This document shows, in pieces, positions 1-35,198 of a DNA stretch of 35,198 bases. This DNA is from a virus. A model generated the notes under the pieces. That model was not told where the DNA came from and did no database searches. It saw only the letters and a list, made by a program, of their open reading frames with translations. Where the stretch lies: IMG/VR virus record IMGVR_UViG_3300027770_000143, positions 1 to 35,198 of that record. One strand, given 5' to 3'. The position numbers were made by a program, and so were the translations under genes. The first letter of the stretch is position 1. Every line of letters begins with the position of its first letter.

Positions 1-2
1 AA

Positions 3-680
3 GAAGGCCACGCATTTTATGTGCTTACTTTCCCCACCGCTGGCAAAACGTGGGTTTACGACGTAGCCGTCAACTCCTGGCATGAGCGTGCCGGGTTCTT
101 GCTAGGCGACTTTGTGCGCCACCGCAGCAACTGCCACGCAGCGTTTAACAACGTCCCGCACGTTGGCGACTACGAAAACGGCAAGGTGTACGTCCTTGAC
201 CTGTCCGTGTACGCCGACGACGGTCAACTGCAAAAGTGGCTACGGTCATGGCGGGCGTTGCCTACGGGTCAGAACGACCTGAAGCGCACCACGCACCATG
301 CCTTGCAACTAGACTGTGAGTCAGGCGTAGGGCTGCAAGGTATTGACCCGCTATCTGCGGAAGCCTATGTTTTCCTTGATACGGAAAGTGGCGTTACTTT
401 GCTGACAGAATCCGGCGACGAGATACTGCTGGATTTGATAACTACGCAAGGCGTAAACCCTAAGGTCATGCTTCGCTGGTCGGATGACGGTGGTCATACG
501 TGGTCTAACGAACACTGGTCGCCTATGGGCAAGATTGGCGGCTACAGCCAGCGCGTGTTCTGGCGTCGGCTTGGCATGACCACCAAGTTGCGTGACAGAG
601 TCCTAGAGATTTCCGGCACAGACCCTGTTAAGATTGTAATCGTTGGAGCAGAGTTAATTTTGTCAGGGACAAACTCATAG
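3..680 (+). CDS. P22 gp10-like packaged-DNA stabilisation / tail accessory protein, 5' partial
   Basis: The frame is open from the first bases of the window, so the gene begins upstream; a GTG at 21 is internal, because the residues before it (GHAFYVLTFPTAG) continue the family pattern. About 225 residues are visible. The C-terminal part carries the motif MLRWSDDGGHTWSNE followed by a region rich in Arg and aromatic residues (GYSQRVFWRRLG), typical of the P22 gp10 tail-hub/head-completion family. P22 gp10 has about 470 residues, so roughly half is missing. In P22 this protein plugs the portal channel and connects portal and tail after DNA packaging. It is followed after 2 nt by an inserted HNH gene. 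Family assignment is from remembered motifs and is fairly secure. Confidence 0.8.
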   Translation, partial: EGHAFYVLTFPTAGKTWVYDVAVNSWHERAGFLLGDFVRHRSNCHAAFNNVPHVGDYENGKVYVLDLSVYADDGQLQKWLRSWRALPTGQNDLKRTTHHALQLDCESGVGLQGIDPLSAEAYVFLDTESGVTLLTESGDEILLDLITTQGVNPKVMLRWSDDGGHTWSNEHWSPMGKIGGYSQRVFWRRLGMTTKLRDRVLEISGTDPVKIVIVGAELILSGTNS

Positions 681-682
681 CC

Positions 683-1183
683 ATGATTACACAAGCTCGA
701 TTGAAAGAATTGATTTCGTATTGCCCAGAGACTGGGTTGTTTACCCGAAACGTTTCCCGAGGAAATGGCGGGCGCTTTAAAGCGGGCAGCGTTGCCGGAA
801 GCATAAACAAAGTAAACGGTTACGTTGAGATTTGGGTTGATGGCAAATCTTACACCGGACACAGGCTTGCGTTCTTTTACATGACCGGCGCTTTTCCTGT
901 TAAAAACGTAGACCACGTTGACTTAAATCGAAGCAACAATTGCTGGTCAAATTTGCGCGAATCTACTCAACTGCAAAACAATTGGAATATGCCTATCAGC
1001 AAAAGCAACACGTCTGGTTTCAAAGGCGTTTCTCGGCGCAAAGATACTGGTCGCTGGGGTGCAAGAATTAAAGCAAACGGCAGATATTTGTCGCTGGGCT
1101 GTTTTGACTCGCCAGAACAGGCTGCAATAGCGTACAAACAAGCCGCAATTCAATTTCGTGGCGAATTTGCTAGGTGCGCGTAG
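683..1183 (+). CDS. Free-standing HNH homing endonuclease with C-terminal AP2 domain
   Basis: 166 aa. An HNH core is visible at residues 60-101: HR at 60-61, DH at 77-78, an Asn-rich segment with N86 and N90-L-R, and QNNWN at 98-102. The C-terminal 55 residues (SGFKGVSRRKDTGRW onward) form an AP2-like DNA-binding domain, a common companion of HNH homing endonucleases in phages. The gene sits tightly between a virion gene ending at 680 and one starting at 1187, and its base composition is visibly AT-richer than both neighbours, as expected of a mobile intronless endonuclease gene. It probably nicks or cuts DNA of related phages lacking the insertion and spreads by repair. There is no intron sign and no disruption of the flanking frames. 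Confidence 0.85.
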   Translation: MITQARLKELISYCPETGLFTRNVSRGNGGRFKAGSVAGSINKVNGYVEIWVDGKSYTGHRLAFFYMTGAFPVKNVDHVDLNRSNNCWSNLRESTQLQNNWNMPISKSNTSGFKGVSRRKDTGRWGARIKANGRYLSLGCFDSPEQAAIAYKQAAIQFRGEFARCA

Positions 1184-1186
1184 CTA

Positions 1187-1708
1187 ATGGCTGAGAACCC
1201 GCCTAATGTCACCCAAATACCTGCCCCGCGTGTTGACTTCATTGACAAGCGCACGGGACTGATGTCGCGTGAGTGGTACCGCTTTTTTGTCAACATCTAC
1301 AACATTGCGGGTGGTGGCGGCAGTGCCGTTTCCCTAGCCGACTTGCAGGTTAGCCAAATAGGCGGCGTGTCGTTTGACTCCGTAGCCGAAATGATGAAAA
1401 CGTTGCAAGACCTAGAGGTGCAGCCGCCCATAGTGCCGTCTACCGCAACCACCTATTCGGTGTTTACCTCCTCGGCAAACGGCCTAACGCCTGCGTCCGG
1501 CGGCGGTACTGTTAACTACCTGCGGGCAGATGCTACTTGGGCATCTCCCACGGGCGGGGTCGTTATGTCGTCCGGCGTTGGCAGCCCCAACGGAGTAGTT
1601 GTTGGCAGCCCCGGCGATATGTATTTAAATACCAGCGGCGGCGCAGGCACGACCTTGTATATCAAGGAATCTGGGTCAGCAACCAATACTGGCTGGGTTG
1701 CCAAGTGA
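1187..1708 (+). CDS. Putative virion (fibre/neck) protein
   Basis: 173 aa. The N-terminus (PAPRVDFIDKRTGLMSREWY) is a segment often seen at the start of small phage structural proteins encoded near tail genes. It is followed by a Gly-rich linker (residues ~38-44) and a low-complexity Gly/Ser/Thr C-terminal half ending in YIKES...GWVAK, resembling trimeric fibre tips. I do not recognise a specific family. The start ATG at 1187 follows the homing endonuclease stop by 3 nt and lacks a clear Shine-Dalgarno, so translation may depend on readthrough of ribosomes from upstream. Its original partner was probably the gp10-like gene before the HNH insertion (inference). Confidence 0.6.
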   Translation: MAENPPNVTQIPAPRVDFIDKRTGLMSREWYRFFVNIYNIAGGGGSAVSLADLQVSQIGGVSFDSVAEMMKTLQDLEVQPPIVPSTATTYSVFTSSANGLTPASGGGTVNYLRADATWASPTGGVVMSSGVGSPNGVVVGSPGDMYLNTSGGAGTTLYIKESGSATNTGWVAK

Positions 1709-1733
1709 CCCGCGTTACCTTTCGGAGTGAACC

Positions 1734-2522
1734 ATGACCGTCAATCTTTCCCCCGTTGCTGGCGCTGGCTGGCAGTTCTTTACCGACACCGGCACGGTTC
1801 TGTCTGGCGGCCTGCTGTACACCTACGCAGCCGGTACGACCCTCCCCGCCACCACCTATCAGGACTCGGCAGGGCTGGTGCCTAGCGCCAACCCCATCGT
1901 GCTGGACTCCGCTGGGCGGGTATCTGGCGAGGTCTGGCTGACCTCCGGTACGTCCTACAAGCTCGTCCTAAAGACCTCCGTTGGCGTGACCATCTGGACG
2001 ATGGACAACCTGCTGGGCATCAACGACGCTACGGCTGTGGCGTGGGCGGCTATCACCGGCAAGCCCACTACCATCTCCGGCTACGGCATCACAGACGGCC
2101 TCACAACGACCGTGGCGGCGACTACCTACGCCCCCCTAGCCAGCCCATCCCTGACCGGCACGGCGTCCGCTACGGATGAAGCGGCTAACTCCTACAACAT
2201 TGGCTGGCGCGACTGCCCGCAGAACGCCAAAACTGCCAACTATCAGTTGCTGATTTCTGACCGTGGCAAGCAAGTGCTAATGAACGGTGCGTCCCTGACG
2301 CTGACCGTCCCCTCCAACGGCACGGTAGCCTTTGCGATTGGCGCAACCCTTATGGTGGTTAACACCAACGCCACGGCGTTGACCATTGCCATCACCACGG
2401 ACACCATGACGCTGGCTAACAGCACCACGACCGGCAGCCGTACCCTTGCCCAAAACGGCATGGCAACCCTGACCAAGATTGGCACGACCAATTGGCTGAT
2501 TGCCGGTTCGGGTCTGACCTGA
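1734..2522 (+). CDS. Putative tail fibre / tail-associated protein
   Basis: 262 aa, preceded by GGAGTG 8 nt before the ATG. Residues 1-95 contain LSPVAGAGWQFF, then LSGGLLYTYAAGTTLPATTYQD and PIVLDSAGRVSGEVWL; this resembles the virion-anchoring domain at the N-terminus of many podovirus and prophage tail fibres and spikes. The C-terminal ~110 residues (YNIGWRDCPQN... then Val/Thr-rich beta strands ending NWLIAGSGLT) resemble small phage decoration or fibre domains that form beta-sandwiches. Likely a short fibre or adaptor. The stop overlaps the next start (TGATG), implying translational coupling with the Gly-rich protein. Confidence 0.65.
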   Translation: MTVNLSPVAGAGWQFFTDTGTVLSGGLLYTYAAGTTLPATTYQDSAGLVPSANPIVLDSAGRVSGEVWLTSGTSYKLVLKTSVGVTIWTMDNLLGINDATAVAWAAITGKPTTISGYGITDGLTTTVAATTYAPLASPSLTGTASATDEAANSYNIGWRDCPQNAKTANYQLLISDRGKQVLMNGASLTLTVPSNGTVAFAIGATLMVVNTNATALTIAITTDTMTLANSTTTGSRTLAQNGMATLTKIGTTNWLIAGSGLT

Positions 2523-3112
2523 TGAGCGGCATCCTTGCCGCATCGCTGGTTAACAGCAGCGCCTCGCCCGGTACGTTTGACTACGGCACCGCAGGCGCCG
2601 GCACCCTGACCATTCCCAGCGGCTACACCACCTGCACCCTACAGGTGTGGGGCGGGGGTGGCGGTGGCGGCAGGGGCGGGGCTTTCGGTGCGTTTGGCGG
2701 TGGCGGCGGCGCTGGCGGGTATTCCAAAAGCAGCCTGACCGTGACGGGTGCGGGTGGGCAGACAATTCTCTATACTGTCGGTGCCGGGGGCATTGCCAAC
2801 GGCGGGGCTGGCGGTCTGTCTAATGCCTACGCGGGTACATTTACCATGACCGCGATGACCGGCAACGGGGGCAACGGCGGAAGGCCGGGCGTAGACGGGA
2901 CAGGCGGTACGGCTACTGGCGGCACGGTCACTAACGCAACTGGCAACAGTGGCGCTACAGGCGGCGGCGGCTTAGGTTATTCCGGTGACGGCGGCTTAAC
3001 GGCAGGTGCGGGTGGCGACGGTGGTGACGGGGCTGAACTAGGCCCTCCTTACATTCCGGCTACCAACGGCTTGCCTGGTGATGCCGGTCGCGTCCGGTTT
3101 GTATTCAGTTAA
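2522..3112 (+). CDS. Glycine-rich putative tail fibre/adhesin protein
   Basis: 196 aa starting at the ATG that overlaps the previous stop by one base; an upstream in-frame ATG at 2492 lies inside the previous gene and is less likely. Residues ~24-45 give FDYGTAGAGTLTIPSGYTTC then a conserved LQVWGGGGGGG strand. The rest is a Gly-rich array with repeated GGxGG runs, ending in a short RVRFVFS strand. Phage Gly-rich domains of this type (polyglycine-II-like packing) occur in receptor-binding adhesins and fibre tips, so a host-recognition role is plausible. The exact family is not recognised; GC-rich Gly codons account for the strong local composition. Confidence 0.6.
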   Translation: MSGILAASLVNSSASPGTFDYGTAGAGTLTIPSGYTTCTLQVWGGGGGGGRGGAFGAFGGGGGAGGYSKSSLTVTGAGGQTILYTVGAGGIANGGAGGLSNAYAGTFTMTAMTGNGGNGGRPGVDGTGGTATGGTVTNATGNSGATGGGGLGYSGDGGLTAGAGGDGGDGAELGPPYIPATNGLPGDAGRVRFVFS

Positions 3113-3121
3113 GGAGTGGAC

Positions 3122-3259
3122 ATGGAAACTTTGTTCATCATAGTGGTCACAGGCTTTGTCGTTTACGGCATCTACCACGTTTGGTACGTTCCACGTGAAA
3201 CGATGAAAAAGTCCGGTGGCTCCCGTTTGTCTGACTTTCTGAAGCAGGACAAGAAGTGA
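3122..3259 (+). CDS. Small single-TM protein, 45 aa
   Basis: A short gene with a strong Shine-Dalgarno (AAGGAG, 7 nt before the ATG). Residues 4-22 (LFIIVVTGFVVYGIYHVWY) form one hydrophobic membrane segment, followed by a basic, polar tail (RETMKKSGG...LKQDKK). The stop TGA overlaps the GTG start of the next gene (GTGA), so the two are translationally coupled. No family is recognised. Position among virion genes suggests an accessory membrane protein or ejection aid, but nothing in the sequence settles this. Confidence 0.65.
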   Translation: METLFIIVVTGFVVYGIYHVWYVPRETMKKSGGSRLSDFLKQDKK

Positions 3260-3591
3260 CCGTCACGATTAAGGTGCTGATACCGTCTAAGATTGCGGAG
3301 TCTGCTCAGACTACGCAGTACACGGCTGGCGGCGTCAAAACCATCATTGACAAGTTTACGGCGACCAACTACTCGGCGTCGGCGGCTACCCTGTCTGTCA
3401 ACTTGGTCACGCAGTACGACAGCACCGGCAACCAGAACCTGACCGTGAAAACGAAGTCGCTGGCAGCGGGTGAGACGTACACCTTCCCTGAGATTGTCGG
3501 TCACTACTTAGAGTCCGGCGGGTACATCTCAACGCTTGCGGGTACGGGTTCGGCTATCAACATCCGCGCCAGTGGGCGGGAAGTGACGTGA
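3256..3591 (+). CDS. Small putative structural protein
   Basis: 111 aa starting at a GTG that overlaps the previous stop. The sequence is rich in Thr, Ser and beta-branched residues, with TVKTKSLAAGETYTFPEIVGHY as its most characteristic stretch, and is predicted by eye to be an all-beta sandwich. Similar short proteins are found beside tail and head genes of many podoviruses and siphoviruses. Probably a minor virion or decoration protein. It overlaps the next gene by GTGA. Confidence 0.55.
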   Translation: MTVTIKVLIPSKIAESAQTTQYTAGGVKTIIDKFTATNYSASAATLSVNLVTQYDSTGNQNLTVKTKSLAAGETYTFPEIVGHYLESGGYISTLAGTGSAINIRASGREVT

Positions 3592-4034
3592 GCCATCGGG
3601 AGTCACTGACGGCGCATTTTGAGCGGCTAGACCTGCCGCCGGATGCTGCTGCGTGGCTCCTGAACTTGTGGGACGTGATACAGGTGTTTGACGACCTGTA
3701 CGACCGCGATGAGGTGTCGCGGCACACCGTCCTGACAACCGTATGGCGGGTGCTGGTAGCGATGCCTGCTAACCCGTTCTACAAGGCTAACGAGCCGCAC
3801 CTGTCGCCCATTATTGCCAACGCCCTGTTCAAGTGGCAGGCGGCGAATGTGGCAGAGGATGACTACGCCGTCAGCGAGGTTTCCTTCGTGTGGCGTGCTG
3901 CGTTTTACGATGTTGTGTTAATGGTAGTCGCGCTTTGTCACGGCCCCGACAAAGCACTTGAGATGGCTCATGTGGTGATGGGGCTGTACGGCGAGAAGTA
4001 CGCCGACTACCTGAAGGAGTTTGACCATGCCTGA
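3588..4034 (+). CDS. Conserved-looking helical phage protein of unknown function
   Basis: 148 aa from a GTG start overlapping the previous stop. The protein is acidic at the N-terminus and largely alpha-helical (HFERLDLPPDAAAWLLNLWD..., then WRVLVAMPANPFYKAN and HVVMGLYGEKYADYLKEF). No catalytic motif, signal or membrane segment is clear. It lies immediately upstream of, and overlaps by 8 nt, the first ejection-type protein, and its last codons contain that gene's Shine-Dalgarno. The neighbourhood suggests a virion assembly or minor structural role. Confidence 0.6.
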   Translation: MSHRESLTAHFERLDLPPDAAAWLLNLWDVIQVFDDLYDRDEVSRHTVLTTVWRVLVAMPANPFYKANEPHLSPIIANALFKWQAANVAEDDYAVSEVSFVWRAAFYDVVLMVVALCHGPDKALEMAHVVMGLYGEKYADYLKEFDHA

Positions 4035-4821
4035 CCCGATAACCGCAGCAGTATCCGCCATAAAGGGCGGTAGCGCCATCCTGCAAAAGAAGAACCTCAA
4101 GAAAGCGGCAAAGAAAACTGCTGCTGAACTGGCTGCGGGCCAAGAAAAGTCGCTTGCTCTCCAAAAGGAGATGTACGACAAGCAGGTTGCCCTGCAAAAC
4201 CCGTTCTTGCAATCAGGCAACCTTAGCAACGCCGAACTTATGCGGCAGATGGGGTTGGCTGGTGACGCCACTTCTGCTGGCTACGGCAATATGCTGCGTG
4301 ACTTCTCTGCCGCAGACTTTCAGGCAGACCCTGGCTACGCATTCCGTTTAGCAGAAGGGCTGAAGGCGCTTGACCGCACTGCTGCTATGCGCGGCAAGAT
4401 GATTTCTGGTCAGGCACTCAAGGCTGCTGGGCGGTACGGTCAGGATATGGCGTCTCAGGAATACCAGAACGCCTACAACCGCTACAACACTAACAACCTG
4501 AATCGCTACAATATGCTTTCTGGGCAACAAAACGTCGGCGTAAACGCCGCAAACACACTTGGTCAGGCAGGGCAGTTTTACGCTACTGGCGGCGGAAAAA
4601 ACATCGTCGGCGCATCTGAAGCGCGTGCGTCCCAGTACAAACCAATTGCTAACGCCAGCAATGCCATGATTGGCAGCTTGACCAGCATGGGAACTGATTT
4701 GCTTGGCAACTACGGCAGCGGTTCGTTCAAGGACTACAGTGGCGCTGGCTACGGTCCCGGCCCATACGCTCCGCCCGTCGGCACTCCCGGCGTAGCGATT
4801 CCTAAATATACGAATTACTGA
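4027..4821 (+). CDS. Putative DNA ejection / internal virion protein (P22 gp7-like position)
   Basis: 264 aa. The ATG at 4027 is preferred over the TTG at 4021, because GAAGGAG lies 7 nt before it. The N-terminal helix (residues ~12-55) is Lys/Ala/Gln-rich with strong amphipathic character, followed by NPFLQSGNLSNAELMRQMGL and ALDRTAAMRGKMISGQALKA, a signature of phage DNA-transfer proteins in which a short-loop AMRG[KR] segment follows helices. The C-terminus is Gly/Tyr/Pro-rich. By order and style it corresponds to the first of three ejection proteins that leave the capsid with DNA and help form a conduit through the periplasm. Confidence 0.65.
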   Translation: MPDPITAAVSAIKGGSAILQKKNLKKAAKKTAAELAAGQEKSLALQKEMYDKQVALQNPFLQSGNLSNAELMRQMGLAGDATSAGYGNMLRDFSAADFQADPGYAFRLAEGLKALDRTAAMRGKMISGQALKAAGRYGQDMASQEYQNAYNRYNTNNLNRYNMLSGQQNVGVNAANTLGQAGQFYATGGGKNIVGASEARASQYKPIANASNAMIGSLTSMGTDLLGNYGSGSFKDYSGAGYGPGPYAPPVGTPGVAIPKYTNY

Positions 4822-4831
4822 GGCTACGCCC

Positions 4832-6061
4832 ATGCCTATGCAACCTGTCAATATTAGCGATACCGGCTATCAAATGTTTTTGGACGATGAGTCCGTGTTT
4901 GCTCCGCGAGAGCGAGGGCTAGAGCGTCAGGCCAAGCAGAACGCCCTTGCTCGTCAGCAGGCCGTCCGCAACGCCCTTGCAGCCAACATTGACCCTGCTA
5001 CTGGGCGAACCAACTGGCAGAATGCCTATGCTATGGGCGGGCAGGATGTTGCGCCTGAGTTGCAAGGTATGCAGCAGGCTGATTTGATGGCGCAAGCTGA
5101 GTTGTCGCATAAGCGCGGCTTGGGAACTAAAGCAAACCTTGATGCTCAAAGTGAATACTGGAAACAACAGCGCGATACGGCGGCTCGTATTGGCGACCAG
5201 TCTTCATGGTCTACTTGGCGCAGCACTTTGCCGGGTGAGTATCAACAATTTGTTCCTGAACAATATTCGCCTGAAAATCAGCGTATGACGCTTGCCACTG
5301 CTGACAAAGCGTTAGAAATGCATTTTCAGCAAGTTGATACCGGCCCCGGCGGGTACACGCTTGCAATGCCTAAAATGGGCGGTCCGGCAGTTCAGGTTCC
5401 CGGTAGTAATTACACAACAACGCCTACCATTGGTGAAACGGAAACTCAACGTCACAACAGGGAAATGGAGGCCAATCAGCGGCAACAAGAAGCAAGGCAA
5501 GGGACGCCTGACCCTATCAAACTCCGTCGTGAGGCTACTACGCTTCGCAAAGAATTTGACGCACTGCCTGAGGTTAAAGACTTTAAGGCTGCCTTGCCCG
5601 TGCTTATGTCTGCACGCAACGCACCTGATACGGCGGCTGGTGACATTGACTTGGCTTACGCCGTTGGCAAGATTTACGACCCAAAGAGCGTGGTTCGTGA
5701 AAGCGAACAAAAGTTGGTGTACACAACCGGTTCTGTTTTGCAGAAACTAATTGGCGGCGCCAATGTTGCGCTTACCGGCGGCACTCGATTGCCATCAGAA
5801 GTTAGGCAAAAACTGCTTAACGCTTTGAACAACCGTGTTCTGCAATTCCGTCAAGCATATGACCAAACTCGCGGCACTTACGAAGGCTATGCCAATCAGT
5901 CAGGGTTTGACCCTGTAAACGTAATTGGTCAGCATCCCGCAATCGCGTATAAAGGGCAAAGCAGCGCCGTTGTTCAAGTAATAACCGACGCTGATTACAA
6001 CAAATTGCCATCTGGCACATTGTTTGTTGGCCCTGACGGCAAGCAGCGGAGGAAGCCGTAA
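4832..6061 (+). CDS. Putative DNA ejection / internal virion protein (second of three)
   Basis: 409 aa, Gln/Ala-rich and mostly helical. Notable features: an N-terminal LERQAKQNALARQQAVRNAL helix, a central charged segment with REATTLRKEFDALPEVKDF around residue 233, and a C-terminal DYNKLPSGTLFVGPDGKQRR motif. The latter short beta motif is common at the end of phage internal virion and peptidoglycan-interacting proteins. The gene lies between two other ejection-type genes and overlaps the next start by one base (TAATG). The role is inferred from order and composition rather than from a catalytic motif. Confidence 0.6.
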   Translation: MPMQPVNISDTGYQMFLDDESVFAPRERGLERQAKQNALARQQAVRNALAANIDPATGRTNWQNAYAMGGQDVAPELQGMQQADLMAQAELSHKRGLGTKANLDAQSEYWKQQRDTAARIGDQSSWSTWRSTLPGEYQQFVPEQYSPENQRMTLATADKALEMHFQQVDTGPGGYTLAMPKMGGPAVQVPGSNYTTTPTIGETETQRHNREMEANQRQQEARQGTPDPIKLRREATTLRKEFDALPEVKDFKAALPVLMSARNAPDTAAGDIDLAYAVGKIYDPKSVVRESEQKLVYTTGSVLQKLIGGANVALTGGTRLPSEVRQKLLNALNNRVLQFRQAYDQTRGTYEGYANQSGFDPVNVIGQHPAIAYKGQSSAVVQVITDADYNKLPSGTLFVGPDGKQRRKP

Positions 6062-8649
6062 TGGGATGGAAAGACGCGCCGGTAGAAAAAACTCCCGCTT
6101 GGGCGTCTGCACCTGTTGTTAAACAGACTGAACAACCTGAAGGCGGTACGGCTCAGGATTACGGCGCTGCGGTAGCCCGCGGCACTAGCCCTTACATGGC
6201 GGCGTCCCTTGCTGGCGCTGCTGCTGGCAGCGTTGTTCCGGGTATTGGCACCGCTTTTGGCGCCGCCGCTGGGCCTGTTGCTCTTGGCATCACCGACCTT
6301 GCAACTTATGGGTACAACAAACTTGCCACGCCATTTGGCGCAAGGCCGCTAGAGTCAGGCTCTGAAGCAATCAATAAGTTGCTTTACCCAAACCTTCCTG
6401 AGACTCGCGGCACCGGCCCGCAGTTGCTGCAAGCCACGCTTGCTGGTACTACCGGAGGGTATGGCGCAGCCAAGGGAGCAGAGGCAGTATCGCAAGGAAT
6501 GAGGTTTGCAGACCAAAGCCGAGTATTGCCTCGTGTTGTAAACGAATTGGCAGTGCGCCCCGGCTCTCAGGCTGCTGCTGGTTTTGGTGCTGGTGCTGGG
6601 TCTTATTTGGCACCGCAGGCAGGTCAGGCAGCAGGCATACAAGACCCTGCACTGCTTGAATTGCTTGGCCTTGGTGGCGGCTTGGTTGGCGGTGTTGCTG
6701 GCGGCGTAACGCCGTTTCTGCTTGAGGGAACAACCAAAATTGCAGGCCGCGGCATTCAAAACTTTGCTGAACCGTTTTTGCCAGGCGGTAAAGACGCTAT
6801 TCGCGCTCGCGCTTTTGTTAAAGCGTTTGAAAACAATCCGCAGGAAATGCAGCGTGCAGTACAGTTGCTGAGCAGTGGCCTTACCGTAGAACAAACAGCC
6901 GCAAAACTGGGTAATACCGGATTTGCAGCACTTGTTAGTTCGTCTCGTCAATCTAACCCACGCTTTCAAACAAAACTTGAGTCTCAAGAATTGACAACTT
7001 CGCAGTCTCAAGCAAACCGCGTAGCACTTGCTAAACGTGAACTTGAGTTAACTCAACAAGGTCTTGACCAACGCACTGCCGCGGCACAAGCGGCTGCGGA
7101 AGCTCGTGCGGCAGCGCAACAAGAAAACGTGCAGACCAAGCAGGCTGAATTGGGAGGCCAAGTTCGTTCCGTTGACCCAGTTGAAGCAGGAAAAACGCTA
7201 ACAACTATTCGCAATCAATTGATTAAAGACCTAAAGCCAAAAATTACCGCTTTGTATGAAGGCGCATTTAACCTTGCGCCAAAGCCATTTAGTTTTGGTG
7301 ACGTTGAGGCCGCTGCTAAAGAAATATCTAACAATCCTGCTACTGCACTAAATCCTACTCATGCGCCATACACTGCCAAAGTAATGCATTTGTATGAGAC
7401 TAAAACGCCACCCGATACTAATGTACTTGTTGGACCTCGCGGAGAGCGTTTGTCTCCTGAACCACAGCCTCAACCGGCTATGGTGTCCTTGCGAGAAGCT
7501 GATACATTCTTGCACGCTGTAAACAAAGACCTTGACAGTCTGTACGGCTTGCAAGATGCGGGGGCTAATGCTACTCGCGCAAACTTGATGAAGTTGCAAA
7601 CTGCGGCACAAAAAGCAATTGATGCCGGTGTTACTGGCGATGCCAAGACGGCCTACAAAAACGCTTCTGAAACTTGGCGAACGCAATTAAGTGAGCCATT
7701 CCGTCAAGGGTGGGTTGCTAACCTTGAACGCGTAGGCGCTACCGGTACGCCAATTCTTGCACCAGACGAAGTTACTAGCGCCGCGCTAAAAAGCACTGAC
7801 ACCGCCTCGCGCTTTGTTCGTGCATTTGGTAGCAGCGACACCGCCAAAACCGCTTTGCGTAACGGCATCGAAGAGTTGTATCGCAAAACTGTTGTCAATA
7901 AAGACACTGGCGCAATTGACCCCAAAAAGCACGCTGACTTTATGGACGCCTATAAGCGTCAAATTGCCGTGCTTGATGATTCCGGAGTTAATATTGGCAA
8001 AACGCTTGAGCAGTATGGAAGTGGCGCTCGCCGTTTGCGAACAGAATCCGAAGTTGCTGCGGAAACATCTAAGGGCATATCTGGTCAAGTTAAAGAAAAG
8101 TTTGCCCCTGAACAGGCGCAAATTGACAAGGTGACAACAATCGCAAACAGGGCTGCTAGCAAACTTGCAGATGTGCCGCCAGAACGGTCTATTGAAAACC
8201 TAAATAAATTGACGCGCAATTTGCCTCAAATTCGTAAGGCCGTAGACGATGTGCTTGCGGAAATACGACAGCAAAAGCGATTTGAAAGCTTGGCAGCAAA
8301 AGGCGAAAAGTCTGGCGGCAATGTTTTGGGGCTAGTCAGCCAGGCAACCGGCAACCCGCCAATGTCTCTCAGTACCGTAGGCTCAATCCTAAATTTCATT
8401 TTGCGTCGGGCGCAGGGCAAATTGAACCCCGAACTTGCCGCCAAAATTGCCGCCGAGACGTTCAACGCATCTGGCCTTGCCAGCATGATTGAAGGCGCGC
8501 CAGCAGCAGCAGCGCGTACTGGTCGCATGGGCAAGATTGGTCGCACTTTAAACGCACCCGTCAAAAAGCCTGACTTTAGCCTGACGTTGACTGGTATCAA
8601 CGCTCTTGCGCCGGAGCGCAATCGTAACAACGCCCTTGCGGAGCAATGA
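6061..8649 (+). CDS. Large ejection / internal virion protein with glycine-zipper membrane region
   Basis: 862 aa. Residues ~40-85 are a Gly/Ala zipper (SLAGAAAGSVVPGIGTAFG onward), with a second Gly-rich hydrophobic block at ~195-220 (GLGGGLVGGVAGGV). Both are compatible with membrane insertion. Residues ~285-370 contain a long coiled coil rich in Gln/Ala/Glu, and the remaining half is helical. This architecture fits the largest of the three P22-type ejection proteins (gp16/gp20 position), which enter the cell envelope and open a route for the genome. No lytic transglycosylase or other catalytic motif was recognised. Third-codon composition is AT-richer than in the flanking lysis genes. Confidence 0.65.
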   Translation: MGWKDAPVEKTPAWASAPVVKQTEQPEGGTAQDYGAAVARGTSPYMAASLAGAAAGSVVPGIGTAFGAAAGPVALGITDLATYGYNKLATPFGARPLESGSEAINKLLYPNLPETRGTGPQLLQATLAGTTGGYGAAKGAEAVSQGMRFADQSRVLPRVVNELAVRPGSQAAAGFGAGAGSYLAPQAGQAAGIQDPALLELLGLGGGLVGGVAGGVTPFLLEGTTKIAGRGIQNFAEPFLPGGKDAIRARAFVKAFENNPQEMQRAVQLLSSGLTVEQTAAKLGNTGFAALVSSSRQSNPRFQTKLESQELTTSQSQANRVALAKRELELTQQGLDQRTAAAQAAAEARAAAQQENVQTKQAELGGQVRSVDPVEAGKTLTTIRNQLIKDLKPKITALYEGAFNLAPKPFSFGDVEAAAKEISNNPATALNPTHAPYTAKVMHLYETKTPPDTNVLVGPRGERLSPEPQPQPAMVSLREADTFLHAVNKDLDSLYGLQDAGANATRANLMKLQTAAQKAIDAGVTGDAKTAYKNASETWRTQLSEPFRQGWVANLERVGATGTPILAPDEVTSAALKSTDTASRFVRAFGSSDTAKTALRNGIEELYRKTVVNKDTGAIDPKKHADFMDAYKRQIAVLDDSGVNIGKTLEQYGSGARRLRTESEVAAETSKGISGQVKEKFAPEQAQIDKVTTIANRAASKLADVPPERSIENLNKLTRNLPQIRKAVDDVLAEIRQQKRFESLAAKGEKSGGNVLGLVSQATGNPPMSLSTVGSILNFILRRAQGKLNPELAAKIAAETFNASGLASMIEGAPAAAARTGRMGKIGRTLNAPVKKPDFSLTLTGINALAPERNRNNALAEQ

Positions 8650-8882
8650 TGGAAGCCCTAAGCCTATTCCAAGCCCTCCTCGCCATTGCCGTGTCGGTTG
8701 CCGGTTGGTTCCTACGGATGCTGTGGGACAACCACAACACGCTCGAAAAAAGCATCATGCAGCACCAGTTGGATGCCTCCGAGAAGTTTGTCCGTAAGGA
8801 TGACTATCGCGTGGACATTGCCGAGGTGAAGGGTATGCTGGACAAGATATTCAACCAGCTCAACACAAAGGCCGACAAGTGA
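8646..8882 (+). CDS. Small TM plus coiled-coil protein of the lysis cassette
   Basis: 78 aa. A hydrophobic segment at residues ~5-25 (LFQALLAIAVSVAGWFLRML) is followed by a charged helix (WDNHNTLEKSIMQHQLDASEKF) and a C-terminal coiled coil ending in NTKADK. Proteins of this build are common beside endolysins and are annotated variously as holin-like or spanin-like. The start is ATG at 8646 (ATGATGG, overlapping the previous stop); the second ATG at 8649 is an alternative. It ends by GTGA overlap with the endolysin, so it belongs to the lysis operon. It could be an antiholin, pinholin or i-spanin-like protein. Confidence 0.6.
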   Translation: MMEALSLFQALLAIAVSVAGWFLRMLWDNHNTLEKSIMQHQLDASEKFVRKDDYRVDIAEVKGMLDKIFNQLNTKADK

Positions 8883-9346
8883 GTTTTGAGCAGGCCGTTG
8901 CGATGGTCCTCAGGCATGAGGGCGGGTACTCGGCAGACCCCCGCGACCCAGGCGGTGAAACCCGCTTCGGCATCTCCAAGCGTGCCTACCCCGACGTAGA
9001 CATCCTCCGGCTCACCGAGGACGAGGCTAAGGCCATCTACCGGCGCGACTACTGGGACAAACTTCGTCCTGATGAACTCCCGCAGCAACTTGCCATCTGC
9101 GTATTTGACTGCGCGGTGAACATGGGCCGCGACAAGGCCGTCAGGTTGCTCCAGAGAGCCTGTGGCGTCGCTCAGGATGGCGTGATGGGGGGTAACACCA
9201 TTGCTGCCGCTAACCGCCTCCCAGAGGCTGTGGTGCGGTTCTCCGCAGAGCGTATCATCGCCTACACCGGCATTCGCGGCTTCGACACGTTTGGCAAGGG
9301 CTGGCTACGGCGTACCGTTTCTGTTGCACTGGAGGCTTCCAAATGA
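8879..9346 (+). CDS. Endolysin, GH108 family lysozyme (muramidase)
   Basis: 155 aa from a GTG overlapping the previous stop. The N-terminal signature RHEGGYSADPRDPGGETRFG (residues 12-31) matches the GH108/DUF847 family, with catalytic Glu14. The later half (FDCAVNMGRDKAVRLLQRAC, DGVMGGNTIAA) corresponds to the predicted C-terminal peptidoglycan-binding domain of the same family. It cleaves the glycan backbone of peptidoglycan at the end of infection. No signal peptide is seen, so release to the periplasm should depend on the holin downstream. Its end overlaps the holin start by 4 nt. Confidence 0.9.
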   Translation: MSFEQAVAMVLRHEGGYSADPRDPGGETRFGISKRAYPDVDILRLTEDEAKAIYRRDYWDKLRPDELPQQLAICVFDCAVNMGRDKAVRLLQRACGVAQDGVMGGNTIAAANRLPEAVVRFSAERIIAYTGIRGFDTFGKGWLRRTVSVALEASK

Positions 9347-9759
9347 CACCCCTGATTGGCGGATTGCTAGACGCCGGGCTGAAGGTGCTGGACCGCGTCC
9401 TGCCCGACCCTGCCCAGAAGGCCGCTGCTCAGTTGGAGTTGCTAAAGTTGCAGCAGACGGGCGAGTTCCGGCAGTTGGAAGCCGACCTGCAATTGGCACT
9501 GGCGCAGACCGAGGTGAACAAGGTCGAGGCGGCATCCGCTGACCCGTTCAAGTCAGGCTGGCGCCCGGCAGCAGGCTGGGTCTGCGTCCTAGGCCTGCTG
9601 TACCAGTTTCTCGCCCAACCCCTGCTAGCGTGGGGGTCGGTCATGCAGGGCTACGCTGCCCCGCCCGTGCTTGAGTTGGGCGACCTGTACGGGTTGCTGT
9701 TCGGTATGCTGGGCTTGGGTGCGTACAGGTCTGTTGAGCGGGTGAAGGGCAAAGCCTAG
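9343..9759 (+). CDS. Holin of the 3-TM (GTA holin) family
   Basis: 138 aa. An N-terminal amphipathic region (LLDAGLKVLDRVLPDPAQKA) and a Gln/Glu-rich helix (residues ~25-62) precede the family signature DPFKSGWRPAAGWVCVLGLL at ~66-86. Two further hydrophobic segments follow (FLAQPLLAW, LYGLLFGMLGLGAYRSVER). This layout matches the GTA-holin 3-TM family found beside endolysins in proteobacterial phages and gene-transfer agents. It would form membrane lesions that time lysis. The gene converges on the minus-strand operon: its TAG stop and the opposite gene's TAG share a CTAG, leaving no intergenic space for a terminator. Confidence 0.85.
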   Translation: MTPLIGGLLDAGLKVLDRVLPDPAQKAAAQLELLKLQQTGEFRQLEADLQLALAQTEVNKVEAASADPFKSGWRPAAGWVCVLGLLYQFLAQPLLAWGSVMQGYAAPPVLELGDLYGLLFGMLGLGAYRSVERVKGKA

Positions 9760-10070
9760 CCCAAGCAGATGATGCACAGGCGGTAGGGCGTATCACCCAC
9801 CGCCTGGTTGCGACAAACCCAGCACGGCCCATCGCCCTTTACCTTGCCCGACAGCAGCCGTTTCACAGCCGTGCGCTGCCGATGGTAGTCGCGCTTGTCC
9901 TGCCGTATCTCCTCCAGCGTGCGCCTGCCCTGCCTCACAGGCTGTTTAGCCTTGTACATTGCCCGTTCTTTATTGTTGCAGTCACGGCAAGCAGCGCGAA
10001 GACCACCCCGCCCGTTGTCACGGTAGCCCGTCAGCGGCTTCATGGTTCGGCAGCGGGTGCAGACTTTCAT
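9756..10070 (-). CDS. Small zinc-binding protein (two CxxC pairs)
   Basis: 104 aa starting at the ATG that overlaps the upstream stop (ATGA), with AAGGA 6 nt before it. The longer open frame upstream lacks support. CTRC near the N-terminus pairs with CRDC ~25 residues later. A second knuckle near the C-terminus has CWVC and CIIC. The centre is very basic (YKAKQPVRQGRR...KRDYHRQRTAVKR). The pattern resembles small phage zinc ribbons related to HNH and recombination endonuclease VII-type proteins, but no catalytic HNH triad is clear, so only nucleic-acid binding is inferred. It is the last gene of the long minus-strand operon. Confidence 0.7.
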   Translation of the reverse strand: MKVCTRCRTMKPLTGYRDNGRGGLRAACRDCNNKERAMYKAKQPVRQGRRTLEEIRQDKRDYHRQRTAVKRLLSGKVKGDGPCWVCRNQAVGDTPYRLCIICLG

Positions 10071-10252
10071 CGCCATTCCTTGTAATCCGGGCACACCCGC
10101 TTGTGACCCCAATGTTTGGGGTTCTCGTAATTCCACCGCAAACCTTTGCCCTTGTAGAAACGCGGCTTGTGCCCTTTGTCGCACGGGCTGCGACCATCCC
10201 ATTCATTTAAGGGATGGTAGTGGTTGCACTTGTAGCAATTAACGGCTTTCAC
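10067..10252 (-). CDS. Small Cys/His protein, putative zinc finger
   Basis: 61 aa from a GTG overlapping the preceding stop (GTGA). CYKCNHYHPLNEWDG at residues 6-20 and Cys at ~24 and ~54 could form one zinc site. The sequence is rich in aromatic and basic residues (RFYKGKGLRWNYENPKHWGHKR), similar to small phage proteins of unknown function that bind nucleic acid. It is coupled to the downstream zinc-knuckle gene by ATGA. No function can be assigned. Confidence 0.65.
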   Translation of the reverse strand: MKAVNCYKCNHYHPLNEWDGRSPCDKGHKPRFYKGKGLRWNYENPKHWGHKRVCPDYKEWR

Positions 10253-10470
10253 GCCATTACCTGTTTTGCCGCATCACGCCATTGGTCTGCGCTATCAAAA
10301 GTCTGCACGTCTGATAAGTCCGCAACGGCGAAAGTTTTGATAGCGCTCGGTGACCCATCTAAAAAAGAAAAAAGTTGAACGCGCAAACTATTGCCGTCTG
10401 TACCGACGATTCTAAATTGATACGTCCCTGATTCCTTATGCTTTGCAAGCACAAATTGACCTTTGTTCAT
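10249..10470 (-). CDS. Small hypothetical protein
   Basis: 73 aa. The start is the ATG at 10470, with AAGGAG 8 nt before it; the longer frame reaching 10632 overlaps two other small genes and is not used. The N-terminal half (KGQFVLAKHKESGTYQFRIVG) suggests a small beta-barrel of the KOW/SH3 type, and the rest has an acidic helix. It is coupled to its neighbours on both sides (ATGA and GTGA). No family is recognised. Confidence 0.65.
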   Translation of the reverse strand: MNKGQFVLAKHKESGTYQFRIVGTDGNSLRVQLFSFLDGSPSAIKTFAVADLSDVQTFDSADQWRDAAKQVMA

Positions 10471-10592
10471 ACCCTGCTCCTTACCCAGTCCGCAGTTGCC
10501 AACAGGATGCACACAATCACCGCCACCCACACTAGCACGCAGATGCCGGTGGCGAAGATGAGGCCGTAGCCAAATACCTCTACCCCAGTCAT
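10467..10592 (-). CDS. Tiny membrane protein, 41 aa
   Basis: The frame begins MTGVEVFGYGLIFATGICVL and continues with a Val/Ile/Leu-rich stretch, so nearly the whole protein from residue 8 to 33 is one transmembrane helix, followed by DWVRSRV. A GGGAG Shine-Dalgarno precedes the ATG, and both ends overlap neighbours by the four bases ATGA, which strongly supports it as a real gene. Function unknown. Confidence 0.65.
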   Translation of the reverse strand: MTGVEVFGYGLIFATGICVLVWVAVIVCILLATADWVRSRV

Positions 10593-10747
10593 GGCAGTTC
10601 TCCCGTAAAAAAACTACGGGCAATTGATACAACTACAACAAAAATAAGAATGTATCCCATAATTAAAATGACTCCCACAATTGGGTAAAAGCCTACAAGA
10701 AATGAATCATGCACTTCTTTGTCTACGGGCTTTTTATCGTTGTTCAT
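10589..10747 (-). CDS. Small membrane protein, 52 aa
   Basis: Starts with a polar, Lys/Asp-rich N-terminus (MNNDKKPVDKEVHDSF), then a hydrophobic segment of about 27 residues (LVGFYPIVGVILIMGYILIF and on), ending in a short polar tail. It overlaps the previous and next genes by ATGA on both sides. It sits between a coiled-coil protein and another tiny membrane protein. No family is recognised. The cluster might act on the host envelope, for example as exclusion or inhibitor peptides, which is conjecture. Confidence 0.65.
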   Translation of the reverse strand: MNNDKKPVDKEVHDSFLVGFYPIVGVILIMGYILIFVVVVSIARSFFTGELP

Positions 10748-10902
10748 CGCAGCGTCTCCGGGCGTTCCCGTCGCAGCCGTTCGTTCTCCTCGCGGAGCAA
10801 GTGGTTGTCAATAATCACGCGCTCCAGTTCGGCCTGCAAGGCTTTCAGTTGCGCGTCCACAATTGATATGCGGTTAAGCAAGTCAAAGTCTGCTTGGTTC
10901 AT
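10744..10902 (-). CDS. Small leucine-zipper coiled-coil protein
   Basis: 52 aa. Residues 8-48 carry heptad-spaced Leu/Ile (DLLNRI, DAQLKALQAELERVI, LLREENERLRRER), giving a clear parallel coiled coil. The start ATG overlaps the methyltransferase stop (ATGA); an upstream in-frame ATG at 10938 lies in the methyltransferase and is not needed. Function unknown; a dimeric regulator or adaptor is possible. Confidence 0.65.
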   Translation of the reverse strand: MNQADFDLLNRISIVDAQLKALQAELERVIIDNHLLREENERLRRERPETLR

Positions 10903-11729
10903 AGTTTGCTTACCTCGTTGATTCGTTCGCCAATCCAACGCATCACCGGCACAGCCATTGAGTTGCCCAAGGCCTTATACCTTGGGCCATCAGGCGAGTC
11001 TTCCTTACCGCGCCAAGGGATGTTCGTGTAGCCGTCCGGAAAGCCTTGCAGGCGTTCGCATTCCATGGGGGTAAGGCGGCGTACCTGCATTGTCTGCATC
11101 ACTACAGTCCCGCCTTGAGAACAGGTGGGGTTCAGCCCGGATGCGGCGTCCAGCGTCTTGCTGGTGTCCTCGTCCGTGCGGACGTAGAACCCACCTTCAG
11201 GCCGGTCTGCGCGCTTGTTGCCCCCGTAGATGTTTACCGCCACCACATCCATGCCACGGTCGGCGCACGGGCTGCTGTCGTGCCGAGCCGTCAGACTGCG
11301 GGCAATATCCCCGCCAAAGGCAACCGCATGAACGTCCGTCTTGGTCAGAGTGAACATCGCGCCACTGGCGTCTGCTCCGCTGCCTTCGCAGCCGCCGCGG
11401 ACTTTGAAGGTGTGAGCAGGTTGCAGCACCGCGCCGAAGTTTGCCTTGTCAGGCATCCTCTGGGCGCCGCTTGCGTTCTGCTTTGTCAGGGTTGGCGCTA
11501 CGTCCTCCCCGTCCCACCAGCACCCGGTAACAAGACTGGCGGTGTCTTGGTCACTGCGGCCGATGACTGTGCCTTGGATGGCGACGGTTACGCCTTGCGT
11601 GGCATGGGTGTCCACCGTGTAAGCACTGCCGTCATCATTCCAGCCCTTGCCATTCTGTGCCTTCTCTACGGCGCGAACGTCTTGTAGGGCAATAAGATGC
11701 CCGTTGTTAGCCGATTGGTGCGTTAACTT
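10899..11729 (-). CDS. C5 cytosine DNA methyltransferase, C-terminal part (target recognition and motifs IX-X)
   Basis: Continuation of the gene at 11707-12363 in a second frame; no own start codon or Shine-Dalgarno is evident, so the listed start is just the frame junction. The segment has a long variable target-recognition region with repeated APTLT/SLTAR-type elements and a QRMPDK motif typical of phage methyltransferases. Motif IX follows (VRRLTPMECERLQGFPDGYT), then motif X (YKALGNSMAVPVMRWIG). Everything needed for an active enzyme is present if the frames are joined. Joining needs 9 or 12 G in the tract. As given, it is either phase-off, frameshifted at translation, or a sequencing error. 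Confidence 0.8.
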   Translation of the reverse strand, partial: KLTHQSANNGHLIALQDVRAVEKAQNGKGWNDDGSAYTVDTHATQGVTVAIQGTVIGRSDQDTASLVTGCWWDGEDVAPTLTKQNASGAQRMPDKANFGAVLQPAHTFKVRGGCEGSGADASGAMFTLTKTDVHAVAFGGDIARSLTARHDSSPCADRGMDVVAVNIYGGNKRADRPEGGFYVRTDEDTSKTLDAASGLNPTCSQGGTVVMQTMQVRRLTPMECERLQGFPDGYTNIPWRGKEDSPDGPRYKALGNSMAVPVMRWIGERINEVSKL

Positions 11730-12363
11730 CCCCCCCCCCGCACTCTGTGTCGAGACTGCCAACAACGCCAGGCGCAACGCTTCCGGCAGTTCCTTTCCGC
11801 GCTTGTCGGCTCGGCGCAGGATGCCCCGACAGGCTGTGTCGCTCAAAAAGAACCGCTGCGGCACGGTGCCAGTCTCCAAGGTATCCGACAACGAACACAC
11901 GGCGGCGTCGCTGGGCCACTCCGAAGTACTGAGCGTCAAGCACTCGGTAAGCCCACCCATACCCGAGTTCTGCCAACCCTCGAAGTAATGCGGCAAAATC
12001 TCGTCCTCCTTCACTGGATAGGACGCCGGGGACGTTCTCCCATACCAGCCACTGGGGCCGATAGCGTTGAGCAATGGCAAGATAGGTGAGCATGAGGTTG
12101 CCACGCGGGTCATCCAGTCCTTTTCGGAGTCCGGCGACTGAGAAGGATTGGCAGGGAGTTCCTCCGACGAGAACATCGATATTTGCATCAGGCCATTCCT
12201 TAAACTTGGTCATGTCGCCCCAGTTAGGGACGTTGGGGTAGTGGTGCGCTAGCACGGCGCTGGGAAACTTCTCAATCTCGCTGAACGCCACCGGTTCCCA
12301 GCCCATGTGATGCCAGGCAACGCTTGCAGCCTCAATACCGGCACACACGGACAGGTACTTCAC
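11707..12363 (-). CDS. C5 cytosine DNA methyltransferase, N-terminal part (frame broken at G10 tract)
   Basis: 218 aa as read. GTG start overlapping the upstream stop (GTGA). The catalytic half of a Dcm/phage-type C5 methyltransferase is complete: motif I LSVCAGIEAASVAWH (residues 4-18), acidic motif II FSEIE, motif IV GGTPCQSFS with nucleophile Cys71, motif VI WENVPG (108-113), motif VIII QRRRRVFVVG (151-160). The frame ends shortly after a run of ten G (minus strand) at 11730-11739, and the target-recognition half continues in another frame. With nine G the two parts fuse into one protein of about 487 aa. The enzyme would transfer a methyl group from S-adenosylmethionine to cytosine C5, probably protecting phage DNA. 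Confidence 0.85.
   Translation of the reverse strand: MKYLSVCAGIEAASVAWHHMGWEPVAFSEIEKFPSAVLAHHYPNVPNWGDMTKFKEWPDANIDVLVGGTPCQSFSVAGLRKGLDDPRGNLMLTYLAIAQRYRPQWLVWENVPGVLSSEGGRDFAALLRGLAELGYGWAYRVLDAQYFGVAQRRRRVFVVGYLGDWHRAAAVLFERHSLSGHPAPSRQARKGTAGSVAPGVVGSLDTECGGGEVNAPIG
11730..11739 (-). repeat. G10 homopolymer tract inside the methyltransferase gene
   Basis: Ten consecutive C on the plus strand (ten G in the coding sense) lie exactly where the methyltransferase reading frame is broken. Long mononucleotide tracts are classic sites of slipped-strand mispairing and also of sequencing or assembly length errors. Removing one G or adding two restores a full-length enzyme. Confidence 0.9.
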
Positions 12364-12557
12364 AGCGCCGCCCTCAGTTCGCCCAACTGGCCTTCCATCT
12401 TGCGAATCTGCTCTTGCAGCAAGGTAATAAGTTCTCGCTGCGTTTGCAGCGTCACCTTGTACGCGCCAATAGTTTTGCCTTGCGCGTCAATCGTGTCATC
12501 AGCACGCAGCACTGCTTCCTTGTACCGTGCAAACTGAATTTGTTCTTCGTTTGTCAT
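12360..12557 (-). CDS. Small coiled-coil hypothetical protein
   Basis: 65 aa starting at the ATG preceded by AAAGGA about 8 nt upstream. The protein is one long amphipathic helix: AVLRADDTIDAQGKTIGAYK then LQTQRELITLLQEQIRKMEGQL, with heptad spacing toward the C-terminus. The frame is open further upstream to an ATG at 12641 inside ssb (93 aa version, adding MKSRSDYRRALVWAAEI...), which cannot be excluded but has no good Shine-Dalgarno. It overlaps the methyltransferase start by GTGA. Function unknown. Confidence 0.65.
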   Translation of the reverse strand: MTNEEQIQFARYKEAVLRADDTIDAQGKTIGAYKVTLQTQRELITLLQEQIRKMEGQLGELRAAL

Positions 12558-12624
12558 ATGTTTTTCCTTTCCAATGATGTAAGCAGCGGAGATTTCCGCT
12601 GCCCACACCAACGCCCGCCTGTAA

Positions 12625-13014
12625 TCAGAACGGGATTTCATCGCTGAAAGCTTCGTCAGCGGCTTTCTTGTCATCGAACGGCACCGGCGCAGCCTGCGCT
12701 TCCCCGCTAGGCTTGCCGCCCTGCAAGGCAATGTCCGCCACGTCGCAGGTGATGGACGCGCCCGGCCCGTTCTTCGTGGTGTACGTCCGCAGGTCAAACT
12801 GCCCGTACACGGTCACCGGAGTACCCTTGGTGATGTACTTGGCAACCTTCTCGGCACGCTGCCCAAACATGGAGCAGTCAATCCACAGAGCGTGCTTCTT
12901 CTCGCCAAATCCTACGTCCACGACAACCTTAAAGTTGGCAACAGCGCGGCCCTGCGGGGTCTGACGGAGTTCTGCGTCCTGACCGACGCGACCAGTAATC
13001 GTGATGATGTTCAT
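12625..13014 (-). CDS. ssb: Single-stranded DNA-binding protein
   Basis: 129 aa. N-terminal OB fold typical of SSB (MNIITITGRVGQDAELRQTP, then VANFKVVVDVG and WIDCSMFGQRAEKVAKYI, KGTPVTVYGQFDLRTY). It has an acidic tail ending DEIPF, the tip that docks partner proteins such as exonucleases and primase. Slightly shorter than bacterial SSB (~170 aa), as usual for phage versions. It coats single-stranded DNA in replication and recombination. It sits directly after ERF and YqaJ genes, forming a compact recombination set. Confidence 0.93.
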   Translation of the reverse strand: MNIITITGRVGQDAELRQTPQGRAVANFKVVVDVGFGEKKHALWIDCSMFGQRAEKVAKYITKGTPVTVYGQFDLRTYTTKNGPGASITCDVADIALQGGKPSGEAQAAPVPFDDKKAADEAFSDEIPF

Positions 13015-13016
13015 GC

Positions 13017-13592
13017 TTAGACCTTAGTAATGGTGGAACGCTTCTGGACGATGGCCTTGCGAGCCTCGGCCTTCTCATGCTCGACAAGGTTCTCGGTGGC
13101 CTTGTACAGGTTGCGGAGAACTTCCTCGTTAGTGGCATCCTCGGTAGCCGCCAGCAAGTCCAACAACTGGTTGCTAGGCTTGGCAACGACTGCGGGACGG
13201 TTGTGCGCCGCTGTCTGCCCGTCATCGTCCTCCTGAGCCACGCCGCAGGCCGCTGCAAGGCTGTACCGGCGCAGGTAGGTGGTAGCAGCACCCACGCCCT
13301 GCCCGTCGGTCTTAGCGGGCGTGCAGGACGCCACGCAGGTGATATAGCCGCCTTCCTTGTGGACTAGCGCGGTAGTGACCGACACCATGACGCCGTCAAA
13401 CCCCGTAGACTGGATGATGGCGATGCCGTGCTTGGCAAACACCGGGCGCACCGTGTTCAGCACCTCGGCAAGGTCGGCGTAGCGAGACTTGAAATGCGGG
13501 TTCACGCTGCCCTTCGTAGCGTTCTCCACTTCGGACTGGGCAAGGGCAAGCGCGGCAAAAAGTGCGGCGTTGCTGTGGTCAAGGTTCATCAT
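13017..13592 (-). CDS. ERF family single-strand annealing recombinase
   Basis: 191 aa. The ERF core is visible: NPHFKSRYADLAEVLNTVRP (residues ~32-51), GIAIIQST, VTTALVHKEGGYI and the signature DGQGVGAATTYLRRYSLAAACGV (~97-118), where the YLRRY motif is diagnostic. These proteins form rings that anneal complementary single strands during phage recombination and genome circularisation. The start ATG overlaps the YqaJ gene stop (ATGATG). The C-terminal ~60 residues are a Glu/Ala-rich helix, as in other family members. Confidence 0.92.
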   Translation of the reverse strand: MMNLDHSNAALFAALALAQSEVENATKGSVNPHFKSRYADLAEVLNTVRPVFAKHGIAIIQSTGFDGVMVSVTTALVHKEGGYITCVASCTPAKTDGQGVGAATTYLRRYSLAAACGVAQEDDDGQTAAHNRPAVVAKPSNQLLDLLAATEDATNEEVLRNLYKATENLVEHEKAEARKAIVQKRSTITKV

Positions 13593-14206
13593 TTCGCTTT
13601 CTCCTGAAGCATAGAAATCGTGTCGTTTATTTCGTTTAGGAACTTGCAGACTTCCGTCTCAAGCGTGTCGATATACGCCTGGTCACGCTCAACCCGCTGG
13701 CAGTAGATGTCCATGCCTGCCGGTAGCCGCTGGTCGTAACTGACAAACCAGTTGTACTGCGCGCCCGTCAGCCACATCTGCCCCTGCACCTGCGCCATAT
13801 GCATGGGGTCCATGCCGTCCATGATGGTTTGCAGGTGCGTGTTTGTGGTCGGGCATTTGAACTCAACCAGCCCCTCGCCACCGTCCAGCACGCCATCCGG
13901 TGACGCGCCGCACATCAGCACCGGGTGCTTAATGAACCCCACAAGGTCCACGGCAAGCCCGGTCTTGCGAGCAAATGCATCACGCGCAAAACCTTCTTGG
14001 TCAATACCCCACTGCATGGCGGGATTGACGTAGTGTTCCGTGGCACGGCCCGTCAGGCGCTCGGTCACAAGCTGCCACTTGTAGGTGTCACGGGCGGCAA
14101 GGTAACCGCCCTTCTTGCCCGGCAGCAGGTGCTTGAACTGGCTGGCGGTCACAAAGCCAACGCGCTCTAGCAGCCACGCGGCTTGTTGGTTCGGATTGTC
14201 ACTCAT
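13589..14206 (-). CDS. YqaJ-like / lambda-exonuclease family recombination nuclease
   Basis: 205 aa from the ATG at 14206, which has AGGGGAAA upstream; the frame continues upstream in a shadow region that is not coding. Motifs of the PD-(D/E)XK exonuclease fold: LLPGKKGGYLAARDTY near the N-terminus, CGASPDGVLD with the metal-binding Asp, GLVEFKCPTT with the E-x-K pair (residues ~110-115), and MAQVQGQMWLTG. The enzyme would digest 5' ends of double-stranded DNA to give 3' overhangs for the ERF protein encoded next. Overlaps the next gene by 4 nt. Confidence 0.9.
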   Translation of the reverse strand: MSDNPNQQAAWLLERVGFVTASQFKHLLPGKKGGYLAARDTYKWQLVTERLTGRATEHYVNPAMQWGIDQEGFARDAFARKTGLAVDLVGFIKHPVLMCGASPDGVLDGGEGLVEFKCPTTNTHLQTIMDGMDPMHMAQVQGQMWLTGAQYNWFVSYDQRLPAGMDIYCQRVERDQAYIDTLETEVCKFLNEINDTISMLQEKAK

Positions 14207-14390
14207 GGTGTTTCCCCTGAAAACGAATGAGGGCGGGAACGTGGTGAATGCTCGTCCAGCCCCAGTACTTGTAGGCGTCGCTGACGCGGATGATGACCGA
14301 CTCTCTGGTCTGCACCATCTCCAAGCCCGCGCAGGCAAGTGCCTGGCGAAGATGGTCAAGGCAGACTTCGGGTTCGATGATTCCAATCAT
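14199..14390 (-). CDS. Small hypothetical protein
   Basis: 63 aa. The start overlaps the preceding stop (ATGA) and its end overlaps the YqaJ start by 8 nt. The sequence EVCLDHLRQALACAGLEMV suggests a helix, followed by a short beta part (SVIIRVSDAYKYWGW) and a basic tail. No motif is recognised. Its tight coupling to the nuclease gene suggests a recombination accessory, but this is only positional. Confidence 0.6.
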   Translation of the reverse strand: MIGIIEPEVCLDHLRQALACAGLEMVQTRESVIIRVSDAYKYWGWTSIHHVPALIRFQGKHHE

Positions 14391-14851
14391 TTGTCGCCCT
14401 CCAGCAGGTCAGCAATCTTGTCGAAGCCAGCACTGCCGCCCAGCAGGTCAATCAACCCGGTGATGTCCTGCCCACGGTGCGTGATACTGATGACCTCAAG
14501 GTAGGCCGGGCTGTTGCGCTGGCACTCGTCGTGGTCAAAGTTGTAACCGATGACAAGGTCCACGCCTTCGTAGTGGACTTCCTCAATGTGGTCGCAGACA
14601 CCTATGCCCACGTTGGACAGCGCACGTTCCAGTTTCTCCACCTTGGAGGCTTTCACGTCAGTGTGGTCGTCGGACTGGTATTTGATGGCGTTGATTTGGC
14701 TCGTGACCGTCTCGCGGAGGAATTCCAAGTCCTCCACGCAGCGCAGGCAAGTCTCTTCAACCAATTCGTGGTTCGGCGTGATGAAGAACAGTTGGCCTTC
14801 AATCTCCAACCAAGTGAACTCGGCGTCGGTACGCAGTGCGATGATGCTCAT
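14387..14851 (-). CDS. Hypothetical protein of the recombination operon
   Basis: 154 aa; ATG at 14851 overlaps the upstream stop (ATGA). The protein is acidic throughout with repeated Asp/Glu/His pairs (EETCLRCVEDLEFLRE, NFDHDECQRNSP) and has two Cys in LRCVED. A helical N-terminal half and a beta-rich centre (VIGYNFDHDEC, LEVISITHRGQ) can be guessed. No known family is recognised. The overall negative charge is compatible with DNA mimicry, which is conjecture. Confidence 0.65.
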   Translation of the reverse strand: MSIIALRTDAEFTWLEIEGQLFFITPNHELVEETCLRCVEDLEFLRETVTSQINAIKYQSDDHTDVKASKVEKLERALSNVGIGVCDHIEEVHYEGVDLVIGYNFDHDECQRNSPAYLEVISITHRGQDITGLIDLLGGSAGFDKIADLLEGDK

Positions 14852-15057
14852 TGTGCTTTCTCCGAACGGGGTTCCAGCAGCAGGCGCTGCAACGTGGCAA
14901 CGGCTTCGCCAAGCGTCGGCTCGGAAGCGCACCAGCCACGGTGGTGGACGTTGATTTGGTAAGCGCCGTCAAAGTACTTAATGCACATACCGTAGCTGTG
15001 CGGGTTGTCGTACTGATGGCGCTCGTACTTGTAGAACTCTTCCCAGTAGCTGCTCAC
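14848..15057 (-). CDS. Small hypothetical protein, aromatic-rich
   Basis: 69 aa from a GTG overlapping the preceding stop. The N-terminus is rich in Tyr, Trp, His and Glu (SSYWEEFYKYERHQYDNPHS), followed by a short beta region (AYQINVHHRGWCASEP) and a C-terminal helix. Coupled by ATGA to the next gene. No family recognised. Confidence 0.6.
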   Translation of the reverse strand: MSSYWEEFYKYERHQYDNPHSYGMCIKYFDGAYQINVHHRGWCASEPTLGEAVATLQRLLLEPRSEKAQ

Positions 15058-15188
15058 TGGAAGCCCACCTGATTGAGGAGGCGGAGAGCCTCGCGGGCCT
15101 TGTAGAGGACGTTGGCGTCCACCGGGCGGTTGTGCAGGGTTGCGTCAAGCAACTCCAGCAGCGCGTCCATGATTTCGTCGTGTGTCAT
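15054..15188 (-). CDS. Small helical protein, first gene of the minus operon
   Basis: 44 aa (MTHDEIMDALLELLDATLHN then RPVDANVLYKAREALRLLNQ...). AAAGGGAG precedes the ATG, and the stop overlaps the next start by GTGA. Two amphipathic helices are likely. It is the promoter-proximal gene of the long minus-strand operon. No function recognised. Confidence 0.65.
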   Translation of the reverse strand: MTHDEIMDALLELLDATLHNRPVDANVLYKAREALRLLNQVGFQ

Positions 15189-15206
15189 CTGATTCTCCCT
15201 TTCCGG

Positions 15207-15235
15207 TTGCGGTATGCATCCGATGGGTGTATCTT
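15207..15235 (+). promoter_or_regulatory. Candidate plus-strand promoter for the Cro-like gene
   Basis: TTGCGG at 15207-15212 and TATCTT at 15230-15235, separated by 17 bp, form a moderate sigma70-type promoter pointing toward the gene at 15291. The -10 hexamer coincides with the weak -10 of the opposing promoter and enters the palindrome, suggesting mutual exclusion. Weak evidence. Confidence 0.35.
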
Positions 15236-15272
15236 CACCCCAAGGCTTACAGGTGTCAAGCCCTTTGGTGAA
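15234..15272. promoter_or_regulatory. Interrupted palindrome, candidate operator of the divergent control region
   Basis: Left arm TTCACCCCAAGGCTT at 15234-15248 and right arm AAGCCCTTTGGTGAA at 15258-15272 are complementary at 12 of 15 positions around a 9-bp spacer. The outer TTCACC/GGTGAA and inner GGCTT/AAGCC blocks are perfect. The palindrome covers the minus-strand -35 and precedes the Cro-like gene. It is the natural binding site for that regulator or an unseen repressor. Confidence 0.6.
15235..15259 (-). promoter_or_regulatory. Candidate early promoter for the long minus-strand operon
   Basis: On the minus strand a perfect -35 hexamer TTGACA lies at 15259-15254, preceded by AAAGGGC. 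The -10 is weak; AAGATA at 15235-15230 gives an 18-bp spacer. The promoter lies inside a large interrupted palindrome and about 45-60 bp upstream of the first gene of the operon. The same extended sequence (AAAGNGCTTGACAC) is found at the second minus-strand operon promoter. Confidence 0.6.
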
Positions 15273-15290
15273 TCTTTTTTGGAGTGAGAA

Positions 15291-15548
15291 ATGACCCGCG
15301 ATGAAGTGTTTGCATTTTTTGGTAACGCTAGCAAGGTAAGTCGAGCGTGTGGGCTAACCCACTCAGCCGTGCTTGCCTGGCGTGACGTTCCCCAGCAATG
15401 GCAGTTTCAGTTGGAGCGTATGACTGGTGGCCAGCTTAAAGCTGACTGCCCGCTGCCGCCCTACGCGCTGGGCATCGCTGCGCTGGACCTGCCGGAAGGC
15501 CGGTGGCCCCGTACCCCCGCTGTGGAGACTGAACATGAGCCAGATTGA
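15291..15548 (+). CDS. P22 Cro-like / YdaS-type HTH transcriptional regulator
   Basis: 85 aa, with GGAG 9 nt before the ATG. Residues 3-50 match the P22-Cro pattern: MTRDEVFAFFGNASKVSRAC, then LTHSAVLAWRDVPQQWQFQLE and TGGQLKAD, a small five-helix HTH domain with recognition helix around SAVLAW. The Pro-rich C-terminal 30 residues look unstructured. It stands at a divergent promoter region with a palindromic operator, as Cro does, and probably represses the minus operon and/or itself. No CI-like partner is present in the window. Confidence 0.8.
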   Translation: MTRDEVFAFFGNASKVSRACGLTHSAVLAWRDVPQQWQFQLERMTGGQLKADCPLPPYALGIAALDLPEGRWPRTPAVETEHEPD

Positions 15549-15741
15549 CAGCATTCGGGCGCACCTGCTGCGCGGTAAGCCCATTACGCCTATTCAGGCA
15601 TTGAACCTATTTGGGTGCTTCCGACTGGCTGCGGTGATTTTCAACATCCGCGAGGAGGGCTACACGGTGGAAACGCAGATGGTTCACCGTGGCGGGAAAA
15701 AGTGGGCTTCGTACACGCTGACGGGGTACGGAAAACGCTAG
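15535..15741 (+). CDS. Small winged-helix/HTH protein (HTH_39-like)
   Basis: 68 aa, overlapping the previous gene by 14 nt. The sequence SIRAHLLRGKPITPIQALNL then FGCFRLAAVIFNIREEGYTV and a hairpin ending in WASYTLTGYG matches a small phage helix-turn-helix domain family in which a LF-G-x-x-RLAA-I recognition helix precedes a beta wing. Likely DNA-binding and regulatory, acting with the Cro-like protein. Assignment to the Pfam HTH_39 type is from memory of its pattern. Confidence 0.75.
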   Translation: MSQIDSIRAHLLRGKPITPIQALNLFGCFRLAAVIFNIREEGYTVETQMVHRGGKKWASYTLTGYGKR

Positions 15742-15743
15742 CA

Positions 15744-15764
15744 CCCTGCAAGCGCCCTGCAAGC
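15744..15764 (+). repeat. Two direct repeats of CCCTGCAAGC, 11 bp apart
   Basis: CCCTGCAAGC occurs at 15744-15753 and again at 15755-15764, one helical turn apart on the same DNA face, just upstream of and overlapping a candidate promoter. This is a typical arrangement for a dimeric activator or repressor binding site. Confidence 0.6.
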
Positions 15765-15785
15765 ATTACTTGCCCCTTGTATTCT
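15757..15785 (+). promoter_or_regulatory. Candidate promoter of the replication operon
   Basis: CTGCAA at 15757-15762 and TATTCT at 15780-15785 with 17-bp spacing form a weak sigma70-like promoter in the 69-bp gap before the gene at 15811. The poor -35 overlaps the second CCCTGCAAGC repeat, which would suit activation by a bound regulator. Inference only. Confidence 0.4.
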
Positions 15786-15810
15786 TAATAGCATGAAGGC
15801 ACAATGAGCC

Positions 15811-16032
15811 ATGACAACTGAACGCATGAAAGCAGCGGAAGCCGGGCAAGTGCGCTTTGAAGGCAATCCATGCCGGAAAGGCCACGGCACAGCGCGGTAC
15901 ACCCTGACGGGTGTCTGTGTTGTGTGCGCTCGGGAAAACTCAGTCAGGCAGCAGCGCAAAATGCGCGAGCGTGTCCGGCAGTTAAAGGCCAGCGCACAGG
16001 GAGCAACAGGTGGCGCACTATCGCAAGATTGA
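15811..16032 (+). CDS. Small zinc-knuckle protein (CxxxH...CxxC)
   Basis: 73 aa. The motif NPCRKGHGTARYTLTGVCVV followed by C-A-R-E-N-S gives Cys22, His25 and CVVC at ~36-39, a zinc knuckle of the kind found at the N-terminus of phage HNH and endonuclease VII-like proteins, but without a nuclease domain here. The C-terminus is a basic helix (VRQQRKMRERVRQLK). GAAGG lies 11 nt upstream. Its end overlaps the replication gene start by 23 nt. Nucleic-acid binding is likely; the role is unknown. Confidence 0.65.
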   Translation: MTTERMKAAEAGQVRFEGNPCRKGHGTARYTLTGVCVVCARENSVRQQRKMRERVRQLKASAQGATGGALSQD

Positions 16033-16825
16033 CCCAAGGATGTGGAACGATGAAAAGTTCCGCACCTTGTCCACGGAAGGCAAGTTGGCATTCGTGCTGC
16101 TGCTGACCCATCCGCATATGACCGCACTGGGCGCGATGCGGGCCACGATACCTGGGCTTGCCGCCGAGTTGGGCGGGAAAGGCTTTGCGGAAGCCTTTAG
16201 GGAAGTCTTCGCGAAGGGTTTGGCGAAGCATGACGAGAAGGCTTCCTGCGTGTACCTGCCAAGGTTCCTGAAGTACAACAAACCCGAGTCACCCAACGTG
16301 GTGAAAGCATGGGTACACAGCATTGATTTGATACCTGAGTGCAGCCTAAAAAGCGAGTTAATTCAAGAGGTTAAAGGCTATGCGGAAGCCTTACCGGAAG
16401 CCTTTGGTAAAGCCTTACCTGAAGCCTTCGCGAAGGCTATGCCTAATCAGGAGCAGGAGCAGGAGCAGGAACAACAGCAGGAAAGAAGAAAGAAGAATGG
16501 CGCAGTCGCGCCGGTTGTTCAACCTGAGGTTCCTTTGTCAGTTCAGGGTCTCAACGAGGAGGTTTGGCAAAGGTGGGTGGCTTACCGCAAGAGCATTGGC
16601 AAGCCGCTGCGCCCAGTTAGCCTGAACGCTGCCGCCGTAGACCTTGCCAAGCACGGTGCGAACCAAGCCGCCGTGGTGGAGCAGTCTGTGGCTCAGGGTT
16701 GGCAGGGATTGTTCCCGCTGAAGGGTGATGGCAAGCCCACGAAGGACGCCCGCTTTTCAGCCGCCCGCAGCGATTTTAGTAACGTCGATTACCACAAGGG
16801 AGTGAACCCAGATGGAAGTTTCTAA
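16010..16825 (+). CDS. Phage replication initiator protein (O-like)
   Basis: 271 aa from GTG at 16010 (GGGAGC upstream), giving MAHYRKIDPRMWNDEKFRTL, the conserved N-terminus of a phage replication protein family with a winged-helix DNA-binding domain. Residues ~126-145 are a four-residue repeat series (EALP, EAFG, KALP, EAFA) encoded by 12-bp DNA repeats, then a Gln/Glu tract (QEQEQEQE). A C-terminal domain (WQRWVAYRKSIGKPLRPVSL) resembles DnaT/DnaD-like primosomal domains. By analogy with lambda O, the protein probably binds iterons inside its own gene and recruits the DnaC-like loader encoded next, which it overlaps by 14 nt. Confidence 0.8.
   Translation: MAHYRKIDPRMWNDEKFRTLSTEGKLAFVLLLTHPHMTALGAMRATIPGLAAELGGKGFAEAFREVFAKGLAKHDEKASCVYLPRFLKYNKPESPNVVKAWVHSIDLIPECSLKSELIQEVKGYAEALPEAFGKALPEAFAKAMPNQEQEQEQEQQQERRKKNGAVAPVVQPEVPLSVQGLNEEVWQRWVAYRKSIGKPLRPVSLNAAAVDLAKHGANQAAVVEQSVAQGWQGLFPLKGDGKPTKDARFSAARSDFSNVDYHKGVNPDGSF
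16385..16438 (+). other. Candidate replication origin: four 12-bp iterons ending in a 16-bp palindrome
   Basis: The octamer GAAGCCTT (third copy AAAGCCTT) starts at 16385, 16397, 16409 and 16421, exactly 12 bp apart. The last copy merges into the perfect palindrome AGCCTTCGCGAAGGCT at 16423-16438. A second pair of related octamers, also 12 bp apart, is at 16190 and 16202. The array lies in the middle of the initiator gene, as the lambda origin lies in gene O, and is followed by a strongly strand-biased purine tract. Could instead be a protein-level repeat only. Confidence 0.55.
16448..16471 (+). repeat. CAGGAG hexamer microsatellite and purine-rich tract
   Basis: Three copies of CAGGAG and one CAGGAA, followed to about 16500 by a run consisting almost entirely of purines and CAA/CAG triplets. 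It encodes the Gln/Glu tract of the initiator. Its position immediately after the iterons is where lambdoid origins carry an asymmetric tract. The repeat length may vary between relatives. Confidence 0.7.
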
Positions 16826-17594
16826 GCCCGTTGAACAAATCAAAACCCGTGATTGCCTCATGCATGGCGCGTACCCGGTGCGTAGCCTTACTTTGATGGG
16901 CAAGACCATTGTGCAAGACAACGGCGGATGCCCTGTTTGCGTTGCTAAAAACCTTGATAGCGACCAAAAAAAGTCGGCAGAGTATGCGCGGATTCGAGAA
17001 GAGCATCGTGCCGCTGAAGCTATTAAAGAATTGCACAAAAAGTCGGGCGCGCCATTTCGGTATTGTGGAGAGTCGCTGGAAAACTTTGAGGCCAACACAG
17101 ATGCAAAAAAAGCAGTATTGATGCGAGTAACAGAATATTGCCGCGATTTTTTGGAAACTTTATTGGATGGTCGATGCATGATTCTTGTGGGAACGCCTGG
17201 AACTGGCAAAACTCACCTTGCTTGTGCCGCCATGCGTGAAGTCATTGAGCAAGGCAATTCGGCGCGGTATACCACGGTGTCAGATTTTTCTCGCGCCATC
17301 CGTGCCACCTTTAGCCGTAAAGCTGAAAAAACCGATGGCGAAGTGTTGGATGAATATGTAGACCAATGCTTGCTTGTGATTGATGAGGTTGGCAGTAGCA
17401 GCGGCAGCGACCATGAAAAACAGGCTTTATTTGACCTGATAAATCGCCGTTACAATGCAGTACGCCCAACCATGATTTTGTCCAATTTGTCCGCGCCTGA
17501 ACTGAGCGAGTACTTGGGCGACCGCATCATGGACCGGCTGCGCCAAGGCGGCGGGAAACTGCTAGTGCTGAACTGGGAGAGTTACCGCAAATGA
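16812..17594 (+). CDS. DnaC/IstB-like AAA+ helicase loader
   Basis: 260 aa. An N-terminal Cys/His cluster (C15, H18, C40, C43) could form a zinc site, as in some DnaC-type loaders. The AAA+ core has Walker A LVGTPGTGKTH (125-135), Walker B CLLVIDEVG (186-194), sensor 1 MILSNLS with Asn225 and an arginine-rich C-terminal motif DRIMDRLRQGG. The protein would load a replicative DnaB-type helicase onto the origin opened by the O-like protein. No phage DnaB is seen here, so the host helicase is the likely client. Codon use is more A/T-rich than in neighbouring genes, hinting at separate ancestry. Confidence 0.88.
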   Translation: MEVSKPVEQIKTRDCLMHGAYPVRSLTLMGKTIVQDNGGCPVCVAKNLDSDQKKSAEYARIREEHRAAEAIKELHKKSGAPFRYCGESLENFEANTDAKKAVLMRVTEYCRDFLETLLDGRCMILVGTPGTGKTHLACAAMREVIEQGNSARYTTVSDFSRAIRATFSRKAEKTDGEVLDEYVDQCLLVIDEVGSSSGSDHEKQALFDLINRRYNAVRPTMILSNLSAPELSEYLGDRIMDRLRQGGGKLLVLNWESYRK

Positions 17595-17905
17595 GCAGCC
17601 CCACCCAACGCTCTCTCGCCGACCTGCGGAAGCGTTACCCCCTTGTCGCCGTGGTGGAAAAGTGGAACCCCCACGCGAGAATTAGGCAAGACCTGTTTGG
17701 CATCATAGACATCGTCTGCGTCGGCCCGGACGGCACTTGTGGGGTACAATCGACCTCCGGTAGCAACGTCTCGGCCCGCATAAAAAAGATGATGGACAGC
17801 CCCGCCCTGCCCCTGCTGCGGGAGGCAGGTTGGCGGATACTGGTGCAGGGGTGGACGAAAAGCAAAACGGGCCGTTATACCTTGCGTGAGGTGGACATAT
17901 CGTGA
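17591..17905 (+). CDS. Putative restriction-endonuclease-fold protein
   Basis: 104 aa coupled by ATGA to the loader gene. The arrangement ARIRQDLFGIIDIVCVGPDG followed by VQSTSGSNVSARIKKM resembles the core of small PD-(D/E)XK proteins: an Asp at the end of a strand (FGIID), then an [E/Q]-x-[S/T/K] strand. Here Gln occupies the usual Glu position (VQST), as in some VRR-NUC and resolvase relatives. A C-terminal strand-helix follows (GWRILVQGWTK). A nuclease acting on replication or recombination intermediates is a reasonable guess, but catalytic residues are not fully canonical. Confidence 0.55.
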   Translation: MSSPTQRSLADLRKRYPLVAVVEKWNPHARIRQDLFGIIDIVCVGPDGTCGVQSTSGSNVSARIKKMMDSPALPLLREAGWRILVQGWTKSKTGRYTLREVDIS

Positions 17906-18162
17906 GCATTTCCCTACGCGACTCCATTAACGGCAAGTGCCGCGACTGCATTTATGACCCACTGTCTGGACTGGGCAACTGGCGGCAGCAAGTGGAAGCC
18001 TGCACCGCGAAAGCCTGCCCCCTGTGGCCCGTTCGCCCCGCAAGCAAGCCCGACTACCGCACCCGTGCCGATAAAACTGATTCTGAGGCCGCTAGCGACC
18101 CCAAGAAGGCCTGTATTGATGGGCCGGAGGGGGAGGGAGCCACTGGGGTAGCGGCCCCATGA
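17902..18162 (+). CDS. Small Cys-rich phage protein
   Basis: 86 aa from GTG overlapping the previous stop. The segment INGKCRDCIYDPLSGLGNWR then CTAKACPLWPVRP has CxxC followed by CxxxxC, a probable zinc site. This motif recurs in short phage proteins located in replication operons. The C-terminal half is polar, Glu/Ala/Pro-rich and probably disordered. Coupled by ATGA to the helicase gene. Function unknown. Confidence 0.65.
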   Translation: MSISLRDSINGKCRDCIYDPLSGLGNWRQQVEACTAKACPLWPVRPASKPDYRTRADKTDSEAASDPKKACIDGPEGEGATGVAAP

Positions 18163-19571
18163 CAGACAAGCCCCTATCGGAAGCCCTAGCCGCTGCCGCT
18201 GCCCGTATGGCGAGTGCTGGCGAGACACCCGCTAGCATCCTGCAAGCTGCCGAAGCGGTGGCTGCCCGTGACATATCCAGCCTGCCGGTAGCGGAATGGT
18301 TTAGTCGGTTTGCGTACCTTGCGGACAGTGACGGGTATTTCGACATGGTTCACCGGCGGCCCATCACCCGGCAGTCGTTCAACGCGCACTATCGGCACGT
18401 GAAATGCCCCAGCATCCACACTGGCGCACCCATTCACGCTAGTAACAGCTTTGACGAGAACCGCGCAGCGATGGGCGGAGTTATCGCGGCGGGGCTGACG
18501 TATGCGCCTGGCGGTGGCGCTCTGCTAGAACGGCACGGGGAAGCATGGGGGAACCTGTGGCGCAACGCCCGAGTGCAGCCGGTATCTGGGGACGCCAGTC
18601 CGTGGCTGGACCATCTAGCCCGCTTGCTTCCGTGCGACTGGGAGCGTAACCACTTGCTGGACTGTTTGGCGTTCAAGTACCAGCACCCAGACCGCAAGAT
18701 AAACCACGGCATCTTGCTCGCGGGCCACCCCGGTAGCGGCAAGGACTCGGCTCTCCACCCGTTCCTGCAAGCGATAGGCGGGCCCCAGTTGCAAAATGTC
18801 GCCGTCGTTCGCGGGGAAGACATTATCAGTCAGTTTGGTTATGCGCTCGAAAACGAAGTATTGGTGTTAAATGAATTGCGGCGCGGAGTAAATCGGGATA
18901 AACGCGCCGTGGAAGAGTTTATGAAAGTATTATGTGCGGCACCGCCCGAATTAATAATGGTAAATCGTAAGATGCAGCACCCGTATCCTGCACTTAATCG
19001 CGGCTTACCCATCGCAATGTCCAATTTCAGGGACGCTATCCACCTATCAGACGATGACCGGCGCTGGTTCGTGTTGTGGAGCGATGCCCCCAAAATGGCG
19101 CAGGACGCGGCTAGCGCCCTATGGCAGTGGTACGGTAGCGGGGGCATAGGGAACGTGGCGTATGCGCTCTCCCAGCGCGTTCTACGGGCCTTCAATCCGG
19201 CTGCACCCCCGCCGATGACGGACGCAAAGCGTAGATTGCTGAACGTCCGGCAGGAAAGTGTGGAAGAGACATTGTTGGCGGACATACGCGCCAGGCGTGG
19301 CGTGTTTGCGGAGGGCATCATTGGCGGGCCGTGGGCCGATATTGCGCGCAGGCTAGAACCGATTATTAACCGTGGCGCAATACCAGTAAATGCATTATCT
19401 AGCATTATGGCATTATCAGGATGGGTTAATCGGGGGTTAATCGGTAGCGTGCGCAACCCCAACAAGCGCACTATTTTTGTTGCCCCTAATAGCGTTTACG
19501 CGACAATGAATAATCACCAGTGTAGGGATGCATTGGAAGAGCATTTCCCCAGCTTGCGGCTGGTGCAGTAG
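18159..19571 (+). CDS. SF3-type (D5/primase-associated) helicase protein
   Basis: 470 aa. The ATPase core has Walker A GHPGSGKDS (189-197), Walker B EVLVLNEL (233-240), sensor motif PIAMSNF (284-290) and arginine residues at 301-302 (DDRRWFVLW), the order expected for superfamily 3 helicases of the phage D5/DUF5906 group. The N-terminal ~150 residues contain FDMVHRRPITRQSFNAHYRH, seen in primase-helicase proteins, but I see no complete primase catalytic domain. The C-terminal ~130 residues are helical, with a possible winged helix. It likely unwinds DNA in phage replication. It ends the plus-strand early operon. Confidence 0.82.
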   Translation: MTDKPLSEALAAAAARMASAGETPASILQAAEAVAARDISSLPVAEWFSRFAYLADSDGYFDMVHRRPITRQSFNAHYRHVKCPSIHTGAPIHASNSFDENRAAMGGVIAAGLTYAPGGGALLERHGEAWGNLWRNARVQPVSGDASPWLDHLARLLPCDWERNHLLDCLAFKYQHPDRKINHGILLAGHPGSGKDSALHPFLQAIGGPQLQNVAVVRGEDIISQFGYALENEVLVLNELRRGVNRDKRAVEEFMKVLCAAPPELIMVNRKMQHPYPALNRGLPIAMSNFRDAIHLSDDDRRWFVLWSDAPKMAQDAASALWQWYGSGGIGNVAYALSQRVLRAFNPAAPPPMTDAKRRLLNVRQESVEETLLADIRARRGVFAEGIIGGPWADIARRLEPIINRGAIPVNALSSIMALSGWVNRGLIGSVRNPNKRTIFVAPNSVYATMNNHQCRDALEEHFPSLRLVQ

Positions 19572-19574
19572 GCG

Positions 19575-19603
19575 AAAAAAAGCCCGGCGGATTAGGCCGG
19601 GCT
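19575..19603 (-). terminator. Rho-independent terminator of the second minus-strand operon
   Basis: On the minus strand AGCCCGGC at 19603-19596, a 7-nt loop, GCCGGGCT at 19588-19581 and then a run of seven T (19581-19575). The stem is perfect. It stands just after the last small minus-strand gene and directly abuts the end of the helicase gene on the other strand. On the plus strand there is no T run. Confidence 0.85.
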
Positions 19604-19629
19604 AAGGGATATCGACACGCGGGGGCAGG

Positions 19630-19692
19630 TTACCCTATGTCAAACAATTCGGCAACGACGGCGGCGAGTAGCAGGCCGACTAGGTAGAGCAT
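19630..19692 (-). CDS. Possible 20-aa hydrophobic peptide
   Basis: The short frame MLYLVGLLLAAVVAELFDIG is almost entirely one membrane helix. AAGGGG lies about 8 nt before the ATG, the frame overlaps the previous gene's end, and the terminator follows 27 nt after its stop. These points support a tiny membrane peptide as the last gene of the operon. Its size alone makes chance possible. Confidence 0.4.
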   Translation of the reverse strand: MLYLVGLLLAAVVAELFDIG

Positions 19693-19850
19693 GGCGCGGC
19701 CCCTTGCGCCCGGTCCGGTCCCAGCCAGTAGGGTTCGAACCCCTGCCCGTCGCAGTAATCGCACCGCAATTCGGTTATTTGGTCCCAAGGGCTAAGGGCG
19801 GTTCCCATGCCATAGCAGGCGGGGCATTTCGGGCAAGGTTCGGGTTTCAT
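19680..19850 (-). CDS. Small zinc-ribbon protein, DnaJ-type CxxC pairs
   Basis: 56 aa beginning MKPEPCPKCPACYGMGTALS and including CDYCDGQGF. CPKCPACYGMG plus CDYCDGQG closely imitates the CxxCxGxG repeats of the DnaJ zinc domain. The ATG overlaps the previous gene's stop (ATGA). A stand-alone zinc domain of this kind could bind unfolded protein or nucleic acid. Too short for prediction beyond zinc binding, but codon order and coupling indicate a real gene. Confidence 0.65.
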   Translation of the reverse strand: MKPEPCPKCPACYGMGTALSPWDQITELRCDYCDGQGFEPYWLGPDRAQGAAPCST

Positions 19851-20056
19851 GCGGCACCGCCAGCGTGCGGCAATTCGCTAGCAGGCCGGAACGTGCCGGC
19901 GGACCCGTCCCACCAGGGACCGGATACCGCCAAGTTGTAGCGCTCTGCACAACGTAGTGCGCCCGGTAGGTCTGTGTCTGCGCACAATGGCATACCGCCA
20001 TGGATTACGGTCCAGTGGCCTATATCGTTTTTTGATAGATAGTGGGCCGGTATCAT
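19847..20056 (-). CDS. Small hypothetical protein
   Basis: 69 aa starting at the ATG overlapping the preceding stop (ATGA). Sequence includes HYLSKNDIGHWTVIHGGMPL then ALRCAERYNLAVSGPWWDG, suggesting a small alpha/beta domain with several aromatic residues. No family recognised. The same region is also open in two other minus frames; this one is chosen for its coupling to both neighbours. Confidence 0.6.
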   Translation of the reverse strand: MIPAHYLSKNDIGHWTVIHGGMPLCADTDLPGALRCAERYNLAVSGPWWDGSAGTFRPASELPHAGGAA

Positions 20057-20490
20057 GGCGCGGCCTCCCATACGTCAAACGTCACCGGCACGCCAGTAAC
20101 TGACCAGCGGGCCGGTATTTCAACCATGCCATCCGATAAATCAGCTTTGTTAAGCCAGGCGGCCATGATGGAATCCCCCAATGGCGCACGCTGATTACGC
20201 ACGTCATTCTCCAAAATCCAAGCTTCCAGCGCGCGGCATTCTGGACTATCTAGATACGTTACTAGATAGTCCAACGGTTCGAATCGATTAATGAACCGAA
20301 AACCCTGCCCAATTTCAGAGAAGCTAATGGCTTCCATAGCGCGCGCGACAGTGTAGATGCGCGCAACGTCGCGTTCGGTTCCCATATCACCAAGCCACTC
20401 CCCCAAAGCGTGCCGCACGTCATCTGCCGTTGCTAGGTAAAGTTGACGGACCTTTTCCCCGTCTACGGTTTCCACAATGTACGTTTTCAC
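20053..20490 (-). CDS. Hypothetical protein of the second minus-strand operon
   Basis: 145 aa. The start is the GTG at 20490 with GAGGGG 5-6 nt upstream; the longer frame runs through a hairpin-bearing leader and is unlikely. N-terminus KTYIVETVDGEKVRQLYLAT suggests an alpha/beta unit, followed by helices (DDVRHALGEWLGDMG, PECRALEAWILENDV). A C-terminal beta segment is VEIPARWSVTGVPVTFDVWE. No motif is recognised. Preceded by an 89-bp intergenic region with a hairpin that is repeated before the neighbouring gene. Confidence 0.65.
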   Translation of the reverse strand: MKTYIVETVDGEKVRQLYLATADDVRHALGEWLGDMGTERDVARIYTVARAMEAISFSEIGQGFRFINRFEPLDYLVTYLDSPECRALEAWILENDVRNQRAPLGDSIMAAWLNKADLSDGMVEIPARWSVTGVPVTFDVWEAAP

Positions 20491-20542
20491 AATATCCCCT
20501 CGCGCACAATGGCGCATTACGATAACCCGAACGGTTACCCCG

Positions 20543-20568
20543 TAGCACACTGGCGAACCAATGCGCTA
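20543..20568 (-). promoter_or_regulatory. Repeated intergenic hairpin (copy A)
   Basis: Minus-strand RNA would fold TAGCGCA (20568-20562) with TGTGCTA (20549-20543), six Watson-Crick pairs and one G-U pair, around a 12-nt loop containing GCCAG. A nearly identical hairpin occurs before the gene at 20580-21374. It lies 53 nt before the GTG start at 20490, so a processing or translation-control element is plausible. Confidence 0.5.
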
Positions 20569-20579
20569 CAGGCTAAGGC

Positions 20580-21374
20580 TTAGGCGGCTAGGGCTTGGCG
20601 CGGCACCACGAACGAACCAGGGTTTCTACGGGCCTTGCCTTTTGCAATCAGGCCGACCACTACGCCGGGCTTGTCCAAGAAACGCAGGTCCGACTCGTCG
20701 CCGTTGATTACGTCGCGGCCCAGAAAGTGTGCCGGTAACGTCTTACCAGCGAATACCGCGGCATAATTGACGCTGGCCCCATACGTGGTGACTGCACGCG
20801 CTACTACAGGCGCAAACTCAGGCACGTGGGAATACGAAAAGGTTAGCGAATAATTGCGAATGCCAATGGCACGCCGGCGGTTCGGAATTTTAGTGTAATC
20901 GTAGAACATGACACGCGGGAACAATTCGAAGATGTTCGCTTTGCCTTCTACTGGGATATCTTCCCAACGGATGTCCGACGTGCCATTTAAACGGATGACA
21001 GGTATCAAGCCTAAGCGCTTGGCGCGTGCGATGAATGCGCGAATTTCACGCACCAATTGGCCCATAAATTGTGCCTGTTCATGGATAAAGAACAAGGTAC
21101 GCGCAAGCCTGGCACGCTGGATAGCGTTGTCAGGTATTTGTTCGCCATTCGGGGCGGTAAACGTCTTGCGACCAGCAGCAATGCCACCTCGGCCCGCCTC
21201 GCCTAAGCAAGGTAGTAGGCATTGTGCCAATTCATGCATGCCGCAAACATTGTGACCGGAACGATTACCTTGTAGCAAATACAGGACCGCTGTCATATAG
21301 CCACGTTTGCGGCCTTTCACGGTCTTGGCGTTAGCGTCAATGTTCAATAGCGTTACGCTAGTTTTCGCGGCCAT
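20580..21374 (-). CDS. Phage protein of the GP88 / DUF7227-like type, unknown function
   Basis: 264 aa from ATG at 21374, preceded by AAAGGAAG. Recognisable stretches are VIRLNGTSDIRWEDI (residues ~129-143), MFYDYTKIPNRR (~160-171) and YSLTFSYSHVPEF. These resemble a family of phage proteins, annotated GP88 or DUF7227, with conserved R[LI]N/HxxGD...FxYT-type motifs and no assigned biochemical role. The N-terminus (KTVKGRKRGYMTAVLYLL) and Cys cluster (CGMHELAQCLLPCLG) could bind a metal. Largest protein of its operon. Assignment to the family is from pattern memory and moderately uncertain. Confidence 0.6.
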   Translation of the reverse strand: MAAKTSVTLLNIDANAKTVKGRKRGYMTAVLYLLQGNRSGHNVCGMHELAQCLLPCLGEAGRGGIAAGRKTFTAPNGEQIPDNAIQRARLARTLFFIHEQAQFMGQLVREIRAFIARAKRLGLIPVIRLNGTSDIRWEDIPVEGKANIFELFPRVMFYDYTKIPNRRRAIGIRNYSLTFSYSHVPEFAPVVARAVTTYGASVNYAAVFAGKTLPAHFLGRDVINGDESDLRFLDKPGVVVGLIAKGKARRNPGSFVVPRQALAA

Positions 21375-21424
21375 GTTTCTTCCTTTCGCACGCATGGTGC
21401 ATAGTGTGGTGTGGTGTTTCCCGA

Positions 21425-21449
21425 TAGCGCACTGGCAAGCAATGCGCTA
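21425..21449 (-). promoter_or_regulatory. Repeated intergenic hairpin (copy B)
   Basis: On the minus strand TAGCGCA (21449-21443) pairs perfectly with TGCGCTA (21431-21425) around an 11-nt loop containing GCCAG. It matches copy A in stem, loop and flanking bases (including a CC[CT]TAGCCTGT-like block upstream). It lies about 50 nt before the start at 21374. Confidence 0.55.
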
Positions 21450-21458
21450 GCAGAAAAG

Positions 21459-21581
21459 TCACAGGCTAGGGTAAAAGTATTCGATTGCGCAGTACAGCAT
21501 GACAAAGGCTAGGACGTGCCAACGACGCAAACGCGGCACGCCATGGTTTTGCTGCAAGGCCAACCATTCACGGTGATTCAT
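21459..21581 (-). CDS. Small basic/TM protein, 40 aa
   Basis: Starts MNHREWLALQQNHGVPRLRR and ends in a hydrophobic segment (HVLAFVMLYCAIEYFYPSL). The ATG overlaps the upstream stop (ATGA). One C-terminal membrane helix is likely. No family recognised; supported mainly by coupling and by good codon content. Confidence 0.55.
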   Translation of the reverse strand: MNHREWLALQQNHGVPRLRRWHVLAFVMLYCAIEYFYPSL

Positions 21582-21871
21582 GAGTGACAGTCGCTGCAAA
21601 ATTCGATGGCGTCCATTTCAGTCTCGCACTGCTGCGCACACTCTGCGCGGTCAATGGAGTATTCCTGAAAGCCTAGGTCATCATCGGGAGAATTGTAACC
21701 CGTGATGTAAACGTTATAGGCCATGCCATTTTCGTAGTCGTCTGAATCCCTGCCGTCAAACGTAGGATTAGCAGCTATCGTGTATTGAATGCATTCGCCT
21801 GTTAACCAGGTTACCGTAACAATTGTGTTAGTTGTTTGTTTGGAGTCTTGCTTAATTGTGATGACAGGCAT
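21578..21871 (-). CDS. Small acidic hypothetical protein, first gene of the operon
   Basis: 97 aa. The ATG at 21871 with GGGAG 8 nt upstream is preferred over an in-frame ATG at 21886, which lies inside a hairpin. N-terminal half is beta-rich (VITIKQDSKQTTNTIVTVTW); the rest is acidic with clustered Asp/Asn (RDSDDYENGMAYNVYITGYN) and ends in Cys pairs (ECAQQCETE, CSDCHS). Could bind a metal. The gene is directly downstream of a strong sigma70 promoter, so it should be highly expressed early. Function unknown. Confidence 0.65.
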   Translation of the reverse strand: MPVITIKQDSKQTTNTIVTVTWLTGECIQYTIAANPTFDGRDSDDYENGMAYNVYITGYNSPDDDLGFQEYSIDRAECAQQCETEMDAIEFCSDCHS

Positions 21872-21881
21872 TGTCGTTTCT

Positions 21882-21909
21882 CCCATGCGCCGCGGAATTG
21901 CGGCATGGG
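21882..21909 (-). promoter_or_regulatory. Leader hairpin/operator overlapping the Shine-Dalgarno
   Basis: CCCATGCCGC and GCGGCGCATGGG on the minus strand form a 10-bp stem with a 2-nt bulge and an AATTCC loop. The last three bases of the stem are part of the GGGAG Shine-Dalgarno of the gene at 21871. The transcription start predicted from the promoter falls inside the 5' arm, so it may act as a DNA operator instead. Confidence 0.4.
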
Positions 21910-21912
21910 TTC

Positions 21913-21940
21913 ATCATACAGGCACAACTAACAGTGTCAA
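21913..21940 (-). promoter_or_regulatory. Strong sigma70-type promoter of the second minus-strand operon
   Basis: Minus-strand -35 TTGACA (21940-21935), 16-bp spacer, -10 TATGAT (21918-21913). The -35 is preceded by AAAGTGC, matching the AAAGGGC before the other minus promoter. Directs transcription of the genes from 21871 down to 19630. Confidence 0.8.
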
Positions 21941-22159
21941 GCACTTTCGCAAAAAAGTTTGTAGTGAATGTTGGCAGGATGGAAAAGGGTTCCCTACAAA
22001 TAACTTTGGGCTTATGTCATGCGCACGCGCACGCAAACTGACCCCAATGTTCTTTGTGCCTAACCCTTTTTCGTCCGACGCATCTTCACGCAAAGCCTTG
22101 TGGTGATGTACTGCTACCCTGCCAATACTGTTAACCTAACACTAGTGGCCATGCTGCGG

Positions 22160-22250
22160 TGCAGCACTACGCTCGCGCTATGCGGCTATGCAGCACGCAT
22201 GACGCAGTGCAGCATTGTTGCGGTGCAGCATCTATGCGGCGGTGCAGCAC
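22160..22250 (+). repeat. Five TGCAGCA[C/T] repeats, candidate pac/terminase-binding site or origin
   Basis: TGCAGCAC or TGCAGCAT begins at 22160, 22189, 22208, 22224 and 22243. Three copies are preceded by GCGG(T), and the first forms a hairpin (TGCTGC-GGT-GCAGCA). Spacings are 29, 19, 16 and 19 bp. The array lies about 90 bp upstream of the small terminase gene, where binding sites for packaging initiation are commonly found. Function unproven; a replication origin or regulator site is an alternative. Confidence 0.6.
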
Positions 22251-22292
22251 GCAGGTAGCCGGGGGGTAGGTCCGAGCGAAGGGCCGTGACTG

Positions 22293-22325
22293 TTACGGTA
22301 CCCCCGTAAACAATTTTATTTTTTT
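22293..22325 (+). terminator. Weak terminator-like hairpin before terS
   Basis: TTACGG (22293-22298) and CCGTAA (22304-22309) form a 6-bp stem with a 5-nt loop, followed after 9 nt by seven T. The stem is short and the T run displaced, so termination is doubtful; it would insulate terS from upstream transcription. Confidence 0.3.
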
Positions 22326-22335
22326 GTGGTAAATT
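22307..22335 (+). promoter_or_regulatory. Candidate terS promoter giving a leaderless mRNA
   Basis: TAAACA (22307-22312), 17-bp spacer, TAAATT (22330-22335). The last base of the -10 is 7 bases from the A of the terS ATG (22342), where transcription would begin. No Shine-Dalgarno exists before terS, which fits leaderless initiation. Hexamers match the consensus at only 4 of 6 positions each. Confidence 0.4.
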
Positions 22336-22341
22336 CACCCC

Positions 22342-22761
22342 ATGCACCTCGTTGCCACCCCCACAACTTTCCGCAGTATCCCCGTAGTTGCCCGTGAGTT
22401 GCGTGCTACCCCCGAGGCACTAGAGGGTATATACGACGCTGCACGTCTCGGGCTGAAGGGTGACTCGCTTGCCCTTGCTGCCGGTATGTTGCCGAGTGAG
22501 TATCGGCGTCTCTGCCAAATGGACCCCATTGCCGAACTGGCAGAGCAGAAGGGTCGTGCAGATGCCGAGCTTGCTGTCAGCCGTACTGTGTACAGTGCTG
22601 CGGAGGGTGGGGATGCCAAGGCTGCGTTGTCGGTGTTGCAGCACCAGTATGGGTGGACTGCAAGGTCGGAGGTCAGCGTGGACGTGTATCAGAAGATAAG
22701 CATTGTCGCGGCATTAGAGGCCGCACAGGCTAGGGTCATTCAGGTGGAGGATGTCGCGTGA
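22342..22761 (+). CDS. terS: Terminase small subunit
   Basis: 139 aa. Helical protein with an HTH-like N-terminal half (EALEGIYDAARLGLKGDSLA, AAGMLPSEYRRLCQMDP) of the kind seen in phage small terminase DNA-binding domains. A central helix (AELAEQKGRADAELAVSRTV) precedes AALSVLQHQYGW, which resembles the LQ...LxxR/W segment common in TerS. A hydrophobic C-terminal helix follows. It recognises the packaging site and regulates the large subunit, which lies two genes downstream. The ATG has no Shine-Dalgarno. It overlaps the next gene by GTGA. Confidence 0.75.
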   Translation: MHLVATPTTFRSIPVVARELRATPEALEGIYDAARLGLKGDSLALAAGMLPSEYRRLCQMDPIAELAEQKGRADAELAVSRTVYSAAEGGDAKAALSVLQHQYGWTARSEVSVDVYQKISIVAALEAAQARVIQVEDVA

Positions 22762-23093
22762 ACAATCCGTATTTTGGCGGTATGCCTAACTACCAGATGC
22801 CTGTGTCGGGGAACAAGTATGGGCAAAATGCTATGGTCGCTCCCGGTGCGTATAGTGGTGACCCTTTTACTGTTGGTAGCGGTGGGGGTATGGGCTACGG
22901 TGGGGGCAATCCTGGCTTTGCATTCGGCGGTATGTCGCCGCAGTACATGATGGGGCAGTACGGTGGTTACCCGCAGATGGGTATGCAGCAGCACCCCCTC
23001 ATGCGTAACCGTGGTATGCGTCCGTTCCGTGGGCAGAATGCGCTGAACAGTATGTACGGGCAGATGCCGTCTCCTTACGCCTCTCTGGAGTAG
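22758..23093 (+). CDS. Gly/Met/Tyr/Gln-rich low-complexity protein
   Basis: 111 aa from GTG overlapping the terS stop. Composition is dominated by Gly, Met, Pro, Tyr and Gln with runs such as GGGMGYGGGNPGF and MMGQYGGYPQMGMQQ. No folded domain, membrane segment or catalytic motif is visible; it is probably disordered. It is placed between terS and a methyltransferase with an unusual extension, 3 nt before the latter. It might be a minor virion or packaging accessory. No family is recognised. Confidence 0.6.
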   Translation: MNNPYFGGMPNYQMPVSGNKYGQNAMVAPGAYSGDPFTVGSGGGMGYGGGNPGFAFGGMSPQYMMGQYGGYPQMGMQQHPLMRNRGMRPFRGQNALNSMYGQMPSPYASLE

Positions 23094-23096
23094 CGT

Positions 23097-24413
23097 ATGC
23101 CGCCGGGTACTCGTAATGCGTTAGTGCCTCCCTCGCCAAACTATCTTAGGGATGCTGGTGAACTTACTGGCGGCCTGTTGCGTGGTTCCTCTACCGCGCT
23201 TATGGGCGGTTTGCAGATGCGTGACCAACTGGCGCTAGATGCCTATAGGTCTCAGCAGGCAGGTAGTCTGCAAGGTGTGTACGCGGACGCTTGGCGTGCG
23301 GCACAGGAGGCTGCTGCCAACCCGTCTATGATTACGGACGCCGTTGGCAACTCACTACGCGGTATGTGGAACCGTGCCAAGTCCGGCCCTGCGGGGTTGG
23401 GTGAGGTGGTGGGTGAGAACATAGACCCGCGTAACTGGCTGAAGCCGCGTAAGGCCATTATGTCGCAAGCCGTGGAATCTACTGCCCGTCCTCGCGTAGC
23501 CACATGGTTTTCAGGTTCTCGCACAATGGAAAGTGCGTTGCCCGGCACTGAACACGTCATGGCGGTTGAGTACAACCCCAAAATCAACGAGTTTGCCAAT
23601 CAGTCGCACGGCACGGCTTTTCCTTCCCGCAGCGTTACTGACATAGACCCACAGGAACTGAAAGCGACTAATCCTGACTTGTTCCACGCGAGTCCTGTCT
23701 GCAAGAACTTTTCTGCTGCCAAAACCATGCGTGGCGCTACAGACCTTGACCGGCAAAGTGCTGAGTCGGTTGCCCGTGCTATTCGCGAGGCTACGCCGCC
23801 CGTAGTGACCGTAGAAAACGTTCCGCAATACGCGGACACTGCGTTGTTCAAGCACATCACGGATGCGCTGGATGCCAAGGGCTACAAGTGGGATGTGGTC
23901 ATTCACGACGCCGCCGACTACGGTGCGCCGCAGTCTCGCAAGCGAATGCTGCTGCGAGCCGTGCGTGAAGGTGAGTTGCCGCCTATGCCGCCCAAAACTG
24001 GCGGTAAGGATTGGTTTGGCGCGGTGTCGGACTTGCTGCCGGATGCGCCGGGGTCTGCCATTCCGCCTGTTGAGCGTCGGCGCTTGGATGAAATGATTGC
24101 CCGCGGTCAACTAGACCCAAACAAACCTATCATCACAATGGGCGGTAGCGGGTTCCGTAACACCTGGGCGGCATCCAACGCTGGTCAAGTTGCGCCTACA
24201 CTCAAGGCTGCTAACGAAAAGCCGCGCATCATCATGCCTGACGGCACGGTCAAAACCGTTACGGGTCGCATGATGGCTCGTCTCATGGGGCTGGGCGATG
24301 AAGTTGCCGTGCCTGATAGCCCCACGCTTGCCAAAACCGTGCTTGGTAATGGCATTTCCGGTGACGTTACCCGCAACCTGATTGCGCCGTTGCTGAACAG
24401 GCCTAAGCCGTAA
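23097..24413 (+). CDS. C5 cytosine DNA methyltransferase with ~130-aa N-terminal extension
   Basis: 438 aa. From residue 133 the methyltransferase fold is clear: motif I VATWFSGSRTMESALPG, motif II VEYNP (157-161), a motif IV variant HASPVCKNFSAAK with probable nucleophile Cys202, motif VI VTVENVPQY (237-245), motif VIII YGAPQSRKRMLLRAV, motif IX GRMMARLMGLGDE and motif X VLGNGISGDVTRNL. The residue before the catalytic Cys is Val, not the usual Pro; some phage C5 enzymes have such PxC variants. Residues 1-130 (LTGGLLRGSSTALMGGLQMR, AYRSQQAGSLQGVYADAW...) have no methyltransferase motif and look like a helical virion-protein segment. The gene lies between terS and terL and overlaps terL by one base. 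Confidence 0.82.
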   Translation: MPPGTRNALVPPSPNYLRDAGELTGGLLRGSSTALMGGLQMRDQLALDAYRSQQAGSLQGVYADAWRAAQEAAANPSMITDAVGNSLRGMWNRAKSGPAGLGEVVGENIDPRNWLKPRKAIMSQAVESTARPRVATWFSGSRTMESALPGTEHVMAVEYNPKINEFANQSHGTAFPSRSVTDIDPQELKATNPDLFHASPVCKNFSAAKTMRGATDLDRQSAESVARAIREATPPVVTVENVPQYADTALFKHITDALDAKGYKWDVVIHDAADYGAPQSRKRMLLRAVREGELPPMPPKTGGKDWFGAVSDLLPDAPGSAIPPVERRRLDEMIARGQLDPNKPIITMGGSGFRNTWAASNAGQVAPTLKAANEKPRIIMPDGTVKTVTGRMMARLMGLGDEVAVPDSPTLAKTVLGNGISGDVTRNLIAPLLNRPKP

Positions 24414-25936
24414 TGCAAGAGCCAAAGTACTCCTCGCAAGAGGAGCAACTGCTTATGAGCAAATTGTGGTCACCCGCACTTGCGAACGACCCAGAAGCCT
24501 TTGTTAACTTTGCTTTCCCGTGGGGTGAGAAGGGTACGCCGCTAGAACACTTCCGTGGTCCGCGTAAGTGGCAGCGGGACGTACTGCGTGACCTGAAGAC
24601 CCACATCGCGGCTAACGGTGGCAAGGTAGACTTTGACGTATTCCGCCTAGCGTTAGCCTCCGGACGCGGTATCGGCAAGTCTGCGCTGGTGTCGTGGCTC
24701 ATCCTGTGGATGGTGACCACCCGTATCGGGTCTACCGTCATCGTCTCGGCTAACTCGGAAGCCCAGCTTCGCTCGGTCACATGGGCGGAAATCACAAAGT
24801 GGCTGGCGATGCTGATAAACAGCCACTGGTGGGAGATATCGGCTACCCGCGTCATGCCCGCCAAGTGGCTGACGGAGTTGGTAGAGCGCGACCTGCGTAA
24901 AGGTACGCGCTACTGGTCGGTAGAAGGCCGCCTGTGGTCTGCGGAGAACCCCGATTCCTATGCCGGTGTGCATAACCACGACGGCGTTATGCTGATTTTT
25001 GACGAAGCCAGTGGTATTCCGGACGCCATCTGGGACGTTTCTCAGGGTTTTTTCACCGAGAACACGCCGCACCGCTTTTGGTTAGCGTTTTCCAACCCCA
25101 GACGCCCTACCGGCTACTTTTTTGAGTGTTTTGCCGCCAAACGAGCTTTTTGGAAGTCCAAAAACATCAACTCGCTGGATGTTGAAGGCACTGACCACTC
25201 CGTTTACAAGCAAATCATCGACGAATATGGTGAGGACTCGCCCCAGGCGAAGATTGAGGTGTACGGGGAGTTTCCGTCTGTCGGTGATGACCAGTTCATC
25301 CCCGCGCATTGGGTAGATGAGGCGTTCAAGCGCCCCCGGTGGAAGGATGAAACAGCCCCCGTGGTGATTGGCGTAGACCCCGCCCGTGGCGGCGCGGACT
25401 CAACCGTCATCGCTGTGCGCCAAGGCCGCGACATTATCGCCCTCAAGCGGTATTCCGGTGAGGACACCATGACGGTGGTTGGGCGGGTGATTGAGGCGAT
25501 TGAGGACTACCGGCCCGCGTTGGTCTGTATAGACGAGGGCGGGTTGGGCTACGGCATCCTTGACCGCCTAACCGAGCAGAAGTACAAAGTCCGTGGCGTC
25601 AACTTTGGCTGGAAGGCCAAGAATCCGGTGGCGTGGGGCAACAAGCGAGCGGAAATGTGGGGGGCAATGCGGGACTGGCTAAAGACCGCTTCCGTTAAGG
25701 AAGACCGCCAACTGAAGGCAGATTTGGTCGGCCCTACCAAGAAACCCAATTCTGCGGGTACAATATTCCTTGAGGGCAAGAAGGAAATGAAGGCACGGGG
25801 GCTGGCCTCACCGGACGCTGCCGACGCCATCGCAGTAACTTTTGCTTTCCCCGTGGCGCATCGGGAGTATACTGCGCGCAACCCCGTCCGAACCTATAGG
25901 GACGGCACTGTCTCCAATTCTTGGATGGGAAGTTAA
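24413..25936 (+). CDS. terL: Terminase large subunit (packaging ATPase/nuclease)
   Basis: 507 aa. ATPase: Walker A ASGRGIGKSALVSW (residues 82-95), Walker B GVMLIFDEAS (191-200), coupling motif around AFSNPRR. RNase H-like nuclease: VVIGVDPARGGADSTV with Asp322, LVCIDEGG with Asp374, and SPDAADAIAVTFAF with Asp468/471. Length and motif order are normal for TerL. It translocates DNA into the prohead through the portal and cuts it when the head is full. It starts with TAATG overlapping the methyltransferase stop, so production of the two is coupled. Confidence 0.95.
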   Translation: MQEPKYSSQEEQLLMSKLWSPALANDPEAFVNFAFPWGEKGTPLEHFRGPRKWQRDVLRDLKTHIAANGGKVDFDVFRLALASGRGIGKSALVSWLILWMVTTRIGSTVIVSANSEAQLRSVTWAEITKWLAMLINSHWWEISATRVMPAKWLTELVERDLRKGTRYWSVEGRLWSAENPDSYAGVHNHDGVMLIFDEASGIPDAIWDVSQGFFTENTPHRFWLAFSNPRRPTGYFFECFAAKRAFWKSKNINSLDVEGTDHSVYKQIIDEYGEDSPQAKIEVYGEFPSVGDDQFIPAHWVDEAFKRPRWKDETAPVVIGVDPARGGADSTVIAVRQGRDIIALKRYSGEDTMTVVGRVIEAIEDYRPALVCIDEGGLGYGILDRLTEQKYKVRGVNFGWKAKNPVAWGNKRAEMWGAMRDWLKTASVKEDRQLKADLVGPTKKPNSAGTIFLEGKKEMKARGLASPDAADAIAVTFAFPVAHREYTARNPVRTYRDGTVSNSWMGS

Positions 25937-25938
25937 TC

Positions 25939-26352
25939 ATGACCACGAATACCAAGCCAATCGGCGTTGCGTACGAAGACCAAAACATCATCGGCGCTGA
26001 CAAGATTTACTCTGACAGCGAATTTGGTTATACCGCCGCTGCACAGGGCACTGTCACGCAGGCCACCAGCAAGTCTACTGCTGTCACGCTGAACAAGTCG
26101 GCTGGTCGTATCACAATGAACGCTGCCAGCCTTGCTGCAACGACCAACGTGTCGTTCACGCTGAACAACTCGTTTATTAGTGCCAACGACATTGTTATTT
26201 TGAACATTTCTTCTGGCGCAACCGCTGCCTCGTACAACCTGTGGGTTGATGCGCTTGGCACCGGCACGGTGTCTATCACGCTGCGTAACACGACTGCTGG
26301 TGCGCTGGCTGAAGCGGTTATTGTTAACTTCGCCATCATCCACTGCGTGTAA
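25939..26352 (+). CDS. Putative virion decoration/structural protein
   Basis: 137 aa from ATG at 25939 (GGGAAG upstream); an earlier ATG at 25921 is within terL. C-terminal ~85 residues (GRITMNAASLAATTNVSFTL, then TAASYNLWVDALGTGTVSIT and LAEAVIVNFAIIH) form a beta-rich domain common in small phage structural proteins beside head genes. Located between terL and portal. Role in capsid decoration or head fibre is inferred. Confidence 0.6.
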   Translation: MTTNTKPIGVAYEDQNIIGADKIYSDSEFGYTAAAQGTVTQATSKSTAVTLNKSAGRITMNAASLAATTNVSFTLNNSFISANDIVILNISSGATAASYNLWVDALGTGTVSITLRNTTAGALAEAVIVNFAIIHCV

Positions 26353-26354
26353 GC

Positions 26355-28562
26355 ATGGCTGATACGGGCATGATTGGCGCAGAACGGGTTGCTAACAGCC
26401 CGTCCTCCCGTCGCAACAAGGATGACACGGACATCCTTGCTGTTGCCCGTACTCGCTTTACGCAAGCCATCTCGGCGTACAGCGACTCCCGTGAAGACGA
26501 ATTGGACGACCTGCGCTTCCTTGCCGCAAGCCCTGACAACCAGTGGCAGTGGCCCGCAGACGTCCTAGCGACCCGAGGGTCGGTGCAGGGGCAGACCATT
26601 AATGCTCGCCCCTGTCTGACCATCAATAAGCTGCCGCAGCACGTTCGTCAGGTCACCAATGACCAGCGGCAGAACCGGCCCTCGGGCAAGGTCATCCCCG
26701 TAGATGACAAGGCTGACCTGCAAGTTGCGGAAGTGTTTGATGGCATCGTGCGGCACATTGAGTACATCTCTGACGCCGACGTTGCCTACGACACCGCCTG
26801 TGACAACCAAGTCACCTACGGCGAGGGTTACATTCGCATACTGACCGAGTATTGCGATGAAAACACTTTTGACCAAGACATCCGCATTCAGCGCATCCGC
26901 AACTCGTTCTCCGTGTACATGGACCCCACCATCCAAGACCCCTGCGGGTCGGATGCCCAGTGGTGCTTCATCACGGAAGACCTGACCAAGGACGAGTACG
27001 AGCGGTTGTTCCCTGACGCTGAACCCATTTCGTCCATCATGACGCGGGGTATTGGCGACCAAGGGCTGTCGCAGTGGATTAGCGACAAGACCGTCCGTAT
27101 TGCCGAATACTTCTACATCGAGCATGAGCGCAAGACGCTTAACCTGTACCCCGGTAACGTGTCGGCCTTGCAGGGTTCGCCCGAGGCCAAGCGTGCGGAA
27201 GCAATGGGTATGCCCATCCTGCGCCAGCGCCAAACGGACGTAAAGACCGTGAAGTGGTGCAAGACCAACGGCTACCAGATTCTTGAGGCTCAGGACTGGG
27301 CTGGCGTGTCTATCCCCGTAGTCCGCGTGGTCGGCAACGAGTGGGAAATTGAAGGACGGATGTACGTTTCGGGCTTGGTGCGTAACGCCAAAGACGCCCA
27401 ACGTATGTACAACTACTGGGTTTCCCAAGAAGCCGAGATGCTTGCCCTTGCCCCGAAAGCGCCGTTTATTGGCTACGGCGGGCAGTTTGAAGGCTACGAG
27501 CAGCAGTGGAAGACTGCTAACACAAACAACTGGCCTTACCTTGAGGTCAACCCTGACGTTACGGATGGCTCCGGTAGCGTTATGCCGTTGCCGCAACGCG
27601 CCCAGCCGCCTATGGCGTCTTCGGGGCTGTTGCAGGCTAAGGCAGGCGCGTCGGACGACATCAAGTCCACCACAGGGCAGTACGACAGCAGCATTGGCGC
27701 TACGTCCAATGAGCGTTCGGGCAAGGCAATCTTGGCGCGTGAACGGCAAGGCGACACCGGCACATACCATTACGTAGACAACCTGGCTCGCGCCATCCGC
27801 TACGTCACGCGTCAACTCGTTGACCTTATCCCCAAGATTTACGACACCCAGCGAATTGCCCGCATCATCGGTATTGACGGCGAAACAAAGACCGCCAAGA
27901 TTGACCCGCAGCAGCCCATGCCTGTCCGCGAAATCGTGGACGAAAACGGCATCGTGATTGAGAAAATCTACAATCCGTCTGTCGGCAAGTACGATGTTTG
28001 CGTGACCACCGGCCCGTCGTACATGACCAAGCGTCAGGAATCAATGGAAGCCATGTCGCAGATTTTGCAGGGCAACCCGCAACTGTGGCAGGTGGCTGGT
28101 GACCTGTTCGTCAAGAACATGGACTGGCCCGGCGCTCAAGAGATGGCAAAGCGTCTGCAAAAGACCATTGACCCCAAGCTGCTTCAGGACAACGACGAGA
28201 ATCCTGCGTTGGAAGCCGCGAATCAGCAGATTCAGGCGATGGGGCAGGAGATGGAGCAGATGCACCAGATGCTCCAGAACGTACACAAGTCTATCGAGGC
28301 GCAGGAACAGCGTCGGATGGACTACGAGTCCGAAATCAAGGCGTACCAAGCCGAGACGCAGCGCATCAGCGCCGTGCAGGCCGGTATGTCGGAAGAGCAG
28401 ATTCAGGACATTGTGGCAGGCACTATTGCCGCCGCTATGCACACGGGCGACCTGATTGGCAATATGCCGGAGCAGCAGATGCCCGAGTTCAACGAAGGTG
28501 AGATGCCGATGCAGGGTGGCGAGATGCCCATGCAGCAGCCGCCACAGGAGATGATGCAGTGA
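26355..28562 (+). CDS. Portal protein, P22 gp1-like
   Basis: 735 aa, close to the 725 aa of P22 gp1. Characteristic parts: ARTRFTQAISAYSDSREDEL near the N-terminus, RPCLTINKLPQHVRQVTNDQ (~90-110), NQVTYGEGYIRILTEYCDEN, and RNSFSVYMDPTIQDPCGSDA, all typical of P22-type portals. The long C-terminal region is Gln/Met-rich and coiled coil (AANQQIQAMGQEMEQMHQML...), like the helical barrel of P22, and ends in repeated EMPM units. The dodecamer forms the DNA entry vertex. The GTG of the next gene overlaps the stop. Confidence 0.92.
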   Translation: MADTGMIGAERVANSPSSRRNKDDTDILAVARTRFTQAISAYSDSREDELDDLRFLAASPDNQWQWPADVLATRGSVQGQTINARPCLTINKLPQHVRQVTNDQRQNRPSGKVIPVDDKADLQVAEVFDGIVRHIEYISDADVAYDTACDNQVTYGEGYIRILTEYCDENTFDQDIRIQRIRNSFSVYMDPTIQDPCGSDAQWCFITEDLTKDEYERLFPDAEPISSIMTRGIGDQGLSQWISDKTVRIAEYFYIEHERKTLNLYPGNVSALQGSPEAKRAEAMGMPILRQRQTDVKTVKWCKTNGYQILEAQDWAGVSIPVVRVVGNEWEIEGRMYVSGLVRNAKDAQRMYNYWVSQEAEMLALAPKAPFIGYGGQFEGYEQQWKTANTNNWPYLEVNPDVTDGSGSVMPLPQRAQPPMASSGLLQAKAGASDDIKSTTGQYDSSIGATSNERSGKAILARERQGDTGTYHYVDNLARAIRYVTRQLVDLIPKIYDTQRIARIIGIDGETKTAKIDPQQPMPVREIVDENGIVIEKIYNPSVGKYDVCVTTGPSYMTKRQESMEAMSQILQGNPQLWQVAGDLFVKNMDWPGAQEMAKRLQKTIDPKLLQDNDENPALEAANQQIQAMGQEMEQMHQMLQNVHKSIEAQEQRRMDYESEIKAYQAETQRISAVQAGMSEEQIQDIVAGTIAAAMHTGDLIGNMPEQQMPEFNEGEMPMQGGEMPMQQPPQEMMQ

Positions 28563-28921
28563 AGCCTAACGAATTCGTGGGACTGCTGTTCCTTGCCCGT
28601 GATGTGGCGCACAGCACTCACCTGAACACCCGTTCCTACGCCAAGCACGTTGCGTTGCAGGAGTTCTACGAAAACATCGTAGACCTTGCGGACAAGTTTG
28701 CCGAAGCGTATCAGGGCTACCACGGGCTGATTGGCCCAATCTCCGTACCTGCCGCCAAGAAGACTTCCAACATCGTGGAATTCTTGCAGGGGCAGGTTGA
28801 GGACATTGAGACGGGTCGCTACAAGGTTTGTGACCGCGACAACACGCCTATTCAGAACATCATTGATGAAATCGTGGGGCGGTACTACGCCTCGCTCTAC
28901 AAACTTCGCTTCCTCGCGTAA
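28559..28921 (+). CDS. DUF5856-type helical protein
   Basis: 120 aa from GTG overlapping the portal stop. A four-helix-like sequence: HSTHLNTRSYAKHVALQEFY, then IVDLADKFAEAYQGYHG, and a C-terminal helix pair around IIDEIVGRYYASLYKLRFL. The pattern (H-x-N/W...K-SYAxHxAL...FYE...DLxDxFxEAYQG) matches DUF5856, found in many virulent phages. It resembles a degenerate ferritin-like bundle; no metal ligand set is obvious. Function not known. The next gene starts in its stop (TAATG). Confidence 0.75.
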   Translation: MKPNEFVGLLFLARDVAHSTHLNTRSYAKHVALQEFYENIVDLADKFAEAYQGYHGLIGPISVPAAKKTSNIVEFLQGQVEDIETGRYKVCDRDNTPIQNIIDEIVGRYYASLYKLRFLA

Positions 28922-29154
28922 TGAAGAGGTATATGTATTCAGATACGCCGATTGTAGACCTTAGGTCTGCAACGGAGTATTGGATACGGGACATTGGCGG
29001 CGGGGCTACCCCTCCGGCTACTGGCTTTACAGTGCTTGATTCTGCTGGCGCGTCGTACTCTGTAAGTCGCAACGTGTTAGACAGTCTCGGCGTGTCTTAC
29101 GCAGTTGGCGGCACTGTGCTGGCGTCTAACGGCACTGCTTACAACCCAATTTAG
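28921..29154 (+). CDS. Small repeat protein, putative fibre component
   Basis: 77 aa. The C-terminal half has three tandem ~14-residue repeats: VLDSAGASYSVSRN, VLDSLGVSYAVGGT and VLASNGTAYNPI. The N-terminus (YSDTPIVDLRSATEYWIRDI) is more usual globular sequence. Repeated VL[DA]SxGxxY units suggest short beta-strands stacked along a fibre. TAATG overlap with the upstream gene. No family known to me. Confidence 0.6.
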   Translation: MKRYMYSDTPIVDLRSATEYWIRDIGGGATPPATGFTVLDSAGASYSVSRNVLDSLGVSYAVGGTVLASNGTAYNPI

Positions 29155-29161
29155 GTAAGTC

Positions 29162-30151
29162 ATGGCAAATCTTGAAGTCATTGCCCTTGATACCGTAACG
29201 CCGCAGCTTAAGGCTCCGCAGGCGGGTGACGGTTATGCCATGCCGCGTCCCGTTACCGTTACGGAAGTAGTGGGGTCAACCGCGCTGACGCTAACGGGCG
29301 CTACGCAGACGACTGCGGTTCCAGTACTGAACGCCACGCAGACTTGGAATAACGTAGCCACTACGTTTACGGGCATCAAACTTAACGTTACCGATACAAC
29401 TAGTGCCGCTGCTTCGCTGCTGATGGATTTGCAAGTTGGTAACACAAGTTTGTTTAACGTAAGCAAAACTGGTGCTGTTGTCGGGAAAACTGCTTTTTGT
29501 TCCGGTTCAAGCAATCCTGATATTGCATTTGGTTCACGAACTAGTTTTACGCACGCAAATGCTTTTAACTTAATTATTTCTGAGTATACAAATAGCTCAA
29601 TTTCGTTTTTTGTAAACAGCACTACCAAAAGTTACATGATGCGTGGTTTGGAGTTTATTTTCTCCGCCACCGGCAACATTTCGTGGTCTGATGGAAACGC
29701 AGACAGCGCAACGCGAGATTTAAAACTTACTCGCAAAGCCGCTGCCTCCCTACAATTAGGCGCTGCCGACGCCGCTGCCCCCGTCGCCCAGACCATTGGC
29801 CCGCAGAGCGTCGTTGCTGGCACAAGCAACACTGCTGGTCAAAACTTTACCGTTAGGGGCAGCCAAGGCACCGGCACGGGCGTTGGCGGCGACATCATCT
29901 TTCAAGTTGCTGCGGCTGGGTCTTCCGGTACAGCGCAAAACGCATTGGCAACTGCCATGCGTGTGTACAACACAAAAACCGTTGCCGTTGGCTCGGCTTT
30001 TACCGTAGCCACTCTTCCAGCAGCCGGTACGCAAGGCCGTAGAGCATGGGTCACAGATGCTCTTGCCCCGACGTTTCTTATGACTTTGACTGGCGGCGGC
30101 GCTGTCGTTTGCCCCGTTTTTGACAACGGCACTGCATGGGTAGCAGGTTAA
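29162..30151 (+). CDS. Putative head or tail fibre structural protein
   Basis: 329 aa, Thr/Ala/Gly/Val-rich beta protein. The C-terminal end (AFTVATLPAAGTQGRRAWVT, then TGGGAVVCPVFDNGTAWV) is a terminal cap sequence found on many fibre proteins of podoviruses and cyanophages. The central portion, roughly 29440-29750, is noticeably AT-richer than both ends, which suggests that the receptor-facing section was exchanged by recombination. The N-terminal part (DTVTPQLKAPQAGDGYAM) could anchor to the virion. Confidence 0.65.
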   Translation: MANLEVIALDTVTPQLKAPQAGDGYAMPRPVTVTEVVGSTALTLTGATQTTAVPVLNATQTWNNVATTFTGIKLNVTDTTSAAASLLMDLQVGNTSLFNVSKTGAVVGKTAFCSGSSNPDIAFGSRTSFTHANAFNLIISEYTNSSISFFVNSTTKSYMMRGLEFIFSATGNISWSDGNADSATRDLKLTRKAAASLQLGAADAAAPVAQTIGPQSVVAGTSNTAGQNFTVRGSQGTGTGVGGDIIFQVAAAGSSGTAQNALATAMRVYNTKTVAVGSAFTVATLPAAGTQGRRAWVTDALAPTFLMTLTGGGAVVCPVFDNGTAWVAG

Positions 30152-30160
30152 GGAACTAGC

Positions 30161-30505
30161 ATGGCTATCACTTACGTTACCAACATCAACGCTGTATCTT
30201 GCTATCCCGTGCAGCCCCACCCCGACTGCGTGTTTAACGTGGCATGGGTTGTGTCTGGGACTGACGGAACCTACAACGCAGCGGGATACGGCACAACCGA
30301 CATCCCCTATGTGGCGTCTGACGTTTACGTCCCTTACGCAGACCTTACCCAAGACATGGTTGTTTCGTGGGTTAACCAGTACGGCGCAGAGGCAGTGGCG
30401 CAAGCCCAAAAGACGGTAGCCGACGCTATTGCCCTCAATTACAAACCAAACGAACCGGTATCCCCGCCTTTGCCGTGGAATGTGCCGGTGGCGCAAACCG
30501 GCTAA
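30161..30505 (+). CDS. Small phage protein (DUF7936-like)
   Basis: 114 aa beginning MAITYVTNINAVSCYPVQPH and followed by CVFNVAWVVSGTDGTYNAAG and LTQDMVVSWVNQYGAEAV. The pattern of a short beta N-terminus with SCYP and VxWxxxGTDGTY is found in small proteins near phage tail genes, often labelled DUF7936. No motif suggests catalysis. Likely a minor virion or chaperone protein. Confidence 0.6.
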   Translation: MAITYVTNINAVSCYPVQPHPDCVFNVAWVVSGTDGTYNAAGYGTTDIPYVASDVYVPYADLTQDMVVSWVNQYGAEAVAQAQKTVADAIALNYKPNEPVSPPLPWNVPVAQTG

Positions 30506-30539
30506 TCGGTTAGACTAACGGCATCACTAGGAGTTTTGT

Positions 30540-30842
30540 ATGTCCATCGCCCTAAAAGCCATCACCGCCCGACTGGGGTATCAGCAGATTACCTCGCTGA
30601 GTTCCGCTACCAGTCTGACCGTCCCGATTACCGACCTGAACGGCCTGTCCTGCCGCCCGTCCATCGCCATGATTACGCCTGAGACCCAGGCGGTGCGTTG
30701 GCGCGACGATACGGCACCGACCGCTTCCGTGGGTATGCCCTTGGCTGCTGGCGTCACGCTCCAGTACGACGGCGACCTGACCAAGATTCAGTTCATTGAG
30801 CAGACCGCTGGCGCGAAGCTCAACATCAGTTACTACGCTTAA
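30540..30842 (+). CDS. Small beta-rich structural-like protein
   Basis: 100 aa, with AGGAG 7 nt before the ATG and a TAGACTAAC promoter-like element upstream. The sequence SLTVPITDLNGLSCRPSIAM then TQAVRWRDDTAPTASVGMPL and GDLTKIQFIEQT looks like a compact beta sandwich similar to small phage decoration proteins that annotate virion particles. Function inferred from style and position only. Confidence 0.55.
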   Translation: MSIALKAITARLGYQQITSLSSATSLTVPITDLNGLSCRPSIAMITPETQAVRWRDDTAPTASVGMPLAAGVTLQYDGDLTKIQFIEQTAGAKLNISYYA

Positions 30843-30851
30843 GGGGTTGCC

Positions 30852-31343
30852 ATGAACATCTCAGGTGACACCGGCACAGGGACGATTGACCTGCTCAAGC
30901 TGGTAGAAGAACTGCCCAAGAACTTGGTGCATATGGCGGCTCTCCGTGACGAACTTGCCAAGCGGCAGGGTGCTGTCTCGGCAGTGGAAGCCTCGCTGAA
31001 GGCTAGCGAAGAAGCGCAGACGTATGCCAAGAAGACCAAGGCAGACGCTGATGCGCTGAGGCATGAAGCCAAGGCCAAGCACGACGCTGCTACTGCCAAG
31101 GAAAAGGAACTGGAGGCCAACAAGAAGGCTTTCGGTGACGAGCAGGTTGCTACGGCAAAGGCTAACGATGCTGCTGCCAAGGCGCTGGTTGACCGCGAAA
31201 AGAGCGTCACCAACCGTGAGCAGTCTGCGGACAAGCGCGATGCTGATTTGCAGGCTAAGTTGGAAGCGTACAACGCCGAGAAGGCTACGTTTGACGAGCG
31301 CGTAAAGGCGTTCCAAGCCAAGGTTTTGGCGCTTACCGTTTAA
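30852..31343 (+). CDS. Coiled-coil protein
   Basis: 163 aa, nearly all Ala/Lys/Glu/Asp. After a short N-terminus (SGDTGTGTIDLLKLVEELPK) one long coiled coil runs from residue ~28 to ~158, with heptads such as AEAEKKELEANKKAFG and VDREKSVTNREQSADKRDAD. No membrane segment. Highly charged helical proteins next to a tailspike may be assembly chaperones or minor tail parts. No family assigned. Confidence 0.6.
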   Translation: MNISGDTGTGTIDLLKLVEELPKNLVHMAALRDELAKRQGAVSAVEASLKASEEAQTYAKKTKADADALRHEAKAKHDAATAKEKELEANKKAFGDEQVATAKANDAAAKALVDREKSVTNREQSADKRDADLQAKLEAYNAEKATFDERVKAFQAKVLALTV

Positions 31344-31352
31344 GGAACCATC

Positions 31353-32915
31353 ATGGGCATCAAGATTTCCAACCTTCCTTCCGCTACCCTGCCGCTGACT
31401 GGTTCGGAACTTGTGCCTGTGGTGCAGAGCGGCGTAACGGCTAAGGCGCAGATTTTTGACCTGCTGTCGGGTAGCAACGGCTCGGCTAGCGTTGGCTTTG
31501 TGCAAGCCGGTACGGGCGCTACATCGCGTACTACGCAGGCCAAGTTGCGGGATGTGGTAAGCGTTAAGGACTTTGGCGCTACGGGTGATGGTACGACTGA
31601 CGATACCGTTGCCATCCAGGCGGCTTTGGCTGATGCCGTAACAAATAATAGATGTTTGTATTTTCCTGCTGGCACTTATCTTGTAACGTCTAACTTAACG
31701 GTCCCTACTCCTGCAAACGTGCAGCGGGGCTTCACCATTCTTGGCGAAAACAAGCATAACGGTTCTATAATCAATTTTTCCGGCGCAGCAGTAACAACTG
31801 GCTTGACGTTCTCGTCTAGCGTTAGCGTATATCAGTTTTGGGGAACCATTTCCGAATTGCAGATAACTTGCGCTAGCGGCGCAAAGCGGGGCATGACGTT
31901 TACATATGCTCATGCGCCTACTTTGGTGAATGTGCAGTTTAGAGGCGCAACGCAAGCCGGTCTTTACTTGGACAATTGCAATCAGCCTGTTGTTGAAAAG
32001 TGCTTGTTTATCAGCAACGGCTCCAGCGGCACGGCTCAATTGTCGTTAAATTTTTGCACCTGTTTTTCCATCAAAGACAATTATTTTGCTGGGTCGGCAA
32101 CGGCTTCTTCCGGTATTGATATTGACCGCAGCAACACCGGAATGATTAGCAACGGTGCTATTGAAAGCACTGGCGTCCCCATTCGTATTTGTGAAGCCAC
32201 TGAAGGCACCAACGGATGTAATGACATCACGATTCAGTCGGTCAATATTGAAAACCCAACCAATTGCTACATTCGGCTGGGTTACGGCTGGACCTCAACA
32301 AACGGCGTCAAAAACGTCTACATTTTGGGTTGCCGAGGTTATGTGTCTGGCAGCACCACGGCCCTGATTGGCGTGGACATGAAGAACTGCCTTGGTGTTC
32401 GTGTTGTCAGTTGTCAATTCGGCCTTGGCGCGGGAGCAACCGCAGCACACAACCTCTCGGGAACGACCAACAACGGCATTTTTATCGCAAGCAGCCGCGA
32501 AAACTTTGGCGCGTCAACGCCGTGGGTTAAGGTTAATGCGGCTCAGGACGTTACTGCGACTCCGTATATGGATTGGAGTTCCGATTTTGGAACCAATCAA
32601 CTGTTCTATACGGCAAGGTCTGCAACAACCTCAACGCTTGACAACCAAATTTTTGCGGCTCAGGGCGGTCTTTACAGCAGCCTTGCGCTGATTAACGCTG
32701 CGCCGACTACTATTAATCGGACGGCGGCAATTCCCTCTAGAACGGGGACGCAAATAACGCTCAATGCTATTGACGCAAACACGACGATTGCGCATTTGGG
32801 CGGCGGCGGCAACGGTCAGTTTCGCAATTTGTCTGGGGCAAACATAACGATGTCAGCAGGCCAAACGCTTTCATACGCGTATGACGGCAACACCGGAAAT
32901 TGGTCGCAAATTTAA
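31353..32915 (+). CDS. Tailspike, right-handed beta-helix (pectate-lyase-like)
   Basis: 520 aa. Residues 1-60 (IKISNLPSATLPLTGSELVP, VVQSGVTAKAQIFDLL) form the virion-attachment domain common to phage tail fibres. At ~68-100 the signature VVSVKDFGATGDGTTDDTVA marks the Pectate_lyase_3 beta-helix family, after which repeated strands continue to ~410. The C-terminus (TINRTAAIPSRTG..., NGNTGNWSQI-like end) is a Gly/Thr/Asn cap. The protein would bind and possibly cleave surface polysaccharide; catalytic acids cannot be fixed by eye. The receptor-facing centre is AT-richer, suggesting exchange between phages. Confidence 0.85.
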   Translation: MGIKISNLPSATLPLTGSELVPVVQSGVTAKAQIFDLLSGSNGSASVGFVQAGTGATSRTTQAKLRDVVSVKDFGATGDGTTDDTVAIQAALADAVTNNRCLYFPAGTYLVTSNLTVPTPANVQRGFTILGENKHNGSIINFSGAAVTTGLTFSSSVSVYQFWGTISELQITCASGAKRGMTFTYAHAPTLVNVQFRGATQAGLYLDNCNQPVVEKCLFISNGSSGTAQLSLNFCTCFSIKDNYFAGSATASSGIDIDRSNTGMISNGAIESTGVPIRICEATEGTNGCNDITIQSVNIENPTNCYIRLGYGWTSTNGVKNVYILGCRGYVSGSTTALIGVDMKNCLGVRVVSCQFGLGAGATAAHNLSGTTNNGIFIASSRENFGASTPWVKVNAAQDVTATPYMDWSSDFGTNQLFYTARSATTSTLDNQIFAAQGGLYSSLALINAAPTTINRTAAIPSRTGTQITLNAIDANTTIAHLGGGGNGQFRNLSGANITMSAGQTLSYAYDGNTGNWSQI

Positions 32916-32932
32916 GCGCGTAGGTAATCACT

Positions 32933-33166
32933 ATGAATATGCCTCCCATAGACAAACAAGCGCACTTTTGGTGGGGCTGGGCCATCGCCGCCACGCTGTA
33001 TCCCGTCAGCCTGTGGCTAGGCATCTTTGTTGCTGCCCTTGTGGGCGCGGCTAAGGAGTTCTGGGACGCGCAGGGGCATGGGACGCCCGATGCTAAAGAC
33101 TTTGCCGCAACGGCCCTTGGCGGGGCTGTGGGTGGCTTGTGTTGCCTATTGTTGACTTCGCTATAG
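32933..33166 (+). CDS. Small membrane protein, YfiM/DUF2279-like
   Basis: 77 aa with no strong Shine-Dalgarno; ATG at 32933 or 32939. DKQAHFWWGWAIAATLYPVS begins with the DKxxHFxxG motif and is followed by AALVGAAKEFWDAQGHGTPD and AKDFAATALGGAVGG, the pattern of the YfiM/DUF2279 membrane proteins. Two or three membrane helices are likely. In phages such genes are common and uncharacterised. It overlaps no neighbour; the -35 of the scaffold promoter lies inside its end. Confidence 0.7.
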   Translation: MNMPPIDKQAHFWWGWAIAATLYPVSLWLGIFVAALVGAAKEFWDAQGHGTPDAKDFAATALGGAVGGLCCLLLTSL

Positions 33167-33179
33167 CGCGGAGTAGACT
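33152..33179 (+). promoter_or_regulatory. Promoter upstream of scaffold and coat genes
   Basis: TTGACT (33152-33157), 16-bp spacer, TAGACT (33174-33179) just upstream of the scaffold gene. A match of TAGACTAAC is also found at 30511-30519, upstream of the gene at 30540, hinting at a shared late promoter -10 element. An internal promoter would boost coat protein. Confidence 0.6.
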
Positions 33180-33223
33180 AACCGTACTGGTGCGGCCCAT
33201 CAGGGATTCTACGGAATCACAAA

Positions 33224-33997
33224 ATGTCTGAAGAAGTTGAGGTTGTAGCGGAAGTCACCCCCGCGCCGGAACAGGTCGCTACGGCAGCACCTGAGACCGC
33301 AGTAGTTGAAACGCCGGAGGCTGAAGTCACGCCCAAGTCCTTCACTCAGGAAGAACTGGACGCCGCCATCAGCAAGCGTCTCGCAAGAGAGCAGCGTAAG
33401 TGGGCAAGGGAACAGGCCATGCAGGCGGCGCAAGCCGTACCGCAGCAGCCGCTGGAAATCCCGCCGATGGAGCAGTTTGAGTCGCCGGATGCCTACGCAG
33501 AAGCGTTGGCGTACAAGAAGGCACACGAACTCATCCAGCAGCGCGAAATGCAGCGGATGCAGGTTGAGACCCTGTCGGCTTATCACGAACGTGAGGAAGT
33601 GGCGACCGAACGCTATGCGGACTTCAAGCAAGTCGCATACGGTGACCACGTCCGAATCACGCAGGTGATGGCTGACACCATTCGTTCCTCGGAGGCCGGT
33701 CCCGACGTAGCCTACTACCTTGGTTCCAACCCCGCAGAGGCTGCGAAGATTGCCGACCTGCCGCCGTTCTTGCAGGCGAAAGAGATTGGTAGGTTAGAAG
33801 CCAAAATGATGGCTAACCCGCCGGTCAAACGCTCAACTTCTGCGCCACCGCCGATTGCACCTGTTTCTGCCCGTGGGACTAAACCACCGGCCTACGACAC
33901 CACCGACCCGAGGTCTGTAAAGGCCATGAGTACGTCGGAATGGATTGAGGCTGACCGCCGGAGACAGATTGCTAAGTGGGAAGCGCAACGCCGATAA
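33224..33997 (+). CDS. Scaffolding protein
   Basis: 257 aa. Acidic, Pro/Val/Glu-rich N-terminus (residues 1-35), a long helical charged middle (EELDAAISKRLAREQRKWAR, QEMQRM), and a basic C-terminus (EWIEADRRRQIAKWEAQRR) that resembles the helix-turn-helix used by P22 scaffold to bind coat protein. P22 scaffold has 303 aa. It comes directly before the coat gene, as in P22-like phages. It would assemble with coat into the prohead and leave before packaging. Confidence 0.8.
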   Translation: MSEEVEVVAEVTPAPEQVATAAPETAVVETPEAEVTPKSFTQEELDAAISKRLAREQRKWAREQAMQAAQAVPQQPLEIPPMEQFESPDAYAEALAYKKAHELIQQREMQRMQVETLSAYHEREEVATERYADFKQVAYGDHVRITQVMADTIRSSEAGPDVAYYLGSNPAEAAKIADLPPFLQAKEIGRLEAKMMANPPVKRSTSAPPPIAPVSARGTKPPAYDTTDPRSVKAMSTSEWIEADRRRQIAKWEAQRR

Positions 33998-34027
33998 CCC
34001 GCTACAACCAATTGAGAGGATAATTCC

Positions 34028-35198
34028 GTGTCAAACTCACTTTTAACTATTGACATGATTACCCGTAAGGCTCTCGCTATTTTCGAGAACGAACTGGTAC
34101 TCACCCGTAACGTAAACCGCGCCTACGACGACTCGTTCGCCGTGGAAGGTGCCAAGATTGGCTCCACCCTGCGTATCCGTCTGCCGGACCGCGCTCTGGT
34201 GACCGACGGTGCTGCCCTTCAGGTGCAGGACGACAACGAGCAGTACACCACGCTCGCTGTGTCCAACCAGAAGCACATTGGCGTCAACTTCACCAGCGCC
34301 GAACTAACCATGCAGTTGGACGACTTTGCTGACCGCGTGCTCAAGCCGCGTATCAGCCAGTTGGCTGCCTCTGTGGACAACGACGTTGCCAACGCCTACA
34401 AGAGCATCTACCAGTCGGTCGGTACTCCTGGCACCACGCCCAGCACTTCGCTGGTGCTGTTGCAGGCGCAGCAGAAGCTGGACGAGCAGGCTGCTCCCCG
34501 TTCGCCGCGCTACGCGACGGTTAACCCGGCTGCCAACGCTGGTCTGGTCGAGGGCTTGAAGGGTCTCTTCAACCCGAACGCCACCATCAGCAAGCAGTTT
34601 AAGTCGGGCATGATGGCTGAAGGCGTCCTCGGTTACGAGGAAATCAACATGAGCCAGAGCATCGTGCAGCACACGACTGGTTCGCGTTCGGCTACGGACA
34701 CCATCCTTGTTAACGGCGCGGTTACCACTCAGGGTGCAACGACGTTGGCAATCGACGGTGGCACGGGTTCCGCTACGTTTGCGGTTGGTGACGTGTTCAC
34801 GATTGCTAGCGTGTACGCGGTCAACCCGCAGACCCGTCAGTCCACTGGCTCGCTCCAGCAGTTCACGGTGACGGCCCTCGCCACCGCGTCCTCGGGTGCA
34901 TGGGCTAGCGTGTCGGTCTCCCCCGCCATGTACACCTCGGCTAGCGCCCTCGCCACCATCAACGCCTTCCCGGCTGACAACGCTGCTGTGACGGTTCTGG
35001 GTTCGGCTTCTACGGCGTACCCGCAGAACCTCGTGTACCACAAGGACGCCATCACGTTCGCCACTGCCGACCTCCTGCTCCCGCAGGGCGTGGACATGGC
35101 GTCGCGTCAGGTGCATAACGGTATTTCGCTGCGTGTCGTGCGTCAGTACGACATCAACAACGACCGTATGCCTTGCCGTATCGACGTGCTGTACGGCT
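34028..35198 (+). CDS. Major capsid (coat) protein, P22 gp5-like, 3' partial
   Basis: The frame starts at GTG 34028 (AGAGGATAA Shine-Dalgarno region upstream) and remains open for 390 codons to the window end. It begins MSNSLLTIDMITRKALAIFE, then NVNRAYDDSFAVEGAKIGST and FTSAELTMQLDDFADRVLKP, all typical of the P22 coat HK97-fold family. A central region (FKSGMMAEGVLGYEEINMSQ) continues the family pattern. P22 coat is 430 aa, so roughly 40 residues lie beyond the end. An alternative ATG at 34052 would shorten it. It forms the icosahedral shell. Confidence 0.92.
   Translation, partial: MSNSLLTIDMITRKALAIFENELVLTRNVNRAYDDSFAVEGAKIGSTLRIRLPDRALVTDGAALQVQDDNEQYTTLAVSNQKHIGVNFTSAELTMQLDDFADRVLKPRISQLAASVDNDVANAYKSIYQSVGTPGTTPSTSLVLLQAQQKLDEQAAPRSPRYATVNPAANAGLVEGLKGLFNPNATISKQFKSGMMAEGVLGYEEINMSQSIVQHTTGSRSATDTILVNGAVTTQGATTLAIDGGTGSATFAVGDVFTIASVYAVNPQTRQSTGSLQQFTVTALATASSGAWASVSVSPAMYTSASALATINAFPADNAAVTVLGSASTAYPQNLVYHKDAITFATADLLLPQGVDMASRQVHNGISLRVVRQYDINNDRMPCRIDVLYG

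What the first reader, a model, noticed from the sequence alone, without database searches (positions are those of the whole stretch)
23097..24413. Methyltransferase with virion-protein-like extension inside the packaging operon
Between terS and terL, and overlapping terL by one base, lies a C5 methyltransferase whose first ~130 residues match no methyltransferase part and look like helical ejection or portal-associated sequence. It is preceded by a disordered Gly/Met protein in the same operon. This suggests an enzyme carried in or near the packaging machine, perhaps methylating DNA during packaging or delivered to the next host with DNA, as in polyvalent virion proteins. I know of no described system with exactly this order. 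The catalytic motif is also atypical (PVC rather than PPC/TPC).
Basis: partly seen in the sequence, partly recalled or inferred. Interest (0 to 1): 0.65.

Follow-up and report, generated by a model that had tools for sequence, protein, structure and literature searches.

The report
Tagged methyltransferase cargo of a phage
A phage DNA-methylating enzyme, coded between the two genes of the DNA-packaging motor, starts with a short peptide tag that also sits at the tail end of the phage's putative DNA-ejection protein and on unrelated enzymes in the same slot of sister phages, so it is probably loaded into the virus particle and injected into the next host.

Summary
ORF 23097-24413 (438 aa) is a C5 cytosine methyltransferase between TerS and TerL, sharing one base with TerL and preceded by a Gly/Met-rich ORF. 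Its N-terminal ~130 aa is not part of the enzyme and is under purifying selection. It has three modules. (1) A disordered tag, aa 7-17, NALVPPSPNYL (pattern N-x-L-x-P-x(2-7)-N-x-L). (2) A helical leader of about 110 aa. (3) The MTase, from a family found mainly inside 1,400-4,900-aa phage polyvalent proteins; its "PVC" motif is a family signature. In sister phages the same slot holds other tagged enzymes (ADP-ribosyltransferases, HExxH/LPD23 proteins), and the C-terminal domain is swapped behind a nearly constant tag and leader. The same tag ends the gp16-like ejection protein of the window and of many relatives: 27 of 59 independently fetched tails versus 0 of 103 neighbouring ORF tails. P22 gp16 lacks it. 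Best explanation: a modular virion-loading tag, working like the T4 capsid targeting sequence, puts a methyltransferase into the particle for ejection with the DNA. Tag sharing and module swapping are shown by sequence; virion location, ejection and DNA protection are inferred. No description of this tag or layout was found in the papers searched.

The parts
22342..22761 (+). TerS-like small terminase subunit (139 aa)
   Evidence: Position before TerL and similar ORFs beside TerL in 74 of the loci examined; no Pfam or PHROG hit.
22758..23093 (+). Gly/Met-rich, probably disordered ORF (111 aa), overlapping TerS
   Evidence: counterparts in L001 and L004. In L002 and L006 the ORF at the same place begins with a tag-like NAF.../N-Y-[FL] sequence.
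23097..24413 (+). Tagged C5 methyltransferase cargo gene (438 aa)
   Evidence: dN/dS 0.06.
23115..23147 (+). Tag NALVPPSPNYL (aa 7-17), pattern N-x-L-x-P-x(2-7)-N-x-L
   Evidence: 19 strict hits in the ORFs of 84 loci plus the window against 0-1 per shuffle; pLDDT about 30, i.e. disordered.
23148..23486 (+). Helical leader module (aa 18-130), also found before ART and LPD23 effectors
   Evidence: AF2 helices at low confidence.
23487..24410 (+). C5-MTase domain (aa 131-438); catalytic Cys202, Glu240, Arg281/Arg283, GNG 417-419
   Evidence: AF2 pLDDT mostly around or above 90, Foldseek best hits M.HhaI E=5e-16.
24413..25936 (+). TerL
   Evidence: PHROG terminase large subunit E=1.4e-46.
4021..4821 (+). 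gp7-like DNA ejection protein
   Evidence: PHROG 598 DNA ejection E=4.8e-27.
4832..6061 (+). gp20-like second gene of the ejection cassette
   Evidence: Synteny with P22 7-20-16; no family with known function.
6061..8649 (+). gp16-like ejection protein (862 aa), third gene of the cassette
   Evidence: Synteny with P22 and with DSL-LC05 'putative DNA transfer protein'; no family hit.
8599..8637 (+). C-terminal copy of the tag, NALAPERNRNNAL (then AEQ-stop)

Best explanation
The gene encodes a virion cargo enzyme. The short N-terminal tag docks the protein to the same partner in the procapsid that holds the C-terminus of the gp16-like ejection protein, most likely the scaffold or the ejection-protein layer around the portal. 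Being translated in the TerS-TerL operon, it is made when procapsids are filled. The helical leader is a flexible, unfoldable spacer suited to passage through the portal and tail. On infection the MTase leaves with the ejection proteins and methylates cytosines of the entering phage DNA (or host DNA), before phage genes are expressed, to blunt restriction. The C-terminal domain is an exchangeable warhead; sister phages use ADP-ribosyltransferases or HExxH/LPD23 proteins behind the same tag. Shown by sequence: tag sharing, domain swapping, polyvalent ancestry, intact MTase fold and catalytic residues, purifying selection. Inferred: loading, docking partner, ejection, and the target of methylation.
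For: (1) Tag on cargo: 19 strict motif hits in 2,235 ORFs against 0-1 in shuffles; they lie at a terminus, nearly all on ORFs touching or closely following TerL, or at the end of the 862-aa ejection protein. Of 14 relatives with a non-HNH ORF in the TerS-TerL gap, 13 carry the tag, while the three HNH-like inserts lack it. (2) Same tag on the ejection protein: a matrix trained only on cargo tags ranks gp16-like C-termini as the top five of 332 ORFs, scores 22-22.8, with all shuffles at 17.5 or below. In loci fetched with the gp7-like protein, 27/59 gp16-like tails have the bipartite motif versus 0/103 other ORF tails, Fisher p=1e-14, not corrected for relatedness. (3) Swapping: against L004 the tag is 94% and the end of the leader 93% identical in DNA, then the C-terminal part is unrelated (44%), then TerL 87%; break near 23456. 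L067, L098 and L101/L116 have nearly the same first ~120 aa followed by different C-termini. (4) MTase relatives: of 36 loci, about 30 lie inside proteins of 1,400-4,900 aa, with LPD22 in L192 and L003. Cargo partners carry ART-PolyVal and LPD23. (5) Precedents: T4 IPIII's first 10 residues suffice for head targeting (PMC9026906); P22 scaffold is the proposed dock of ejection proteins and its N-loop promotes gp16 incorporation (PMC12005531); P1 DarB is a head-borne methylase protecting DNA in cis (PMC5512222).
Against: No proteomics. The gp16-like assignment rests on gene order and one record's annotation; no family model matches it. About half of the gp16-like tails show only one NxL/NxM element or none, and the cultured relative Rhodoferax phage P26218 lacks the tag. 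The tag is N-terminal on cargo but C-terminal on the ejection protein. The leader fold is of low confidence. Motif I has Arg142 where a Gly is nearly invariant (also Arg in L192), so activity is not assured.
Confidence: 0.6

Rival explanations
1. The MTase acts in the producing cell: it is held at the procapsid or terminase by the tag and methylates phage DNA as it is packaged, so virions carry pre-methylated DNA; the protein itself need not be injected.
For: Location in the TerS-TerL operon with stop/start overlap to TerL; tag shared with a presumed procapsid component.
Against: The same slot and tag are used by ADP-ribosyltransferases and HExxH/LPD23 proteins, which have no obvious task in packaging. 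MTase relatives are mainly in polyvalent proteins thought to be injected. The window already has another, split C5-MTase region among its minus-strand genes (10899-12363).
Confidence: 0.17
2. The NxLxP...NxL element is an assembly motif unrelated to injection (for example it binds TerL, portal or scaffold to regulate assembly), and the fused enzymes are tethered for other reasons such as superinfection exclusion or late host takeover.
For: The partner is unknown; the tag is on TerL-adjacent proteins.
Against: Enzyme choice matches the injected-effector repertoire of polyvalent proteins (PMC5512222). The other proteins with the tag are gp16-like, third gene of the ejection cassette.
Confidence: 0.13
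3. Ordinary moron or solitary antirestriction MTase that happened to land between TerS and TerL; the N-terminal part is a meaningless remnant.
For: Most TerL relatives have nothing between TerS and TerL, and the MTase has moved between phages (82.5% DNA identity to L002 while TerL is 73%).
Against: Leader dN/dS 0.06; the tag recurs on unrelated enzymes in the same slot and on ejection proteins; C-termini are swapped exactly behind the leader.
Confidence: 0.05

Closest known systems
Polyvalent proteins of phages (Iyer et al. 2017, PMC5512222), including ART-PolyVal, LPD22/LPD23 and DarB-type methylases
   Same: Same enzymatic repertoire (ART, HExxH-type peptidase-like, DNA MTase), the same MTase family in fused form, genes next to virion genes, predicted injection with DNA.
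   Different: Here a single catalytic domain of 438 aa instead of several domains; a short tag plus leader instead of a giant chain; slot between TerS and TerL; the methylases discussed in that paper are mainly DarB-like adenine MTases, not C5.
T4 capsid targeting sequence (IPI-III, Alt)
   Same: Short N-terminal peptide on diverse injected proteins, proposed to bind the procapsid core.
   Different: Different sequence; no prohead protease identified here; the tag also occurs at the C-terminus of the gp16-like ejection protein.
P22 ejection proteins gp7, gp20, gp16
   Same: Gene order 7-20-16 and P22-type portal in the window; the third protein is the one with the tag.
   Different: P22 gp16 ends ...RPLLANEATRQ with no tag; P22 has no cargo between genes 3 and 2.
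Phage P1 DarB
   Same: Head-borne DNA methylase that protects injected DNA in cis (PMC5512222).
   Different: DarB is an adenine MTase fused to an SF2 helicase; here a C5 MTase without helicase.

Membership tests
C5 cytosine DNA methyltransferase (PF00145) | Family score and catalytic motifs IV (Cys), VI (ENV), VIII (RxR), X (GNG) | tested here: met
   E=3e-26; Cys202, Glu240/Asn241, Arg281, Arg283, Gly417-Gly419 invariant in 20 sequences; fold matches M.HhaI E=5e-16.
C5 cytosine DNA methyltransferase (PF00145) | Motif I FxGxG for AdoMet | tested here: inconclusive
   Window has FSGSRT; Gly142 is nearly invariant elsewhere, but L192 also has Arg.
Polyvalent protein | Two or more domains of disparate activities in one chain | tested here: not met
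   Only one catalytic domain plus leader. The L002 relative with ART+MTase would meet it.
Polyvalent protein | Gene near late or virion genes | tested here: met
   Between TerS and TerL, followed by the portal gene.
Polyvalent protein | Transferred to the host with the DNA | not testable with these tools
   Needs proteomics or a translocation assay.
Capsid targeting sequence (functional class) | Short peptide shared by diverse packaged proteins of one phage group | tested here: inconclusive
   The sharing is shown; that the proteins are packaged is itself inferred.
Capsid targeting sequence (functional class) | Necessary and sufficient for incorporation into heads | not testable with these tools
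   Needs mutants and fusions.
P22-type ejection protein | Homology to or synteny with gp7, gp20, gp16 | tested here: not met
   The cargo protein has no such homology; only the tag is shared.

The most novel reading that the evidence does not exclude
P22-like phages of lakes and other waters use a portable virion-loading code, N-x-L-x-P-x(n)-N-x-L, shared with their ejection protein, to load exchangeable enzymes (methyltransferase, ADP-ribosyltransferase, peptidase-like) from a slot in the packaging operon. Another phage lineage would use a different tag (DRxRLAAALAY) on the same kind of ADP-ribosyltransferase cargo, so tag and virion machinery co-evolve.
Probability: 0.45. Interest if true: 0.85.

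Novelty: new variant of a known kind. Interest (0 to 1): 0.7.

Why it matters
Injected phage effectors have been recognised by large polyvalent chains or by T4-type signals. If this tag is a loading signal, injected proteins of many uncultured P22-like phages could be recognised from about 15 residues, the choice of cargo could be read from genomes, and a simple fusion assay could show how proteins enter a P22-type particle, a step where the scaffold is implicated but no peptide signal for cargo was found in the papers searched here. It would also give a compact, naturally modular system for studying protein delivery by phage particles.

Tried and rejected
Leader alone against PHROGs and as a profile against PDB sequences: nothing. 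AF2 of the leader with 25 relatives: only low-confidence helices. A joint alignment of leaders and MTases was misaligned in the leader part and not used for that. Search for relatives with the gp16-like protein: only 3 loci, too divergent. TerL neighbourhoods of the DSL-LC05 type: 0 strict tags in 809 ORFs, as expected by chance, so the tag is not a general feature near TerL. Cultured relatives: Rhodoferax phage P26218 and the metagenome-derived MW202557 lack the tag, so no cultured tagged phage was found. Considered and rejected: PVC as a sign of a dead enzyme (family-wide, with fold intact); the leader as a portal or ejection domain (no homology). Paper searches for an ejection-protein C-terminal motif or this gene order gave nothing relevant. 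The relaxed motif was defined after seeing the first set of ejection tails; the 59-tail set was fetched afterwards with a query that does not contain the motif, but many of its members are related to each other.

Full report
The window is an uncultured-virus record of 35,198 bases. It holds a P22-type podovirus late region: P22-type portal, a gp7-like DNA-ejection protein, then gp20-like and gp16-like genes in the P22 order 7-20-16, endolysin and TerL. ORF 23097-24413 lies between a Gly/Met-rich ORF and TerL, whose start codon shares its first base with the stop codon of the ORF.

The enzyme part (aa 131-438) is a C5 cytosine MTase: PF00145 E=3e-26; AF2 pLDDT mostly around or above 90; nearest solved fold M.HhaI, E=5e-16. 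Catalytic Cys202, Glu240, Arg281/283 and GNG417-419 are invariant in 20 diverse relatives. The ASPVCKNF motif is shared by the family, although one search pattern required it. Motif I carries Arg142 instead of a near-invariant Gly, as in L192. Of 36 viral loci found with the MTase alignment, about 30 have it inside chains of about 1,400-4,900 aa. L192 (3,530 aa) and L003 (at least 1,438 aa) also contain LPD22. The window enzyme is therefore a single-domain member of a polyvalent-protein MTase family.

The N-terminal 130 residues consist of a disordered tag and a leader. The leader is shared with cargo of related phages and, more distantly, with ADP-ribosyltransferase cargo of a second phage lineage, in which the gene also lies just upstream of a different TerL. 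dN/dS against L001 is 0.06 for both leader and MTase.

The slot. Among relatives with 73-94% identical TerL, most have TerS next to TerL; 14 contigs carry one or two cargo ORFs there, besides three HNH-like inserts. Cargo includes LPD23 proteins with HELQH (L004, L057), ART-PolyVal proteins (L067, L126) and similar ART-like ones, ART plus MTase (L002), and the same MTase (L001). Comparison with L004 shows a clean exchange: tag 94%, leader end 93%, unrelated C-terminus, TerL 87% DNA identity. L067, L098 and L101/L116 have nearly the same first ~120 residues and different C-termini. In L002 the MTase is closer to the window (82.5% DNA) than TerL is (73%).

The tag. N-x-[LF]-x-P-x(3-5)-N-x-L occurs 19 times in 2,235 ORFs against 0-1 in shuffles; the hits are near the start or end of putative cargo beside or just after TerL, except the one at the end of the window's 862-aa gp16-like protein. 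The same ending is found on gp16-like proteins of DSL-LC05 and of further contigs. A matrix trained on cargo tags alone places gp16-like C-termini as the top five of 332 ORFs, above every shuffle. In 80 loci fetched with the gp7-like alignment, which does not include the motif, 27 of 59 gp16-like tails carry the relaxed motif and 10 the strict one, against 0 of 103 other ORFs; typical endings are NALAPDNPNSNALAQ and NMLAPPSTNQNALAAQ. Controls: P22 gp16 has no such end; 809 ORFs around TerL of DSL-LC05-type phages, which show no tagged cargo there, have none. The second lineage has another tag, DRxRLAAALAY, on its cargo; a similar sequence occurs at the start of a small ORF in its ejection-gene region (score 18.1, shuffle maximum 15.2), which is suggestive only.

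Mechanism. The tag is a linear motif common to a presumed procapsid component (gp16-like) and to unrelated enzymes, so a common dock is the simplest reading. In P22 the scaffold is the proposed dock of ejection proteins and its N-loop promotes gp16 incorporation (PMC12005531). In T4 ten N-terminal residues suffice to target proteins into the head (PMC9026906). P1 DarB shows that a head-borne methylase can protect injected DNA (PMC5512222). A related Vibrio phage, 1.211, has in the third position of the ejection cassette a 2,715-aa polyvalent protein with LPD38 and a methyltransferase domain. Loading, ejection and protection in this phage remain inferred.

Limits. All tagged phages found here are uncultured; the gp16-like identity rests on synteny; p-values ignore relatedness; the leader fold is uncertain; the Arg142 substitution leaves activity open.

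Noticed in passing
22148-22250: Five imperfect copies of a 20-nt repeat (GCCATGCTGCGGTGCAGCAC-like) directly upstream of TerS; candidate packaging or terminase-binding site.
   Followed up: partly
10899-12363 (minus strand): Another C5-MTase gene appears split into two overlapping frames (218 aa and 429 aa); L173 of a close relative has an uninterrupted 336-aa counterpart. Programmed frameshift, nested genes or assembly error is open.
   Followed up: no
L124, L107, L163 and other loci L093-L171: A second phage lineage with a different TerL carries the same kind of ART cargo just 5' of TerL with a different N-terminal tag, M-x-x-DRxRLAAALAY.
   Followed up: partly
L388:12708-20855: Vibrio phage 1.211: third position of the ejection cassette is taken by a 2,715-aa protein with LPD38 and a methyltransferase domain.
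   Followed up: partly
L191:2697-4991: ART+MTase fusion related to L002 in a phage with a diverged portal, interrupted by a stop codon just before the MTase domain.
   Followed up: no
L344, L346, L370, L371 and similar loci: Some gp16-like tails end in LN[SA]MRR or N[MS]MRR, possibly a variant tag.
   Followed up: no
683-1183: HNH/AP2-like homing-endonuclease-type ORF among tail genes; similar ORFs sit between TerS and TerL in L017, L046 and L079.
   Followed up: no
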